From positions 4,402,001 through 4,466,000 of the forward strand of contig NZ_CP022282.1 in NCBI RefSeq assembly GCF_002216065.1: a stretch of DNA of 64,000 bases, written 5' to 3'. A program made the position numbers and the translations under genes. How positions within the stretch are numbered: position 1 is the first letter of the stretch; each line of letters begins with the position of its first letter. The notes below the pieces were generated by a model. That model did not search any database. It was not told the origin of the DNA and worked only from the letters and a program-made list of their open reading frames with translations. The DNA is from Chryseobacterium sp. T16E-39. GTDB lineage: Bacteria; Bacteroidota; Bacteroidia; Flavobacteriales; Weeksellaceae. Below, piece after piece: positions 1 to 64,000 of this stretch.

Positions 1-26
1 TTATTGCCATTTCCCTAAAAATAAAT

Positions 27-34
27 TATATTTG
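27..34 (+). promoter_or_regulatory. TAnnTTTG promoter of sigma gene
   Basis: TATATTTG matches the Bacteroidetes -7 consensus, with TTG at 4-6 about 20 bases upstream as the -33 element. The transcription start would fall at about 38, only a few bases before the ATG at 41. Confidence 0.6.
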
Positions 35-40
35 TTAGTA

Positions 41-601
41 ATGAACGACGAACAGTTATTTTCACTTATTCAAAAGGCTAAAGAAAAAGATCAGAAAGCC
101 CAGACAAAACTCATTAATGTTTTTTGGGTGGATGTGTTTTCTTTTGTGATGAAAAAAGTAAGGGATGAGAATGATACGGACGAGATTACAGTGAATGTTT
201 TCTCAAAAGTCTTGACTAAACTGGATATGTATGATCCTCATTTTCAGTTTAAGACCTGGATATTAACCATTGCTCAGAATACTGTGATTGATTTTTGGAG
301 AAAAAGGAGTCGTGAAAATCAAGACCCCACCGAAAATCTTGATGAAGTAAAAAACCAGTTTGCAAAATCACCTGAGGAACTGATGATTTCCAATGAGGAG
401 CAAAAGAAGATCATTAAAACAATTGAATCATTAGATGCCAATTATCAGGATATTATCAAGCTGAGATTCTTTGAAGAGAAGAGTATTAAAGAAATTGCTG
501 AGGAATTGGGTATTTCCGTTGCCAATACCAAGGTAAGAGTAATGCGTGCTAAAAAAGTATTAGCCGAGCTTCTGAAAAACAATGAGTTTGATGAAGACTG
601 A
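41..601 (+). CDS. ECF-type RNA polymerase sigma factor
   Basis: 186-aa sigma-70 family protein of ECF size. Region 2 lies at about residues 10-85, with a typical 2.4-like stretch FKTWILTIAQNTVIDFWRKR. A region 4 helix-turn-helix lies at about 125-178 (LDANYQDIIKLRFFEEKS, then IKEIAEELGISVANTKVRV). It should direct RNA polymerase to an alternative promoter class. The ATG at 41 is preferred over the upstream in-frame TTG at 32, because a promoter -7 element covers 27-34. No anti-sigma factor gene follows. The next gene is convergent and its stop codon is immediately adjacent, so the partner and signal are unknown. Confidence 0.9.
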   Translation: MNDEQLFSLIQKAKEKDQKAQTKLINVFWVDVFSFVMKKVRDENDTDEITVNVFSKVLTKLDMYDPHFQFKTWILTIAQNTVIDFWRKRSRENQDPTENLDEVKNQFAKSPEELMISNEEQKKIIKTIESLDANYQDIIKLRFFEEKSIKEIAEELGISVANTKVRVMRAKKVLAELLKNNEFDED

Positions 602-1237
602 TTACAGATGAAATTCTGCTTTTGTTTTTGGAAATATAAAAGTTCTGTCTTTCGAATTTCTATTTTGTAGGTTCACTTTCCAGTCTTTTTTGATCACTGT
701 TTCTTTTTCCGACTTTCCATTATCAGGATTGTCTTTACCTTCTACTTCTTTAGAGTAAATAAGTTGTCCTGTGGAAAGATTATAATCCATATCAGCCCAG
801 TAATCTCCGGGTCTTCCATAGCTTAAAGAGTGACCGATCAATTCAAAATGGCCATTTTGAAATCTGTATTTGTCTGTATATCCCCATTTCCAGCTGCTTC
901 CTCCCGCCTGAGTAATTTCTAAAATGCCCTTTTTTATAGTGATTCCCTGGTAAGGATCTCCCATCATTCCTCCGTGCTTACTTTCCAGAACGGCATTTCT
1001 GGATTTTTCTAAAACAGTCCACTTGCCATTGGCTTTTTTAAGAATTTGAATTTCACGAATGTTACCCATATCCGTAGTGTCCTTTGTATTGTAAACAATT
1101 ACTTTTTCAGGTATTTTATCACCATCCAGATCGCCATCTGCTGTTTCAATTATTTCAGAACCTTGAGGCTGAAATTCTTTTTGAGCAAAACAGATGATAC
1201 TGAATAATAACGATAATAGGCAGAAAGTACTTCTCAT
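602..1237 (-). CDS. Secreted hypothetical protein
   Basis: 211 aa with a clear Sec signal peptide (MRSTFCLLSLLFSIICFAQ). After it comes an acidic DGDLDGDKIPEK motif of the kind seen in FG-GAP/VCBS calcium-binding repeats, then a beta-rich body. I do not recognise a named family. It converges tail-to-tail on the sigma factor gene without any gap and has its own promoter region toward lipA. A periplasmic or outer-membrane-associated location is likely; no enzymatic motif is visible. Confidence 0.75.
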   Translation of the reverse strand: MRSTFCLLSLLFSIICFAQKEFQPQGSEIIETADGDLDGDKIPEKVIVYNTKDTTDMGNIREIQILKKANGKWTVLEKSRNAVLESKHGGMMGDPYQGITIKKGILEITQAGGSSWKWGYTDKYRFQNGHFELIGHSLSYGRPGDYWADMDYNLSTGQLIYSKEVEGKDNPDNGKSEKETVIKKDWKVNLQNRNSKDRTFIFPKTKAEFHL

Positions 1238-1328
1238 AGGTGAAATTTGGTGGGGTCAATTTACAATTATATTTTTAATTATATGTTCCATCAATTTCTT
1301 CATTAGATGGTTTCCATTAAAAATTCCT

Positions 1329-1336
1329 TAACTTTG
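1329..1336 (+). promoter_or_regulatory. TAnnTTTG promoter of lipA
   Basis: TAACTTTG is a perfect -7 element, ending 16 bases before the lipA ATG. Confidence 0.55.
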
Positions 1337-1352
1337 AACTTCAATTTTAGAA

Positions 1353-2219
1353 ATGGAAAATTTAGTTCAAGACACTACCGTTCAAAAACCAAAGTGGATT
1401 CGCGTAAAACTTCCTACCGGAAAGAATTACAGAGAACTGAGAAGCTTGGTTGATAAATATAAATTAAATACAATTTGCCAGAGTGGAAGCTGCCCGAATA
1501 TGGGTGAATGTTGGGGTGAAGGAACAGCAACGTTCATGATTTTGGGGAACATCTGTACACGAAGCTGTGGGTTTTGTGGTGTAAAAACCGGAAAACCGAT
1601 GGATGTGAACTGGGATGAACCTGAAAAAGTAGCACGTTCTATCAAATTAATGAAGATCAAACACGCTGTACTTACTTCAGTTGATCGTGATGATTTGAAA
1701 GATATGGGTTCTATACTTTGGGGAGAAACTGTAAACGCTGTGAGAAGAATTTCTCCAGGAACTACAATGGAAACCTTGATTCCGGACTTTCAGGGTCTGA
1801 CAAAACATCTTGACAGAATGATAGATGTAGCACCTGAAGTGATCTCTCACAATATGGAAACGGTAAAACGTTTGACAAGAGAAGTAAGAATTCAGGCGAA
1901 GTATGAAAGAAGTCTTGAGGTATTAAGATATCTTAAGGAAGCCGGACAGAGAAGAACAAAGACAGGCGTTATGCTTGGTTTGGGAGAAACAAGAGATGAG
2001 GTTTTCCAAACGATTGAAGACATCAGAAATGCAAATGTTGATGTTATTACCATGGGGCAGTATTTACAACCTACAAAAAAACATTTACCTGTAAAAAAAT
2101 TCATTACACCTGAAGAGTTTGATGAATTTGGTGATTTTGCAAGAAGTTTAGGGTTCAGACATGTTGAAAGTTCACCACTTGTAAGAAGTTCTTACCACGC
2201 TGAAAAACATATTCACTAA
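1353..2219 (+). CDS. lipA: Lipoyl synthase (radical SAM)
   Basis: 288 aa, the normal length for LipA. It inserts two sulfurs into octanoyl groups on the E2/GcvH lipoyl domains. Two Fe-S cluster sets are visible: the auxiliary cluster cysteines C42, C47 and C53 ([12 protein letters not shown]), and the radical-SAM CxxxCxxC at C68, C72 and C75 (CTRSCGFC). The C-terminal RSSYHA contains the conserved serine that ligates the auxiliary cluster. lipB is not adjacent. It is transcribed alone from a TAnnTTTG promoter and ended by a strong hairpin terminator. Confidence 0.98.
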
Positions 2220-2226
2220 AAATATA

Positions 2227-2256
2227 ATCGCTCCAATTTTGGAGCGATTTTTTTTA
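2227..2256 (+). terminator. Rho-independent terminator after lipA
   Basis: Perfect 8-bp stem (ATCGCTCC/GGAGCGAT) with a 6-base loop, followed by a run of T. Confidence 0.9.
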
Positions 2257-2577
2257 TTACCTATTTTGATAAACACACGAATACTCGTCAGTTCGAGTGA
2301 AATTATTTGTAATGAAATGAAATATAATTTTGTATCGAGAACCCTTACTAAAATTTAAATTTATTTTTTACTGCTTTGCAGGGATTCTTAAGGAATGACA
2401 AGAATGCGATGAAAGCCTTTGTAAAAGATGAGAAACTATCAAATTCTAAAAGATTTGGATAAAAAATACAAATCTCCAATAACATAGAAATCTTCCCAGT
2501 TTTACAATTTAACAATTTAACAGTTTAACAATTCAGCAATTTTGCCTTTCAGCCTTTTCGCCTTTTTCCCAAAAAAA
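2257..2577. other. Intergenic region, AT-rich, no gene
   Basis: No convincing ORF. The right end (about 2500-2570) is low-complexity, with repeated 'aatttaaca'-like units. It holds 17 bases at 2539-2555 (ATTTTGCCTTTCAGCCT) that recur in inverse orientation at 16488-16504, so it belongs to a dispersed intergenic repeat family. Confidence 0.5.
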
Positions 2578-3432
2578 TCATCCTTCAATCTTCTCCAAAT
2601 GCTTTTTCCTAAACTCCGATGGCGTTTCTCCCACATGTTGTTTGAATAATTTGTTGAAGTAAGATAAGCTTTCAAAACCAACCTGGAAACACACCTCCGT
2701 TATTGAAGAATCTTTCAGTAAAAATATTCTGGCCTGATTGATCCTGTAATTGTTTACAAAATCGGTAAATGTCATATTCGTCTGTTTTTTAAAATAACGG
2801 CAAAAAGCAGGAGTACTTAGACTTACTATTTCTGCAATTTGATTGACATTGGTTTTTTTATCATAATTTTCGTGAATATAATCGTAGATCGTTCCCATTC
2901 TAATTTTGTCATTCAGGAACCATTTGATTCTGGTGTCATCTTTGTTCAGTTCTTTTACCTCTTCTGATCCAGCCAGGATCTGTAAGATTTCAATGAGGCT
3001 TATCAAAGAATCAAAATTTCCACGATTCATCATACGGTGCATTTTTTCTACAACCTGTCGTTTTGTTTCACCAGAAAAAGAAAATCCCAGGTAAGAACGC
3101 TCCAGAAGACGTTGTATAGTACCAAATTCAGGGACGGGAGTAATAATATCCTGAAGAAAATTTTCCCTCATTTGAAGGACCAACTGTTTGCATTCGGTTT
3201 GAATTCTATAGTCAAAATTAAGATGGGGAACATTTGAGCCAATCAGTAAAAGATCACTGTCTGTAAAACCTGAAATATCTTTACCGACGTGCCGGATTCC
3301 ATTGACAGCCTCTACATAAACCAATTCTATCTCCGGATGATAATGCCAGAAAAAACAATTTTTCAGTGAAGGCGCAAAAAGTTTGAATGATTTCCCCTTT
3401 TCAAATTCTATAATTTCTTTCTGGATTTCCAT
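2578..3432 (-). CDS. AraC family transcriptional regulator
   Basis: 284 aa. The N-terminal half is a cupin-type sensor (FWHYHPEIELVYV around residue 30). The C-terminal 100 residues form the AraC double helix-turn-helix (VNQIAEIVSLSTPAFCRYFK and EVCFQVGFESLSYFNKLFK). It probably senses a small molecule. It is divergent from the MFS exporter at 3583 with a 150-bp shared promoter region, so the exporter is its likely target. The ligand cannot be told from the sequence. Confidence 0.92.
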   Translation of the reverse strand: MEIQKEIIEFEKGKSFKLFAPSLKNCFFWHYHPEIELVYVEAVNGIRHVGKDISGFTDSDLLLIGSNVPHLNFDYRIQTECKQLVLQMRENFLQDIITPVPEFGTIQRLLERSYLGFSFSGETKRQVVEKMHRMMNRGNFDSLISLIEILQILAGSEEVKELNKDDTRIKWFLNDKIRMGTIYDYIHENYDKKTNVNQIAEIVSLSTPAFCRYFKKQTNMTFTDFVNNYRINQARIFLLKDSSITEVCFQVGFESLSYFNKLFKQHVGETPSEFRKKHLEKIEG

Positions 3433-3582
3433 TTGGTTCTATCTTGATTACTTTAAGAATTAAAATTAAGTAAAAAGGTCAATATGGAGCAAATTTTTAT
3501 CATTTGAGTAGAAGTGAAAATAAATATTTCTGCCGATTTTTGCACTTTCAAAATAGAGATTGCTTTTGGTATCCTGAATACA

Positions 3583-4818
3583 ATGAAAACAGCAACTCCA
3601 AGAAACTTTAATGATATGGGAATAGATAAGCGGATAATACCACTGGCAATTGGTGGTTTGGGGATTGGAACGACAGAATTTACTATTATGGGGTTACTCC
3701 CCGATATTGCAAAGACATTACAGGTCAGTATTCCTGAAGCCGGACACTTAATTTCAGCATATGCTTTGGGAGTGGTTATTGGAGCACCAATTCTGATTGG
3801 CTATTCTGTGAAGTTTCCACCTAAGAAGGTGTTAATTGTTCTTATGATGATTTTTACTCTATTTAATGGATTATCAGCAATTGCACCGGATTATACATCG
3901 ATGTTGATCATCAGGTTTCTATCCGGTTTACCCCATGGCGCATTTTTCGGAGTTGGAACAGTTGTAGCCTCAAGGCTTGCCGGAAAAGGGAAGGAAGCAT
4001 TTTATATTTCCTTAATGTTTACAGGGCTTACTGTGGCTAATCTTGCGATGGTTCCCCTCGTCACTTATATTGGACATACGTTCCACTGGAGATGGTATTT
4101 TGTGATCGTTGCCGTCATTGGATTATTCGCCTTATTATTTTTAAAATTCTGGCTTCCTTCAATGGAAACCAAGCAGGATACCCACTTTTTAGAAGAGCTG
4201 AAATTTCTTAAACATAAGCAATCGTGGTTGGTATTATTGATTACGGCAATCGGATTTGGAGGACTTTTTACATGGTTTAGTTATATTACACCGTTGATGA
4301 CAATTATTGCAGGAATTAAAGCCAGCCAGATGGCATACGTGATGATTTTGGCAGGTGCGGGAATGGTTGTTGGGAATCTGGCGGGAGGATTTTTATCAGA
4401 TAAGCTAGGTCCTGAGAAAACATGTTCTCTACTACTTCTTTTAATGATGACCTCTCTGGCAGGAGTATTTTTCTTTTCAGAAAACAGGTCAATAGCATTG
4501 GTGCTCACCTTTATCTGTGGTGCATTATCTATGTCTGTTGCAGCTCCGATCAATATCATGATGATGAAAGCTGCACCAAGAAGTGAGATGATGGCCGCTG
4601 CTTTTATGCAGGCAGCCTTTAATATTGCTAACGCAATGGGAGCCTTTTTGGGAGGAATCCCTTTGGAGCATGGATTTTCATTTAAGTATCCATCTCTTGT
4701 GGGGGTGGGAATGACGTTTATAGGATTAATGATCAGCGTCCGGTATATGTATTTATACAGATCTTCAAAAGTTGAAAAAGAAGAGATCGCAATAGAATGT
4801 CTTTCAGGTGATCAATAA
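3583..4818 (+). CDS. MFS transporter (AraJ/YnfM-like exporter)
   Basis: 411 aa with about 12 hydrophobic segments. It has the major-facilitator inter-helix 2-3 type sequence (PILIGYSVKFPPKKVLIVLM) and LPHGAFFGVG, typical of drug/arabinose efflux members of the family. The ATG at 3583 (MKTATPRN) is preferred over the in-frame codon at 3514. The longer form would add a polar leader overlapping the promoter region (GATTTTTGC near 3535). It likely exports a toxic or sugar-like compound under control of the divergent AraC regulator; the substrate is unknown. Confidence 0.88.
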   Translation: MKTATPRNFNDMGIDKRIIPLAIGGLGIGTTEFTIMGLLPDIAKTLQVSIPEAGHLISAYALGVVIGAPILIGYSVKFPPKKVLIVLMMIFTLFNGLSAIAPDYTSMLIIRFLSGLPHGAFFGVGTVVASRLAGKGKEAFYISLMFTGLTVANLAMVPLVTYIGHTFHWRWYFVIVAVIGLFALLFLKFWLPSMETKQDTHFLEELKFLKHKQSWLVLLITAIGFGGLFTWFSYITPLMTIIAGIKASQMAYVMILAGAGMVVGNLAGGFLSDKLGPEKTCSLLLLLMMTSLAGVFFFSENRSIALVLTFICGALSMSVAAPINIMMMKAAPRSEMMAAAFMQAAFNIANAMGAFLGGIPLEHGFSFKYPSLVGVGMTFIGLMISVRYMYLYRSSKVEKEEIAIECLSGDQ

Positions 4819-4964
4819 TAACGGTATACAGTATTATTGATTGTCATGATACAAACCCAATGATAACGGTTATCCTAATGTTTATAGTAGCTTAGGGATG
4901 CACGTTTAGAATCAGCAGGAATAACTGATTAAAAATCTAAACAGCTTTAGGGTTATATAATAAA

Positions 4965-4988
4965 AAAGAGAGGTATTAGCCTCTCTTT
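4965..4988 (-). terminator. Terminator of SpoIIAA-like gene
   Basis: Perfect 9-bp stem (AAAGAGAGG/CCTCTCTTT); read on the minus strand it is followed by T residues. Confidence 0.85.
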
Positions 4989-4996
4989 TACTCCCT

Positions 4997-5377
4997 TTAT
5001 GCTTCTACTTCATTACCATTTTTACACCAATAAAGGGCGTTATATACATTTTCCTTGGGAAAGGATTTAAATTCACCAGGCATTAAAACACTAAATATAT
5101 CCGTGAAGTTCTGAACTCCTGTGTTATTGGTTACAATGGCAGTACGGTTCCATTTGGTAAGATTCTTTAAACCTAAAAATGCATCCTGTAGCCATGCTCC
5201 CATGGTAAAATTATCCAGATCGGTGTCTAAATACAATAAATAATTAAGCTCATCAAACTGATCTACTTTTTGTTTTACATGAGGAATAACCAGTTTTTCA
5301 AAATCTTCTCGGGTTACTTCTCCCGTTGCATTGAATGCTGCAACATTTTCCGGGGCATCTGGAATAATCGTGATCAT
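4997..5377 (-). CDS. SpoIIAA/STAS-like protein
   Basis: 126 aa, cytoplasmic, matching the SpoIIAA-like (DUF3478 type) family pattern. An N-terminal strand (VAAFNATGEVTREDFEKLV) is followed by LNYLLYLDTDLDNFTMGAW and a TAIVTNN segment. Family members have a STAS-like fold but no known enzymatic role. It is a single-gene unit with its own terminator. No kinase or anti-sigma partner is adjacent, so a partner-switching role cannot be claimed. Confidence 0.75.
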   Translation of the reverse strand: MITIIPDAPENVAAFNATGEVTREDFEKLVIPHVKQKVDQFDELNYLLYLDTDLDNFTMGAWLQDAFLGLKNLTKWNRTAIVTNNTGVQNFTDIFSVLMPGEFKSFPKENVYNALYWCKNGNEVEA

Positions 5378-5490
5378 AGTATATTTTTTTTATGGTTTGG
5401 TTTTATTTCACCAACAATAATTACACCATTAATCGGCTTTAATTCGTTAAAATACTCATAAATATTAGTATTTTAGTTTAAAATATCAAT

Positions 5491-6696
5491 ATGGATTTAA
5501 AATCTAATGAACCGTTTTGGTTATTAAAGAACGGACTTGTAGCTTCTTATCCCTCATTAAAGTCTGATCAGGAGTGTGATGTATTGATTGTTGGAGGAGG
5601 GATAACCGGTAGCCTTATTGCGCACCAAATGATTGAGGATGGATATCAGACGATCCTTATTGATAAACGTGAGATCTGTAATGGAAGTACCTCAGCAACC
5701 ACATCTATGCTACAATATGAAATAGACCTTCCTCTTTTCGAACTTATTGCTGAGATAGGAGAGAAAGGAGCTGTTGAAAGCTATAAGGCATGCTCGGATT
5801 CAATAGATATGATAGAAAAGCTTGCTAAAGAGTTAAAGACAAAAGCAGGTTTTAAAAGAAAAAGATCCCTGTATTTTGCGTCGAAAAAGAAGGATGTCTC
5901 ATGGCTGCAACAGGAATTTGAGGCCAGGAGAACATATGGATTTGAGGTGGAGTGGCTGGAAGCTGAAGAAATTCAAAGAGCGTTTGGTTTCCGTAATACA
6001 TTTGGAGGCATTGTTTCAAAACAGGGAGCCAGTATTGATGCTTTTAAATTTGCTCATGAATTATTGGAATTCAATGCTAAAAAAGGGCTTGCCATATTTG
6101 ATAAAACGGAATTGAAGTCTGTAAAATATGAGAAAGGATATAATTTGGTCAGCACCACTAATGGTCCTCAGATCAAAGCTAAAAAGATAATCTACTGTAT
6201 AGGCTATGAAAGCAAAAACTTAATTAAAGAGAATTTTGTCAGTTTAAAAAGTACTTTTGCGGTAGTGTCTGAAATCGATCATGAGAAATTTAAAAATATT
6301 TCCAGCACTCTTGTATGGAATACCGATGATCCCTATATGTATATGAGAACGACGGATGACGGAAGATTATTGATCGGGGGAGGCGATGAAGATTTTTATG
6401 ATGCTGAAAAGCGTGATGCACTACTGAATAAAAAGGAAAAGGAGATTTTAAAGACCTTAAAAAAAATAAAACCTGATTATCATTTCTATCCTGATTTTGT
6501 CTGGGCCGGAACCTTTGGAGAAACAAAAGATGGTTTGCCTTATATTGGGACGCATGAGAAATTTAAAAATTCTTACTTTGTCCTGGGATTTGGCGGAAAT
6601 GGGATTACTTTTTCAGTCACCGGCATGGAAATGGCTTCGCTGTTTATGAAAAATAAAAAACATCCTTTATCAAGATATTTTAAATTTGGAAGATAA
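5491..6696 (+). CDS. NAD(P)/FAD-dependent oxidoreductase (DAO family)
   Basis: 401 aa. An N-terminal Rossmann dinucleotide motif (VLIVGGGITG, residues 31-40) precedes a DAO-type body resembling gamma-glutamylputrescine oxidase-like proteins. A C-terminal FAD motif (FVLGFGGNGITFS) is present. It probably oxidises an amine or amino acid substrate, which the sequence does not specify. The first 30 residues (FWLLKNGLVASYPSL) are also typical of this group. Single-gene unit ended by a hairpin; no putrescine genes lie nearby. Confidence 0.85.
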   Translation: MDLKSNEPFWLLKNGLVASYPSLKSDQECDVLIVGGGITGSLIAHQMIEDGYQTILIDKREICNGSTSATTSMLQYEIDLPLFELIAEIGEKGAVESYKACSDSIDMIEKLAKELKTKAGFKRKRSLYFASKKKDVSWLQQEFEARRTYGFEVEWLEAEEIQRAFGFRNTFGGIVSKQGASIDAFKFAHELLEFNAKKGLAIFDKTELKSVKYEKGYNLVSTTNGPQIKAKKIIYCIGYESKNLIKENFVSLKSTFAVVSEIDHEKFKNISSTLVWNTDDPYMYMRTTDDGRLLIGGGDEDFYDAEKRDALLNKKEKEILKTLKKIKPDYHFYPDFVWAGTFGETKDGLPYIGTHEKFKNSYFVLGFGGNGITFSVTGMEMASLFMKNKKHPLSRYFKFGR

Positions 6697-6701
6697 AAAA
6701 G

Positions 6702-6728
6702 AGGTGGCTGTGAGAATCTCAGCCACCT
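6702..6728 (+). terminator. Hairpin after FAD oxidoreductase
   Basis: AGGTGGCT/AGCCACCT stem with extra internal pairing. The flanking T run is short, so termination strength is uncertain. Confidence 0.65.
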
Positions 6729-6839
6729 GTTTAAAACTAAAATTAGAAGATCGATTAATGCAGCAAATTAGTATGCATAAAATCTGATTGTGATTGAAGC
6801 TCTAGAATATAGTGGTGACTGAGGCTCTCGAAGCCACCA

Positions 6840-8042
6840 TTACGAATCATATCCGTTTTTCTTTGCCAATTCCAAAATAGATTTCTCAATTGCTTTTCCA
6901 AGATCGTCAGAATCGGAATTCCCTCTTTTCTTCATTTCGGCATCAATATAATTCTGTCTCTTTTTGGAAAGTTCTTCGATCTCTTTCTGTATTTTGTCTC
7001 TATCAGCGGATTTTTTAATTACCAGTTTCTTTACTTCTTCTTTACTTTTACCTTTTAGCTCAGCAGGAAGTTCACTTTCTTTAACGGTTGTAATGAAATT
7101 GACATCCTTTTCTGCCTTGTCTACAAGATCCCAGTGATCGTTCTTATAGGCATTCTTTTTACTCTTGGCCACAGTTCTTTCTACAGCGTTGGAAGCCGAT
7201 TGGATTTCTGCATTTTTATCCTGCATTGCCTGTTTGCTTTTGTATTCCGAGCCCCTGCTTCCATAATAGATATAAGTGTCATTGAGCTTTGTGTTGCATT
7301 CTGAGATTCGGATATCATACGGTGTTTCAATGTATATTACTTTTCTGTCGCTATCAATATTAAAGTACTTACCGTCACCAGCGATCGCTCCGTTTTGCCA
7401 AAAAGATTCTATTCCTTCATTTCTGTCACCACAAAAAATAGTATTGGTATAGATCTTTTTTGCTTTGGCAGATGAAATCACTTCCTTGTATTTAATTTTT
7501 CCCTGATCGAAGGGCTCATTTCCTGCAATATAGATCAGCTTCATACTCTTTTCATTTTTATCCCAGTTCAGGTTCATGGTTGCGTCCCGGATTACGGCAC
7601 CACAGTATTCACTTCCCCCATTGGTTCTTAAGGCAAATAGCTTTTCGGAAACCAGATCTAAATCCTGTGTCAGGGGAGTAACCTGCCGGATGAAATTTTC
7701 ATCCCGAATCCCGTCGTTCCCGTATTCATAAAGAGCAATTTCTATCTGTGGGGCTTTTCCATCATATTTTAAGGTTGTCAGTGTATTGACGATATTCCAT
7801 AATCTTGATTTTGCCTGGTCGATCAGCCCATCCATACTGTTTGAGGTATCTAATAAAAGCGCAACCTGGATTTTATTATCCTTTGATATGGCAGGTTCTA
7901 CTGGAGTCAAAGCCGTACTTTGTATCGTTATGGGTTCGGTTGCCGGATTGTTACTTTTTCCGGTACAACGAATCTCTGCAAGGCTATTCGAGCTTAAAAA
8001 AGCGGTGCCTATTGTCAATGTTAAAATTTTAAAAGTTGTCAT
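6840..8042 (-). CDS. von Willebrand factor A domain protein, secreted
   Basis: 400 aa with a signal peptide (residues 1-22). The vWA domain follows, with MIDAS motif DTSNS at 65-69 inside VALLLDTSNSMDGL. The C-terminal third is charged and predicted coiled-coil. Such proteins bind metal-dependent ligands at the cell surface or in the periplasm; the partner is unknown. The start is 20 bp after the stop of the DUF4139 gene, so the two form an operon. They share the upstream promoter and the candidate LytTR box at 9721-9750. Confidence 0.88.
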   Translation of the reverse strand: MTTFKILTLTIGTAFLSSNSLAEIRCTGKSNNPATEPITIQSTALTPVEPAISKDNKIQVALLLDTSNSMDGLIDQAKSRLWNIVNTLTTLKYDGKAPQIEIALYEYGNDGIRDENFIRQVTPLTQDLDLVSEKLFALRTNGGSEYCGAVIRDATMNLNWDKNEKSMKLIYIAGNEPFDQGKIKYKEVISSAKAKKIYTNTIFCGDRNEGIESFWQNGAIAGDGKYFNIDSDRKVIYIETPYDIRISECNTKLNDTYIYYGSRGSEYKSKQAMQDKNAEIQSASNAVERTVAKSKKNAYKNDHWDLVDKAEKDVNFITTVKESELPAELKGKSKEEVKKLVIKKSADRDKIQKEIEELSKKRQNYIDAEMKKRGNSDSDDLGKAIEKSILELAKKNGYDS

Positions 8043-8062
8043 TATTTACATTTTTAATTTGG

Positions 8063-9661
8063 TTATCTACTGTAATATTGAATTTGCATGTCTTTCGGAT
8101 ATTTTACTTCAAAAGAAAAGCTAATGGTATCCGAACTTCCACTGTTGATTTTTCTGTTCCAAAGGATGCTTCCTGTTTTCTCATCTAAATTTCCATTACC
8201 TATTTCCAGAGACTTTACGGAGATTTTAGAATTTTCACTGATTGGAAGCTGATCGAGGATTTCGAGATCAATACTTTCTTTCGTGTTGTTTCTGATATGT
8301 ATCTGGTAAGATTCCGTTTCCCATTTATTTGAACTCAGTGTTTTCTGTGAAGTTTTATCTTCCTGTTTTATTCTTTTTACTGTAATTCTTTCATCAACAC
8401 CAAGGGAAATTGGGAATTCGTCTTTAATATAATTGCTTGTAATATTTGTTTTCCCGATATAATTATCTTCAAAATAGATATTGGCTTCACCAGAGATCAG
8501 GTTGAGGTTTTGCCAGTTTTTCACAAAAGCCATCAGGAATACCTGGTTATTGAGTTTCGGTACTGTGTGGTATTTGTAAGTGGCATTTACTTCTTTTTTG
8601 TCTAATATCACATATTGCTCCTTTTCCTGACTTACAATCGTCTGATTAAACTTCAGTTCATACATCACGTTCATTTGATTGTCAGATACTGTTGCTACAG
8701 GAACCTGGCTTACTGAAGCAACTTCCTCAGCCCGCATCTGGTATGCATTGGTCATATCTGCTTTTGCTTTCATAGAATATCCTGCCAGTTCTTTTTTCGA
8801 GTCGTATGCAGTATATTCCGCGACATACAGTGGAGACAAAATAGGCCGGTTCTGATTATATGAAGGTTTGTAGGTCGAAACAAAAAGTTTTACATTGTTC
8901 CAGTCCTGACCTGTTTTCTGATATATTTTTCCTTTGTATGCAATCTCAAGAGGTTTCTTTGTAGATTCTGCACGCAGATCGTAAGATGGGACCCAGCCGG
9001 CATTAGAAACAATATAACTTACGCCCAGGCTGATGCTCATTTCACGATCAGCAAGGATCTCAAGAAGAAGTTCTTTTTTATTTTGATTTTTATGAGTCTG
9101 TTCTTCATTGAATTGTTTATTGATCTTTGCGATACTTTCGTCGAATCCCATTTTCTGTTCATTAAGTAAGAATAGTTGGTTATCAATTTCAAGCATCCTT
9201 TTTCTGTAAAATTCAGTCAGTTTGATCAGCTGATCCTGTGGAGTCGACTTATCATTAGTAGAAACCTTCAGGTTGTCATTAATAATATTTTGCTCGCCGG
9301 TAAGGTTCTTAATTTGAATATTGAGCAAGCTGATCTGTCTCTGGAGTTTTTTCTTTTCATCTTCCAGCTTTTTTTCACCCTCCGACATTTCATCATCTTT
9401 CAGATAATTACTCTGTGGAGTGATGGATAAGAGGGTTGTATTTTTTTCAAGATTAATTTTGTATGTATTTTCATCAATATCATTAGGAAGGCTGATGATC
9501 CTTACCGTATTCTTTCCTTTTTGTAAGGAAATAGGAGTGCTGCCAAAAACTTTGGCGCCTTGTAAGAATAGGGTGGCTTGCTTGACCTCAATTTCTTTTT
9601 TTATCTCCTGCGATTTAAAAAGAGAAACAGAAAGGCTGAGGAGTAATAAGAAGTATTTCAT
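8063..9661 (-). CDS. DUF4139 (mucoidy inhibitor A-like) protein
   Basis: 532 aa with a signal peptide (MKYFLLLLSLSVSLFKSQ). An N-terminal DUF4140-like strand region comes first, then a coiled coil at about 95-180, then a long beta-rich DUF4139 domain (VSYIVSNAGWVPSYDLRA ... KTGQDWNNVKLFVST). The family is named after MuiA, linked to mucoid phenotypes, but has no defined reaction. It is the first gene of an operon with the vWA protein. The promoter at 9686-9693 and a 9-12-9 direct repeat lie at the same spacing as for the SIMPL gene. Confidence 0.88.
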   Translation of the reverse strand: MKYFLLLLSLSVSLFKSQEIKKEIEVKQATLFLQGAKVFGSTPISLQKGKNTVRIISLPNDIDENTYKINLEKNTTLLSITPQSNYLKDDEMSEGEKKLEDEKKKLQRQISLLNIQIKNLTGEQNIINDNLKVSTNDKSTPQDQLIKLTEFYRKRMLEIDNQLFLLNEQKMGFDESIAKINKQFNEEQTHKNQNKKELLLEILADREMSISLGVSYIVSNAGWVPSYDLRAESTKKPLEIAYKGKIYQKTGQDWNNVKLFVSTYKPSYNQNRPILSPLYVAEYTAYDSKKELAGYSMKAKADMTNAYQMRAEEVASVSQVPVATVSDNQMNVMYELKFNQTIVSQEKEQYVILDKKEVNATYKYHTVPKLNNQVFLMAFVKNWQNLNLISGEANIYFEDNYIGKTNITSNYIKDEFPISLGVDERITVKRIKQEDKTSQKTLSSNKWETESYQIHIRNNTKESIDLEILDQLPISENSKISVKSLEIGNGNLDEKTGSILWNRKINSGSSDTISFSFEVKYPKDMQIQYYSR

Positions 9662-9685
9662 AGCGTATTATTTAAAATTCTAAAG

Positions 9686-9693
9686 TAAAATTA
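9686..9693 (-). promoter_or_regulatory. Promoter of DUF4139-vWA operon
   Basis: On the minus strand, TAATTTTA (7 of 8 to TAnnTTTG) is followed by CTTTAGAATTT. The same 19-base block, with one difference, occurs upstream of the SIMPL gene, again 27 bases from the direct repeat. Confidence 0.55.
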
Positions 9694-9720
9694 TCCGAAT
9701 TTCAGGCTTAAAATCAGAAG

Positions 9721-9750
9721 ACTTGGTGAGTGTTCGCTTTGACTTGGTGA
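9721..9750 (-). promoter_or_regulatory. Candidate LytTR-type direct repeat, site 1
   Basis: ACTTGGTGA, a 12-base spacer, then ACTTGGTGA (TCACCAAGT twice on the minus strand). The 21-bp period is typical of LytTR response-regulator operators. It begins 60 bp upstream of the DUF4139 start codon. Confidence 0.7.
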
Positions 9751-9766
9751 ATGAACAGAGAGAGAA

Positions 9767-9793
9767 AAAGACAGCTCTTTTGAACTGCCTTTT
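9767..9793 (-). terminator. Terminator of SIMPL gene
   Basis: On the minus strand AAAGGCAGTTC/GAGCTGTCTTT pair with two wobble positions around an AAAA loop, followed by T-rich sequence. Confidence 0.7.
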
Positions 9794-9801
9794 TACTTGT
9801 T

Positions 9802-10476
9802 TTAAAGTATCTCGTATCTTGTTTTAATGCTATACTTTAATTTAATATTTTCAATATTGTCGAACGAGTAGTCAACTCCTGCATCGGCTTCCATTTGTGC
9901 ATTACCTGATTTTCTCATGTAGGCTGCCATAGGTACAACAGTATCGCTGGTATAGTCTTCTATTTCTACAATTTCCAGAGGAGCACCTACCTTTTTACCC
10001 ATACTTTCCAGTAAATAATCAGCCTTTTCTTTAGCTGCTTTCAAAGCATTGATCTTTACGGTTTTTCTGAAATCGGCAATTTTGGTGTTTTTTACTTCCG
10101 AAATATTCAGGTTGGTTACCCATTTTTGGTTTAGTCCTTCGAATACCTTACTTAGATTAGTTTTTGCATTCACTTTAAACTGAAAGCTCTTGGTAAATTT
10201 GTTTGTTTTTGAATAAAGATTCTGGTACATCGATTTGAAGGTAATATCTTCATTTTTTACACCATTGCTTTTTAGAGTTTCAAACAGTTTCTTTTCATTC
10301 TCTGCCAGCTCATTTTTGTTATCAGCTTTTATTCCGATATTGAAGATGATTTCATCCGGTTCAACTTCCATTTCAGCAACTCCTGTTACTTCAATTGCAT
10401 TTTTCTTCATTTCCTGTGCGCTTATTAAACTTCCTGCTGTAAGGAATCCGATTAATAAAAAATGTCTCAATTTCAT
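9802..10476 (-). CDS. SIMPL (DUF541) domain protein
   Basis: 224 aa with a signal peptide (MKLRHFLLIGFLTAGSLISAQ). The SIMPL domain shows the typical opening IEVTGVAEMEVEPDEIIFNIGI, and ALKAAKEKADYLLESMGKKVG late in the domain. Members are periplasmic/outer-membrane proteins with no settled activity, often linked to oxidative or envelope stress. It has its own promoter and terminator and carries candidate LytTR site 2, so it probably responds to the same signal as the DUF4139-vWA operon. Confidence 0.9.
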   Translation of the reverse strand: MKLRHFLLIGFLTAGSLISAQEMKKNAIEVTGVAEMEVEPDEIIFNIGIKADNKNELAENEKKLFETLKSNGVKNEDITFKSMYQNLYSKTNKFTKSFQFKVNAKTNLSKVFEGLNQKWVTNLNISEVKNTKIADFRKTVKINALKAAKEKADYLLESMGKKVGAPLEIVEIEDYTSDTVVPMAAYMRKSGNAQMEADAGVDYSFDNIENIKLKYSIKTRYEIL

Positions 10477-10500
10477 AATTTTTTGTTTTAAATTCTGAAG

Positions 10501-10508
10501 TAAAATTA
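10501..10508 (-). promoter_or_regulatory. Promoter of SIMPL gene
   Basis: TAATTTTA on the minus strand followed by CTTCAGAATTT. This is near-identical to the DUF4139 promoter and again 27 bases from the direct-repeat box. Confidence 0.55.
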
Positions 10509-10535
10509 GCGTGATTGAAAACCGGAAATGAAGAG

Positions 10536-10565
10536 ACTTGGTGAAATGAAGTTTTCACTTGGTGA
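10536..10565 (-). promoter_or_regulatory. Candidate LytTR-type direct repeat, site 2
   Basis: ACTTGGTGA-(12)-ACTTGGTGA, beginning exactly 60 bp upstream of the SIMPL start codon, the same distance as site 1. Confidence 0.7.
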
Positions 10566-10570
10566 AAGAC

Positions 10571-10600
10571 AAAAAAAACGACAGCTGGTGAGAACTGTCG
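10571..10600 (-). terminator. Terminator of amidohydrolase gene
   Basis: CGACAG/CTGTCG stem; A-run 10571-10578 gives the T tract on the minus strand. T residues on the other side too could make it bidirectional. Confidence 0.75.
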
Positions 10601-10610
10601 CTTTTTTTAT

Positions 10611-10666
10611 TAAAAGATTAAAAGATTAAAAGATTAAAAGATTAAAAGATTAAAAGATTAAAAGAG
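10611..10666. repeat. 8-bp tandem repeat, seven units
   Basis: Six perfect copies of TAAAAGAT and a seventh with one change (TAAAAGAG). It lies between the terminator and the 3' end of the amidohydrolase gene. Three 7-bp ACTTTCA units follow at 10688-10708. A likely slippage-prone microsatellite. Confidence 0.95.
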
Positions 10667-10721
10667 CTTTCTAAACACTAATTTTACACTTTCAACTTTC
10701 AACTTTCAATTTCCCAGATGA

Positions 10722-12476
10722 TTACGGTAAAAAGTAAACCTTCGAAATCTTATTATCCTTTATCTCATAAATAGCGGTTCCTTCCACTTTTACGTTTTTT
10801 CGAAACCCTGAAACACTTTCCTTATCTATAACGAAATTACCATGGATGATTCTGTTTTTGATTTCACAATGCAGTTCCGGTACTCTGTCAAACATGGCAC
10901 TGTAACTTTTTCTCATTGCTTCTTTCCCTTTGCTGATTAATTTATCAGGGAAAGTATATAACTCCACATCTTCAGAATAAGGTTCCAGAAAAGCATCAAT
11001 ATTCCTTGCATTATAAGCGTTCAACTGTTGTTGAGCAAGAATCTCAGGTGTTACCTTCAGAATTTTATTTGCCTCTAATGGCTGTCCGTTTTTAAAAACC
11101 ATTTCGATATGAGTAAGATGATCTAAGTTTTCGCTTGGATCTGAACTCAGAAGTACCATATCTGCAATTTTTCCTGGTGTAATACTTCCCGAACTATTTT
11201 CTTTATTAAATATTTTTGCAGGATTGATCGTGGCTGACTGAAGAACCTGCCAGTTGGTCATTCCGCTTTCTTTCATTGCTTTTAATTCTGCAATAAAAGA
11301 GGTGGCGTGCTGAGTTGCTATATTTCCGGCATCGGTACCAGCAGCAATAGTGACTCCTCCATCTGAAAGCTTTTTTAAATTGATGACTCTTATAGAATCT
11401 TTTTTTCGGGCATAAGCATCTATTTGAGGCTGATTAAAGCGCTTTTTCAACTTATTGACTGTCGTTGAATCCGAAGAATCAGACAAATGTTTCAGGTCAT
11501 AGATGGAGCCAACCGTTGTTGGGTTTGCATTCTCCAGTTCATAAGTGTTGTACTGTTTTTTCTGTGCATAGGTTTTATAATAGTTATCCATTACCGTAAG
11601 GGTAGGGCTCAAAACAACTTTTTTTGATTTCAGGAGTTTAATAAAATCATCCGGTACAACTTCATCTTCTACATCGTGGACTAAAAAGTCAGCACCATTT
11701 TGCACAGCAATTTGTGCCGTTAGTCTCTCTGTAGCATGTACTGCAACTTTTAAATTGTTTTTGTGAGCTTCATCGATGGTTGCTTTTATAATAGGCTCAT
11801 ATTTTTTTGCAGTGGCTTCCATATCTTTAGGATCTGCTATTACAATATACCATATCTTAATAAAATCAGGTTTATAAGGAAGCTGCTCCTGAACCATTTT
11901 TTTTGCTTCTTCAATGGATTTCACCAACTTAAAAGGTTCATTTTTTTCAAGATTTTTGAAAGCATCGGGTTCGTATGTTGTGATAAGAGGACCCGTCATA
12001 TATACAGATGGTAAAGTCGTATTTTTTGAGTATGAATCCCTAAGCTTAAGGAAATTATAGGTTGCGCCAGCATCGATTACAGAAGTAATTCCGCTTTTCA
12101 GATAACGCAGTAGGAAATCTTCCATATTCTGATGCACCCAATCGATCTCTTTTTCATACGGAGCCTGTTTTCTGAGATCAAATGCATCAGGTCTTGTATA
12201 TAAACCTCCACTTTGAAAGAAATGAACGTGGGCATCAGTCATTCCTGGCATCAGAAATTTACCTTTTCCATCAATGACCGTTGCATTTTGAGGAACTTTT
12301 ATTTTGTTGACAGGTTTGATCTCGGTAACAATGTCTTTATTAATGACTACAGTTTGGTTGGGGATCATTTTTTTATTGATAACGTCCACAACGGTTACAT
12401 TCTGGATATAGGTTTGCGCATGGACTTTAATGGTCAGGAAACACAGGATGAATAATAAGTTCAGGGAGGTTTTCAT
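10722..12476 (-). CDS. Secreted amidohydrolase with C-terminal NTF2-like domain
   Basis: 584 aa with a signal peptide (residues 1-20). The amidohydrolase (imidazolonepropionase/prolidase-like) domain carries metal ligands in MPGMTDAHVHF (H83, H85), later histidines in VAVHATE and FLVHDVED, and the aspartate in AAGTDAGN. From about residue 475 a SnoaL/NTF2-like domain is fused (AYNARNIDAFLEPYSEDVELY). It may hydrolyse cyclic amides or dipeptides in the periplasm; the substrate is unknown. It is divergent from the histidine kinase at 12633, with a direct-repeat box between them. Confidence 0.88.
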   Translation of the reverse strand: MKTSLNLLFILCFLTIKVHAQTYIQNVTVVDVINKKMIPNQTVVINKDIVTEIKPVNKIKVPQNATVIDGKGKFLMPGMTDAHVHFFQSGGLYTRPDAFDLRKQAPYEKEIDWVHQNMEDFLLRYLKSGITSVIDAGATYNFLKLRDSYSKNTTLPSVYMTGPLITTYEPDAFKNLEKNEPFKLVKSIEEAKKMVQEQLPYKPDFIKIWYIVIADPKDMEATAKKYEPIIKATIDEAHKNNLKVAVHATERLTAQIAVQNGADFLVHDVEDEVVPDDFIKLLKSKKVVLSPTLTVMDNYYKTYAQKKQYNTYELENANPTTVGSIYDLKHLSDSSDSTTVNKLKKRFNQPQIDAYARKKDSIRVINLKKLSDGGVTIAAGTDAGNIATQHATSFIAELKAMKESGMTNWQVLQSATINPAKIFNKENSSGSITPGKIADMVLLSSDPSENLDHLTHIEMVFKNGQPLEANKILKVTPEILAQQQLNAYNARNIDAFLEPYSEDVELYTFPDKLISKGKEAMRKSYSAMFDRVPELHCEIKNRIIHGNFVIDKESVSGFRKNVKVEGTAIYEIKDNKISKVYFLP

Positions 12477-12504
12477 GAGTTTCGTTTATAAATTTGTTAA
12501 TTCA

Positions 12505-12512
12505 CAAATATA
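12505..12512 (-). promoter_or_regulatory. Promoter of amidohydrolase gene
   Basis: TATATTTG on the minus strand, a perfect -7 element, 28 bases upstream of the start codon. Confidence 0.6.
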
Positions 12513-12546
12513 TGAAAACGGATGTATTGGTTATAATCACTTTAAA

Positions 12547-12576
12547 ACTTGGTGAAATGCAGTTTTGACTTGGTGA
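12547..12576. promoter_or_regulatory. Candidate LytTR-type direct repeat, site 3
   Basis: ACTTGGTGA-(12)-ACTTGGTGA between the divergent amidohydrolase and histidine kinase genes. It is oriented as in sites 1 and 2 relative to the amidohydrolase. It is 29 bases from the kinase -7 element, so it could serve either or both promoters. Confidence 0.7.
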
Positions 12577-12605
12577 ATGATAAGAGACTATATATAAAGT
12601 TTTAC

Positions 12606-12613
12606 TTACTTTG
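12606..12613 (+). promoter_or_regulatory. Promoter of histidine kinase gene
   Basis: TTACTTTG, one mismatch to TAnnTTTG, 19 bases before the GTG start. Confidence 0.5.
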
Positions 12614-12632
12614 CATTATAGATTAAAGGTAA

Positions 12633-14414
12633 GTGAAGCTATTTTTGAAAATAATACTGATCATTACACTGGCATTGGGACATTTTTCCTTTGCTCAGGA
12701 TTCTACGCGGGTTTTAAAGGCTATAAAATCAGCATCTAAACTTAAAAAAGCGGTTGATAATAACGATAATAAAAGTGTTGCAGATACCTATGTTGGAATG
12801 GCAAATGATTATTATAACCAGGGAAATTATGCGAAAAGTGAAGAATATCTGATCAAAGCCAAAAATCTGTATGAGAACCTGAATGATAAAAAAAATATTG
12901 AGCTTGTCACCCGAAGATTAGCACAATCACAGGAAAAGCAAAATAAGATAACTCCTGCGATAATCAATTATAGTAGAGCGGCAGAGATAGGTTATTCAAA
13001 GGAAAGCAGAAGCGTTAATTCAAATGATGTTACAAGGCTTTCATCACCTTCTCAGGAAGCAAAAGCGGAGGCTATTCAAAGTAATATTGATATTAGTAGG
13101 AAGGACAATGAAAAAGCTGATCTGGCGGCCAGTTACAGCCAGTTAGCTGATGTAAATATTCAACAAAATAATATTCCTAAAGCTGAGGAGAACCTGAAAA
13201 GTGCCTACACCATTTCTAAAAAGCAGTTGGAACCGCAACAAGCTTTAGAGATCAATCAGAAACTAACGAATTTTTACGTAGATAATAAAGATTTTGATAA
13301 AGCAATTGAAGCCAAGAAAAAAGTTCTGAAAGAGGATTTTGTAAAAGATGACTCCCAGAAAAAAGTGGAGCAGATCCAGGAGCTTGCAGATATCTATATT
13401 AAAAAGAATGATCCTAAAAATGCCATTGAAGCATTAAAAAGTGCATATGGAATTGCTCTGGAAAAAGGACACACCTTGGAAGCCCAAAAAAGCGTTAAGA
13501 GATTGGACAGTCTTTACAGTGTCTCCGAAAACACCGATGCTTCGGTAGAGCTGTATAGGGATTTCCTTGGAAAACTTCCTGATCTCGTTTCAAAAGACAG
13601 AAGTCTGGTGGATAATAAAGTCCTTGAAGATACAGAACAAAGAATCTCACAGTTAGAAAAGGAAAGAGAACTAAAAGATGAACTAATCAGGAAGAAAAAC
13701 ATCTTTAATTATGGTCTTATCGGAACGTTGATTTTATTACTGGGATTAGTAGGTTTTATCTTCTGGACATTAAAAAAAGTTCAGATCAAGAATAAGAAGA
13801 TCGCTTTGCAGTCACTCCGTCGGGAGATGAACCCTCATTTTATTTTTAACAGCTTAAACAGTGTTAATCAATTCATCGCTACCAATAATGAATTGGAAGC
13901 CAATCAGTATTTAACCAAGTTTTCAAAACTTATGCGGGGCGTTATGGAGAATTCGGCTGAGGATTTCATTCCTTTCCAGCAGGAACTCGATCTGTTGCAA
14001 AATTATTTGGCATTGGAAAAAACACGTTTTGCGGATAAATTTGATTTCGAAATCAATGTAGATGAAAACCTTAATTTACAAAGCCTACTGGTTCCCGGAA
14101 TGCTGGTTCAGCCATTTTTGGAAAATGCTATCTGGCATGGTTTGAGATATCGAAAGGAAAAAGGATTTTTAAAGCTAAGTTTTACAAGAAATGATCAGTA
14201 TTTGAAAATAAGTGTTGATGACGACGGAATTGGAATTGATGAAAGTAAAAAGCTGAAAACACAACATCAGAAAACAAGAGAAGGACGCGGAATGAAAAAT
14301 ACGATGGAGCGGATTGCTTTACTAAACGATTTGTATAAACGGGATATCCAATGTAAAGTGACAGATAAAAAAAATGAACAGGGTGTCACCGTAGAAATAC
14401 AGTATAAACTGTAA
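12633..14414 (+). CDS. LytS-type sensor histidine kinase with TPR sensor
   Basis: 593 aa starting at GTG. The signal peptide directly after it (MKLFLKIILIITLALGHFSFAQ) supports this start. Residues about 40-330 are TPR-like helical repeats outside the membrane. A coiled coil follows, then one transmembrane segment (about 360-380). The His_kinase domain (REMNPHFIFNSLNSVNQF) has phosphoacceptor H402, followed by an HATPase with LENAIWHGLRY and DDDGIGID. It should phosphorylate the LytTR regulator at 15006; a DUF6326 gene lies between them. The signal is unknown. Confidence 0.93.
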   Translation: MKLFLKIILIITLALGHFSFAQDSTRVLKAIKSASKLKKAVDNNDNKSVADTYVGMANDYYNQGNYAKSEEYLIKAKNLYENLNDKKNIELVTRRLAQSQEKQNKITPAIINYSRAAEIGYSKESRSVNSNDVTRLSSPSQEAKAEAIQSNIDISRKDNEKADLAASYSQLADVNIQQNNIPKAEENLKSAYTISKKQLEPQQALEINQKLTNFYVDNKDFDKAIEAKKKVLKEDFVKDDSQKKVEQIQELADIYIKKNDPKNAIEALKSAYGIALEKGHTLEAQKSVKRLDSLYSVSENTDASVELYRDFLGKLPDLVSKDRSLVDNKVLEDTEQRISQLEKERELKDELIRKKNIFNYGLIGTLILLLGLVGFIFWTLKKVQIKNKKIALQSLRREMNPHFIFNSLNSVNQFIATNNELEANQYLTKFSKLMRGVMENSAEDFIPFQQELDLLQNYLALEKTRFADKFDFEINVDENLNLQSLLVPGMLVQPFLENAIWHGLRYRKEKGFLKLSFTRNDQYLKISVDDDGIGIDESKKLKTQHQKTREGRGMKNTMERIALLNDLYKRDIQCKVTDKKNEQGVTVEIQYKL

Positions 14415-14468
14415 GCAGTTTTCGAAAATATTTTCAGGACTCATTGTAACTTAATTGGAAATGGTATT

Positions 14469-14485
14469 GTCTATAAGCTATAGAC
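14469..14485. repeat. Inverted repeat before DUF6326 gene
   Basis: GTCTATA-AGC-TATAGAC, a perfect 7-bp inverted repeat 27 bases upstream of the ATG at 14512. It could be an operator or a small mRNA hairpin within the kinase-regulator transcript. Confidence 0.5.
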
Positions 14486-14511
14486 TTCTTAACATAAAAA
14501 CTATTTTTACA

Positions 14512-14940
14512 ATGAAAACTAATATCTCTGGAAAATTAGAAGATGCTCCTGTAAACATTAAGATCAAACTTGCAGGGCTTTGGACTTCTGTAACATTATG
14601 TTATCTGTACGGTGATTATTTTGAACTGTATACCCCTGGAAAAGTACATGGTCTGGTAGAGGGGACTAATCTACTGGATACTCCATTAAAACTTTTTTTT
14701 GCAGCATTACTCCTGTCCATTCCTGCGGTGATGGTATTTCTTTCTCTTGTATTAAAGCCTGGAATTAACAGGATTCTTAATATTTCTGTGGGAATATTTT
14801 TTACAGCAATTATGGTGTTGATAGGAGTGACTTCAGTGTCCCGTTGGTATGGATTCTATGTGTTTTTAGCAGCTGTTGAAAGTATTATTACCCTATTAAT
14901 TGTGTGGTATTCCTGGAAGTGGAAGAGGATTCATTCTTAA
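14512..14940 (+). CDS. DUF6326 family membrane protein
   Basis: 142 aa from the ATG at 14512. The in-frame ATG at 14455 would add a non-conserved leader across an inverted repeat. It has four hydrophobic segments and the family-like opening VNIKIKLAGLWTSVTLCYLYGDYFELY. No function is known. Its place between a histidine kinase and its LytTR regulator suggests an accessory role in signalling or co-expression, but that is inference. Confidence 0.75.
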   Translation: MKTNISGKLEDAPVNIKIKLAGLWTSVTLCYLYGDYFELYTPGKVHGLVEGTNLLDTPLKLFFAALLLSIPAVMVFLSLVLKPGINRILNISVGIFFTAIMVLIGVTSVSRWYGFYVFLAAVESIITLLIVWYSWKWKRIHS

Positions 14941-15005
14941 GTTGTTTTTAAAGCTAAATATTTATATTTTTACAGGGAAACCGGACACTAGCCGGATCTG
15001 TATCA

Positions 15006-15740
15006 ATGAAAATAAAAGCGGTAATTGTAGATGACGAAGCGATAGCAAGAGATGTTCTGAGGAATTATCTCACGAAGTACTGTCCCCAGGTTGAAATTCT
15101 GGGTGAGGCTGAAAACATAAAAGATGCTGTCCCTCTTATTGCTGAACAACGGCCCGAACTTGTTTTTTTGGATGTCGAAATGCCTTATGGAAATGCTTTC
15201 GATGTTTTGGAGGCCACTAAGGATTACCACTATGAAACTATTTTCATTACAGCTTTTTCTCAATATTCTTTACAGGCGCTTAATAAATCAGCGAGTTATT
15301 ATATCTTAAAACCGATAGACATTCAGGAACTCATCCTTGCAGTTAATAAAGTGGTAGAAAGTCTGGAGAAGAAGGAGGAACTCAACCGGAATAAAATTCT
15401 GCTTGAAAATTTAAAATTAAAGCCTGAAAAGCAACAGCTCATTTTACCAACTCTGCAGGGATTTGATGTTGTAAAAACAGAAGATATTGTAAGGTTGCAG
15501 GCAGATGGTAATTTTACCCAGGTCTATCTCACAGATGGATCTAAAAAGATGGTGTGCAGGTTTTTAAAACATTTTGACGATCTCCTCGAAGCACCATTTG
15601 TAAGAGTTCACCGCTCACATATTATCAATACAGGTTTTGTGAAATCCTATCATAAAAGTGGAACGGTAACACTCCTGGATGAAGCCGAAATTGAGGTTTC
15701 CGGGACTTTTAAAGATGCTTTCCTGAAAGTTTTCTCTTAG
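15006..15740 (+). CDS. LytTR family response regulator
   Basis: 244 aa. The receiver domain (1-125) has DD at 9-10, phosphoacceptor D56 in LVFLDVEMP, T in FITAF and K in YILKPID. The LytTR DNA-binding domain (about 145-244) includes VRLQADGNFTQVYL and FVRVHRSHIINTGFV. It is the natural partner of the HK at 12633. LytTR proteins bind paired 9-bp direct repeats with a 21-bp period. The three repeats at 9721, 10536 and 12547 fit this and define its candidate targets. Confidence 0.95.
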   Translation: MKIKAVIVDDEAIARDVLRNYLTKYCPQVEILGEAENIKDAVPLIAEQRPELVFLDVEMPYGNAFDVLEATKDYHYETIFITAFSQYSLQALNKSASYYILKPIDIQELILAVNKVVESLEKKEELNRNKILLENLKLKPEKQQLILPTLQGFDVVKTEDIVRLQADGNFTQVYLTDGSKKMVCRFLKHFDDLLEAPFVRVHRSHIINTGFVKSYHKSGTVTLLDEAEIEVSGTFKDAFLKVFS

Positions 15741-15812
15741 ATTTATTACTTATTAACGGCTCAAGGGCATTATTTTTGGACTTTTTCATAGCACCACAAA
15801 AATCGTATTGTT

Positions 15813-16352
15813 ATGAAAAATATTCACAAAATAGCCATTCCTGTCTCGGTTGGAGTTTTAGGATTATTAGTTTTTAATTACTATTCGGTAAGGATCCCCA
15901 AAGGAGCTGTTGCCGTAACTCATTTTGATGCTGAAAAGTATTTGGGCAGATGGTATGAAATTGCACGCTTCGATTATAAGTTTGAAAAAGATATGGATAA
16001 CGTAACCGCTACCTATTCCCAAAATTCAGATGGGAGCATTAGAGTGGATAATAAGGGCTATAATTATGTAAAAAAAGCTTGGGAAGAGTCTATAGGAGAA
16101 GCAAAATTTGTAAAAGCTCCAACTGAAGGCCGATTAAAAGTTTCTTTTTTCAAACCCATCTGGTCAGGGTATAATGTTATCGACATTGATGAAAATTATC
16201 AATATGCTTTAGTTGCCGGAAATAGTTTGAAATACCTTTGGATATTATCCCGAACCACAGAAATTCCTGAAAGTATAAAACAGCGTTTTTTAGAAAAAGC
16301 TAAGAAGATAGGGTATAATATTGATGAATTGATCTGGGTGAAACATAATTAG
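15813..16352 (+). CDS. Lipocalin family protein (Blc-like)
   Basis: 179 aa. An N-terminal hydrophobic segment (about 7-24) lacks a lipobox cysteine. The lipocalin GxW motif follows (YLGRWYEIARF, residues 43-53), with VTATYSQ and a VIDIDENYQYALVAG segment typical of bacterial Blc. It probably binds lysophospholipid or a hydrophobic ligand at the outer membrane or in the periplasm. Unlike E. coli Blc it appears membrane-anchored by a helix, not by lipid. It stands alone after the response regulator, with a 70-bp gap. Confidence 0.9.
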   Translation: MKNIHKIAIPVSVGVLGLLVFNYYSVRIPKGAVAVTHFDAEKYLGRWYEIARFDYKFEKDMDNVTATYSQNSDGSIRVDNKGYNYVKKAWEESIGEAKFVKAPTEGRLKVSFFKPIWSGYNVIDIDENYQYALVAGNSLKYLWILSRTTEIPESIKQRFLEKAKKIGYNIDELIWVKHN

Positions 16353-16813
16353 TGATAGGGCGGATGTGTTCATTTGTTGGTTTGCGAAATCGTAAAACTG
16401 TTGATTCGTAAAATCGTAAATGGGTTGAGGGATTAATGGTAGAGTAATGAATAAAAATGTGGAAAAGCTGATTGAAAAAGAGCGGAAAGGCTGAAAGGCA
16501 AAATCGTAAAAGTGTTGATTCGTAAAATTGTAAAATGGGTTGAGGGATTAATGGTAGAGTAATGAATAAAAACGAGGATAAGCTGATTGCAAAAGGGCGG
16601 AAAGGCAAAATTGCGAAATGGTTGATGGGTAAAATCGTTTCGCAATTTTGTGATTTATAACTTAAATGGTGTTGAGATCTAAACCTTTTATCTTTTCACC
16701 ATCTGCCATTCGTTGATTCTGCCATTTTACAAATTAACGATTCCGCGATTTTGCTTGCTCTAACCAGAGATTTTCCCGTCATTTGTATTAGATTTTTTCA
16801 AAAAATTGACAAT
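16353..16813. other. Intergenic region with repeat, no gene
   Basis: No supported ORF. Two direct copies of about 110 bp fill most of it (see repeat entry). The rest is low-complexity sequence with recurrent 'gcaattttg' and 'cgattttgc' units. Confidence 0.6.
16400..16620. repeat. Imperfect 114-bp tandem duplication
   Basis: The unit starting GTTGATTCGTAAAAT at 16400 recurs at 16514. Both copies contain GGGTTGAGGGATTAATGG and GTAGAGTAATGAATAAAAA. Differences are scattered substitutions and small indels, so the duplication is not recent. Confidence 0.9.
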
Positions 16814-18064
16814 ATGGAAAATGCTGTTCTCATTACTATAGGAGATGAGATCCTTTCAGGAAATACGATAGACACCAATTCGAATTTTATTGCTACCGAG
16901 CTTAAGAATATTGGAATAAAAGTTTCACAGATCTATACAATATCTGATGAAATTGAAACCATTAAAGAAACTTTACATGCCGCCTTTGAAATTGGGGATT
17001 TGGTAATTACAACGGGTGGATTAGGTCCCACAAGAGATGATAAAACAAAAAAGGCCCTTGCTGAATTTTTTAATGATGAAATAGCTTTAGACGAAGTTAC
17101 TTTTGAGCATTTGAAAAATTATATGGAAAAGAGGGGAAGGGCTGATATATTGGAAAGGAACAAAGAACAGGCTTTTGTACCTACAAAATCTACCGTTTTT
17201 CAGAATCAATATGGAACCGCACCCTGTATGATGATGAAGTATAATAATAAATTAAGCTTCAGTCTGCCGGGAGTTCCTTACGAAGTAAAACCATTGATCA
17301 AAGATCAGATTGTTCCTTATTTAAAAGATACTTTCAGCCTGCATTACATCAGTACAAGAATTGTTTCTGTAGTTGAAATTCCTGAGAGTATTCTTGCAGA
17401 TAAAATTGAAGATTGGGAACTTGCACTACCAGAAAATTTAGCATTATCATATCTGCCGGTTGGAACTCGTGTCAAGTTGAGATTAACTGCATCCGGAGAT
17501 AATGAAGTTATTTTAAAACAACAACTGGAAGAAGAGATCCAGAAGTTACTTCCTATAATTGGCGAAAAAATTATTGCCACTACTGAGGACAAGATTGAGA
17601 AAATATTAGGAGAGCTCTTAAATGAGAAAAGACTCACACTCTCTACAGCTGAAAGTTGTACGGGAGGGGAGTTGGCAAGGATGATTACTTCAAATTCCGG
17701 AAGTTCTAAATATTTTATTGGTGGGATCGTCCCTTATGCTACCGAGAAGAAAGTTGAAATTTTAAAAGTTTCTCAAGAAACTGTTGATGAGTTCACGGTG
17801 GTAAGTGAGCAGGTATCCCGGGAAATGGCAAAAGGGTGTCAGCGTTTATTTGGTACGGATATAGCGATTTCTACAACAGGAGTAGCAGGTCCTGGAAAGG
17901 GTGAAGATGGGAAAGAAGTGGGTACTGTTTTTTATACGATCAGGATTAAGAATAGAGAGGAGAGTTTCAAATTATACATGCCTCATTTGGAAAGACTTGA
18001 CTTTATGAATTTTGTTTCTCAGAAAATTATTCAGGATTTAGTGGGTTTACTTATAAATGATTAA
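16814..18064 (+). CDS. cinA: CinA-like competence/damage-inducible protein
   Basis: 416 aa. The N-terminal MoCF/COG1058 domain (VLITIGDEILSGNTIDTNS, DLVITTGGLGPTRDD) is joined to a C-terminal CinA amidohydrolase domain (about 255-410, LSTAESCTGGELARMI, ISTTGVAGP). Full-length members act in pyridine nucleotide recycling (NMN deamidation and ADP-ribose pyrophosphatase activity in some). The ATG at 16814 is chosen because homologous sequence begins at MENAVLITIGDE; the longer frame from 16751 has no matching leader. Confidence 0.93.
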   Translation: MENAVLITIGDEILSGNTIDTNSNFIATELKNIGIKVSQIYTISDEIETIKETLHAAFEIGDLVITTGGLGPTRDDKTKKALAEFFNDEIALDEVTFEHLKNYMEKRGRADILERNKEQAFVPTKSTVFQNQYGTAPCMMMKYNNKLSFSLPGVPYEVKPLIKDQIVPYLKDTFSLHYISTRIVSVVEIPESILADKIEDWELALPENLALSYLPVGTRVKLRLTASGDNEVILKQQLEEEIQKLLPIIGEKIIATTEDKIEKILGELLNEKRLTLSTAESCTGGELARMITSNSGSSKYFIGGIVPYATEKKVEILKVSQETVDEFTVVSEQVSREMAKGCQRLFGTDIAISTTGVAGPGKGEDGKEVGTVFYTIRIKNREESFKLYMPHLERLDFMNFVSQKIIQDLVGLLIND

Positions 18065-18152
18065 GTAGATTACTGATTTTTTAATTTTTTTTTAATTTTA
18101 AATTCCATAGTTTTTCATACTTTTTGAAACCCTTCAGAAAAAATATTAAAAC

Positions 18153-21100
18153 GTGGAAAATTCAAAACAGGTTTTTCAGACTACTAATAAAAAACGCTGG
18201 AGAAATGTACAGTGGGGATCCCGTATCTTCATCTTCATTGGGATCCTTCTTTTCCTGGCGTTGGCATTAATGATGAAATTGGACAGAAGTCCAAAAATAC
18301 CCTTTCATGAAGATTATAAAACAATAATTACTGCCGGAAAACCCTACCTTCAGGAGAACAGAATTTCAAAAGAATATAAAGGATTCAGAAACTTTATTTC
18401 AGAAAAAACAATTCGTACCAGTCTTTCTAAAATCGAAGAAGCACGGGCAGAACGACTTAAAAACCAAAACAGAAACTGGGCCCAGTTTCCGGGGGGCATC
18501 CGTTCTGCATTTTATGTTGCATGGGATCCTCAATCTTTGATGTCCCTTAAAAGAAATGTTAAACACATCAATTTAGTTTTCCCTGAATGGTTTTTTCTTG
18601 ACCCAAAAACTGGAGACCTGAAAACCAATATCGATCCCGAAGGATATAAAGTCATCAAAAGAACAGGGGTGGCGGCAATGCCTATCTTAAGTAATAACTC
18701 AGACAGGGAATTCCGTGCAGAAGGTTTAGCGAAAGTCCTCAATGATCCCACAAAAAGAACCAGATTGATCCGAAAACTGACTGATGAATGTCTAAAGTTC
18801 CATTTCAAAGGGATTAATATTGACTTTGAGGACATGAATCTTGATTCTGATGAAAATCTTATTGCTTTCATGAAAGAGCTTTCAGATACCTTTAAACAAA
18901 ATAAACTATTGGTGACAATGGATATTATGACGGATAATGACGATTATAATATTCAAAGACTAAACCCATACGTGGATTATTTTGTTTTGATGGCGTATGA
19001 TGAATATTCTGCTTCCGGTGATGCAGGGCCTATTTCATCACAAAAGTGGATTGAAGCCCAGACAGGAAAAATTTTAAAGAAAACAACGGCTAATAAAATT
19101 ATTTTAGGTCTTGGAGCTTATGGGTATGACTGGAGTTCAAATCCTGACGATAATATTTCGGTTTCATACATGCAGGCGATCACGAAAGCGAGTGCCAGTA
19201 AGTCGGTTATGAATTTTGATGACAATACCTTTAATCTTAATTATTCCTACACAGACTTTAAAAATAATACACATACCGTATTTTTCAATGATGCTGCTTC
19301 CATTTTTAATACCATGCGTTTTTCTTCAGAATATCCTTTAGCGGGAACTGCGCTTTGGAGATTGGGTAGTGAAGACAGCAGAATCTGGAATTTCTATGAT
19401 AAAGATCTCACGTTTGCAGGTTTACCAAAGCTTGACCTGAAAAAACTTGAGAACGTTAAGGGGCAGACTATGGTTGACTATATTGGGGATGGTGAAGTGT
19501 TGGATGTCTTGAATACACCCCATGATGGAAAAATATCTTTAGAAATTGATCCAAAAGAGAAAATTATTACTGATGAGAATTATGTAACCTATCCAAGTTC
19601 TTATGAAGTAAAAAAATATGGGGCAGCACCGCAAAAAGAATTGGTACTAACTTTTGATGACGGTCCCGATGAAACCTATACGCCGCAGGTTCTCGATATA
19701 TTATCAAAATATCATGTGCCGGCTGCTTTCTTTTTAATAGGTTTAAATGCCGAAAAAAACCTTCCCCTTGTAAAACGTATTTACAGAGAAGGACATGAAA
19801 TCGGGAATCACACCTTTACGCACGAAAATGTAGCAAAAGTAAGCCCTGAAAGAGCATTACTTGAGCTCAAACTGACAAGACTGCTGTTTGAATGTATAAC
19901 AGGTCACAGTACCATATTATTCAGAGCTCCATATAATGCGGATTCAGAACCGACTACTTCTGAAGAGATCATTCCGGTGGCTTTGGCCAGACAGCAGAAT
20001 TATCTCGATATCGGTGAAAGTATAGACCCCGAAGATTGGCAGCCGGGTATCAAAGCCGATGAAATTATACGAAGAGTAATGATGGGAATAAAGCAAGAGA
20101 GAGGAAATATTATTTTACTTCATGATGCAGGAGGAGACACGAGAGAAGAAACGATTAAAGCCTTAAAAGTTCTGATTCCTACTTTGCAAAAACAAGGTTA
20201 TCACTTTACCAATCTGGCGAGTATTTTACATAAAAGTAAAAATGAGCTGATGCCTGCAGTTCCGAAGACCAAGTCTTACTATATTATGCAGTTGAATCTG
20301 GTACTGGCTACTGTGATCTACGGGATAAGTCATTTCCTGGTAGCACTGTTCACGATCTTTATTATTTTAGGGATTATTCGATTGTTATTCATGGTTTACT
20401 GGGCGCTTAAAGAAAGAAAAAAAGAGAAAAAGCTTTCATTGTTTCCTATACTGGAAAACTATCCCAAAGTATCCATTATTGTTCCTGCGTACAATGAAGA
20501 AGTGAATATTGTGTCCTCTTTACATAATTTACTAAGACAATCCTATCCTAATTTTGATGTCATTTTTGTTGATGATGGCAGTAAGGATCATACTTTTTCA
20601 AAAGTCAAAGAAGAGTTTTCGGATCATCCTAAACTTAAGATATTCACTAAGGTTAACGGAGGAAAAGCAACCGCCTTGAATTTTGGAATCTCTCAGACGG
20701 ATGCAGAATATGTGGTGTGTATAGATGCGGATACAAAACTTCAGCAGGATGCTGTAAAATATTTGATTGCCAGATTCTTAAATGCAGGTGCTGAGGAAAA
20801 GATTGCAGCGGTAGCAGGGAATGTAAAAGTGGGTAATCAGGTCAATTGGCTTACCAAGTGGCAGTCTATAGAATATACAACAAGTCAGAATTTTGATCGA
20901 TTAGCGTATGCTAACATTAATGCTATTACCGTGATTCCAGGAGCAATTGGGGCATTTAAAAAATCAGTAATTGATGAGGTTGGCGGATATTCTTCAGATA
21001 CCCTGGCAGAAGATTGTGATATTACAGTGAAAATACTGAAAGAAGGTTATACGGTAGCTAATGAAAACAGTGCTATTGCCGTAACAGAAGCTCCAGAGAC

Positions 21101-21551
21101 CGTGAAGCAGTTTTTAAAACAACGGTTTCGGTGGACGTATGGGATCATGCAGATGTTTTGGAAACAGAAACAGACATTTCTAAACCCGAAATATAAAGGA
21201 CTGGGTCTTTGGGCGATGCCGAATATTTTATTATTTCAGTATATCATCCCGTTCTTTTCACCTTTTGCGGATGTGATTATGTTTTTTGGGATTTTATTTG
21301 GAAATGGAGAGAAGATATTTATTTATTATCTGCTGTTCCTCTTAGTAGATGCCTCACTTGCCATTGTTGCTTTTCTGATGCAGAGAGAGAAATTAATTAA
21401 TTTATTGTATGTGATCCCGCAGAGATTCGGATACAGATGGTTAATGTATATTGTATTGTTCAGAAGCTTAAGAAAGGCATTGAAGGGAGAAATGCAGGCC
21501 TGGGGATTCCTGAAAAGAACAGGAAATGTAAAAGAGATAACAACTTCTTAA
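18153..21551 (+). CDS. GH18-polysaccharide deacetylase-GT2 fusion protein
   Basis: 1132 aa with a GTG start. In order: transmembrane helix (about 26-43); GH18-type glycosidase domain (about 90-430) with INIDFEDMN near 225 in place of the DxxDxDxE active-site strand; NodB deacetylase (about 495-680: LTFDDGPDET, GNHTFTH, FRAPYN); two helices; family 2 glycosyltransferase (about 770-1000: VPAYNEE, VDDGS, IDADT, AEDCD, QRFRW); further C-terminal helices. The set suggests a synthase that polymerises, deacetylates and trims an N-acetylhexosamine polymer across the inner membrane, as separate Pga/Ica proteins do. The polymer is inferred, not shown. Confidence 0.92.
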   Translation: MENSKQVFQTTNKKRWRNVQWGSRIFIFIGILLFLALALMMKLDRSPKIPFHEDYKTIITAGKPYLQENRISKEYKGFRNFISEKTIRTSLSKIEEARAERLKNQNRNWAQFPGGIRSAFYVAWDPQSLMSLKRNVKHINLVFPEWFFLDPKTGDLKTNIDPEGYKVIKRTGVAAMPILSNNSDREFRAEGLAKVLNDPTKRTRLIRKLTDECLKFHFKGINIDFEDMNLDSDENLIAFMKELSDTFKQNKLLVTMDIMTDNDDYNIQRLNPYVDYFVLMAYDEYSASGDAGPISSQKWIEAQTGKILKKTTANKIILGLGAYGYDWSSNPDDNISVSYMQAITKASASKSVMNFDDNTFNLNYSYTDFKNNTHTVFFNDAASIFNTMRFSSEYPLAGTALWRLGSEDSRIWNFYDKDLTFAGLPKLDLKKLENVKGQTMVDYIGDGEVLDVLNTPHDGKISLEIDPKEKIITDENYVTYPSSYEVKKYGAAPQKELVLTFDDGPDETYTPQVLDILSKYHVPAAFFLIGLNAEKNLPLVKRIYREGHEIGNHTFTHENVAKVSPERALLELKLTRLLFECITGHSTILFRAPYNADSEPTTSEEIIPVALARQQNYLDIGESIDPEDWQPGIKADEIIRRVMMGIKQERGNIILLHDAGGDTREETIKALKVLIPTLQKQGYHFTNLASILHKSKNELMPAVPKTKSYYIMQLNLVLATVIYGISHFLVALFTIFIILGIIRLLFMVYWALKERKKEKKLSLFPILENYPKVSIIVPAYNEEVNIVSSLHNLLRQSYPNFDVIFVDDGSKDHTFSKVKEEFSDHPKLKIFTKVNGGKATALNFGISQTDAEYVVCIDADTKLQQDAVKYLIARFLNAGAEEKIAAVAGNVKVGNQVNWLTKWQSIEYTTSQNFDRLAYANINAITVIPGAIGAFKKSVIDEVGGYSSDTLAEDCDITVKILKEGYTVANENSAIAVTEAPETVKQFLKQRFRWTYGIMQMFWKQKQTFLNPKYKGLGLWAMPNILLFQYIIPFFSPFADVIMFFGILFGNGEKIFIYYLLFLLVDASLAIVAFLMQREKLINLLYVIPQRFGYRWLMYIVLFRSLRKALKGEMQAWGFLKRTGNVKEITTS

Positions 21552-21555
21552 TATT

Positions 21556-21596
21556 TGTTTAAATTTGTTTTTGTAAACGTAACAAATGTTTAAATA
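21556..21596. repeat. Inverted repeat before first M13 peptidase
   Basis: TTTAAATTTGTT (21558-21569) pairs with AACAAATGTTTAAA (21581-21594) with one bulge. TGTTTAAAT is also repeated directly at both ends. It could be a terminator remnant of the fusion gene or an operator. Confidence 0.5.
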
Positions 21597-21626
21597 AAAA
21601 GACATATTATATAAATTGTTATTATA

Positions 21627-23684
21627 ATGAAAAAACTAACGCTTTCTTTGTTTCTATTAGCGGGAATTTGCTCACAAAATATGGTGAGTGCTCAGGCTAA
21701 AACAACTAAAACAGTAATGAGTACAACAGATAAAGGTTTAGACCTTAGCTTGATGGACAAATCTGTACGTCCACAGGATGATTTTTATAACTACGTGAGT
21801 GGAACGTGGATGAAAACAGCCAAAATTCCTTCTGATAAACCAACTTGGGGAAGCTTCAATAAATTGGCAGATGATACAGATAATAATTCAATGACAATTT
21901 TAAACTCTCTTCTGAAAGATAAATTTGCTGACGGAAGTGAAGGGAAAAAAATTCAGGATCTGTATGCTACCTACATGAATTTGCAGAAGAGAAATGCAGA
22001 TGGTATTAAGCCTATTCAGGCTAACATAGCTAAAATTGATGCGATTAAAAATCTTTCTGATTTGCAGACTTATCTGATCTCTGTAACAAAAGAAGGGGAG
22101 AACACTTTATACGGATGGGGTGTAGATGCCGATCTTAAAGATTCTAAAATGAATGCAATCTACCTTGGAAATGCATCTTTAGGTCTTGGAAGAGATTATT
22201 ATCAGAAAGTAAATGATAAAAACACTGAAGCGATTGCTGAATATCAAAAGTATGTGGCTTCAATGTTAAAAGAATTAGGATATAAAAATGCGGATGAAGC
22301 TGCAAAAGGGATTGTTGATTATGAAAAAAGCATTGCTAAGACCTATTTAACAAACGAGCAAAGCCGTGATAATACACTTCAGTATAACCCTAAAACTATG
22401 GCTGAACTTTCTGCCCTGGTAAAAAATGTTGATCTTGTTGCTTATCTGAAAAAGGTAGGTGTGGATTCAGATAAAGTGATCATTGGGGAATTAGGATACT
22501 ACAAAAACTTTGACCAGTTGGTAAGTACTAACAACCTTCCTGTAATCAAAGATTATCTGAAATTCCATTTGATCAATGGCAGTGCTGCTTATTTAAGTGA
22601 GAACCTTGGAAATATGAGATTTGCTTTCTATGGTAAATATCTAAGAGGTCAGCAGGAACAAAGAGCATTGAACAAAAGAGGATATGAGTTGATCAACGGT
22701 TCTTTAGGTGAAGCTTTTGGTAAATTATATGTTGAAAAATATTTCCCGGCTGAAGCTAAAGCTCAGATGGTGGAATTGATTAATTATTTAAAGAAAAGTT
22801 TTGTTGTACACATCAACAACTTAGCATGGATGTCTTCTACAACAAAAGAAAAGGCATTGAACAAGCTTAATAAATTTACAGTAAAAGTTGCTTACCCGGA
22901 TAAATGGAAAGATTATTCTAAATTGACGATCACTCCGGAATCTAAAGGAGGAACTTTGTATCAAAACCTTCAGAATGTTGCTGAATGGCAATACAACAAA
23001 GATTTAGCTAAAATTGGAAAACCGGTAGACAAAACAGAATGGGGAATGACTCCACAAACTGTAAATGCTTATTATAACCCGGTAAATAATGAGATTGTAT
23101 TCCCAGCTGCTATTCTTCAACCGCCATTCTTCAATCCACAGGCAGATGCTGCTGTAAACTTTGGTGGAATTGGAGCAGTAATTGGTCATGAAATGAGCCA
23201 TGGATTTGATGATTCAGGAGCACAATTTGACGCTGATGGTAACCTTGTTGACTGGTGGACTCCGGAAGATAAAACCAACTTTGAGAAAGCTACAAAAGCT
23301 TTAGCCGCTCAATATGACAAATATGAGCCAGTAAAAGGAACTTTCGTAAACGGAACATTCACAAACGGTGAAAATATTGCTGACTTAGGTGGGGTAAATA
23401 TTGCTTATGATGCATTACAAATGTATCTGAAAGATAAAGGAAACCCTGGAGTAATCAGTGGATTTACACAAGATCAGAGATTCTTCTTAAGCTGGGCGAC
23501 AGTTTGGAGAACATTGTCAAGTGAGAAATACATGACCAACCAGGTTAAAACAGACCCACACTCTCCTGGATATTTCAGAAGTTTTGGTCCGCTAATCAAT
23601 GTTGATGCATTCTATAAAGCATTCGACGTAAAACAAGGAGATAAATTATACAAAGCTCCTCAGGACAGAATCAAAATCTGGTAA
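21627..23684 (+). CDS. M13 family metallopeptidase (neprilysin/PepO-like)
   Basis: 685 aa with a Sec signal peptide ending near AQA. The M13 signature reads NEIVFPAAILQPPF, then the HExxH zinc site in IGHEMSHGFDDSG near residue 520, and ENIADLGG near 581 supplying the third ligand. The conserved end is GDKLYKAPQDRIKIW. It cleaves peptides in the periplasm or outside the cell. It is followed by a terminator and then a close paralog in the same direction. The two share most of their catalytic domain, so a tandem duplication is evident. Confidence 0.95.
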   Translation: MKKLTLSLFLLAGICSQNMVSAQAKTTKTVMSTTDKGLDLSLMDKSVRPQDDFYNYVSGTWMKTAKIPSDKPTWGSFNKLADDTDNNSMTILNSLLKDKFADGSEGKKIQDLYATYMNLQKRNADGIKPIQANIAKIDAIKNLSDLQTYLISVTKEGENTLYGWGVDADLKDSKMNAIYLGNASLGLGRDYYQKVNDKNTEAIAEYQKYVASMLKELGYKNADEAAKGIVDYEKSIAKTYLTNEQSRDNTLQYNPKTMAELSALVKNVDLVAYLKKVGVDSDKVIIGELGYYKNFDQLVSTNNLPVIKDYLKFHLINGSAAYLSENLGNMRFAFYGKYLRGQQEQRALNKRGYELINGSLGEAFGKLYVEKYFPAEAKAQMVELINYLKKSFVVHINNLAWMSSTTKEKALNKLNKFTVKVAYPDKWKDYSKLTITPESKGGTLYQNLQNVAEWQYNKDLAKIGKPVDKTEWGMTPQTVNAYYNPVNNEIVFPAAILQPPFFNPQADAAVNFGGIGAVIGHEMSHGFDDSGAQFDADGNLVDWWTPEDKTNFEKATKALAAQYDKYEPVKGTFVNGTFTNGENIADLGGVNIAYDALQMYLKDKGNPGVISGFTQDQRFFLSWATVWRTLSSEKYMTNQVKTDPHSPGYFRSFGPLINVDAFYKAFDVKQGDKLYKAPQDRIKIW

Positions 23685-23696
23685 TATAAATGATAC

Positions 23697-23722
23697 GCCG
23701 CTCAGAAATGAGCGGCTTTTTT
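23697..23722 (+). terminator. Terminator after first M13 peptidase
   Basis: Perfect 8-bp stem (GCCGCTCA/TGAGCGGC) followed by TTTTTT. Confidence 0.92.
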
Positions 23723-23906
23723 GTTTATTAGGTATTAGGTGGCAGATAGCAGGTAATAGTTGATGATATAGACGAATTAAATCTTCCAACCCTTGGTAAC
23801 AACCCCGGATCTCGGAGCCCGAACCCTATAATTCATATCTCACAACTCATAATTCATAACTTTTAACGAGTTCGCAATTTACCCATTCCCACATTGCTAA
23901 AATTCG

Positions 23907-23914
23907 TATATTTG
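23907..23914 (+). promoter_or_regulatory. Promoter of second M13 peptidase
   Basis: TATATTTG, perfect -7 element, 32 bases before the ATG. Confidence 0.6.
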
Positions 23915-23946
23915 ATAAGTTTGTGTAAAATTAAAAACGATCTTTA

Positions 23947-26043
23947 ATGAAAAAGCTAAATATTGGTATACTTGCCTTCTCGGGTATAGTATTTTTAAAT
24001 TCATGCGGTACGACTAAAACTGCCGAAAAAACAACTAAGACAGAAACTACGGTTGCTGCTGTACAACCAGTAAAAGAAGAGATGAAAGAAGAAGGAATTA
24101 ATTTATCATACATGGATAAAAGCATCCGTCCACAAGATGACTTTTTCAATTATGTGAATGGAAACTGGGTGAAAACTACTCAGATCCCTTCTGATAAAGC
24201 AAGTTGGGGATCTTTTAATGCATTGAGAGAAAATGTAGATGATGCTTCTTTGGATATTTTAAATAAAATTTTATCCGAAAAATATTCCGATGGATCTGAA
24301 GGACAAAAAATTCAGAATTTATACGCATCTTTTATGGACACCAGTAAAAGAAATGCTGACGGTCTTGCTCCTATAAAAGGAGATCTTGCTAAAATTGATG
24401 CCATTAAAAACCTTAATGATTTACAGAAGTATCTTTTAGAAGCTACAAGATTAGGCGATAATTCTTTCTACGGATGGAGAGTAAGTGCAGATATGAAGAA
24501 TTCTAAAATGAATGCAGTATATCTTGGCGGACCAGACCTTGGGTTGGGAAGAGATTATTATCAAAAAGTAAATGATGCCAATACAAAGACATTAGCTGAA
24601 TATACAACGTATGTTGGTAAGCTGTTTGGGGTATTGGGGTACAAAAATTCTACCCAGTCTGCTGAAAATGTTGTTGCTTTTGAAAAACAATTGGCTAATT
24701 ATCTTTTAACTCTTGAGCAGAACAGAGATGCTAATTTAAGATACAACCCTAAAAATGTATCTGAGTTATCAGGTTTGGTGAAAAATATCAACCTTGCCAA
24801 ATATTTAGCAGATGCAGGGGTAAAAACAGATAAAGTAATTGTCGGTGAGTTGAAATACTACCAGAATATGGATCAATTCCTGACACAAAAGAATTTACCT
24901 TTATTAAAAGATTATTTGAAATATCACCTGATTAATGGAAATGCCAGTAACCTTGATGAAGGGTTAGAACAAATCCGTTTTGATTTTTATTCAAAATATC
25001 TTCAGGGCCAAAAAGAACAGCGTCCAATGAATAAAAGAGGCTTAGGTCTTGTAAATGGAGTTCTGGGTGAGGCTTTTGGAAAATTGTACGTAGAGAAATA
25101 TTTTACTCCTGAAGCAAAACAGCAGATGGAAACCTACATCGATTATATTTTAAAGTCATTTAAAACCCATATTAATGATATGGATTGGATGTCGCCTGAA
25201 ACAAAGGTAAAAGCTCAGGAGAAATTGTCAAAATTCACGGTGAAAATTGCTTATCCGGATAAATGGAAAGACTATACGGCGCTGAAAGTAGACGCTCCAA
25301 GTCAAGGTGCAACCCTTTATTCAAACCTGCAGAATGTTTCAGCATGGCAATATCAGAGAAGTTTAGAGAAAGTTGGAAAACCGGTTGATAAAACAGAATG
25401 GGGAATGACTCCACAAACGGTAAACGCTTATTATAGCGGTTCTAATAATGAGATCGTTTTCCCTGCTGCTATTCTTCAGCCACCTTTCTACAACCCTAAA
25501 GCAGATGCGGCTGTGAATTTTGGTGGAATCGGTGCAGTTATCGGCCATGAAATTTCTCACGGTTTTGATGATAGCGGATCCCGTTTCGATGGTGATGGAA
25601 ACCTGAATAACTGGTGGACAGATACAGACCGTAAGAACTTCGATGCAAAAGTAGGACAATTGGCGGCACAGTATAATGGATATGAGCCGGTAAAAGGAAG
25701 CTTTGTAAATGGCAAATTTACAAGTGGTGAAAATATTGGGGATCTTGGCGGAGTAGCTGTAGCATATGACGCATTACAAATGTACCTTAAAGACCACGGG
25801 AATCCGGGATTGATCAGTGGATTTAATCAGGATCAAAGATTCTTTATGAGCTGGGCTACGGTATGGAGAACAAAATCTACAGACCAGTATATGGTGAATC
25901 AGGTGAAAACGGACCCTCACTCTCCGGGATATTTCAGAGCATTTGGACCATTGGTAAACCAGGATGCTTTTATTAAAGCATTTGATATAAAACCTGGAGA
26001 TAAGCTGTACAAAGCCCCTCAGGACAGAATAAAAATTTGGTAA
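23947..26043 (+). CDS. M13 family metallopeptidase, lipoprotein paralog
   Basis: 698 aa. Unlike its upstream paralog it has a lipobox (GIVFLNSCGTT, Cys near residue 20), then a Lys/Thr-rich linker, so it is likely lipid-anchored. Catalytic motifs are intact: IGHEISHGFDDSG near 534 and ENIGDLGG near 595, with the same KLYKAPQDRIKIW end. The two paralogs thus probably place similar peptidase activity in different locations. It has its own promoter and terminator. Confidence 0.95.
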   Translation: MKKLNIGILAFSGIVFLNSCGTTKTAEKTTKTETTVAAVQPVKEEMKEEGINLSYMDKSIRPQDDFFNYVNGNWVKTTQIPSDKASWGSFNALRENVDDASLDILNKILSEKYSDGSEGQKIQNLYASFMDTSKRNADGLAPIKGDLAKIDAIKNLNDLQKYLLEATRLGDNSFYGWRVSADMKNSKMNAVYLGGPDLGLGRDYYQKVNDANTKTLAEYTTYVGKLFGVLGYKNSTQSAENVVAFEKQLANYLLTLEQNRDANLRYNPKNVSELSGLVKNINLAKYLADAGVKTDKVIVGELKYYQNMDQFLTQKNLPLLKDYLKYHLINGNASNLDEGLEQIRFDFYSKYLQGQKEQRPMNKRGLGLVNGVLGEAFGKLYVEKYFTPEAKQQMETYIDYILKSFKTHINDMDWMSPETKVKAQEKLSKFTVKIAYPDKWKDYTALKVDAPSQGATLYSNLQNVSAWQYQRSLEKVGKPVDKTEWGMTPQTVNAYYSGSNNEIVFPAAILQPPFYNPKADAAVNFGGIGAVIGHEISHGFDDSGSRFDGDGNLNNWWTDTDRKNFDAKVGQLAAQYNGYEPVKGSFVNGKFTSGENIGDLGGVAVAYDALQMYLKDHGNPGLISGFNQDQRFFMSWATVWRTKSTDQYMVNQVKTDPHSPGYFRAFGPLVNQDAFIKAFDIKPGDKLYKAPQDRIKIW

Positions 26044-26066
26044 CAGACCAAAAATTGTTAGAAAAG

Positions 26067-26097
26067 AAAAACACATCAGAGATGATGTGTTTTTTTA
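26067..26097 (+). terminator. Terminator after second M13 peptidase
   Basis: ACACATC/GATGTGT stem flanked by A and T runs. Confidence 0.88.
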
Positions 26098-26300
26098 TTT
26101 ATTTTTCATAGTTTAGTGAAGTCAAAATGACACAGTTACACTGGATAAAATAGATATAATTAAATAATTCAAGAAAAATCTTAACAAAATTTTGTATGTT
26201 AGAGTTTTTTTTTAAATTTAAGCACTGGATTGGCGACCTATTCGATTCGTCGGGTAAAGACAATCCTAACCAAAATCAAAAATCTCAAAATAATAATAAT

Positions 26301-26747
26301 ATGGCAATGTTTAATTATGGTGTTGGCGGAAACGAGATAAAAGTAGACGCTAATGAAGCTATTCAAGAAATACAAGAGAATAAGTCATTAATTGTAAGCC
26401 AGCTTACCACCGATGAATCTTATACCCCGGAAATTGTAACAGGATTAAAGACTGTGGACGACGTCTTCAAGCATTTTCAACCTTCTATCAGTGTACAACA
26501 TGAAACAGAAGATGGTACTGCAGTGGAGGAAGAGTTCCGTTTTCAGAATCTTGCGGACTTCACTCCCAAAAATCTTACGCAGAAATCAGAATATTTGCAA
26601 CAACTTAGCGTGGAGCAGGAACAGTATAATAAAATTGTACGCCAGCTAAAAACAAATAAAATTCTTCGTAATATGCTGGAAAACGAGCAGACCAGAGCTG
26701 CTTTTGTGGAAGTATTAAAAGAAGTGGCACAAGAACTTGAAAAATAA
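26301..26747 (+). CDS. tssB: T6SS contractile sheath small subunit TssB
   Basis: 148 aa from the ATG at 26301 (MAMFNYGVGGNEIKVDANEA), the conserved start of Bacteroidetes TssB. The in-frame ATG at 26196 would add 35 residues ending in a poly-Asn stretch. A possible promoter (AATTTTG, about 26185) lies directly at it, so I read 26196-26300 as 5' leader. With TssC it builds the contractile sheath of a subtype iii (Bacteroidetes) type VI secretion system. The stop is 22 bp before tssC. No baseplate, Hcp, VgrG or ClpV gene is in the window. Confidence 0.88.
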   Translation: MAMFNYGVGGNEIKVDANEAIQEIQENKSLIVSQLTTDESYTPEIVTGLKTVDDVFKHFQPSISVQHETEDGTAVEEEFRFQNLADFTPKNLTQKSEYLQQLSVEQEQYNKIVRQLKTNKILRNMLENEQTRAAFVEVLKEVAQELEK

Positions 26748-26769
26748 CCTAAAGACTTTACATTAAATC

Positions 26770-28131
26770 ATGGATAGTAAATTACAGGCGGCAGAAGGCC
26801 AGCAACAAGGGCAGCAGCAACATTCGGGACAACCGAAAGGCAATCCACTTGCCGAGCTCAACAAAATTGGTGGGTTTGGTTTTGTAGAATCTGTTGTTGA
26901 TGGTATCGCCAACATGAATCCGACAAGAAAGGCCAGGAAAGAAATATTCCTTACCGATAATAATAAAGGAGACGAGAGAAAAGAATTGCTTCAAAAGATC
27001 AACCTTTGGGTAAGTCTTTTAGAAGGTGCTGAATCTGCGGATAAAATGGCAGATGTGTGCAAAAATAAAGCACAACAGGCAGAAAATAGTTTAAAAACAA
27101 ACTTAAAAAATACATTGGATACTGTTCGCCAGTTGGAAACATCTTACAGAACGGTAGCTCAGTTTTATAAAAATACAGAACTTGATAAAGTTGATAATGT
27201 GAGCATTGTTAACGCAAGTTTGGATCAGCTTTCAGATTTGGATAATCCTATCTTCATCGATGCTATTGCTGAAGAATTTAAAAGTTATTATGACCGTTTA
27301 GATCTCAGAGATAATTACTCTCTTTTAGCAATTCCAGGATATCTGGGATCTAATAAAGTGATCGAAAAATGGGCTAAGATCTGTAACGAAAACAAAGTGA
27401 TGATGGTTACAGATTTTGCTAATCTTGATAAACCAGATGACGTTGTAGATTTATTCCATTCTGCAAACCTTACAGGCGGAGAACTTCACAGAAGTAATGT
27501 AATCATGACCTGTAACTGGCTTGTAGGCCGTGGAAGAGCAGAAGAAGTAGGTGAAGAAGAAAATGTTGAGCTTCCACCTTCGACTTCACTGGCTGGAAAG
27601 ATCCACAAAACTTTAATGTCTCAGGTAGCGGCAGGTAAAAAGCATGGTAACATCAATGAAGTAGATGCTGTAAAATTCGAATTGAAGAAAAGTGAAATTT
27701 CTCAGTTGGAAAAAATGGGATTGGTTCCTATGGTTAATGAATATGGTAAGATCATGGCTTTCTCTGCAAAAACCTTATTTACTGGTGATAATATTGGACT
27801 TCAGACTTATTCTGTAGTTCGTGTATTTGACTATGTAACAAAAGTGTTATTGGATTTCTTAAACAGAAGAGCGTTTGAAAACTGGACGGCAAAAAATGAG
27901 GATGATCTTAGAAGACAGATTGTAACCTTCCTGGATGGAATCAAAGGAGCAGATAAACTGATTGAAAAGTTCAAAATTGTTCGTTTCGAGCAAGATAAAG
28001 TAAACAAAGACAGAGTATGGCTGGATATTCGTTTAACACCGTATTTCCCTACAAAAAGTTTCGTTATTAAATTGGACGGACATAAAGGGGATGATGGGAA
28101 CGAATGGGAGTCTCAGTATACTCAGGACTAA
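26770..28131 (+). CDS. tssC: T6SS contractile sheath large subunit TssC
   Basis: 453 aa of the Bacteroidetes TssC (DUF5458) type. A Gln-rich N-terminus precedes NPLAELNKIGGFGFVESVVDG. The mid region has YDRLDLRDNYSLLAIPGYLG, and the C-terminal end is VWLDIRLTPYFPTKSFVIKLDG. It polymerises with TssB into the sheath that drives effector injection. It is co-transcribed with tssB and closed by a strong terminator, so this locus is only the sheath pair. The rest of the machine must be encoded elsewhere. Confidence 0.92.
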   Translation: MDSKLQAAEGQQQGQQQHSGQPKGNPLAELNKIGGFGFVESVVDGIANMNPTRKARKEIFLTDNNKGDERKELLQKINLWVSLLEGAESADKMADVCKNKAQQAENSLKTNLKNTLDTVRQLETSYRTVAQFYKNTELDKVDNVSIVNASLDQLSDLDNPIFIDAIAEEFKSYYDRLDLRDNYSLLAIPGYLGSNKVIEKWAKICNENKVMMVTDFANLDKPDDVVDLFHSANLTGGELHRSNVIMTCNWLVGRGRAEEVGEEENVELPPSTSLAGKIHKTLMSQVAAGKKHGNINEVDAVKFELKKSEISQLEKMGLVPMVNEYGKIMAFSAKTLFTGDNIGLQTYSVVRVFDYVTKVLLDFLNRRAFENWTAKNEDDLRRQIVTFLDGIKGADKLIEKFKIVRFEQDKVNKDRVWLDIRLTPYFPTKSFVIKLDGHKGDDGNEWESQYTQD

Positions 28132-28155
28132 TATAGTATATCTTAACTTAATCAT

Positions 28156-28187
28156 AAAAACCGATGCAATTTTACATCGGTTTTTTT
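28156..28187 (+). terminator. Terminator after tssC
   Basis: AAAAACCGATG/CATCGGTTTTT stem and T run. Confidence 0.92.
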
Positions 28188-28199
28188 CTACCAATTCAT

Positions 28200-28673
28200 A
28201 TGAAAATTAATATGTATACATTCAGGATTCTCTATTGCATACCTGTTTTCCTTCTGTTTTTTATAAGTTGTGAGAAGGAGTACAAAAGTCCGAATTACTA
28301 TAAAAAAGATCTTTTTGAAGATGAAAGACATGAGGGAGAGGCTTACATTATGAATAAAAAGGAATGCATTGATGGCAGCGATATGGTTCTTGTAAGCTCA
28401 GATATAAAACTTGTGGATAGTTCTTCGGGTAGGGGAAGATCAATTTTTATTTACAGACTGAAGTCGGGGATGACAGAAAAGACAACCAGAGATTCTGTGG
28501 TTACTTATCCATTACAGTTTCTTTCCAATCAGCGACTGAAACTTAAAAAAGACTCCATGTATATTTTTCTTAAAAAACTTAATGGCTATCGCTTTATAGC
28601 GGAAGAGAAGAAGCTTAAATACCAGTGGCTTAAATCTGCGCCGGTATACACTGTAGGTACTGAAAGTAAATAG
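28200..28673 (+). CDS. Small lipoprotein of unknown function
   Basis: 157 aa from the ATG at 28200 (28212 is equally possible). The start at 28164 is rejected because it lies inside the tssC terminator. A signal peptide ends in a lipobox (LLFFISCEKEY), so it is a lipoprotein. The rest is charged and beta-rich (DMVLVSSDIKLVDSS) with no family I recognise. It sits between tssBC and mutY with no clear operon partner. Confidence 0.7.
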   Translation: MKINMYTFRILYCIPVFLLFFISCEKEYKSPNYYKKDLFEDERHEGEAYIMNKKECIDGSDMVLVSSDIKLVDSSSGRGRSIFIYRLKSGMTEKTTRDSVVTYPLQFLSNQRLKLKKDSMYIFLKKLNGYRFIAEEKKLKYQWLKSAPVYTVGTESK

Positions 28674-28676
28674 TTC

Positions 28677-28684
28677 TATCTTTG
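28677..28684 (+). promoter_or_regulatory. Promoter of mutY
   Basis: TATCTTTG, perfect -7 element just after the lipoprotein stop codon. Confidence 0.65.
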
Positions 28685-28769
28685 CATTTGCCCTGATTCA
28701 GTTTTAGTATCCTGCTGAAGGTTCTTTTTACTGCATCACAAATTGAATTATTTAAATAGAGTCATTTTT

Positions 28770-29804
28770 TTGGAAAAGAATTTTAAGAGTTCCGACTTTC
28801 TTAATGTGGGAAACAAGCTGTTGGTTTGGTATAAGAAAAATGCCAGAGATTTGCCGTTCAGAAAAACAAAAGATCCTTATAAAATATGGATTTGTGAAAT
28901 TGTTTTTCAGCAGACAAGAATAGCACAGGGGCTTAATCATTACAATAATTTTATCAAAAGATTTCCAAATGTAGAATCTTTGGCAGGAGCTGCAGAAGAT
29001 GACGTTCTGCTTCATTGGAAAGGACTGGGGTATTATTCCAGAGCTATTAATATTCATAAAGCTGCCCAGCAGATCATGACCGATTATCATGGTGTTTTCC
29101 CTTCTCAGTATGAAGATATTTTACAATTAAAAGGAGTCGGAAAGTATACAGCTGCGGCAATTTCGAGTATTTGTTTCGCAGGGAATATGCCTGCAGTAGA
29201 TGGAAACTTTTACAGGGTGCTAAGCCGTATTTTCGCTGATGATTTCGATATTTCCAATTCCAGGGCTTTTGCTTATTTTTCCGAGCTGGCCACTTTAATT
29301 ATGCCAGAAAATGTGGGCGATTTTAATCAGGCAATGATGGATCTCGGTTCTGAAATTTGTAAACCTAAAAATCCTCTGTGTGATGAATGCCCCCTGGAGG
29401 ATGACTGTCTTGCATTTTCTTTAAATAAGATTTCAGAGTTTCCTGTCAAAACAAAAAAAGTAAAAACAGAAGATCTCCATCTGCAGTATTATTTTGTTCA
29501 TTATAATGGGCAATTCGCTATTCAGCAGAGAAAAGATGATTTTATCTGGAAGAAACTTTTTGAGTTTCCGGCTTTTATTCCTGATGAATTGGAACCATTT
29601 GTAAGTGGTCTTAAGACAGTTCGTCATAAACTGACTCATAAAAATGTAACGATAGATATTTATAATGTTGGGATCACCTCAAAAGAAATTTGGGACGACT
29701 TTATTAAAAAACATCAATATCTCATAACGGACTTCTATGCGTGGCAGGATAAATCTTTTCCGAAGCCTTTGGAAAACTATGTTCAAAACTCATTGAAAGA
29801 CTGA
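28770..29804 (+). CDS. mutY: A/G-specific adenine glycosylase MutY
   Basis: About 344 aa. It removes adenine mispaired with 8-oxoG. Visible: ICEIVFQQTRIAQG with the catalytic Glu, helix-hairpin-helix LKGVGKYTAAAI, VDGNFYRVLSRIF with catalytic Asp, the 4Fe-4S loop CKPKNPLCDECPLEDDC, and a C-terminal NUDIX-like domain (YYFVHYNGQFAIQQRKDD). No ATG lies before the conserved region. TTG at 28770 (MEKNFKSSDF) fits family N-termini better than TTG at 28743, but the start is uncertain. gldD follows 44 bp later, a linkage usual in Flavobacteriia. Confidence 0.93.
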   Translation: MEKNFKSSDFLNVGNKLLVWYKKNARDLPFRKTKDPYKIWICEIVFQQTRIAQGLNHYNNFIKRFPNVESLAGAAEDDVLLHWKGLGYYSRAINIHKAAQQIMTDYHGVFPSQYEDILQLKGVGKYTAAAISSICFAGNMPAVDGNFYRVLSRIFADDFDISNSRAFAYFSELATLIMPENVGDFNQAMMDLGSEICKPKNPLCDECPLEDDCLAFSLNKISEFPVKTKKVKTEDLHLQYYFVHYNGQFAIQQRKDDFIWKKLFEFPAFIPDELEPFVSGLKTVRHKLTHKNVTIDIYNVGITSKEIWDDFIKKHQYLITDFYAWQDKSFPKPLENYVQNSLKD

Positions 29805-29836
29805 AATTTGTCGTATTAAATCTGAAATCTAATTTG

Positions 29837-29844
29837 TACTTTTG
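29837..29844 (+). promoter_or_regulatory. Promoter of gldD, nearly leaderless
   Basis: TACTTTTG fits TAnnTTTG and ends four bases before the gldD ATG, predicting an mRNA that starts at or next to the start codon. Confidence 0.5.
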
Positions 29845-29848
29845 CAAA

Positions 29849-30406
29849 ATGATTAAAAAAGTCATTTTTATATTTGCTTCATTGCTTTTACTTTCATGTG
29901 GAAAAGATCCTATTCCAAAGCCGTACGGAGAATTACGTCTGGAGTATCCCACACCAAAATATCAGAAATTTGAATCTAACTGTGCCTACAGCTTTGAGTA
30001 TTCAGATTTTGCAACGATGACAAATGCTAAAAAGCCGTGCTGGTATTATCTGAATTATCCGAAAATGAAGGCTAAGATCTTCGTTACCTATTATCCCATT
30101 CAGAATGATTTTGCAGACCATATCAAGGAAGCTGAAAAAATGGTCTACGAACACACGATCAAAGCAAGTGCTATCGATACAAAATCTTTTGAATATCCTG
30201 AAAAGAAAGTATACGGAAACTTTTATGAGTTAAAAGGCCAGAGTGCTTCTAATCTTCAATTTTACATTACAGACAGTACAAAACACTTTGTCACTGCTTA
30301 CCTATACTTTAATACAAGACCGAAACCGGATTCACTAGCTCCTGCAGTAAATTATATCAAGAATGATATGAAACACCTGCTGGATACTTTTGAATGGAAA
30401 AAATAA
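29849..30406 (+). CDS. gldD: Gliding motility lipoprotein GldD
   Basis: 185 aa from the ATG at 29849 (the in-frame TTG at 29834 overlaps the promoter). The signal peptide has lipobox LLLLSC (Cys17). The conserved GldD sequence includes PKPYGELRLEYPTPKYQKF, NYPKMKAKIFVTYYP and FYITDSTKHFVTAYLYF. GldD is required for gliding and type IX secretion in Flavobacterium; non-gliding relatives keep it for type IX secretion. Usually gldE is adjacent; here it is absent and a PfkB kinase follows. Confidence 0.93.
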   Translation: MIKKVIFIFASLLLLSCGKDPIPKPYGELRLEYPTPKYQKFESNCAYSFEYSDFATMTNAKKPCWYYLNYPKMKAKIFVTYYPIQNDFADHIKEAEKMVYEHTIKASAIDTKSFEYPEKKVYGNFYELKGQSASNLQFYITDSTKHFVTAYLYFNTRPKPDSLAPAVNYIKNDMKHLLDTFEWKK

Positions 30407-30433
30407 ATCAGTTTAAAATACATTGAAAAATAT

Positions 30434-31357
30434 ATGAAACTTTTAGTTGTTGGAAGTGTTGCATTTGACGCAATCGAAACACCGTTTGGTAAAACAGATA
30501 AAATTTTAGGAGGTGCAGCCACTTACATTGCAATCACTTCATCAATATTAGGCGTAAAATCAGGAATTGTTTCTGTTGTAGGTGGAGATTTTCCACAAGA
30601 ACATCTTGACATGTTTACAGACAGAGATGTCAATATCGAAGGCCTTGAAATTGTAAAAGAAGGAAAAACATTTTTCTGGTCAGGAAAATATCACAACGAT
30701 TTAAATACAAGAGATACTTTAGCGACTGAAGTGAATGTTTTAGAGAATTTTGATCCTAAGATTCCGGATTCTATGCAGGATGCTGAGATCTTATTATTAG
30801 GAAACCTACACCCTGGAGTTCAGCTTTCAGTACTTGAAAAAATGAATCAACGTCCTAAACTTGTAGTTTTGGATACCATGAATTTCTGGATGGATACTGC
30901 TTTGGATATTTTGATGGATATGATCGCTAAAACAGATGTAATTACCATTAATGATGAAGAGGCAAGACAGCTTTCAGGAGAATATTCATTGGTGAAAGCG
31001 GCTAAGAAGATCCTTACAATGGGACCTAAATATGTTATTATCAAAAAAGGAGAACACGGAGCATTACTTTTCAATAATACTCAGGTATTTGCGATTCCGG
31101 CTCTTCCATTAGAAGATGTTTTCGATCCTACCGGTGCCGGAGATACTTTTGCAGGTGGATTTGCTGCATATCTGGCAAAGAAAGGGAAAATTGATTTCGA
31201 TACGATGAAATCTGCATTAATTGTTGGTTCAGCTATGGCTTCCTTTACTGTAGAAAAATTCGGAACTGAAAGAATTGAGGAAGTAAGCGAGTCTGATATG
31301 TTCAGCAGATTGAAACAATTTAAGGAATTAACAACATTTGATATTGAACTTCAATAA
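30434..31357 (+). CDS. PfkB family carbohydrate/nucleoside kinase
   Basis: 307 aa. N-terminal GG motif (KILGGAATYIAI) and the PfkB signature 2 with catalytic Asp (DPTGAGDTFAGGFAAYLAKKG, within 249-270). It phosphorylates a sugar or nucleoside; no residues point to a particular one. The NDEEARQLSGEYS region is typical. The start is 27 bp after gldD, so the two are probably co-transcribed. No transporter or sugar-catabolic gene lies nearby. Confidence 0.9.
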   Translation: MKLLVVGSVAFDAIETPFGKTDKILGGAATYIAITSSILGVKSGIVSVVGGDFPQEHLDMFTDRDVNIEGLEIVKEGKTFFWSGKYHNDLNTRDTLATEVNVLENFDPKIPDSMQDAEILLLGNLHPGVQLSVLEKMNQRPKLVVLDTMNFWMDTALDILMDMIAKTDVITINDEEARQLSGEYSLVKAAKKILTMGPKYVIIKKGEHGALLFNNTQVFAIPALPLEDVFDPTGAGDTFAGGFAAYLAKKGKIDFDTMKSALIVGSAMASFTVEKFGTERIEEVSESDMFSRLKQFKELTTFDIELQ

Positions 31358-31415
31358 ATCAATGTTTTTAAGAAATATTTATAATAAAAAATTGAGTGTA
31401 ATTCATTAAGAATTC

Positions 31416-31423
31416 TAAATTTG
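31416..31423 (+). promoter_or_regulatory. Promoter of surA
   Basis: TAAATTTG with a TTG at 31392 about 21 bases upstream, matching both -7 and -33 elements. Confidence 0.65.
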
Positions 31424-31444
31424 CAACTTGTTTAAAATATTAAA

Positions 31445-32812
31445 ATGATAAATAAACTAAAGATCACTTTTCTTTTTGGAGTTTTTGTGATGCTCTTTGC
31501 TACCAACATGAAGGCTCAGCTAAAACAAGGGGACTTGGTAGATGGTATTGCTGCTGTAATTGGAGATGAAATCGTACTTGAATCTGACGTAGACGAACAG
31601 ATGAATTATGCGAAACAGCAGGGAGCTTCCAAGACGGATAAGTGTGAGTTTTTGGAAAATCTGATCAACAATAAACTTCTTGTATTTGAAGCTAGAAAAG
31701 ATACATTGATTGAAAATAGATCTGCAGCGATTAAGAGCCAGGCAAATGCTAAGTATTCGCAGCTGCTTTCTCAGTTTCCTGATGAAAAATCAATGCTTAC
31801 CGCTTATAAGTTCAGAAATGCGTATGAAATGAAAAATGCTATTGAAAAAATAGATACCGATACGTATTATGGACAGGCGAAATATCAGAGAATTACTGAT
31901 AAAGCTGACGTTACCCCTAATGAGGTAACCGATTTCTATAATTTGTATAAAGGGCAGTTACCTGAGATCAAAGATGAGGTTTCACTGGCTCAGATCATGA
32001 TGTACCCAAAGCTTACAGAAGCTCATAAGGACGAATTGATCAATAAATTGAAAAAGATCAAACAGGATATCGCTGGTGGAGAGTCATTTGAAAGCCAGGC
32101 AAGGATCTATTCAGAGGATCCGGGTTCAGCATCTACCGGAGGTTTAATGAAAAACATATCTAAGGGGCAGATGGTGAAGCCATTTGAAGCTGCTGCACTT
32201 AACCTGCAGGAAGGAGAGATCTCAGACCCTGTAGAGTCAGAATTTGGTTATCACATTATTCAATTGGTGAAAAAATCAGGTAAGATTTATGATGCAAGAC
32301 ATATTCTTTTAATGGCAACGCCTACAGAAGATGAAGTGAAAACTGCCAGAAAAAAATTAGACAGTATCAAGACTTTAATTGCTGGAGGTAAAATTACATT
32401 TAAAGATGCTGCTTTTAAATATTCTGATGACAAGAAGACCAAGTTCAATGGTGGGGTGATTGCAGGATCTGACGGTTCTAATAAGATCGAAAGAGAAAGC
32501 ATTCCTGGAACGATCAGCTATGAGTTGGCAGGTTTAAATAAAGATGACATTACAAATGCTTTTGATGATGAAGATGAAAGAAAAAGAAAAGTAGTTAAAA
32601 TTGTAAAAATCGAGGAAGTAATTCCTTCTCACCAGATCACTCTGGAAACTGACTACGACAGAATAAAGCAAATGGCACTTAATAAAAAGCGAAATGAAAT
32701 GGTTGAAAAATTTGTTAATTCAAAATTACCAACCACATTCATATCAATAGATAGCCGTTATGACTCTTGTAAGTTCAAAGGAAACTGGAAGAAAGAGGCT
32801 TTAAAGAAATAA
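31445..32812 (+). CDS. surA: SurA-like peptidyl-prolyl isomerase
   Basis: 455 aa with a signal peptide. A SurA_N chaperone domain (LVDGIAAVIGDEIVLESDVD) and two parvulin domains follow: about 175-275 with GGLMKNISKGQMVKPFEAAA and GYHIIQLVKKSG, and about 282-385 starting DARHILLMATP. It escorts outer-membrane proteins through the periplasm to the BAM complex. A single-gene unit with promoter and terminator. Confidence 0.93.
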   Translation: MINKLKITFLFGVFVMLFATNMKAQLKQGDLVDGIAAVIGDEIVLESDVDEQMNYAKQQGASKTDKCEFLENLINNKLLVFEARKDTLIENRSAAIKSQANAKYSQLLSQFPDEKSMLTAYKFRNAYEMKNAIEKIDTDTYYGQAKYQRITDKADVTPNEVTDFYNLYKGQLPEIKDEVSLAQIMMYPKLTEAHKDELINKLKKIKQDIAGGESFESQARIYSEDPGSASTGGLMKNISKGQMVKPFEAAALNLQEGEISDPVESEFGYHIIQLVKKSGKIYDARHILLMATPTEDEVKTARKKLDSIKTLIAGGKITFKDAAFKYSDDKKTKFNGGVIAGSDGSNKIERESIPGTISYELAGLNKDDITNAFDDEDERKRKVVKIVKIEEVIPSHQITLETDYDRIKQMALNKKRNEMVEKFVNSKLPTTFISIDSRYDSCKFKGNWKKEALKK

Positions 32813-32816
32813 ATGA

Positions 32817-32846
32817 AAAACCTTCAGAATCTCTGAAGGTTTTTTT
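32817..32846 (+). terminator. Terminator after surA
   Basis: CCTTCAG/CTGAAGG stem followed by seven T residues. Confidence 0.92.
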
Positions 32847-32886
32847 ATAGAATAGGCTAAAAGTTATTACTTTTAGCCTATTCTAT
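32847..32886. repeat. Perfect 18-bp stem-loop behind surA terminator
   Basis: Left arm 32847-32864 (ATAGAATAGGCTAAAAGT) is an exact reverse complement of 32869-32886, with a 4-base loop TATT. No T run follows on either side, so it is not a standard terminator. Confidence 0.95.
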
Positions 32887-32958
32887 TTATTGCTCATTCG
32901 AATGGATCTTAAAAGAATGATATCAAATAATGGTCTGTTCATTTAAAAAATAATTGAT

Positions 32959-33456
32959 ATGGATTATAATTTTTACCAAACTAAGTTTCAGTCCGTGATT
33001 TCTAAAGTTTCTAAAAAACAACTGGAGCGTTTAGGTCTTCACATCGCTGTAAATGAGGTATTGGAATCTATTGTCATTAAAATTTATAAACCTGAATGGT
33101 CTGGTGATCCGCAATTCCCACTGAATGCGGTAAGCCGGATTTTTTTTTCAATTTGGGTTAACGATAAAACAATTGGAGAAAACAGGATATATTACAATAT
33201 TCATGCATTCAAGCTTAGAGAATTAAAAGGATATAAAATAACCAGCAGAGATTTTGCTGATAGGTTTAGAAGACAATTTTCAAATGGGATAAATAATTGG
33301 CCTAATGCAGGAATGGAGTATGGACCACTAACCCTAATGGAAGGGTGGTTTGAATTAAATGATGAAAGCATTGAAAGGGATGCATCTGAATTGATTCAAC
33401 AGTTTTTAGATATCAGTTTTATGATTGATGAGACCCTGAAACATTACAAAATTTAA
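32959..33456 (+). CDS. Hypothetical protein, 165 aa
   Basis: Cytoplasmic, no signal peptide, no family recognised. Mixed alpha/beta composition with conserved-looking patches (AVSRIFFSIWVNDKTIGENRIYYNI split by aromatic residues; NNWPNAGMEYGPLTLMEGW). No catalytic motif. It stands alone between the surA hairpins and the nitronate monooxygenase-like gene. It could be an orphan effector-immunity or toxin-neutralising protein, but nothing in the sequence proves it. Confidence 0.6.
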   Translation: MDYNFYQTKFQSVISKVSKKQLERLGLHIAVNEVLESIVIKIYKPEWSGDPQFPLNAVSRIFFSIWVNDKTIGENRIYYNIHAFKLRELKGYKITSRDFADRFRRQFSNGINNWPNAGMEYGPLTLMEGWFELNDESIERDASELIQQFLDISFMIDETLKHYKI

Positions 33457-33523
33457 TTAAAATTAAAGCGAATATTTTTACAATAGAAATCAATAAAATC
33501 TTTGTTTTTAGTATTTTTACAGC

Positions 33524-34513
33524 ATGAGCAATTTTATAGATTTTAGTACAGCCAAAAAGCTGCATACTATGGAATCAGAACAAAATAGGATTACAAAACT
33601 TTTTGACATAAAATATCCGATTATTCAGGCGGGAATGATCTGGCATTCCGGATGGAGACTTGCTTCTGCAGTTTCCAATTGCGGAGGGTTAGGTCTGATC
33701 GGAGCCGGAAGTATGTATCCTGATATATTACGGGAGAATATTCAGAAATGCAAAGCGGCAACAGATAAGCCTTTCGGGGTTAATGTTCCGATGCTTTATC
33801 CCAATATCGAGGAGATTATTCAGATTATTCTGGAAGAGGGGGTGAAAATTGTTTTTACTTCGGCCGGAAATCCCAAAACCTACACAGAAACATTGCAAAA
33901 AGAAGGAATAAAAGTAGCACATGTTGTTTCTTCAACGAAATTTGCGGTGAAATGTGAAGATGCAGGAGTAGACGCTATTGTTGCGGAAGGTTTTGAGGCA
34001 GGAGGCCATAACGGAAGAGATGAAACCACAACTTTTTGCCTTATTCCCAACGTAAAACAGCATGTCTCTAAACCGCTTATTGCAGCAGGAGGAATTGCGC
34101 TAGGTTCCCAAATGAAAGCTGCCATGATCCTGGGGGCAGATGGAGTACAGATTGGTTCCCGGTTCGCAGCAACAAACGAGGCAAGTGCTCATGAAAACTG
34201 GAAAAAGAAAATTACAGAATTGAACGAAGGAGATACCCATCTTACATTAAAAGAATTAGCACCGGTAAGGATGGTTAAAAATAAATTTTTTAATGAGCTG
34301 GAAAATATTTACCAGTCAGGAAGAGATGCCGGAGCTTTAGCTGCATCATTAGGAAGATCCAGGGCAAAAAAGGGAATGTTCGAAGGGGATATGGAAGATG
34401 GTGAATTGGAAATAGGGCAGGTATCTGCTTTGATTAATGATGTGCTTCCTGTTGAGAAAGTCTTTGCCAACTTATTGAAAGAGTTTGAAGAGGTGAAAAT
34501 GCCTAAATTGTAA
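33524..34513 (+). CDS. Nitronate monooxygenase-like flavoprotein
   Basis: 329 aa FMN-dependent TIM barrel of the 2-nitropropane dioxygenase/FabK-like family. Motifs: YPIIQAGMIWHSGWRLASAV, DAIVAEGFEAGGHNGR with the active-site His, and ADGVQIGSRFAATNEA. It may oxidise alkyl nitronates; FabK-type enoyl reductase activity is the main alternative. A second in-frame ATG at 33569 (MESEQNRITKLF) matches the conserved start better, and the upstream one adds 15 residues, so the start is uncertain. An alpha/beta hydrolase follows 15 bp later in the same transcript. Confidence 0.88.
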   Translation: MSNFIDFSTAKKLHTMESEQNRITKLFDIKYPIIQAGMIWHSGWRLASAVSNCGGLGLIGAGSMYPDILRENIQKCKAATDKPFGVNVPMLYPNIEEIIQIILEEGVKIVFTSAGNPKTYTETLQKEGIKVAHVVSSTKFAVKCEDAGVDAIVAEGFEAGGHNGRDETTTFCLIPNVKQHVSKPLIAAGGIALGSQMKAAMILGADGVQIGSRFAATNEASAHENWKKKITELNEGDTHLTLKELAPVRMVKNKFFNELENIYQSGRDAGALAASLGRSRAKKGMFEGDMEDGELEIGQVSALINDVLPVEKVFANLLKEFEEVKMPKL

Positions 34514-34528
34514 TGAAGTACTGATGTA

Positions 34529-35296
34529 ATGTCGATTGATGTAATAGAAGAAAAAGAAGAAAGTCTATATATAGAATACAATCATTCACTTGAAAAGAGA
34601 CCTACATTGGTTTTTCTGCACGACTCCCTGGGATGTACCCAGTTATGGCGGGATTTTCCCATGAAACTTTCAGAGGCTTCTCAATGTAATGTTCTCGTGT
34701 ATGATCGCCTGGGGTATGGTAAATCCAGTCCGATGCCAACCTCAGAAAGGCCCAACAACTATATGGAATTGGAAGCGGATCTGCTAAATGATCTGTTGAT
34801 CGAACTGAATATCAGGGATGCGATCTTGTTCGGGCATAGCGATGGAGGGACGATAGCTTTGATCACGGCCAGTAAATACCCGAAAAATGTAAAAGCTGTT
34901 ATTTGTGAAGCTGGACATATCTTCGTGGAAGAAGTAACCTTAAAAGGAGTATATGATGCTTGGGAGGCCTACAAAACAACAAACCTCTCCGAACGTTTAC
35001 AAAAATACCATGGAAATAAGGTCGAAATGCTTTTTAAGGCCTGGACGGAAACATGGACCAGGGAAGGCTACAGAGACTGGAATATCGAATATCTGCTGAA
35101 AGACATTACTTGTCCTTTATTATTTATCCAGGGAGAATCAGATGAATATGGAACCCTTGAACAGGTGGAAAAAACGATCGGGCAGGTAAGTGGATCATCA
35201 GAAAAATACATTATTCCTGGTGTCGGGCATACTCCCCATAAAGAAGTTCCGGATTTAGTATTGAATAAAGCAGTGGATTTTATTCAGAATCTTTAA
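34529..35296 (+). CDS. Alpha/beta hydrolase
   Basis: 255 aa. Oxyanion segment FLHDSLG, nucleophile elbow FGHSDGG, acid segment QGESDEYG and histidine in GVGHTPHKE give a full Ser-Asp-His triad. No signal peptide, so cytoplasmic. The substrate is unknown. It begins 15 bp after the nitronate monooxygenase-like gene, so the two are likely one operon. Confidence 0.9.
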   Translation: MSIDVIEEKEESLYIEYNHSLEKRPTLVFLHDSLGCTQLWRDFPMKLSEASQCNVLVYDRLGYGKSSPMPTSERPNNYMELEADLLNDLLIELNIRDAILFGHSDGGTIALITASKYPKNVKAVICEAGHIFVEEVTLKGVYDAWEAYKTTNLSERLQKYHGNKVEMLFKAWTETWTREGYRDWNIEYLLKDITCPLLFIQGESDEYGTLEQVEKTIGQVSGSSEKYIIPGVGHTPHKEVPDLVLNKAVDFIQNL

Positions 35297-35318
35297 ACTA
35301 AAATGATATAATTAATAG

Positions 35319-35338
35319 AAGCGGGCTTTAGCCCGCTT
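35319..35338. terminator. Hairpin between convergent genes
   Basis: AAGCGGGC-TTTA-GCCCGCTT, perfect stem. A related partial copy (CAGGCTTTAGCC) follows at 35359. It lacks a long T run. It may be a repetitive intergenic element that also separates the convergent transcripts. Confidence 0.65.
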
Positions 35339-35375
35339 ATCATATTAATAACCTGCCTCAGGCTTTAGCCAAAAC

Positions 35376-35993
35376 TTATAATTTTTTCAATTCAGATTCG
35401 ATATTCATTCTTGCCTGGTTTTCATATCTGTTTTTAAAATAATCAGTCTTAAAAATGTATTCTAAGTCCAGAAAATGTTGGAGCACCTTTTTTCTGCCAG
35501 GTTTATAGAGAAGATCCGGATATATGGAATATTCCTTTCTGATTTTTTTGGTATAATCAAGATAAACCTGACTACTTTGTCCTAAAATAGACAAGTCAGC
35601 ATCTAGCAGATAATTGGTGTCACTATCATGAGATTTTTGATGGGCTTTGGTCGCTAAAATCTGTTCAAAAATCTCATCAATAGATTTTTGTTCCCTATTG
35701 ATTTTCTGAAGTCTCTTTTTAGCAAGCTCAGCGCTTTTTTCTTCATTTAATTTTGAGGATGCATCATAAATTACATCATGGTAAAATATAGAAAAGCTAA
35801 TATTCGAAAAATCTGAAATATGGGTTTTTACCAATTCGATTTCTGAAAACATATTGTCCAGATGTTCCAGATTATGATAATATCTTTCTTTTTGGGAATA
35901 TTGGGATTCAATTTCCTTCCATAGAATATCAATAATATTTTGATCCTGGGTATGGAGGAGGAGATTCTTCTTAAATCTTTCTTGCAAATTCAT
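35376..35993 (-). CDS. HD-type metal-dependent phosphohydrolase-like protein
   Basis: 205 aa. The pattern RYYHNLEHLDNM (about 37-48) and ISFSIFYHDVIYD (about 65-77) is typical of predicted metal-dependent HD superfamily proteins, sometimes mislabelled NMDA receptor subunit. The His and His-Asp residues would coordinate the metal. No substrate can be named. It forms a likely transcript with the rhodanese gene 27 bp upstream, but a hairpin between them may limit read-through. Confidence 0.75.
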   Translation of the reverse strand: MNLQERFKKNLLLHTQDQNIIDILWKEIESQYSQKERYYHNLEHLDNMFSEIELVKTHISDFSNISFSIFYHDVIYDASSKLNEEKSAELAKKRLQKINREQKSIDEIFEQILATKAHQKSHDSDTNYLLDADLSILGQSSQVYLDYTKKIRKEYSIYPDLLYKPGRKKVLQHFLDLEYIFKTDYFKNRYENQARMNIESELKKL

Positions 35994-36013
35994 TTCTCTG
36001 AACGGTATAAAAA

Positions 36014-36034
36014 AAGGAACTTAAAAAGTTCCTT
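36014..36034 (-). terminator. Terminator of rhodanese gene
   Basis: AAGGAACTT/AAGTTCCTT stem; minus-strand T run follows. Confidence 0.85.
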
Positions 36035-36320
36035 GATTTGCTTCGATTGTTGCTTTCAGATCTGCCCAGCCACCGCCGTTATAGCCATCCTTTAAACCCT
36101 GAGAGTTTAAATATTCCAATGCTTTTCCGCTTCTGTTTCCACTTCTACAGAATATAACAACTGGCTTTTCGATCGATAAAATTTCATCCTTTCTGTCCTC
36201 AACTTCTCCTAATGGAATATTTTGAGCACCTTCTATATTACCGTCCATTTCCAATTCCATTGGTTCACGAACGTCTATTAATTGATAATTTCCTGATTTT
36301 AATACTTCTGTTAAAGACAT
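36021..36320 (-). CDS. Single-domain rhodanese
   Basis: 99 aa from the ATG at 36320 (MSLTEVLKSGNYQLIDVREP). The in-frame ATG at 36365 is rejected because a promoter-like TATTTTCG lies in between. Active-site loop VIFCRSGNRSGKA holds the catalytic cysteine. It probably carries sulfane sulfur. The stop codon lies inside the terminator hairpin. It may supply sulfur to an unidentified acceptor. Confidence 0.88.
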   Translation of the reverse strand: MSLTEVLKSGNYQLIDVREPMELEMDGNIEGAQNIPLGEVEDRKDEILSIEKPVVIFCRSGNRSGKALEYLNSQGLKDGYNGGGWADLKATIEANQGTF

Positions 36321-36402
36321 AACTTTTTTGGTTTTAAACATTAAAAGAGTAACGAAAATACACAATTTTTTTGGATATAGTATTTCGCAAAAGCTTTAAT
36401 TC

Positions 36403-37614
36403 TTAGAAAAGGGTATATCCGAAAATTAATGACATCGTACTGTAATCAGAGTCCCACATTACATAATTTCTTAAAAGGTTTCTTGAAGTATTCACTCTGA
36501 GCTCGACACTGAATTTATCATCGTATTTATAACCTGCCCCAAATGCAATATTATTGGCGGTTTTTATATCCATTTCAACATTGTCCTGTTTGAAAGAAGA
36601 ATTAAGACCAATCCCAAGAATAAATGCAGCATTAACAAATATCTTGGATTTATCATTTAGGAACATATAGTGTCTGATTCCAATAGGTGTATCTAGCGAT
36701 TTGTAGTCTATACTTTGAGTGATTTTTCTTTCAAAGTACGTTCCACGGTTGACTGTAGTTTCGGAATCGGTTTTATAATACTGATAAGTAGGCTCAATGA
36801 ATATGGCCCATTTATTTTTGTTGTAAGGAAGGAGGAATTCAAATTCAGCTCCGATCCTGAAAGTAAATTTTCTGTCAAAATCTGCTTTTCCAGCCGGATC
36901 ATAAGAATTGAATGTCGTTTGAAATTTCGAACTGCTGATTCCCGGTCTGATATTCAGATTAAAAAAGTCTCTTTTTTCTTTTATCTCAGCATAATTTACA
37001 GAACCACCGTTGGAACATGCATTGTATTTGACGAAAATTTTTGTTAGCGCATTTGTTTTGTAGTCTGCATTTTCAATTTCTTTATTTTCGATACCGCATG
37101 TAAGATTTTCCGAGATCTGTTTTTTATATTCATTGTTATAACGGACCAAAATTTCACTCACATAATAGGGCTTGTATACAAGCTGCTTTACATCAGATTG
37201 ATCAATATTGTAAAAGAACCTTTTGGTGTCAGTATTTTGATAATAAAACAAATTAGCTTTTCCTTCAACCACATATTTTAGAAATAGGGTTTCTTCTTTA
37301 AAATCAGGTGTTTTATTCTTTGAAATATAGGCAATGATATCTGAAGAATGGTCTATCATTACTGTTTTTCTTACATATTTTTCAGAATTGTTGACCGCAA
37401 ATTCAGAAATGTTTTTTATATCTTCCTTTTTTACCGGAGAAACATCGTTAAGTTTATATTCAAACTCTGTAGGATTATTTTTCCAATCTAAATCTTTAAT
37501 TAATACTTCAGTCTTTTCTCCGGAATTATTAATAATATATCCTTTTTCAAATTTGATCTGGGCATAGTTCATGCCAACAGTAAAAAGCCCGATAAGGAGC
37601 CCTAGTTTCTTCAT
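36403..37614 (-). CDS. Outer membrane beta-barrel-like protein
   Basis: 403 aa with a signal peptide (MKKLGLLIGLFTVGMNYAQ). The N-terminal half is a globular domain (KFEKGYIINNSGEKTEVLIK). The C-terminal half has alternating strands, ending in FGYTLF with the aromatic C-terminus typical of outer-membrane beta barrels. Function unknown; a porin or surface protein is likely. No adhesin repeats seen. Confidence 0.75.
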   Translation of the reverse strand: MKKLGLLIGLFTVGMNYAQIKFEKGYIINNSGEKTEVLIKDLDWKNNPTEFEYKLNDVSPVKKEDIKNISEFAVNNSEKYVRKTVMIDHSSDIIAYISKNKTPDFKEETLFLKYVVEGKANLFYYQNTDTKRFFYNIDQSDVKQLVYKPYYVSEILVRYNNEYKKQISENLTCGIENKEIENADYKTNALTKIFVKYNACSNGGSVNYAEIKEKRDFFNLNIRPGISSSKFQTTFNSYDPAGKADFDRKFTFRIGAEFEFLLPYNKNKWAIFIEPTYQYYKTDSETTVNRGTYFERKITQSIDYKSLDTPIGIRHYMFLNDKSKIFVNAAFILGIGLNSSFKQDNVEMDIKTANNIAFGAGYKYDDKFSVELRVNTSRNLLRNYVMWDSDYSTMSLIFGYTLF

Positions 37615-37691
37615 AGTTTTAATTTTTCAGTAGTAAATTTGTATTCATATTCTTTGATCAATATGAAAGCGGCAAATTTATAAAATAATCT

Positions 37692-37699
37692 TAATTTTG
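37692..37699 (+). promoter_or_regulatory. Promoter of queG
   Basis: TAATTTTG, perfect -7 element, 12 bases before the ATG. Confidence 0.6.
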
Positions 37700-37711
37700 C
37701 AACGGGAAATC

Positions 37712-38647
37712 ATGAATTCAACTGCTGAAAAATATTCTGAACTGATAAAGTCCAAAGCTCAAAGTTTTGGATTTCAGAATTGTGGTATTTCAAAAGCTGA
37801 TTTCCTTGAAGACGACGCACGGCACTTAGAAAAATGGCTTAAGAATAATTTCCATGGAGAAATGAAATACATGGAAAATCATTTTGATAAAAGATTAGAT
37901 CCCAGATTGTTGGTTGAGGGCTCTAAGTCAGTGATTTCATTATCTTATAATTACTTTCCCGAAGAAAAAATTTCGGCACTTGAAAACTATAAGATTTCAA
38001 AATATGCTTATGCTGAAGATTACCATGAAGTGATCAAAGAGATCCTTCGTGAGATGGTTGCTGAACTACAGGAAGAAATTGGCGATTTTGGATTCAGGGT
38101 TTTTGTGGATTCTGCCCCAATACTTGAAAGAAGTTGGGCAAAGAAATCAGGAATTGGGTGGGTCGGTAAGAATGCGAATCTTATCACCAAACAAAACGGA
38201 TCTTTTTATTTTTTGGCAGAAATTATCTGTGATCTTGAATTGATTGCGGATCACGAAACCACCAATCATTGCGGGACATGCAGAAAATGTATCGACGCCT
38301 GTCCCACGAACGCTATTATTTCTGATAAAATTGTTGATGGGAGTAAGTGCATTTCTTATGCAACCATAGAATTGAAAAGCGAAATTCCTGATTATTTCAA
38401 AGATAAAATGCAGGACTGGATGTTTGGCTGTGATATTTGCCAGGATGTATGCCCATGGAATCGGTTCTCGGCTCCCAATCTGCAAAGCCGGTTTAAACCT
38501 AATGAAACCCTGAAAAATTTCAAGAAAGGAGAATGGAAAGAGCTGACCCAGGAATTGTTTTCTGATATTTTTAGAAAATCACCAGTGAAAAGAACAAAAT
38601 TTGCAGGTCTGAAAAGGAATATTGAGTTTTTGGAAAAGGGGAAGTAA
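37712..38647 (+). CDS. queG: Epoxyqueuosine reductase QueG
   Basis: 311 aa from the ATG at 37712; the in-frame TTG at 37697 overlaps the promoter. It reduces epoxyqueuosine to queuosine in tRNA, using cobalamin and two 4Fe-4S clusters. The cysteine clusters HCGTCRKCIDACPTNAI and CDICQDVCPWN are both complete. N-terminal residues (GISKADFLEDDARHLEKWL) match the family. It is a B12-dependent enzyme, in a window that also holds a B12 riboswitch. Single-gene unit. Confidence 0.95.
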   Translation: MNSTAEKYSELIKSKAQSFGFQNCGISKADFLEDDARHLEKWLKNNFHGEMKYMENHFDKRLDPRLLVEGSKSVISLSYNYFPEEKISALENYKISKYAYAEDYHEVIKEILREMVAELQEEIGDFGFRVFVDSAPILERSWAKKSGIGWVGKNANLITKQNGSFYFLAEIICDLELIADHETTNHCGTCRKCIDACPTNAIISDKIVDGSKCISYATIELKSEIPDYFKDKMQDWMFGCDICQDVCPWNRFSAPNLQSRFKPNETLKNFKKGEWKELTQELFSDIFRKSPVKRTKFAGLKRNIEFLEKGK

Positions 38648-38692
38648 TAGAGAATTTAAAGTTCAAAAATGAAAGTTGGGAATTATAAAAAA

Positions 38693-38716
38693 GAAGCCCA
38701 CCTTTCGGTAAGCTTC
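38693..38716 (-). terminator. Terminator of RND efflux operon
   Basis: On the minus strand GAAGC-ttACCgaaaGGT-GGGCTTC hairpin then TTTTTT. Confidence 0.8.
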
Positions 38717-38742
38717 CTTGAGAAAAAATTAGATTGGTTAAA

Positions 38743-40212
38743 TTATTTCTTGATAATATCAGGCGTTGCAACAGGGTTCTGATCCCATCCTCCACCTAAT
38801 GCTTTATAAATGGCCACACTGGCTTTAAGCTGATTTACTTTCTTTTCAACCAGTTCAAATTTAGATTCCAATGCATCCCGTTGGGTTAAAAGAACTTCCA
38901 TATAATCTGCACGGGCATATTTAAAAAGATCATTGGAGATGTCAATAGACTTGGTTAGTGCATTCACTTCCTGGGTTTTAATATCAACACTACTTTCTAG
39001 ATTATGAATTTTTGATAGCTGATTGGCAACTTCGATATAGGCTGCTAATACGGTTTGTTCATAATGATAAACTGCCTGGACCTGCTTAGAATTGGCATTA
39101 TAATAAGCCGCTTTAATAGCATTTCTATTGATCAGCGGAGCAGTAAGTTCTCCGGCAAGAGAATACAGGAAAGACTGAGGTTTAACAATATACAAAGGAT
39201 TGAAAGCCTGAAAACCTATTCCGGCGGAAATATCAAGGGACGGATAGAATCTGGCTTTTGCTGATTTTATATCCAGTTTGGACGCAGCAAGTTCATATTC
39301 AGCCTGTTTGATATCAGGCCTGTTTTCCAACAGTTCTGAAGGTATTCCACTGTAGACAGGTTGAGGAACAAGAGTATTAAAGGTATTTTTAGTTCTTTCC
39401 ACTGGTTGCGGGAATCTTCCGACCAGGTAATTAACTCTGTTTTCGGTCTCTACAATTTTTTGTTGGATGTCATATTGCATTCCCTGTGTTTTTAATACCT
39501 GTGCCTGAAAACGCTGTACAGCAAGTTCATTGGAACGGGCAAACTTTTTCAAATCTCTTACCACCTGCAAGGCATCATTTTGAATTTTTATATTCTGTTG
39601 GAGAATATCCAGTTCATTATCCAGAGCTAATAACTCATAATAAGAATCAGCTATTTCAGCGATAAGATTGGTTGTCATAAAGTTTTTCCCTTCAACACCG
39701 GCCAGATATCTCTGTACCTGTGCCCGGGTTGCATTGTGTAGTTTTCCCCAGATATCGGTTTCCCATTTTGCCTGAGCGCCAACTGCAAAGTCAAATAAAG
39801 GATCAGGCATTTCTTTACCAGGTTCAATTTCTGTATTCGCTTCCATAGCGCCGATGTTGGTATAACGGCTGACTTTATCCAAACCAGCTCCCGCTTTTAA
39901 ACCTACAGAGGGTAAATATTCTCCTTTACGGGCTTTGATCTCATTTTTAGAAATCTCTATTTCCTGAAGAACAATATTAAGTTCCTGATTGTTTTTCAGT
40001 GCTTCATTGATGAGTGCCTGAAGATTCGGATCACTGAAATATTCATTCCATTTGATCTTTCCGGTATTTGAGGTAGCATCATCAGTACTGCCATATTTTT
40101 CCGGTACTGTTTTATTTTCAACACGTTGCTCTATTTCTATTGGTTTACAAGCCGCAAGGCTTAAAAAGACCAGCGCAATACCTGTATATTGATATATTTT
40201 ATTCTTATTCAT
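38743..40212 (-). CDS. RND efflux outer membrane factor (NodT/OprM type)
   Basis: 489 aa lipoprotein with lipobox SLAACKP (Cys22). It has two outer-membrane-efflux repeats, each ending in a long periplasmic helical hairpin (e.g. RYLAGVEGKNFMTTNLIAEI and ENRPDIKQAEYELAASKLDI). It makes the trimeric outer membrane channel for the pump. The start overlaps the stop of the pump gene by 8 bp. It is the last gene of a three-gene operon, with a terminator 27 bp downstream. Confidence 0.95.
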   Translation of the reverse strand: MNKNKIYQYTGIALVFLSLAACKPIEIEQRVENKTVPEKYGSTDDATSNTGKIKWNEYFSDPNLQALINEALKNNQELNIVLQEIEISKNEIKARKGEYLPSVGLKAGAGLDKVSRYTNIGAMEANTEIEPGKEMPDPLFDFAVGAQAKWETDIWGKLHNATRAQVQRYLAGVEGKNFMTTNLIAEIADSYYELLALDNELDILQQNIKIQNDALQVVRDLKKFARSNELAVQRFQAQVLKTQGMQYDIQQKIVETENRVNYLVGRFPQPVERTKNTFNTLVPQPVYSGIPSELLENRPDIKQAEYELAASKLDIKSAKARFYPSLDISAGIGFQAFNPLYIVKPQSFLYSLAGELTAPLINRNAIKAAYYNANSKQVQAVYHYEQTVLAAYIEVANQLSKIHNLESSVDIKTQEVNALTKSIDISNDLFKYARADYMEVLLTQRDALESKFELVEKKVNQLKASVAIYKALGGGWDQNPVATPDIIKK

Positions 40213-43200
40213 AGTGTATCATATCTTCGCTTAGCGGTGATTCATCTTCGTCTTTGATCATTTTTTTGCCATCAGACCATTTGGCAAAAATGTAGTATAA
40301 TCCGGGAATAATAATAACTCCCAATAAAGTTCCTACAAGCATTCCTCCCAATGCTGATGCACCAATGGTATGATTCCCGATAGCTCCGGCGCCTCCGGCA
40401 AAAATCAATGGTACAAGACCTGCAATAAAAGCAAAAGAAGTCATCAGAATCGGACGGAAACGGATTCTCGCACCTTCTACTGCCGCTTCAAAAATGGAGT
40501 CTCCTGACTGTCTCTTCTGTACGGCAAACTCAACAATCAATACGGCGTTTTTACCAAGCAATCCGATCACCATAATAAGTCCCACCTGAGCGTAAATGTC
40601 ATTTTCGAGACCCATTGCTTTAAGTAAAAGGAAAGATCCGAAAACTCCAACAGGAAGTGAACAGAGTACAGCGAAAGGAATCACAAAACTTTCATATTGG
40701 GCAGCTAATACAAGGTATACAAATACAAGGACAACAAGGAATACATAAATAGCCTCATTCCCACGTTGCGCTTCATCATAAGATAATCCCTCCCAGGCTA
40801 CTTTATATCCATGAGGCAAAGTTTTCGCCGCAGTTTCGTTAATCGCAGTGATCGCATCAGCAGTGGTATATCCTGCTGCAGGCAATCCACGTATGGCCGC
40901 AGAATTATACATATTATAGCGCGTAATTTCGTTTGGTCCCTGTGTTTTTTTCAACGTCATAAATGCTGAATAGGGAACCATTTCACCACGGTCATTTTTT
41001 ACATAAAGTTTCATGATATCTGTAGGAAGTCTTCTGAATTCAGGAGAAGATTGTACATAAACTTTAAAGAATTGTCCGAACCTGATGAATCCCTGCTCGT
41101 AGGTACTTCCAATCAAAATATTAAGGTTATCCATTGCTTTACCAATAGAAACTCCTTTTTGCATTGCGGCATTATTATCGAATACGAGTTCATATTGTGG
41201 ATAGTTAGCAGCGAAAAAAGTGAAAACTCCTGTGAGTTCTTTACGTTTTTTAAGATTGGCTATAAACTCTTTATTGATCTTATCAAAATCCTGATAATCT
41301 GTAGTTCTGTTAAGGTCCAGCAGTCTCATTGAAAAACCTCCGGAAGATCCAAATCCAGGTACTGCAGGGGGTTCGAAAAACTCAATGGTCGCCCCAAGGT
41401 CTTTAGATTTTTGTTCAAGTTCTTCCATGATTTCTTTTACAGAATGTTCACGGGCACTCCAGGTTTTAAGATTGATCAGACATGTTCCTGCATTGGAACC
41501 CCGTCCTTCTGTCATGATTTCATATCCAGCGAGTGACGATACAGATTCCACACCATCTACACCCTGACAGATCTTTTGTAGAGCCCTGGAAACCTTATTG
41601 GTTTGTTCCAGCGTAGATCCTGGAGGGGTTTGGATAATAGCATAAATAGTTCCCTGATCTTCATTCGGGATAAAACCTCCGGGAAGAGTCTTATTGATCA
41701 CAAAAATTCCTGCAGAAAATAAAATCAGGATTCCCCAGGTTACTACTTTTCTGTTAACAATCTTTCTCAGTAGTTGGGCATACTTACCTGTTATTTTATC
41801 AAAGCCTTTATTGAATGCATCAAGTGATTTTGTAAACAGATTGGATTTCTTAGGTTTTCCGTGGTTATTTTTCAAAAGCATAGCCGCTAAAACCGGAGTC
41901 AGTGTAAGTGCCACAACAGCTGAAATAACAATAGAGCTTGCCATAGTGATGGAAAACTGACGGTAGAAAGTTCCTACGGGACCGGTCATAAATGAAATAG
42001 GAATAAATACCGCAACCATCACTGCTGTAATAGCAATAATAGCTCCTGCAATTTCCGCCATAACTTCTTTTACAGCCTTATACGGGGAGATATTACTTTC
42101 TTCCATTTTAGCATGAACCGCTTCAATAACTACAATGGCATTATCTACAACAATTCCGATGGCGAGTACCAACGCAAAAAGGGTAACCAGATTTATGGAT
42201 AAACCAAACAGCTGTATCACAAAGAAAGTTCCTACCAAAGAAACGGGAACGGCAATGATGGGGATCAGTGTTGATCTCCAGTCTCCCAAAAATATAAACA
42301 CTACAATAGCAACCAGGATAAATGCATCCCTCAATGTATGGACAACCTGTTCTATAGATGCATCCAGGAACTGGGAAACGTCATAGCTGATCTTATAATC
42401 CACTCCGGGAGGGAAATTCCCTTTCATTTCTTCCAGTTTTGATTTGACATCCTTTATGACATCATTTGCATTACTTCCATAGTTTTGTTTAAGGACAATA
42501 GAAGCGGATGGATGTCCGTCAAGATTGGAATAGATATCAAAAAATTCACTTCCCAATTCGACCTTGGCAACATCTTTAAGCTTAATATTTTCTCCTTCTG
42601 CATTAGAGCGTACAATAATATTTTCGTACTCTTCCGGCTTATTGTACTGTCCTTTATAAGTAAGTACATATTCGAGGGACTGAGCGGCAATTCCTGAACT
42701 CTGACCGATCCTTCCAGGACGGCCAATGATACTCTGTTCACCAATGGCTTTCATGACTTCATCTACCGAAATAGAATAAGCACGCATACGGTCCGGATTC
42801 AGCCAGATTCTCATGGCATACCTCCGGCTCCCCAGGATCTGGGATTTGGCAATTCCATGGATCCGGTTGATTTCAGGAATGATATTCACCATAGCATAAT
42901 TATACAGGAACTTTTCATCCATGCTTTTGTTGGTACTGAATAAATTCACATACATCAACATGCTGGGCTGAATAGGATTTACAACCACTCCTTCCTTTTG
43001 TACAAGTTCCGGAAGTAGTGGCATTACCTGGTCCACTCTGGTTTTTACGAGGACTACTGCTGCATTGGGATCTGTTCCCGGATCGAAAACAACGTTCACC
43101 GTTGCTTCTCCTGCACTGGTGGCATCGGTTGTGATATAACGCATTCCCTGCACACCGTTTATGGCATTTTCAATAGTAATCAAGGATGATTTCACCAATA

Positions 43201-43366
43201 CATCAGCACTCGCTCCCGGATAGGCAATAGATACGGCAACGGTGGTGGGTGCAATTTTAGGAAACTGTTCAGTAGGAAGCTGTTTGATGGCCAATCCTCC
43301 TACAAATAGGATGATGACCGATATCACGATAGCGAATACCGGCCGGTGTATTACTTTTTTAAACAT
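40205..43366 (-). CDS. RND multidrug efflux transporter (HAE1/AcrB type)
   Basis: 1053 aa, normal for AcrB. Twelve transmembrane segments and two large periplasmic loops. Essential motifs: ALVLAIGIVVDNAIVVIEAV (helix 4 with paired Asp), VGLIMVIGLLGKNAVLIVEF (helix 10) and GGFIPNEDQG. A proton-driven trimer that exports drugs or bile-like compounds. It lies between the adaptor (15-bp gap) and the outer membrane factor (8-bp overlap). No local regulator gene is adjacent. Confidence 0.97.
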   Translation of the reverse strand: MFKKVIHRPVFAIVISVIILFVGGLAIKQLPTEQFPKIAPTTVAVSIAYPGASADVLVKSSLITIENAINGVQGMRYITTDATSAGEATVNVVFDPGTDPNAAVVLVKTRVDQVMPLLPELVQKEGVVVNPIQPSMLMYVNLFSTNKSMDEKFLYNYAMVNIIPEINRIHGIAKSQILGSRRYAMRIWLNPDRMRAYSISVDEVMKAIGEQSIIGRPGRIGQSSGIAAQSLEYVLTYKGQYNKPEEYENIIVRSNAEGENIKLKDVAKVELGSEFFDIYSNLDGHPSASIVLKQNYGSNANDVIKDVKSKLEEMKGNFPPGVDYKISYDVSQFLDASIEQVVHTLRDAFILVAIVVFIFLGDWRSTLIPIIAVPVSLVGTFFVIQLFGLSINLVTLFALVLAIGIVVDNAIVVIEAVHAKMEESNISPYKAVKEVMAEIAGAIIAITAVMVAVFIPISFMTGPVGTFYRQFSITMASSIVISAVVALTLTPVLAAMLLKNNHGKPKKSNLFTKSLDAFNKGFDKITGKYAQLLRKIVNRKVVTWGILILFSAGIFVINKTLPGGFIPNEDQGTIYAIIQTPPGSTLEQTNKVSRALQKICQGVDGVESVSSLAGYEIMTEGRGSNAGTCLINLKTWSAREHSVKEIMEELEQKSKDLGATIEFFEPPAVPGFGSSGGFSMRLLDLNRTTDYQDFDKINKEFIANLKKRKELTGVFTFFAANYPQYELVFDNNAAMQKGVSIGKAMDNLNILIGSTYEQGFIRFGQFFKVYVQSSPEFRRLPTDIMKLYVKNDRGEMVPYSAFMTLKKTQGPNEITRYNMYNSAAIRGLPAAGYTTADAITAINETAAKTLPHGYKVAWEGLSYDEAQRGNEAIYVFLVVLVFVYLVLAAQYESFVIPFAVLCSLPVGVFGSFLLLKAMGLENDIYAQVGLIMVIGLLGKNAVLIVEFAVQKRQSGDSIFEAAVEGARIRFRPILMTSFAFIAGLVPLIFAGGAGAIGNHTIGASALGGMLVGTLLGVIIIPGLYYIFAKWSDGKKMIKDEDESPLSEDMIHYE

Positions 43367-43381
43367 AATTCTGCTTTTGAA

Positions 43382-44467
43382 TTACTCTGCATAGAGTTCA
43401 AGGTTGGACATCACTTTTTCAGGTTTTTGATAACGGGCAGAAATCTTTTGGTTTTCCTTTACCATTCGCAACCCATCGAGGAGAATTCTCTCATCTTTTC
43501 CAAGTCCTGATGCAACTACATAGATATGCGGCAATTCAGCAGTAATTTTTATTTCCCGCGCTTTTACTTTATTGTCTTTGGTAATAACATATACATATTT
43601 TTTCTCCAATTCCTCAAAAGTAGCTTTCTGAGGAATCAGCATCGCATTGTCGTAGGGAGAGGTGATCAGAATATTTCCGGTTTCCCCATACCGGAGAAGT
43701 CCTTTTGGATTGGAAAAAGTTGCTCTGTAGGCAATATTTCCTGTTTCATTATCGAAATCAGATTCAATGGTTTCAACAACACCATCCTGACTGAATGTTT
43801 TGCCATTCGCCATTTTTAAGCGGACATGCATAGGATCGTTGTCCTTTCTATCACTCATCTGGTTGAGGTATTCAGCTTCCGGAACATTAAAATACACCCA
43901 CATTTTACTATTGTCGGAAAGTTCTGTAATAAGCTCTCCGTCATCGACAAGGCTTCCTTTACGAACATGTAAACGACCTACGATTCCGTTGAAGGGAGCA
44001 CGTATTTCTGTAAATTTTAAATGGGTATTCATTGAAGAAAGTTCTGCCTGTGCTTTCTCATATTTGGCCTTGGCCATTGCCATTTCCTGGGGTGCTACAA
44101 TATCTTTATCTGAAAGATTTTTTGTATTCTGATATTCGATTTGAGCATATTTTGCTTCGGCCTTCGCCCGATTGACATCGGATTCATAAAGATTGGGCAT
44201 GATTTTGAATAACAATTGCCCTTTTTGTACATATTGCCCCTCGTCGACATATAGGGACTGGATATATCCTTTTTCCTGAGCACGAAGCTCAATGTGATTA
44301 ATAGACCGGATCTGTGCCACATAATCTTTGTCGATTAATGTATCCTTAATAAGTGGACTTGTTACATTAAAAACGGCTGCTTCTGCTTTTTCTTTTTTCT
44401 CAGACTGACAGCTAATGCATAGTAGAATAATGCACAGGTTTATATACATGAGACTTTTCTTGACCAT
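43382..44467 (-). CDS. RND efflux periplasmic adaptor (MFP)
   Basis: 361 aa lipoprotein with lipobox LLCISCQ (Cys20). Membrane-fusion-protein domains appear in order: lipoyl half (IRSINHIELRAQEKGYIQSL), alpha-hairpin (about 90-140), second lipoyl half (FTEIRAPFNGIVGRLHVRKG), then beta-barrel and membrane-proximal domains. It bridges pump and outer membrane channel. It is preceded by a small secreted-protein gene 91 bp upstream, which may be in the same transcript. Confidence 0.95.
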   Translation of the reverse strand: MVKKSLMYINLCIILLCISCQSEKKEKAEAAVFNVTSPLIKDTLIDKDYVAQIRSINHIELRAQEKGYIQSLYVDEGQYVQKGQLLFKIMPNLYESDVNRAKAEAKYAQIEYQNTKNLSDKDIVAPQEMAMAKAKYEKAQAELSSMNTHLKFTEIRAPFNGIVGRLHVRKGSLVDDGELITELSDNSKMWVYFNVPEAEYLNQMSDRKDNDPMHVRLKMANGKTFSQDGVVETIESDFDNETGNIAYRATFSNPKGLLRYGETGNILITSPYDNAMLIPQKATFEELEKKYVYVITKDNKVKAREIKITAELPHIYVVASGLGKDERILLDGLRMVKENQKISARYQKPEKVMSNLELYAE

Positions 44468-44558
44468 GGTAATATTTATAATAATTTATATTTGAAAAAA
44501 TAGAGTTACGGGCTCTCTAAGAGAAAGCCTTAAGATTTTCGAAAAAAGTAATATAAAA

Positions 44559-45005
44559 TCACAGTCTGATGACCCTGTACTGGATGTACAGATCATCGGT
44601 GGAAAGTTTTAGATGTTCGGAATTAGCAAAAAATACAGCACTTTGTCTGTTGTGAAATATGCTGACAAGGTCTGATCTGAAATAGAGCGATGATTCCCTG
44701 AAAAACACCAACAATTCCGGAAGGGCAGATGTTTCTACAGTATCATCATTTTCATTTTCGTTTTCGGAAAGGTTGGCCCTGAGCTTATGATAAGGCGGGC
44801 GGGAAATACTGTACTGATCTTTAAATTCCTGATTGTTAAGGGAAAAATCTGAGCTATTGCCGTTCCCCGGAGAAGCACTGGATGTGTAAGGGGTGAAATC
44901 AATATCAAAGGTAGTATACGTAGATATCTGTCCAGAGTACAAACCCAAAACGGTAAGTAAAGCAAATAAAACGGTAAACAGATATTGATGAAATCTTCCT
45001 CGCAT
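44559..45005 (-). CDS. Small secreted protein upstream of efflux operon
   Basis: 148 aa with an N-terminal hydrophobic signal segment (YLFTVLFALLTVLGLYSGQ) and then a Ser/Asn/Asp-rich region (TSSASPGNGNSSDF; NENENDD). No known family. The promoter is almost at the start codon. It reads in the direction of the adaptor gene after a 91-bp gap; a link to the pump is inference from position alone. Confidence 0.6.
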   Translation of the reverse strand: MRGRFHQYLFTVLFALLTVLGLYSGQISTYTTFDIDFTPYTSSASPGNGNSSDFSLNNQEFKDQYSISRPPYHKLRANLSENENENDDTVETSALPELLVFFRESSLYFRSDLVSIFHNRQSAVFFANSEHLKLSTDDLYIQYRVIRL

Positions 45006-45013
45006 CCCGAAAG

Positions 45014-45021
45014 CAAAGGTA
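45014..45021 (-). promoter_or_regulatory. Promoter of small secreted protein / efflux operon
   Basis: TACCTTTG on the minus strand (perfect -7), with TTTG around 45042-45045 about 20 bases upstream. The transcription start would be a few bases from the ATG. Confidence 0.55.
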
Positions 45022-45533
45022 ATTAAACTTCAAAACCGGAACAAAAAAATGGAGATTAAAAAAGTGTTAAAAATTTAAATTAGCGAGAAAATATCCGAAA
45101 AGAGAGTTGAGGATAATAGAATGAATAAAAAAGTAAGAAGAATAAATTTTAAAAAGGAAGAAAGTTTTGAAATTTTTGGTGATAAATCCTCTTTTGGAAT
45201 TTTTCGTGTTCCAAATTAAAGAGGGTAAACGACCATTCCTTAAATTCAGACGTTTAAGGAGGTGAAGATTTGATAAGTGAAAATTAGCTGAAAAGCCTTT
45301 CCTAAAAAGAAAAATTGACTTTCAAAAAGATAAAATCTTTTAGAAAATCAACGTCTTTTTTGTATTCTTTTTGGAGCTATTTTTACTCTTACTTTAAATC
45401 TTTTTTGGGATTTAGTGTTTTTACGCATATTTGTAACTATTTCATACTTAAATATACTGATTTTTCCGATTGAAACAAATATTTTTGTGATAAATTGAAA
45501 ATTAATTTTACGTAACCTTGTAAAAACAGATCT
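45022..45533. other. Structure-rich intergenic region, possible ncRNA
   Basis: No ORF supported. Three inverted repeats follow one another. 45188-45224: CCTCTTTTGGAA against TTCCAAATTAAAGAGG. 45237-45260: TCCTTAAA/TTTAAGGA. 45315-45351: 17-bp arms with two mismatches, then TCTTTTTTG. It lies between two divergent promoters, so the last hairpin is not the terminator of any annotated gene. A small RNA on the plus strand ending near 45362 would explain it. Confidence 0.4.
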
Positions 45534-46211
45534 GTGAAAAAAATAGTGATCATATTCTTAAAAGCTTTAGGAATCATTCTTGGGATTGTGGCTTTATACG
45601 TTGTTCTTGTTCTTTTAATTCCTTTTATCGGGGTTTCAGCAAAAGATGACGGAGAGAAGAAAGAAATTCCCATCTACATTTATACGAATGGAGTACATAC
45701 GGATATTGTAATGCCTGTAAAAAATGATTTGCAGGACTGGAGTACAAAAGTTCTGTTTTCTAATACCACTTCAAAAAAGACTGATTACCAGTATATAGGA
45801 ATTGGCTGGGGAGATAAGGGATTCTATCTTGATACTCCTACATGGGCTGATTTAAAATTTTCTACAGCTTTTAAAGCTGCTTTTTGGCTAAGTGATTCGG
45901 CTATGCATTGTACCTATTACAATACAATGAAAGAAGGAGACGACTGTAAAATGATCATGATCAGCAGATCACAGTATAAAAAATTAGTAGAATTCGTGGA
46001 AGCTAAATTTGACAGAGACAAAAATGGTAATTTTATGGTCATTCCTACAACTGCTGTATACAGTGATAATGATGCATTTTATGATGCGAAAGGAAGTTAT
46101 AACTTCTCTTATACCTGCAATACCTGGACGAATGATGCATTAAAAGCAGCAGGACAAAAAGCAGCGTTGTGGACTGCTACAGATTTTGGGATATTCAGGC
46201 ACTATAAGTAG
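45534..46211 (+). CDS. TIGR02117/DUF2459 family protein
   Basis: 225 aa with a GTG start. One N-terminal transmembrane helix, then the family sequence PIYIYTNGVHTDIVMPV, YIGIGWGDKGFYLDTPTWADLK and YNFSYTCNTWTNDALKAAGQK. The conserved His-Thr-Asp and the Cys-Asn-Thr-Trp suggest a cysteine-peptidase-like fold, but no activity is established. Probably periplasm-facing. Confidence 0.85.
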   Translation: MKKIVIIFLKALGIILGIVALYVVLVLLIPFIGVSAKDDGEKKEIPIYIYTNGVHTDIVMPVKNDLQDWSTKVLFSNTTSKKTDYQYIGIGWGDKGFYLDTPTWADLKFSTAFKAAFWLSDSAMHCTYYNTMKEGDDCKMIMISRSQYKKLVEFVEAKFDRDKNGNFMVIPTTAVYSDNDAFYDAKGSYNFSYTCNTWTNDALKAAGQKAALWTATDFGIFRHYK

Positions 46212-46247
46212 GAGAATTGTATTACCTACTATACTTAATAATTTAAA

Positions 46248-46706
46248 ATGATAACGGAAATAGAACAACAAACCCTAGATATCGATTGGTTTCTTACCGA
46301 TGGTCATCACATAGGTTTTATGGCTTCTGGTGGGGGAAGATTGCCTGATTCTGTAGCAAGGTCTTCGGAAAATAATGAAAAATTAGTTTCTTATTTCAGG
46401 GGTTTACCTGAAATATCAGCTTGTACAGTTAATCCCGAACTAGATGATATATTGACCAAAATACATGGAAGCGGTGCAGATGAAAGATATCTTGAGGATT
46501 ATATATCAATGACAAAGAAGGGATTGTATTCATTTGATAAAACCAATTTTAATAATTTTCTTGACGGTCAGTATCATTTGGTAGCAATACCTATAAAAGC
46601 TTTAATCATAAGTGATTTACCTAAAGATATATTAGGAATTCTTAAAGAGACTCAATGTTCTGACAAAATAAGTGATGTTAAGAAATTAGACTGTAAAAGT
46701 TGGTAA
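46248..46706 (+). CDS. Hypothetical protein, 152 aa
   Basis: Soluble and acidic, with no signal peptide. The opening IDWFLTDGHHIGFMASGGGRLPDSVA is distinctive but I recognise no family. Stand-alone gene with a small gap to its upstream neighbour. Its size and acidity resemble immunity proteins for contact-dependent toxins, yet no toxin gene is adjacent, so this is only a possibility. Confidence 0.55.
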   Translation: MITEIEQQTLDIDWFLTDGHHIGFMASGGGRLPDSVARSSENNEKLVSYFRGLPEISACTVNPELDDILTKIHGSGADERYLEDYISMTKKGLYSFDKTNFNNFLDGQYHLVAIPIKALIISDLPKDILGILKETQCSDKISDVKKLDCKSW

Positions 46707-46808
46707 CTTCAAATAGGTTGAAAAATGATTCTATACTATAAGAGTTAGTAACCAGATTTTATTTTTTTTGGTTCACATTATTGTACTTTTACTATGGACA
46801 AGAAAATG

Positions 46809-47939
46809 CTACCTTACATTTTTCCACCACTCAGTAAATTTTTGATCCTGTTGATTCAAATGAACTAATTCTCCTATCATCGGCGTTGCTAATCGATAAG
46901 ACTGATTTTTTGACAGCGCAGAAATCTTTTCTAAAGGTTCTTTCCATGGATGATTGGCTAAAGTAAATTTAGAGTTATGTACGGGAAGTAAATTTTGAGC
47001 TCCCAATTCTTTTGTAGCCAGAGCGACTTCTTCAGGTAGCTCATGTACCGATTGCCAAGCCTTGTTATATTGTCCACATTCCATAATGGCCCAGTCTATT
47101 TTTCCGTATTTTGATCCTATTGTTTTAAATCGGTCATCACGGCCACCGTCACCGCTGTAATAAATATTCATGGATGGGGACTGAATCAGAAATGAAAGCC
47201 ATAGTGCCTGTCCACTTCTAAAACCTCTGCCTGAATCGTGATGGGTGGATTCCGTGAATATTTTAAATCCTGGTTTAACATCTACAGATTCATACCAGTC
47301 CTTTTCTACAATTTGTTTTTGGGTATATCTCCATCGTTCAAAATGAGCTCCGTTCCCTAATCCGCAGACTACGAATTTTACTTTGTTTTGTAAAGCCTTT
47401 ATCGTTTCATAATCCAGGTGGTCATAATGATCATGGGATAGTAAAAGGTAATCAATATCTGGCAGATCATTTACCGTATAAATATCACTTCCTTTGTAAG
47501 CTGTTACACTTCCTGGTATTGGGGAAGCTGTTCCGCTGAATACGGGATCTACAAGAATCTTTATCCCATTTAGCTGAAGGAAAAAAGAAGAATGCCCAAA
47601 CCATACGTAGGCATTATCGAAGGGATCCAGTCTTTTCAAATCTGTCTTTACTGAGGGAAGTGAGTCCACCGGGCTTCTGTTTGGGAATTTTGTAAACAGG
47701 GTTTCATACAATACTTCCGGCATACTATATCCTTTAGTGAGTGTTGGTCGTTCTATCAGGTTCCTGAATCTGCCATTTTTATAATGAGAAGATGATTTAA
47801 CCAGTTCCAGACGCTTTCCTTCTGGCAAAGCTCCGAACTCTTCTTTCCTCATGTAGAAAAAGGTAACGATGCTGAGAACAACAATTATAGCCGTCAGCAG
47901 GATAAGTATTTTCCTGAGTACTTTTACAGTTTTTTTCAA
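46809..47939 (-). CDS. Metallo-beta-lactamase fold hydrolase (NAPE-PLD/UlaG-like)
   Basis: 376 aa. An N-terminal membrane helix (about 10-28) is followed by an MBL domain with the metal motif HDHYDH (169-174), FGHSSFF upstream and IYYSGDGG downstream. The architecture matches the N-acylphosphatidylethanolamine phospholipase D-like group. The membrane anchor places it at the inner membrane; a lipid substrate is likely but unproven. Confidence 0.9.
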   Translation of the reverse strand: MKKTVKVLRKILILLTAIIVVLSIVTFFYMRKEEFGALPEGKRLELVKSSSHYKNGRFRNLIERPTLTKGYSMPEVLYETLFTKFPNRSPVDSLPSVKTDLKRLDPFDNAYVWFGHSSFFLQLNGIKILVDPVFSGTASPIPGSVTAYKGSDIYTVNDLPDIDYLLLSHDHYDHLDYETIKALQNKVKFVVCGLGNGAHFERWRYTQKQIVEKDWYESVDVKPGFKIFTESTHHDSGRGFRSGQALWLSFLIQSPSMNIYYSGDGGRDDRFKTIGSKYGKIDWAIMECGQYNKAWQSVHELPEEVALATKELGAQNLLPVHNSKFTLANHPWKEPLEKISALSKNQSYRLATPMIGELVHLNQQDQKFTEWWKNVR

Positions 47940-48079
47940 TGTGCTTTATTTTTTACTTTTCAATGTTTTTTGTTCCGTCCAATGATTACCATCTCTTCAT
48001 TTGCATTAAATAAAGATAGTATTTTTGAATAAAATTGTCTTTATCCATTGACTTTTTTGGCTTTTTTATATAAGACGAT

Positions 48080-49120
48080 TTATAACTTATTATACTTTAT
48101 CAGGCTGTTTACGGTTGCTATTATCGCTTCTTTATTTGTTCTCGGTTTCCAGCTTAAAACATTTTTAGCTTTAGCATTACTTGCCTTTCTGTTTATGCCT
48201 AATAAGGGCGCAATAGCTTTTGCTCTCGAATTGAAAATTGCTGCAAAACGGATCACCCAGTCAGCTACTTTTTTGTTCGAAATTTTTTGGGATACTTCGG
48301 GCATCTCTTTTTTGAGAAAATCTGCGATTTCTGGTAATGTCATCGTTCCATCTGACAAAGCGAGAAAACGTTCTCCGTTAGCTTTTGGGTCTTCCATAGC
48401 ACGAATATGAAGATCTGCCAGATCGCGGACATCTACGATGGCAAGTTCTATATTAGGGATCAGCTTCATGCTTCCGTCGAGCATACTCTTCAGGAGTCCA
48501 AAGCCACTTGACAGCTTATCAGTAAATGAGGGTCCCAGAATAGCGGTAGGATTAATAACACTTAGCTCCAGACCATTTCCTTCGTTTTTGATATAGTCCC
48601 ATGCTGCACGTTCAGCAAGTATTTTTGATTTGTTATAAGCTGATAATCCTTTTTCATTAGGATCTGTCCAGCTTTTTTCAGTGATCAGACGGGTTGGATC
48701 CTTATGACTGTAACCTACCGCTCCAAAGTTTGAAGTCATTACAACGCGCTGTACACCTGCATTTCTTGCTGCTTTTAATATCCTTACTGTTCCTTCCACA
48801 GCCGGACGTATCATCTCATCTTCATGTTTGGGTAAATGAAGAAAGATAGGTGATGCAATATGCAATACATAGGTACATTTGGTTACAGCCTCATCCCAGT
48901 TTTTATCCTGTAAAAGATCTGTTTCAATGAATTCCAGATTTTCAAAAGATGAGAGACCCGCATTGGTCAGCATAGCCAGTATTTCATCTTTTCTGGATAA
49001 GGAACGTAATGTGGTCCTTACTCTGTATCCTTTTTGTAAAAGCTGCAAAATAGTATGAATGGCAACGAACCCTGTACCTCCTGTTACCAATACCAATTGA
49101 TTATTGTTTAAACTTTCCAT
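48080..49120 (-). CDS. NAD(P)-dependent SDR, dihydroflavonol reductase-like
   Basis: 346 aa extended SDR. Rossmann motif LVTGGTGFVAIHTI (residues about 11-24); catalytic Tyr-Lys in SAYNKSKILAERAA; downstream INPTAILGP. It reduces a carbonyl using NAD(P)H; members act on flavonoids, aldehydes or methylglyoxal-like substrates. No pathway context is visible. Confidence 0.9.
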   Translation of the reverse strand: MESLNNNQLVLVTGGTGFVAIHTILQLLQKGYRVRTTLRSLSRKDEILAMLTNAGLSSFENLEFIETDLLQDKNWDEAVTKCTYVLHIASPIFLHLPKHEDEMIRPAVEGTVRILKAARNAGVQRVVMTSNFGAVGYSHKDPTRLITEKSWTDPNEKGLSAYNKSKILAERAAWDYIKNEGNGLELSVINPTAILGPSFTDKLSSGFGLLKSMLDGSMKLIPNIELAIVDVRDLADLHIRAMEDPKANGERFLALSDGTMTLPEIADFLKKEMPEVSQKISNKKVADWVIRFAAIFNSRAKAIAPLLGINRKASNAKAKNVLSWKPRTNKEAIIATVNSLIKYNKL

Positions 49121-49236
49121 TATGGTGATTTTTACTGGAACAAATTTCGATAAAATTGATGGCAGATATTTTGTTTAAAAGTCCAGATTTACTTTGTTGA
49201 GAGGTTCTTTTACAAAGAAAAACAGGGTCAAAAAAA

Positions 49237-49256
49237 AGACCCCAAAATTGGGGTCT
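49237..49256 (-). terminator. Terminator of cspA gene
   Basis: AGACCCC/GGGGTCT stem, then a minus-strand run of T at 49229-49236. Confidence 0.92.
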
Positions 49257-49299
49257 CATGTGTGATTTGATATTATCTTATTGAAAAATATCTGGAAAA

Positions 49300-49494
49300 C
49301 TATGCAAGTTTTACATTTACTGCGTTTAATCCTTTTTCACTTTTTTGTACTTCAAAAGTTACTTTATCGTTTTCACGAATAATTCTTGTGCTTAATCCTG
49401 AAGCGTGTACAAAGATATCCTGTCCTCCGTCTGCTGGAGAAATAAATCCGAAACCTTTTGTTTCGTTAAAAAATTTTACTGTGCCTTCTTGCAT
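49300..49494 (-). CDS. CspA family cold shock protein
   Basis: 64 aa, one cold shock domain. RNP1 is KGFGFISP, RNP2 is IFVHASGL. Single-stranded nucleic acid chaperone, destabilising mRNA structure in the cold. It is the last gene of a minus-strand cluster with the longer CSD protein (31-bp gap) and the DEAD-box fragment. It has a strong terminator. Confidence 0.96.
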   Translation of the reverse strand: MQEGTVKFFNETKGFGFISPADGGQDIFVHASGLSTRIIRENDKVTFEVQKSEKGLNAVNVKLA

Positions 49495-49525
49495 TGTAAT
49501 TGTTATTAAAATTGTTGTTATTTTA

Positions 49526-49954
49526 TTATTTTACCAATTGAATATCGATAGCTGAGAACCCTTTTGGAGATCTCTCTTTCTCAAATGATACTTTATTTCC
49601 TTTCTTTACTGGCTCCGCACAGTTGTTGCTATGGAAAAATACATTTTCCTTAGTTTTATCTTCAGTGATAAAACCATATCCTTTTTCACTGAAAAAAGTA
49701 ATGATTCCAGACTTGCGGATTTCTTCTTCAGGAATAGGTGCTGCTCCTAGCTGGATATCGTCAAGATTGATTTCTTGTGTTTCTTCCGGTGGAGTAGAAG
49801 TAAGTCTTCCGTATGAGTCAACATACGTTAGCATTTCGTCTAGTCCTTTTCCTTTGTTGTTATTAGTTTTGCGGTCTTCACGACGTAAAGCCTTTTCTTT
49901 TTGTTTTTGAATTTTTTTCTTGAAATTTTCTTTTTTAGAGAAAGAATCTGCCAT
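49526..49954 (-). CDS. Cold shock domain protein with basic N-terminal tail
   Basis: 142 aa. Residues 1-45 are strongly basic and predicted disordered (KKENFKKKIQKQKEKALRR). The CSD is at about 80-142, with RNP1 KGYGFITED and RNP2 VFFHSN. It likely binds RNA through both parts. Its start is 20 bp after the DEAD-box stop, so they are co-transcribed. Confidence 0.9.
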   Translation of the reverse strand: MADSFSKKENFKKKIQKQKEKALRREDRKTNNNKGKGLDEMLTYVDSYGRLTSTPPEETQEINLDDIQLGAAPIPEEEIRKSGIITFFSEKGYGFITEDKTKENVFFHSNNCAEPVKKGNKVSFEKERSPKGFSAIDIQLVK

Positions 49955-49974
49955 AAATTAATTTTATTATTTAG

Positions 49975-50709
49975 TTATTGTATTAAGTATTGGGTTGGAT
50001 TTATGGTATATAACCTATCCGTTTTTGCTTTTTTTTCAACAGGGATCATTGGCTGTTCAATATCTTTTTCCGTACGAGAAATGGAGGCTGTCTCAATTTC
50101 TGTGGGATTATTTAATAGCATATCAGCGAATTTCCTGATTTTATCTGATACTGTTGAAGAAAAAAGTAGGGTCTGTCTTTTCTGAGGAATAAGTTTAAGA
50201 ACTTTCTTCACATCATTCACAAAGCTCGGGTCGAGCATTTTATCAGCTTCATCCAAAACCAGAATTTCGATTTTGGAAAGATTAATAGGTCTGTAGTTGA
50301 TCAGATCGAGTAACGACGTAGGAGTTGTAATGAGAACATCCACTCTTATTCTTAAAGCAGCAAGTTGATTTCCCTGTGATGTCCCATCATGAATAGTCAG
50401 TTGAGAAAGCGGAAGATATTTGCTGTAAATTCTAAAATCTTCTTCGATCTGGATGGCCAGTTCTTGTGTCGGGGTTAAAATAAGCGTTCGGATCTCCTTA
50501 TGTTCCGGAGAACTTCTTTTTAATAATTGAATAACCGGCATTGCAAATGCAGCTATTTTCCCTTTCTCCTTCGGTGCAAAACCAAGAAAATCTCTACCTT
50601 TCAGAATCTGTGGAATAGCACCACTCTGTATTTCTGTAGGTTTTGAATATCCTGTCTCTGTTGCGGCTCGGATAATGGGGTTTATTAAATTTAAATTTTT
50701 GAAATTCAT
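49975..50709 (-). CDS. Half-length DEAD-box protein, degenerate Walker A
   Basis: 244 aa against about 370 or more for RhlE-type helicases. Only the first RecA domain is present. Q motif YSKPTEIQSGAIPQ, Ia PTQELAIQ, motif II DEAD and motif III SST are visible. The Walker A, normally AxTGxGKT, reads APKEKGKIAAF, lacking the core Gly and Thr. TPGR is replaced by TPTS. The second helicase domain is absent: the ORF stops after the linker (KDIEQPMIPVEKKAK) at a TAA. Probably ATPase-inactive; it may be an RNA-binding pseudo-enzyme within the cold-shock cluster. A decaying gene is possible. Confidence 0.85.
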   Translation of the reverse strand: MNFKNLNLINPIIRAATETGYSKPTEIQSGAIPQILKGRDFLGFAPKEKGKIAAFAMPVIQLLKRSSPEHKEIRTLILTPTQELAIQIEEDFRIYSKYLPLSQLTIHDGTSQGNQLAALRIRVDVLITTPTSLLDLINYRPINLSKIEILVLDEADKMLDPSFVNDVKKVLKLIPQKRQTLLFSSTVSDKIRKFADMLLNNPTEIETASISRTEKDIEQPMIPVEKKAKTDRLYTINPTQYLIQ

Positions 50710-50905
50710 TTATAAGGGTTGCCGAATCTTCGACCTTTGATCAATCCTTTGCAGAAATTGAAATATTTATTTTGTTATTGGTGTATTATGGTTAAATTTA
50801 AGAAATAATCTTTGTTTTCCCATTATTTATCTTGCTTTTGTTCACCAATAATCTAAAAATAATAAAGATCAGTTGCTGAGTTTGCAATAGCGTGCCATGC
50901 TTCAA
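50710..50905. other. Leader of DEAD-box transcript, no gene
   Basis: About 195 bp between the small RRM-like ORF and the DEAD-box start. A weak -7 (TAAATTTA on the minus strand) lies near 50790-50800. No further ORF supported. Confidence 0.4.
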
Positions 50906-51061
50906 TTAAATAAGCACTTCTTTACGCCCGTAAACCCTAGAGTCTGCGTAGTGGTCTTCTTTTGTAATTTCTACTGAGAGTAAATCTCCTAAAGGAGTAA
51001 AAGGATCTTCAAATTGTTTTTCTATTGTTTGAGTTTTAAAGTTGCCTATATAAATATTCAT
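50906..51061 (-). CDS. RRM-like small protein (truncated RNA-recognition motif)
   Basis: 51 aa, below usual ORF cut-offs: MNIYIGNFKTQTIEKQFEDP begins it. MNIYIGN is a clear RNP2, as in bacterial single-RRM proteins of about 80-100 aa, and FEDPFTPLGDLLSVEIT matches helix 1 through strand 2. It ends at SRVYGRKEVLI before the RNP1 (KGFGFV) half appears. A perfect TAnnTTTG promoter lies upstream, with a 110-base leader. It is either a real minimal protein or a truncated RRM gene. Confidence 0.6.
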   Translation of the reverse strand: MNIYIGNFKTQTIEKQFEDPFTPLGDLLSVEITKEDHYADSRVYGRKEVLI

Positions 51062-51375
51062 TTATGAAATAAATAAGGGTTAATTTTTGGCAGCTGAAAA
51101 AGCAAAAACTGAAAGAAAAAAATAAGTATTCTAAACTGTAACAGAGAGCAAAGGCAGAGGCCTGTTTATTTATTAAACGCAAATATACGAAAAAATAATG
51201 GAATGAGGGTGTTTTAATTGATTGATTTTCAAAAAATTGTTTCAAACATGTTATGATTAATAATGAAATGCCATTACTAAGGATACAATATATCGGACGG
51301 GAATCATTTTACTAAAATTAATACATTGCCCATCATATTGCCCCTCATTTTGATTGTGTTCTGATTACCTGTTCT
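51062..51375. other. Leader and intergenic region upstream of RRM-like gene
   Basis: Holds the leader and promoter of the small RRM-like gene. Beyond 51190 I see no supported feature; the sequence is AT-rich. Confidence 0.45.
51180..51187 (-). promoter_or_regulatory. Promoter of RRM-like gene
   Basis: TATATTTG on the minus strand. It implies a 110-base 5' leader, long as for cold-shock mRNAs. Confidence 0.6.
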
Positions 51376-52083
51376 TTAGTTAAATAGAGTATTGTTAGAC
51401 TGTTTTTTTTTAACCCCTATAATCATGAGCCATAAGCATATTCCTACTTCACCTAGGCTGGCCGGTAGCATAATATAATGGGGAATAAAAGTTTGATCAT
51501 AGGTGGGGAAGAGAAAAGTTCCGAAAAAATCGATTAGATATCCAAAGCATCCCGCCATTAAAAGAATTCCTAATATTTTGGGAATAAATCCTGATCGATA
51601 AACAAGATAACCAAAAGGAAGTAACCAAAGTCCCCAAAATATATGGTTTACAAAATTACCATCGTGATATAAATCAAGATAAAACTTAACGTGGGTATGA
51701 AGTTGCCCTTCAGTATACATTTTCGGATAACCCGAGTTACTCAATAAGTTGATGACAGCAAATTTATTGGATAAATTGACGAAGGAAATGGGAACCTGCA
51801 CAAGAGCAAAAGCAACCATTATTTTAGCGTAGAAATCATTAACGGGTTTGAAAAGTTTATAAAGAATAAATGGTAGTACTAAAAAAGAAGTCCAACAAAT
51901 TATTTCACAAACAATTCCAATTTTGAATAGAGGTAGAAAAGCTGGAATCTCAGCTTTAAACTGTGTTACCTCATCTGGTAATTTAAGTTTTGAAGGAATA
52001 TATTGTAAACAAAGGATACCAGTTATAATAACAATTAAATAGGTAAATCCGGCGATTCTTGCGGTTTTTATTTGGGAGTCCAT
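51376..52083 (-). CDS. DUF4386 family membrane protein
   Basis: 235 aa, about six hydrophobic segments. Family-like start ARIAGFTYLIVIITGILC and NHIFWGLWLLPFGYLVYRSG. No known function. It begins 64 bp after the Crp/Fnr regulator gene on the same strand; DUF4386 proteins commonly accompany such regulators, suggesting common control. Confidence 0.85.
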   Translation of the reverse strand: MDSQIKTARIAGFTYLIVIITGILCLQYIPSKLKLPDEVTQFKAEIPAFLPLFKIGIVCEIICWTSFLVLPFILYKLFKPVNDFYAKIMVAFALVQVPISFVNLSNKFAVINLLSNSGYPKMYTEGQLHTHVKFYLDLYHDGNFVNHIFWGLWLLPFGYLVYRSGFIPKILGILLMAGCFGYLIDFFGTFLFPTYDQTFIPHYIMLPASLGEVGICLWLMIIGVKKKQSNNTLFN

Positions 52084-52147
52084 AAGTATATCAGGTTAAA
52101 CTCTAACAAAGATATTTGATACCCTGCTGTGCTCAACTTAACATTTG

Positions 52148-52732
52148 TTAGGAAAATAATTCACGCCTTATTCTGCTTAAGCTTTCAGGTTTAATGCCTA
52201 AATAAGAAGAGATGTATTTAAGGGGAACATTTTTAATAATATTGGGTTGTTGGTTGATTAATTTTAAATATCTCTGTTCGGCTGTAAGGGTCGTTAGATC
52301 GTTCATTCTCTGCCTGTCCTCTTCCTGTACTTTTTCAAATAGCTTAATTGTAAAATCTTTTTGAGTTTTGCTCCTCTGGGCTGTCGCAATAGCATCCTCA
52401 TGTGTAATTCTTAGAAGCTCACATTCGGTTATACAATGAAGAGTCTGATTAGAAACAGTTTGGTTAATAAAGTGAAAATAAGAAGTGAAAAATCTTGAAT
52501 CATTATTGAGATCAACCGTTACCTCTTCACCATTTTCATTGGTATAAAAATTACGCATCTGACCTGATACTATAAAATTATGGTATTTCGGAACTGTACC
52601 CGCCTCTTCGAGAAGCGTATCCCTGGGAACAAAAACAGGTTTGAAAGTACTACGGCAATTAGCCCGGTCAGATTCTGGCAACGCAATAATTTGTTCTATA
52701 TAGTTAAATAAGGTTTCGTAATAATGATCCAT
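52148..52732 (-). CDS. Crp/Fnr family transcriptional regulator
   Basis: 194 aa. The cyclic-nucleotide-binding-like beta roll (PRDTLLEEAGTVPKYHNFIVSG) lacks a cluster of Fnr-type cysteines. The C-terminal winged HTH is short (LKYISSYLGIKPESLSRIRREL). Such flavobacterial members rarely bind cAMP. It probably controls the DUF4386 gene downstream. Confidence 0.88.
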   Translation of the reverse strand: MDHYYETLFNYIEQIIALPESDRANCRSTFKPVFVPRDTLLEEAGTVPKYHNFIVSGQMRNFYTNENGEEVTVDLNNDSRFFTSYFHFINQTVSNQTLHCITECELLRITHEDAIATAQRSKTQKDFTIKLFEKVQEEDRQRMNDLTTLTAEQRYLKLINQQPNIIKNVPLKYISSYLGIKPESLSRIRRELFS

Positions 52733-52913
52733 TGCTTTCGTTTCGTTTTAATGCTGAAAATTGAAAAAGGTAATTCAGATTACATTTATCAGGTACATAA
52801 AATTACTTCATTTTTTCAATATATTTTACAGCGAAAGATGGTACATATTTTATTGAATGTATTCTATTTGAATTTTTAATAAATATTATTTATAAAAAGA
52901 GATGATGACCTTA

Positions 52914-53426
52914 TTATTTTAATTCCAATTCAAAAATTCCTGATGGAACAGAAAAATTCTTTAATACAGTATCTTTTACAAAAAGAAATCCCAGGTCTTT
53001 AAAAAATCTAACGATGGGATCATTCTCAGTTGTATTGATCCAAATGCTGTCTGTAAAGGTAATGGCTGATCTGCTTTTATTCCAGAGTGATTGTCTTACT
53101 TCGGGTAGATCATATTCCGGAAGTAGAGCAAAATCTATTATTTCTGTCATTCTTTTTCCTTCTGGAGAGCCGGAATAGCTGGAGCCACTTTTAAAAAGAC
53201 AATATCCGACAGGCTCATCATCCACAAACACCATGATGAGCTGAGTGGAAAGATCATTCAGTACATTGATCATTTTTTTATACTCGACATATTCGGCAAG
53301 GTATTCTTCTATTTTTTCGGGTGAAATAATTTCCTGATATCTATTTCTGATGTACGGTCTCATTACAGAAAAAAGATAGTCGATTCCCTGATCTGATCCT
53401 ACTGTGAATTTTGAAATAATCTCCAT
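52914..53426 (-). CDS. GNAT family acetyltransferase-like protein
   Basis: 170 aa. It has a GNAT pattern with LIMVFVDDEPVGYCLFKSG (beta 4 region), TEIIDFALLPEYD and FKDLGFLFVKD at the end, but the acetyl-CoA loop (QxxGxG/A) is weak. It is divergent from the MocR regulator at 53569, with direct repeats between them, so it is the likely target of that regulator. The substrate is unknown. Confidence 0.7.
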   Translation of the reverse strand: MEIISKFTVGSDQGIDYLFSVMRPYIRNRYQEIISPEKIEEYLAEYVEYKKMINVLNDLSTQLIMVFVDDEPVGYCLFKSGSSYSGSPEGKRMTEIIDFALLPEYDLPEVRQSLWNKSRSAITFTDSIWINTTENDPIVRFFKDLGFLFVKDTVLKNFSVPSGIFELELK

Positions 53427-53443
53427 TTAGATTTCTTTTTTTT

Positions 53444-53451
53444 CAAAGTTA
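53444..53451 (-). promoter_or_regulatory. Promoter of GNAT gene
   Basis: TAACTTTG on the minus strand, perfect -7. Confidence 0.6.
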
Positions 53452-53475
53452 GTGGATTGTGAATCGATTATATAG

Positions 53476-53507
53476 GTACAGTTCTATACAATTGAGTCAG
53501 TACAGTT
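53476..53507. promoter_or_regulatory. Candidate MocR operator direct repeats
   Basis: GTACAGTT at 53476-53483 and again at 53500-53507 (24-bp period), between the two divergent promoters. MocR/GabR-type regulators bind paired direct repeats. Confidence 0.5.
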
Positions 53508-53540
53508 GGTTTTTAATTGATATTTATAAGAACACATTTG

Positions 53541-53548
53541 TACATTTG
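53541..53548 (+). promoter_or_regulatory. Promoter of MocR regulator gene
   Basis: TACATTTG, perfect -7. It is part of ACATTTGT repeated twice in tandem and framed by GAAC/GTTC. Confidence 0.6.
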
Positions 53549-53568
53549 TTCTGAAAAGATGAATCAGT

Positions 53569-54981
53569 ATGCAAACGTACAGATATGAAGTTTTTACTTC
53601 TGTCATTGAGAGCAAAATAAAAAAGGGAATACTTAGACCGGGTAGCCGCCTTCCTTCTGTCAGAGAAATTAAGAACAATTATCACCTCAGTACCAGTTCT
53701 GTTCAAAGCGGTTATGATTATCTGGTCATAAAAGGGTTAGTAAAGAATATTCCACGTTCCGGTTATTTTGTAGCTTCAGATAGAAAACAAAATATAACCA
53801 AACCTTTATTGAATGAATATACTGCAAAAAATGAAGTCTTTAGCAGAAATGTTACATTAATTTCGCCAAGAAATAGACCTTCGGAGTATACCTCATTTAA
53901 TTCTGCCACACCAACAGATCTTTTGATTCCTCAAAATCTGATTTTAAAAAAAATGCAGGAAGTGATTCGGGAAAAAGGAGCTTCACTTCTCCGTTATTAT
54001 CCTGTCAATGGATCATGGGAGTTGAGAAATCAAATTGCGGATAGAGCATCTCAATATGGATGTATGCTTAATCCTGAAGAATTAATTATTACAGACGGGG
54101 CTTTGCAGGCGCTTTATATTGCTTTGGCATCTGTTACAAATCCAGGTGATCTTATTGCGGTTGAAAGTCCATGTGTATTTTCTGTTTTAGAAGTAATCAG
54201 CAACCTAAGGCTTAAGACAATTGAAATCTTTGTCCATAATGAAAATGGATTTGATGCGGCATATTTAAAAAAAGTATGTTCGGATCATCCGATCAAAGCT
54301 CTTGTGGTAACTCCTAATTTTCATAACCCAACCGGGATTCTTATGTCGGATGATACCAAAAAAGAATTGCTTTCGATTGCAGTTGAGCATCAATTTCCAA
54401 TTATAGAAAATGATATTTATGGAGATCTTTATTTTGGAAATGAACGACCTTCTAATATTCGTAATTTTGATGAAGATGGTTGGGTAATGACCTTTTCTTC
54501 TTTTTCAAAGACACTGGCTCCGGGAATCCGGCTTGGTTGGCTGCATGCGGGTAAATACACTGCAGAAACTGAAAGACTAAAGTTCGCTTTGGGAAGGTCT
54601 GTGGCTCCGATATATCAGGAATTACTCATCAGATTGCTCGAAGACCGTAGCTATGACAAACATTTACGGTCATTTCGTAAGCAATTGAAAAAACAGGCAA
54701 AAGAAGTCCTGGAGGCTTTACGTCAGTATTTTCCTGACCGTTCATATTTTCAAACTCCCGACGGGGGATATAGTATTTGGGGAAGTTTACCGGAGCAAGT
54801 TGATATGAAATCTTTCTACACCTATTGTGAAAATCAAAGAATATTATTTACTCCAGGTGATATTTTTACCTTTACAGATAAGTTTCATCATTATTTTAGG
54901 ATTGTATTTGCTGAACATATTAATTCTAATAGCTTTCAATCTTTGGAAAATGCAGGTACGAAAGCTAAAGACCTTCTCTAA
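53569..54981 (+). CDS. MocR-type GntR/aminotransferase regulator
   Basis: 470 aa. A GntR winged HTH (residues 1-72: LRPGSRLPSVREIKNNYHLS, IPRSGYFV) is joined to a fold-type I aminotransferase domain (about 110-465) with NFHNPTG, IENDIYGDL and the PLP lysine in FSSFSKTLAPGIRLGW. Regulators of this kind use PLP and an amino compound as effector. It is divergent from the GNAT gene, its likely target, together with its own promoter. Confidence 0.95.
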   Translation: MQTYRYEVFTSVIESKIKKGILRPGSRLPSVREIKNNYHLSTSSVQSGYDYLVIKGLVKNIPRSGYFVASDRKQNITKPLLNEYTAKNEVFSRNVTLISPRNRPSEYTSFNSATPTDLLIPQNLILKKMQEVIREKGASLLRYYPVNGSWELRNQIADRASQYGCMLNPEELIITDGALQALYIALASVTNPGDLIAVESPCVFSVLEVISNLRLKTIEIFVHNENGFDAAYLKKVCSDHPIKALVVTPNFHNPTGILMSDDTKKELLSIAVEHQFPIIENDIYGDLYFGNERPSNIRNFDEDGWVMTFSSFSKTLAPGIRLGWLHAGKYTAETERLKFALGRSVAPIYQELLIRLLEDRSYDKHLRSFRKQLKKQAKEVLEALRQYFPDRSYFQTPDGGYSIWGSLPEQVDMKSFYTYCENQRILFTPGDIFTFTDKFHHYFRIVFAEHINSNSFQSLENAGTKAKDLL

Positions 54982-55031
54982 TTCAGGATATAAAAAAGAG
55001 CGTGCTTTTAAGAAGTAAACAATTGATGAGT

Positions 55032-55607
55032 TTATTTTTTTTTTGAAAAAATTCCGGCTCTGATAACGCTAAGCGTTTGTTGGGTTATTCCTAAATAAGA
55101 AGCGATATCTCCCAAAGCTGCACGGAGTACAATATCCGGTGATGCTTCAATAAGCTTTCTGTACCTGTATTCAGCCGATTGAAACTGAATATCATACACC
55201 CGTTCCGACAAGAATTTTATATTTCTGGCCATATAAATACGCATGGAATAATTAAGTTTAGGAAACTGGTCCAGAAGTTTTTCAAATGCTGAGTAATGGA
55301 TAGATCGGATCTTACAATTTTCAAGCAATTCATAATTATAACTATCTGTCTGATTCAGAAAGATGTTTTTTATAGAAAATAAAAAAGTATCTTCTTTATA
55401 AAAGAAATCAGTAATGTCTTTTCCATCTTTATAATAAAAGCTGCGTATTAATCCTTTTTCTATAAAGAAGACTTCTTTAGAGTGGTTCCCACTGGACAAC
55501 AGTATATGATTTTTTTGTAATTCTTTATGATCAAATTGGCTATCGAGAAAAGAAATGGTCGTAGGCATTAGATCCAGTTTCCCTTGAAGATATTTACTTA
55601 ATTCCAT
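55032..55607 (-). CDS. Crp/Fnr family transcriptional regulator
   Basis: 191 aa. N-terminal cNMP-like beta roll (HILLSSGNHSKEVFFIEKGLIRSFYYKDGK) and C-terminal HTH (LGDIASYLGITQQTLSVIRAG). Convergent with the MocR gene. The target is not evident; the accessory genes to the right are the nearest candidates. Confidence 0.88.
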   Translation of the reverse strand: MELSKYLQGKLDLMPTTISFLDSQFDHKELQKNHILLSSGNHSKEVFFIEKGLIRSFYYKDGKDITDFFYKEDTFLFSIKNIFLNQTDSYNYELLENCKIRSIHYSAFEKLLDQFPKLNYSMRIYMARNIKFLSERVYDIQFQSAEYRYRKLIEASPDIVLRAALGDIASYLGITQQTLSVIRAGIFSKKK

Positions 55608-55934
55608 ATATTTTTTCTCCTCTTAATAAATGTTTTTTACAATATTGAATATGCACTCAAAGCTCCCGGCTGTACATTTTTAGCATGTAGTCTATTTATT
55701 TTATAGACTTTTTTGACATGAATTTTCCAAATTATTTTCAAAAAAAAAGTAATAGGTACATATCATGGCTGGCTTTATAATAGCCAGTCTTATTTTTTTT
55801 CAAAAATAGAAGAATTTCAAATCGTTAAATGTTAATATTTTAATGAATAGTGACCGTATTTTAACTTTTTGATTATGGGAAAAAATTAACTTGAGATTTT
55901 AAGATAGATTAAAATTTTACGTGATATAACTATT

Positions 55935-55942
55935 TATATTTG
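55935..55942 (+). promoter_or_regulatory. Promoter of tandem secreted protein cluster
   Basis: TATATTTG, perfect -7; implies a long leader unless a weaker site at 56208 (TACTTTTT) is used. Confidence 0.45.
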
Positions 55943-56132
55943 AAATATTAATTTTATTAAACGGAGTTGGAATTGTTTTGATTTCAATGTTATACTTATC
56001 CCTATATAGTCATGTTGATTAATTTTAAAACTATATAAAAATGGAAAAAATAATTCCTGCCCAGTTTATAAGCTTAATCCAATTACAGTAAATCTATCCT
56101 TAAAATGAAAGGCACAATTCCACATATAGTAC

Positions 56133-56175
56133 AACTGGGGGAGCTGCTTATGCAAAAACTCCCTGCAGTTGTTTT
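56133..56175 (+). terminator. Possible attenuator hairpin in leader
   Basis: AACTG/CAGTT and GGGAG/CTCCC pair around a 15-base loop, followed by GTTTTTC. It could end a short leader RNA. Confidence 0.45.
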
Positions 56176-56254
56176 TCAAGATTTTCACCTGGAAATTTTC
56201 TCGAAAATTACTTTTTAGACTCTTCTGCTATATCATCACAAAAAATAAATAATA

Positions 56255-57052
56255 ATGAAAAAAAATGTTTTGAGTATTCTTTTAATGTTATTGAGCTCAC
56301 TGGTTTATTCTCAGGTGGGAATTTCCAGGACCGGTGCCAATAACCAACCCAACGCTAATGCAATACTGGATGTAAAATCCACAACTCCGGCGACAGCTGT
56401 TCTGCTACCCAATGTGTCCCAGATTAGTATTGCAGCTAATCCAAATGCAGATGATACATTTAAAGGAGCTATCGTTTACAATAAAAATAATGCATCTATT
56501 TATGAGCATGACGGTAACAGATGGCAAAGTGTTTATGATTATATAGTAGAAACAAAACCGCAATATCTTGCTCATTTTTCGAGACCCGCTAATTTAAACC
56601 TTTCCTGTGGTATACTTGGTTGTACAGATACGGGTATCATGTCCATTTCTAACACCGGCGGTTCTGATTTTAAAGGAAATCTGATTAATGTATCTGTTAC
56701 CTCCAATGTTTTAACAGTGAATGAACAGGGAGTGTACAGGATCACCTACAGATCTTATGCAGTAGTTACTGGACGAGATGTTGATGTTGAACTTCGTTTA
56801 CAAAAGGCGAATGTAGCAACTCCTACATCTTTTGCAACGATAGATTCCCAATCCTACACAGATACGAGCCGTGAATTAGGATATACTCCTGTGTTTAATG
56901 GCTCGATTGTTTTGTTTGCTAATTCAGGGGATAAATTCCGGCTACAGGGTTTTATAAATGCAGGCGCATCGATATCTTCCTCTTCAGCAACCTTCCAGAA
57001 CAATAATACCTATGGGACGGGAGAAGTGACCTTTGAAAAAATAGTGCTTTAA
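56255..57052 (+). CDS. Secreted protein, tandem family member 1
   Basis: 265 aa. Signal peptide ends at VYSQ. The N-terminal region (VGISRTGANNQPNANAILDV, then AVLLPNV, FKGAIVYNKNN, YEHDGNRWQSVYD) is the trimer-forming start typical of flavobacterial tail-fibre-like surface proteins. The C-terminal 130 residues are beta-rich and C1q/TNF-like in pattern (VNEQGVYRITYRSYAV). First of three paralogs in a row. Role unknown; adhesion or a secreted complex is plausible. Confidence 0.8.
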   Translation: MKKNVLSILLMLLSSLVYSQVGISRTGANNQPNANAILDVKSTTPATAVLLPNVSQISIAANPNADDTFKGAIVYNKNNASIYEHDGNRWQSVYDYIVETKPQYLAHFSRPANLNLSCGILGCTDTGIMSISNTGGSDFKGNLINVSVTSNVLTVNEQGVYRITYRSYAVVTGRDVDVELRLQKANVATPTSFATIDSQSYTDTSRELGYTPVFNGSIVLFANSGDKFRLQGFINAGASISSSSATFQNNNTYGTGEVTFEKIVL

Positions 57053-57064
57053 AAAAATACAAAA

Positions 57065-57931
57065 ATGAATACAAAAATATATTTATACGGAATACTTTTT
57101 TCCTTCCTGTTTTCAATTCATGTTGAAGCACAGGTAAGGATATCTACAACCCCGGGTTTACCCCACGCTAACGCGCTATTGGATATCAAAGACTCAAAAA
57201 AAGGGGTCATTTTTACCAAAGCAGACAATATTAGCGGTTTTCCTCTGTACAATGCTCTCCAGGAAGATCTCTTTAATGATCTTCCTTCCCTGGAGGGTGC
57301 CATTGTATATAATAAAGAAGATAAACAATATTATAAATACGATGGAACAGTATGGAGCCCGGCACTACAGTTGGGTGGGTTTTATAATCCTTTTGAAACC
57401 CGTAAAAATTCCAGCAATTCGGAAAGCTGGACATGTATTGGTGTTTTGGGTATAAGTACATGTGATATAAGTGCTTTACTTGGAAACAGCAACCGGAAAA
57501 CCATTTCTATTTCAAATACAATCAATCGTTCCCAACTTCTTGTCAATAATCTCAACCTTACAGCAGGTTCCAATTTTGTAACCATACCGTCTGCCGGATT
57601 ATATTATATCTCAGGAGTTATTGGTTTTGGGGGGACCAGCATTTTAGGACTCGGAAGTGATGTGTCTTACTGGGTAAATCTCGATGTAAGTTATGACAAT
57701 GGAAATACCTGGGCCACATTGGCTTATAGTGAAACGCTTCAATATGGTGGAATTTTCATTGATCTGGGGCAAGCGGGCAATAAAAGTGCAAGTGTATCTT
57801 CTACCGTTACTTTACCTGCCAATGCAAGAATAAGATTAGCGGCAATGGTGTCTACAAGCGCAACGATATCTAATTATTTCAGTTCTATAGATCATAGGGA
57901 TACATTTATTAATATCCAGAAATTAAAATAA
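57065..57931 (+). CDS. Secreted protein, tandem family member 2
   Basis: 288 aa. Signal peptide ends at VEAQ. Same layout as member 1: VRISTTPGLPHANALLDIKD, EGAIVYNKEDKQYYKYDGT, then a C-terminal beta-rich domain ending in FINIQKLK. It begins 12 bp after member 1, so the two are one transcript. Sequences have diverged far beyond a recent duplication. Confidence 0.8.
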   Translation: MNTKIYLYGILFSFLFSIHVEAQVRISTTPGLPHANALLDIKDSKKGVIFTKADNISGFPLYNALQEDLFNDLPSLEGAIVYNKEDKQYYKYDGTVWSPALQLGGFYNPFETRKNSSNSESWTCIGVLGISTCDISALLGNSNRKTISISNTINRSQLLVNNLNLTAGSNFVTIPSAGLYYISGVIGFGGTSILGLGSDVSYWVNLDVSYDNGNTWATLAYSETLQYGGIFIDLGQAGNKSASVSSTVTLPANARIRLAAMVSTSATISNYFSSIDHRDTFINIQKLK

Positions 57932-57947
57932 CTCTTAACCGTACACA

Positions 57948-58715
57948 ATGAAAACATATTTATTAATCACCAGTATATTACTAGGAACATCCGTCAGTGC
58001 TCAGGTTATAATTGGAGGAAGTACTCCTTCAAATACCTATACTCAATTAGAATTACAGAATACAAACGGGCAGAAAGTTCTGATTTTACCGGCTGCTGAG
58101 AATAATACCTCCTTACCAAAATACAACGCATCACAAGCAGATGGATATGATAATGATCCTGCCATGGAAGCCATGCTGATGTATGATAAGAATGCGGGAC
58201 TCACAAAAGTTTATGAAGGATCTACCTGGAAACAGGCTTTTATACCTAAAATAAAATCCGTTACATGGACAAGAGCCAGAATTGATGCCACTTCCGTAGG
58301 ATGTATTTCTCTTTTGTGCAGCTCAAATAATTTACCGTTTTCTATTCCTGCTAATAACGCTCAGTTTGCAGATTACTTGTCGATACACAATTCCGCAGAC
58401 ACATTCAGGATAAGGCAAAAAGGTTTATACAGAGTGAATTTTAATGCTTTATTCAACGGGATCAATGTTGGGTTTACAGGGGTAAGAATCAATATTGCAA
58501 TTGTTGTAAACGGAGAGGAAAAAGGGTATATGTCTTCGAAAGCAGCTTTTATCAGTACAGATAATTATTTAGCTTCTGCAGATACCGTTCTGTTCCTGGA
58601 TGTAAATAGTAATGTCAATTTTAGAATAACGATAGATAATAATGGGCTTTCCTTATCAGGGTATACATTTGGAGGAACATCGGAGAGCAATGTCAGCTTA
58701 GAGAAAATACTGTAA
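57948..58715 (+). CDS. Secreted protein, tandem family member 3
   Basis: 255 aa. Signal peptide ends near VSAQ. N-terminal VIIGGSTPSNTYTQLELQNT and MLMYDKNAGLTKVYEGSTW; C-terminal domain similar in pattern (FRIRQKGLYRVNFNALFNG) and ending SNVSLEKIL. It follows member 2 by 16 bp. The three products may assemble together. Confidence 0.8.
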   Translation: MKTYLLITSILLGTSVSAQVIIGGSTPSNTYTQLELQNTNGQKVLILPAAENNTSLPKYNASQADGYDNDPAMEAMLMYDKNAGLTKVYEGSTWKQAFIPKIKSVTWTRARIDATSVGCISLLCSSNNLPFSIPANNAQFADYLSIHNSADTFRIRQKGLYRVNFNALFNGINVGFTGVRINIAIVVNGEEKGYMSSKAAFISTDNYLASADTVLFLDVNSNVNFRITIDNNGLSLSGYTFGGTSESNVSLEKIL

Positions 58716-58797
58716 AACTACCATCTGTTGCCTCAAATTAAATTTTTTTTACCGCCGGAACTGCCTGATAACAAAAACAATAATAATTAAATATAAT

Positions 58798-59226
58798 ATG
58801 AGCTTTGACCCTAAGAACACTCACATGGGTTCTTTAATAAAATACCGCATCGAAGAATGTGGGATGGACCTATCACGTATCAGTAAATTTTTTAACTGTT
58901 CACAGGAAGAAGTAGAAGAGATGTTCCTGTGGAAATCTTTTGATACAGCACTTTTGTTAAAGTTCAGTATTTTATTGAAATACGACTTTTTTAGAGTGTA
59001 TTCTCAATATTTAATATTATATGCGCCTCCAGGCAGTACCAATTATAATGCAGTTTCGATTAAAAAGTCACCTCTACCCAGGTTCAGGAAAAATATTTAT
59101 ACGAAGGAAATCATTGATTTTATTTTAGAACAGATTATTTCAGGGAATAAAACAAAAAAACAGGTAATAGAAGAGTATAGAATTCCAAAGGCGACCCTGT
59201 ACAAATGGCTTATAAAGTATAAATAA
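58798..59226 (+). CDS. Small helix-turn-helix protein 1
   Basis: 142 aa with two HTH-like segments. The N-terminal one (LIKYRIEECGMDLSRISKFF) resembles an XRE-type repressor. The C-terminal one (IIDFILEQIISGNKTKKQVI then EEYRIPKATLYKWLIKY) resembles transposase-type HTH. No catalytic domain, so not a transposase. A likely regulator of neighbouring secreted proteins. Confidence 0.75.
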   Translation: MSFDPKNTHMGSLIKYRIEECGMDLSRISKFFNCSQEEVEEMFLWKSFDTALLLKFSILLKYDFFRVYSQYLILYAPPGSTNYNAVSIKKSPLPRFRKNIYTKEIIDFILEQIISGNKTKKQVIEEYRIPKATLYKWLIKYK

Positions 59227-59322
59227 TAATTTTGATTGGAATGATCAAAATAAGTTATAGAACAATGATTTGAATACTAAAAAGATTAATACTAAAAGTT
59301 GTCTACCGATACTGAATACTAT

Positions 59323-59679
59323 ATGAAAAAATTACCACCGGATTATGGAAAGATTTACAGTGATTTGATTGATGTTAAATATCCAGAAAAGAAAGCAGAG
59401 TATCTTTTCTTTTTGCAAAAAAAAAGATATTCAGCTTTGGATATTATTAATTTTAATACACTGCTATTTAAAAAGAATGACAGGGCTGTTTTTGTTTTTA
59501 ACCAAAAACACCGGTTCTATGATAAAAAAACAATTTTAGAAATATTAAACTATCAAAAGGAAAATAGATTAAATAATATGGAAACCGCAAGACACTTTAA
59601 AATCAGTCGGAATAGTCTGTCAAAATGGAAAAAGATCTTCTGGCCGAATAAGCAACAAAAAGCAAATCCTCCAATTTAA
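59323..59679 (+). CDS. Small helix-turn-helix protein 2
   Basis: 118 aa from the ATG at 59323 (the in-frame TTG at 59299 is rejected). The C-terminal HTH (ILEILNYQKENRLNNMETAR, HFKISRNSLSKWKKIFW) is of the same stand-alone type seen next to Chryseobacterium surface genes. Not a transposase by itself. Its gene stops 7 bp before the metzincin gene, so the two are co-transcribed. Confidence 0.75.
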   Translation: MKKLPPDYGKIYSDLIDVKYPEKKAEYLFFLQKKRYSALDIINFNTLLFKKNDRAVFVFNQKHRFYDKKTILEILNYQKENRLNNMETARHFKISRNSLSKWKKIFWPNKQQKANPPI

Positions 59680-59686
59680 TCTTATA

Positions 59687-60553
59687 ATGATGGGAAAGAA
59701 TTTTTTTTTAATCGCAATGTTAATAAGCTCGATGTTTTTGGGACAAAATAAAAATAATCCCACTGATAAAATTCGTTTAATCCAGAAAGCGGGTTCAGCA
59801 CGAAGCCTTGAAGGTAAAGCCTTGCAAGTGAATATATTTATTTCTCTTGATAAGAATAAAACCTGGAGCAGGAAAGGAAAAGAACAAGTACTTCAGATAT
59901 TACCTGAATCAGAAACATGGCTTAAAAGAGAACTTGGATTATACGGTCATACCATGGATATTAGGAATAAAAACTTTGGAATTGATAGAGATATTATCTT
60001 GAAATCGAATCCGGATGTTGATGCAAAAGATTATGGATGGCCTAATGAAGCAATTAAACAAATGGGCTATAATTCACTTATTGATTTTTATGACGACCTG
60101 AAAAGCAAGAATGATTTTGATCAGATGTATATCGTCTTTTTTATCAATGGCCAGGGGCAGCCCTATGCGAATCCTTGTGATATCAGTTTTAAAGAGGGGG
60201 ATGAGGATGACAGTTTTGTTGAATATGCGGCAATATTTAGTAGTTTCGATGAGGTTCCTATTACAGATAAAAGTCAGCATTACCTTGTTCCTCATGAAAT
60301 ATTACATCTGTTTGGAGCGCTTGATTTATATGAGAGTGAACATCAAACAAAGAAAACTGAAGAATTTGCAGTAGATCATCTCACCGAATCTGTCATGTTG
60401 GGATCTATCCGTTTCGTGGAAGAAGACAGTCAACAATGGAACCTTAAAAAATATAAAATTGATGAGTTTAATGCCTATATCATGCGACTCCATAATAACT
60501 ATAAAAGCTGGTATGATACGCTCTCCAAAAAGCTTGCACGCACTTATGACTGA
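59687..60553 (+). CDS. Secreted metzincin-like zinc protease
   Basis: 288 aa with a signal peptide (residues 1-19). The zinc-binding motif VPHEILHLFGALDLY has H203, E204 and H207, with D213 in the third-ligand position (HExxHxxGxxD, as in snapalysin, not HExxHxxGxxH). ESVMLG about 25 residues later could be the Met-turn. No prodomain is obvious. It is predicted to cleave proteins outside the cell. Co-transcribed with HTH protein 2. Confidence 0.72.
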   Translation: MMGKNFFLIAMLISSMFLGQNKNNPTDKIRLIQKAGSARSLEGKALQVNIFISLDKNKTWSRKGKEQVLQILPESETWLKRELGLYGHTMDIRNKNFGIDRDIILKSNPDVDAKDYGWPNEAIKQMGYNSLIDFYDDLKSKNDFDQMYIVFFINGQGQPYANPCDISFKEGDEDDSFVEYAAIFSSFDEVPITDKSQHYLVPHEILHLFGALDLYESEHQTKKTEEFAVDHLTESVMLGSIRFVEEDSQQWNLKKYKIDEFNAYIMRLHNNYKSWYDTLSKKLARTYD

Positions 60554-60645
60554 TAATCATAGAAAAACGATTATACAGAATCGTCAATCAGGTTATCAGG
60601 CTTTGCTATAAATTTTCTTTTTAAGTATAAGTGGTTATTTTTTTG

Positions 60646-60676
60646 GGTCTCTATCAATTTTGATAGAGACCTTTTC
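60646..60676 (+). terminator. Terminator after metzincin gene
   Basis: Perfect 11-bp stem GGTCTCTATCA/TGATAGAGACC, then TTTT. Confidence 0.92.
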
Positions 60677-60869
60677 TTTACTCTTTACCAAATTTTTTGC
60701 TGAAAAAGTTTCCCTGACCTGATGTTTTGGGACCTGATTTTTATATGATTTATATCATTTAATTGGATTTTTGAAAATTTTAATTATTTGTATTGATCGC
60801 ATTTTCAGATTATTGTAAATCCCTAACGGTTGTTCGTGAATAAATATTTTGGCGTTTCAATAAAATACC

Positions 60870-60877
60870 TATATTTA
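60870..60877 (+). promoter_or_regulatory. Promoter of riboswitch transcript
   Basis: TATATTTA, 7 of 8 to TAnnTTTG, about 10-15 bases before the aptamer. Confidence 0.45.
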
Positions 60878-60884
60878 CCACCAA

Positions 60885-61085
60885 GGAGTTCATTTAGACT
60901 TCTTTATCAACCGGAATTGGTAACACTTAGCTGTGTATTAAAAGGGAATCGTGTGTAAATCACGAACTGTCGCGCAACTGTAAGTAACACTCAAAAGGTT
61001 TTTATCACATAAGGTCCACTGTTCGCTCTTGTGAATGGGAAGGACGATAAAAATCGTTACAAGTCAGGAGACCTGCCTATTTCGA
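60885..61085 (+). ncRNA. Cobalamin (B12) riboswitch
   Basis: It contains the core GGGAATCGTGTGTAAATCAC followed by CGCGCAACTGTAAG at 60971-60984, and the B12 box AGTCAGGAGACCTGCC at 61062-61077. A long P6-like arm pairs TTTTTATC with GATAAAAA. All key conserved blocks are in order and spacing. Downstream, TTCGAATTG/CGATTTGAA forms a hairpin at 61081-61110, possibly the kissing-loop partner. The next ORF is prpB, 420 bases on. Confidence 0.93.
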
Positions 61086-61504
61086 ATTGACGATGCTTTC
61101 GCGATTTGAAGCTTATAGTCAGGTATGATACGTTTTGGTACATGCTCAACACTTTTCACGTGCACATTACCATTTTTCAGAGATAGTCTCAGAGGATTTA
61201 ATTTCAGAATTCTGCTGTATCTATAGTTCTGTCGTATTAATCCTTTCCATAATTTTCTCTACCACAAAGTATTGTGAAGTTTATCGATAACTTTTATAAT
61301 GATTTATAAATAGCAAGGGGTTGATTAGAGTAGACCTTCTGATATGATGATTATGCATTAATAATCAATTGGAATACTCATCATGCAGCCGTTCACTAAG
61401 GTTTATAAGTCGTTGGATTGATTTAGCAATTTAAAGGAAATACTTTTTTTAAATTGTTGATGATATGTGAGTTAAAGACATTAAAACGAACAATAATATT
61501 AACG
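61086..61504. other. Long leader between riboswitch and prpB
   Basis: 419 bp without a supported gene. Short ATG frames at 61093 (11 codons) and 61154 (14 codons) follow the riboswitch closely. IR TGATTAT/ATAATCA at 61348-61367. A possible independent promoter (TACTTTTT near 61441). Hence the riboswitch either acts at long range or ends a separate short RNA. Confidence 0.5.
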
Positions 61505-62413
61505 ATGAGTAAAAATGCAAGTTTAGGTTCTGCCGGATTACGATTCCGGGAGGCGATGCAAAAAGAAAATCCTCTTCAGATTGTAGGAGCTATTAATGCG
61601 AATCATGCATTACTGGCACAACAGGCAGGTTTCAATGCTGTTTATCTTTCAGGAGGAGGAGTTGCTGCCGGGTCTTTAGGGATTCCTGATCTGGGAATAA
61701 CCACCCTGGAAGATGTATTAATAGATATTCAGAGAATAACCAATGTATGTGATCTCCCATTATTGGTGGATGTAGATACGGGTTTTGGTCCCTCGGCATT
61801 TAATGTCGCAAGAACGGTCAAGTCTTTAATTAAGGCAGGTGCGGCCGCTTTGCATATTGAAGATCAGGTGGGGGCGAAACGTTGTGGACACCGTCCGGGT
61901 AAAGAAGTAGTGAGCAAAGATGAAATGGTAGATCGCTTAAAAGCCGCAGTTGATGCCAGAACAGATGAAAATTTTGTTATCGGCGCTAGAACAGATGCAT
62001 TTGCCAACGAAGGGTTGGAAAGTACACTGGAAAGAGCTATCGCGTACAAAGAAGCAGGAGCAGATTTCATATTTGCAGAAGCTGTCCCGGACTTAAGCTT
62101 TTATCAAAAATTTGTTGATGCCACAGGCATTCCTGTATTAGCCAATATTACCGAATTCGGAATGATCAAAATGTATACTGTAGATGAATTGAAAGATGCC
62201 GGTGTCGGTTTGATCTTATACCCCCTTTCTGCCTTCCGCGCTGCTAATAAGGCGGCTCAGAATGTTTACGACCATATCCGCAAAGAAGGTACCCAGGCTA
62301 ATGTGCTGGATACCATGCAAACCCGCGATGAGCTTTACAAAAGCATCAATTATCATGATTATGAGCAAAAATTAGATAACCTATTTAAAAACAACAAAAA
62401 TAGCAATGGATAA
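61505..62413 (+). CDS. prpB: 2-methylisocitrate lyase
   Basis: 302 aa from the ATG at 61505 ([19 protein letters not shown]), the usual N-terminus. The frame opening at 61454 adds an implausible leader. It splits 2-methylisocitrate into pyruvate and succinate. Visible: [25 protein letters not shown] and the active-site loop KRCGH (methylisocitrate lyase form; isocitrate lyase has KKCGH). First gene of the prpBCD operon; its stop overlaps prpC by 8 bp. Confidence 0.96.
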
Positions 62414-63551
62414 TGAACCTATATTTAAGCCAAAAAAGAGTGTAGCGCTTTCTGGTGTTACAGCAGGGAATACTGCTCTTTGCAGTGTTGGAAAAAGTGG
62501 AAATGACCTCCATTACAGAGGTTATGATATTTTGGATCTTGCAGAAAGAGCACAATTTGAAGAGGTAGCCTACCTTCTTATTTATGGGCAATTACCAACT
62601 GGAGCTCAATTAAAAAACTATAAAGCCAAATTAAAATCATTAAGAGGATTGCCTCACTCTGTAAGAAATATTTTAAAAAGTATTCCGGCAGCTGCACACC
62701 CGATGGATGTTATGCGCTCAATGGTCTCAGCGATTGGAAGCATTCAGCCTGAAAAAGATGATCATAATGTAGCGGGAGCAAGAGATATTGCGGACAAATT
62801 ACTAGCATCATTCAGTTCAGGGCTTTTATACTGGTATCATTATACTCATAATGGGAAAGAGATTGATGTAGAAACTGATGATGATACCATTGGCGGACAT
62901 TTTTTACACTTGTTACACGGTAAAAAAGCTCCTGATTCCTGGATAAAGGCAATGGAGATCTCTCTTAATCTCTATGCTGAACATGAATTTAATGCTTCTA
63001 CTTTTACTGCCCGTGTTATTGCAGGTACATCTTCAGATTTTTATTCCTGTATTACAGGAGCCATTGGTGCTTTAAGAGGTCCCAAACATGGGGGAGCCAA
63101 TGAAGTTGCTTTTGAAATCCAAAGCCGTTACAACTCTGCTGATGATGCTGAAGAAGATATCCGTAAAAGAATTGCCAATAAAGAAGTGATCATTGGCTTT
63201 GGCCATCCGGTGTATACCATTTCAGATCCACGAAACGTAGTCATAAAAAAAGTAGCTAAAGAACTTTCCGAAGAAGCCGGAGATATGCTGCTTTACAATA
63301 TTGCTGAAAGATTGGAAAGTGTAATGTGGGAGGAAAAGAAAATGTTTCCTAACCTCGATTGGTTCTCAGCAGTATCTTACCATTTAATGGGAGTTCCTAC
63401 GCTGATGTTCACGCCATTATTTGTGATTTCAAGAGTGACAGGATGGAGTGCTCACATCATCGAGCAGAGACAGGATGGGAAAATTATCCGCCCGAGTGCC
63501 AATTACACAGGACCGGAAAATAAAGAATTCGTTCCTATCGGAAGCAGATAA
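62406..63551 (+). CDS. prpC: 2-methylcitrate synthase
   Basis: 381 aa citrate synthase family. Condenses propionyl-CoA and oxaloacetate. Motifs: [34 protein letters not shown] with catalytic His, [12 protein letters not shown] and the C-terminal RPSANYTGP. Context (prpB upstream, prpD downstream) favours methylcitrate synthase; citrate synthase side activity is common. Confidence 0.95.
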
Positions 63552-63597
63552 TACACAATTAATTCAAAATAAATAATAATTAAATCAGAATAAAAAG

Positions 63598-64000
63598 ATG
63601 TCATCACACATTTCAAATGAAAGACCACAACCGGATAAAGTATTAACAGATATTGCAGATTATGTACTAAACTACGAAATCAAAAATGATTTAGCATTGA
63701 AAACAGCTCATTATTGTCTTCTGGATACTATTGGATGTGGGCTTGAAGCTTTAACTTATCCTGCTTGTACTAAATTACTGGGGCCTATTGTAAAAGGAAC
63801 GATTGTACCTCATGGAGCTAAAGTGCCGGGAACTCAATTTCAGTTAGATCCGGTTCAGGCGGCTTTCAATATTGGAGCTATTATTCGTTGGTTGGATTTT
63901 AATGATACGTGGTTAGCTGCCGAATGGGGACATCCTTCAGATAACTTAGGGGGGATCTTAGCCACTGCGGACTGGTTATCAAGAACCCATATTGCAGAAG
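63598..64000 (+). CDS. prpD: 2-methylcitrate dehydratase, 3' truncated by window
   Basis: First 134 codons of a MmgE/PrpD protein. ATG at 63598, 46 bp after prpC. Matching sequence includes [32 protein letters not shown] and [21 protein letters not shown]. It dehydrates 2-methylcitrate. It completes the methylcitrate cycle with prpB and prpC; the rest lies beyond the window. Confidence 0.93.

Follow-up and report, generated by a model that had tools for sequence, protein, structure and literature searches.

Genes of the locus

We examined a window of 64,000 nucleotides of the Chryseobacterium sp. T16E-39 genome (C1:4402001-4466000; 4,872,888 bp, one contig) that encodes a predicted TPR-kinase/LytTR pair beside a group of genes on the opposite strand. 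The plus strand carries a sensor kinase (12633..14414) with TPR repeats, a His_kinase domain (PF06580) and an HATPase_c match that at 24.1 bits lies below its cut-off of 26.4; a DUF6326 protein (14455..14940) present in some relatives only; a response regulator (15006..15740) with a receiver and a LytTR domain, both over cut-off (PF00072, 62.0 bits; PF04397, 41.2 bits); and a lipocalin gene. On the minus strand, a DUF4140/DUF4139 protein of the MuiA family (8063..9661; TIGR02231, 258.9 bits against a cut-off of 112.6) is followed by a vWA-domain protein (6840..8042) as the second gene of a DUF4139-vWA unit, and a SIMPL/DUF541 protein (9802..10476) and an amidohydrolase-SnoaL protein (10722..12476; Amidohydro_1 plus SnoaL) are encoded between this unit and the kinase. 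The gene content that a sequence-only reading had proposed, from the vWA protein to the receiver-LytTR protein, stands as described, as does its suggestion of secreted targets: by eye, the N-termini of the vWA, DUF4139, SIMPL, amidohydrolase and kinase proteins are signal-like. The kinase also has one apparent TM segment by eye.

The kinase retains the EMNPHFIFNSLN motif of PF06580 kinases, and the regulator retains the FLDVEMP aspartate and the LKP lysine, residues whose functional roles we take from general knowledge. A search of solved structures gave matches mainly in the receiver part of the regulator, with no molecule named as a LytTR protein among the best 60 of 97 matches. We also considered and set aside a reading of the locus as a defense system, as a PADLOC scan of five proteins gave weak partial matches only, none convincing (kinase, 16.3 bits; regulator, 25.0 bits), and no match for the vWA, DUF4139 or SIMPL proteins. 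Among the loci of relatives L041-L120, the stretch from kinase to regulator ranges from <100 bp to ~2 kb and holds DUF6326 or other DNA. An intergenic repeat of two imperfect long copies, seen by eye, lies at 16384-16650 of the window, ahead of the next large plus-strand gene.

Three exact direct repeats beside the predicted target genes

The direct repeat ACTTGGTGA-N12-ACTTGGTGA occurs three times on the plus strand of the window with both half-sites exact (box 1, 9721-9750; box 2, 10536-10565; box 3, 12547-12576), where a mean of 0.07 is expected by chance at ≤3 mismatches. Searching the whole genome returned three exact copies, none with 1-2 mismatches and seven with 3 mismatches, compared with three matches of a reversed-pattern control at 3 mismatches. 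The exact 9-12-9 boxes pointed out from the sequence alone are thus the sole copies at 0-2 mismatches genome-wide, and the motif is not one that is common away from promoters. Single half-sites at ≤1 mismatch are without enrichment in the window (17 versus 13.6 expected), so the signal is the pair at a 21-bp period. Its format agrees with the LytTR-type box that had been proposed, as PMC4847170 describes LytTR sites as a pair of repeats, each 9-11 nt long, set apart by 11-13 nt.

Boxes 1 and 2 are minus-strand features of matching geometry. Box 1 reads towards DUF4139 as TCACCAAGT-N12-TCACCAAGT, and the same box stands upstream of DUF4139 in relatives; box 2 reads towards SIMPL. Each lies, as the earlier reading had it, 60 bp from its start codon (9661 for DUF4139, 10476 for SIMPL) and 27 bp from a minus-strand -7 element TAATTTTA, at 9686..9693 for the DUF4139-vWA unit and 10501..10508 for SIMPL. 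Box 3, to which we assign no strand, has the polarity of boxes 1 and 2 and is positioned at the predicted kinase promoter, 29 bp from a plus-strand kinase -7 element TTACTTTG (12606..12613). It also adjoins the amidohydrolase gene, beginning 71 bp from its start, and the best leftward -7 candidate for this box in the window is TATATTTG at +34.

An inverted repeat drawn from the inner flanks of the half-sites, GTGAAA...TTTCAC, was rejected; the position just ahead of the second half-site is either C or G and the flanks are absent from box 1, and the direct repeat is therefore preferred. A run of short tandem AAAAGATT-type repeats is visible by eye at 10610-10665, in the interval that separates box 2 from the amidohydrolase gene end.

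Conservation and promoter geometry in Chryseobacterium

A site at ≤2 mismatches is present in 140 of 148 genus genomes. Eighty named loci fetched by their kinase (the best 80 of 306 confirmed; all Chryseobacterium, the closest at 86-90% identity), a set that overlaps the genus genomes in species and is not independent of them, hold 211 sites at ≤3 mismatches and 209 at ≤2 mismatches; these 209 share a single polarity throughout, with at least one in every locus. In 77 of these 80 loci, a box is found no more than 200 bp from the kinase ORF start as called.

Distances from box to gene are similarly constrained. Across 90 loci, the site lies 60-62 bp from the DUF4139 start codon in 41 of 44 cases, and distances to the SIMPL start fall into clusters of 60-62 and 67-69 bp in 72 of 81 cases (one value missing). 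We called the -7 element as the best match to TAnnTTTG with at least 5 of 6 letters, a sequence that PMC9723704 gives for the -7 box of sigma-A, spanning -12 to -5. A leftward element at offset 27/28 was found for DUF4139 in 38/39 cases, for SIMPL away from the kinase in 59/66 (7/66 had none by the scoring used) and for vWA in all 15 cases in which that gene comes first after a box; random 60-mers from the same loci, a control not matched for intergenic composition, gave 0.77% at offset 27. Boxes in Chryseobacterium also precede genes for other products. Scanned proteins of 305 and 316 aa are SIMPL-like, and others of 304-338 aa look alike by eye; the remainder are a vWA protein ~460-470 aa long, a rhodanese, a protein of 191 aa that matches no Pfam family and one of ~117 aa that is lipoprotein-like by eye.

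Three near-identical sites within 3 kb might suggest chance or a mobile repeat. The probability of this explanation is next to nil, as the half-sites are kept and the spacers mostly variable across more than 200 sites, the chance expectation is 0.07 and the promoter spacing is fixed; the box surveys of the genus, the family and genus g35 (below) refute it.

The same geometry bears on the direction of control. With the -7 element 27-28 bp away and at -12 to -5, the box lies by arithmetic at about -69 to -40. Because direction is not readable from sequence alone, and because AgrA also acts as a repressor of one gene, at a site immediately downstream of the promoter (PMC4227749), the box might instead be a repressor operator through which the regulator keeps down its targets along with the kinase. 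We consider this highly improbable: the box stands upstream of the -7 element at a fixed spacing, its arithmetic center near -55 is close to that of activating AgrA sites near -60 (PMC4227749), and it overlaps neither the -7 element nor the start site. Activation is the reading that this arrangement favors.

Box 3 and the kinase promoter

Comparison with relatives changed the assignment of box 3. The earlier reading had given it to the amidohydrolase, with possible autoregulation of the kinase, and the relatives disagree: a kinase -7 element at 28/29 accompanies 75 of 80 kinase-side boxes, whereas a -7 element (score ≥5) at 27/28 is present in 0/20 amidohydrolase cases. From this difference, and with the box conserved at this position in Chryseobacterium, site 3 is best read as the predicted promoter of the kinase itself. 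No constant distance separates box and amidohydrolase (from -22 to 197 bp in the values listed), and we discarded this gene as a target that is conserved; in T16E-39 it is probably a neighbor of box 3 rather than part of the conserved set. The opposing assignment, in which the amidohydrolase is under the control of box 3 and the kinase perhaps is not, draws on the short distance to the amidohydrolase start in the window and on a polarity that is the same as at leftward targets. It is nonetheless quite improbable given the missing amidohydrolase -7 elements and given that 22 of 23 kinase-side boxes with a leftward gene at least 200 bp away retain the kinase -7 element at 28/29.

The assignment to the kinase promoter leaves room for a second direction of control. 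Where other genes lie leftward of a kinase-side box, a -7 element at 27/28 is found for 26 of 28 unlabelled targets and 8 of 10 SIMPL genes, which suggests that one box may be able to serve both directions.

Boxes occur with the kinase and are kept at distant targets

In a family sample of 246 genomes (kinase cut-off E up to 1e-60; box cut-off ≤1 mismatch), the kinase occurs in 96 genomes, the box in 96 and both in 94, so that a box is present in 94 of 96 kinase-positive and 2 of 150 kinase-negative genomes. The two boxes without a kinase (G230 and G235) are both within coding frames, and the two kinases without a box at this cut-off belong to G088, where the kinase has a box with 2 mismatches, and G224, which has a diverged repeat. 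Within the genus only, the box is found in 90/91 kinase-positive and 0/8 kinase-negative genomes. Nominal Fisher p values, which ignore shared ancestry and which we do not read as probabilities, are 3.4e-63 (family) and 5.3e-11 (genus only); the genomes share ancestry and the counts are therefore not independent events. The eight box-less Chryseobacterium genomes are the eight kinase-less genomes of the same genus, and in them kinase, regulator orthologue, SIMPL gene and site are all absent together: 0/8 have a SIMPL match, and the best regulator match is 39%, with two genomes having none at the cut-off, compared with 90% or more identity in the six positives tested. Co-occurrence and co-absence thus both support the proposed tie between the boxes and the neighboring TPR-kinase/LytTR pair.

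Boxes are also kept at targets far from the kinase. In G143, 2.0 Mb of contig separate the kinase from SIMPL and from a neighboring gene for a 308-aa product that by eye resembles SIMPL-like proteins; both genes retain their boxes, and the called SIMPL start, unlike the others, is 146 bp from its box. A boxed SIMPL lies 209 kb from the kinase in G053, a boxed DUF4139 18.6 kb away in G079, and in G150, of another genus and with a fragmented assembly, a boxed DUF4139 is on a different contig from the kinase. All five of these boxes have a -7 element at 27 or 28 bp, and their persistence indicates that a box accompanies the promoter of its target instead of being just a feature of the kinase neighborhood.

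Kinases at 44-65% identity occur in five genomes from four other genera of the family. G176 has two exact boxes; G181 has one exact box and one with 2 mismatches; G211 has one box with 1 mismatch and one with 3; and G150 has no box at the kinase, its one exact box being that at DUF4139 elsewhere. In G224, where the regulator is 61% identical, the box is AATGGGTAA twice at a 21-bp period, departing from ACTTGGTGA at three positions that are identical in both halves, with a leftward TAGCTTTG at +28 and no kinase-side -7 element scoring ≥5 at 28/29. A diverged relative (L156:7559-7591) has an exact 12-bp direct repeat, GAATGGGTAAAT, with a 21-bp period upstream of its kinase; here the box itself seems to have changed naturally.

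These distributions also bear on which protein binds the box. Another LytTR protein or an unknown factor could do so with the neighboring pair merely a target, a proposal that gains from the 21 LytTR matches in the T16E-39 genome and from the box at the kinase promoter, as expected of a mere target. We regard it as unlikely, since kinase, regulator orthologue and box are jointly absent in eight genomes, G143 has only 4 LytTR matches and still has boxes, and one genome with a diverged regulator has a diverged box too. The regulator encoded at 15006 is the predicted box-binding protein.

Proposed system and known LytTR regulators

We consider it very probable that the kinase-LytTR pair activates SIMPL, DUF4139-vWA and its own kinase through ACTTGGTGA-N12-ACTTGGTGA, a model that builds on the computed sites, their uniqueness and geometry, their co-occurrence and co-absence with the pair and their persistence at distant targets. 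The kinase, with a TPR region that is probably periplasmic and would act as the sensor, is proposed to phosphorylate the LytTR regulator, which would then bind the box as a head-to-tail pair, between about 40 and 69 bp ahead of the start site and centered near -55. There it probably replaces the -33 element and would recruit sigma-A polymerase to the -7 element 27-28 bp away. In T16E-39 the predicted activated targets are the secreted-looking DUF4139-vWA and SIMPL proteins, and through box 3 the regulator would activate its own kinase in the cell, giving a small and mostly local regulon. Of the LytTR regulon first read from this sequence, the 9-12-9 box, the co-occurrence, the promoter geometry and the box at the kinase promoter hold, and the amidohydrolase as a conserved target falls away.

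To our knowledge, no function is settled in Bacteroidota for SIMPL/DUF541, DUF4139 (MuiA-like) or these vWA proteins. A regulon this compact, with a site that is exact and predictable, would link them mutually and to one sensor, and a boxed promoter could serve as a reporter for seeking the signal, which makes an as yet undescribed response system open to testing.

LytTR two-component systems are already known, and this regulon would be a further member. The YpdA/YpdB and BtsS/BtsR systems have small target sets. The half-site of AgrA differs from that of the Chryseobacterium box, and the agr kinase is AgrC, in place of which the Chryseobacterium system has a TPR kinase. AgrA of Staphylococcus is likewise a LytTR regulator, the dimer of which binds direct repeats upstream of P2 and P3, with promoter-proximal repeats centered near -60 (PMC4227749) as compared with near -55 here; P2 and P3 have separate sites, whereas one Chryseobacterium box can apparently face two promoters. 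YpdB of E. coli also binds a direct repeat (PMC4847170), as predicted for the box here. In E. coli, BtsR activates btsT, a transporter target unlike those in Chryseobacterium, and BtsS is a LytS-type membrane sensor in contrast to the TPR kinase. The regulator scores below cut-off for both BtsR (YehT; NF008677, 102.2 bits against 246) and LytR of LytSR (NF010684, 91.9 bits against 375), and kinase residues 21-246, the TPR region, weakly match FimS of Porphyromonas, one of the TPR-sensor kinases of Bacteroidota (NF053520, 23.2 bits against a cut-off of 600). Among the literature matches listed, from a search that most subscription journals lie outside, we found neither a LytTR site defined in Bacteroidota nor a report of this regulon; PMC6222199 concerns an OmpR-family regulator.

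A related arrangement in genus g35

A kinase 37-48% identical is present in 83 of 398 genomes of genus g35, which belongs to a second family and is taken to be Flavobacterium, at E up to 1e-100. In a first set of 15 genomes (L171-L185), all have boxes at 1-4 mismatches, 21 sites in total, with a leftward -7 element at 27 in 21/21. The best 30 of the 83 loci (L186-L215) each have one box at ≤4 mismatches upstream of the kinase, exact in 7/30 and with a -7 element at 27 in 30/30; no second box was found elsewhere in these 4.7-kb loci, and a reversed-pattern control gave 2 matches in all. As G463 is common to both sets, they comprise 44 distinct genomes, all with the -7 element at 27. The kinase-side -7 element at +29 is not kept (1/30), which makes autoregulation a Chryseobacterium claim. 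The leftward genes of the 30 loci are vWA in 17, none of the query genes in 12 and SIMPL in one (L201); of nine leftward start codons read, eight lie 60-64 bp from the box and the ninth is unreadable. One leftward protein of 443 aa matches SQHop_cyclase_C. The neighbors of the g35 kinase behind the box are a vWA, SIMPL, rhodanese or cyclase-like repeat protein.

More tentatively, and with a likelihood that we place somewhat short of even, the system may extend to an order-wide Flavobacteriales response cassette in which a polar LytTR box faces two divergent promoters and changing secreted proteins. Such a cassette would have a -7 element at 27/28 on one side and at 28/29 on the other, with a slot ~60 bp from the box that may be occupied by SIMPL paralogues, vWA, MuiA-like or rhodanese proteins, a cyclase-like repeat protein or family-less small proteins. 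If this were true, the slot rather than the gene would define the regulon.

One published experiment involves a LytTR gene and a histidine kinase gene in this group. Following coevolution of F. johnsoniae with Burkholderia thailandensis, clones from all five lines carried a mutation in FJOH_RS09515 or FJOH_RS09520 (PMC10197871, Table 2), with FJOH_RS09515 (LytTR) affected in 2 lines and FJOH_RS09520 (histidine kinase, the next locus tag) in 3; the covered parts of the text comment on the LytTR gene only. We find it doubtful that these genes are orthologues of the present pair, and the lead carries no weight here. Base positions published for FJOH_RS09515 fit 0/15 orthologues at first-ATG starts, a mismatch that moving the start by a codon or two could resolve, and in two single-contig genomes of ~6 Mb the kinase sits about 15% of the way along, where the FJOH locus tag suggests, by estimate, about 37%.
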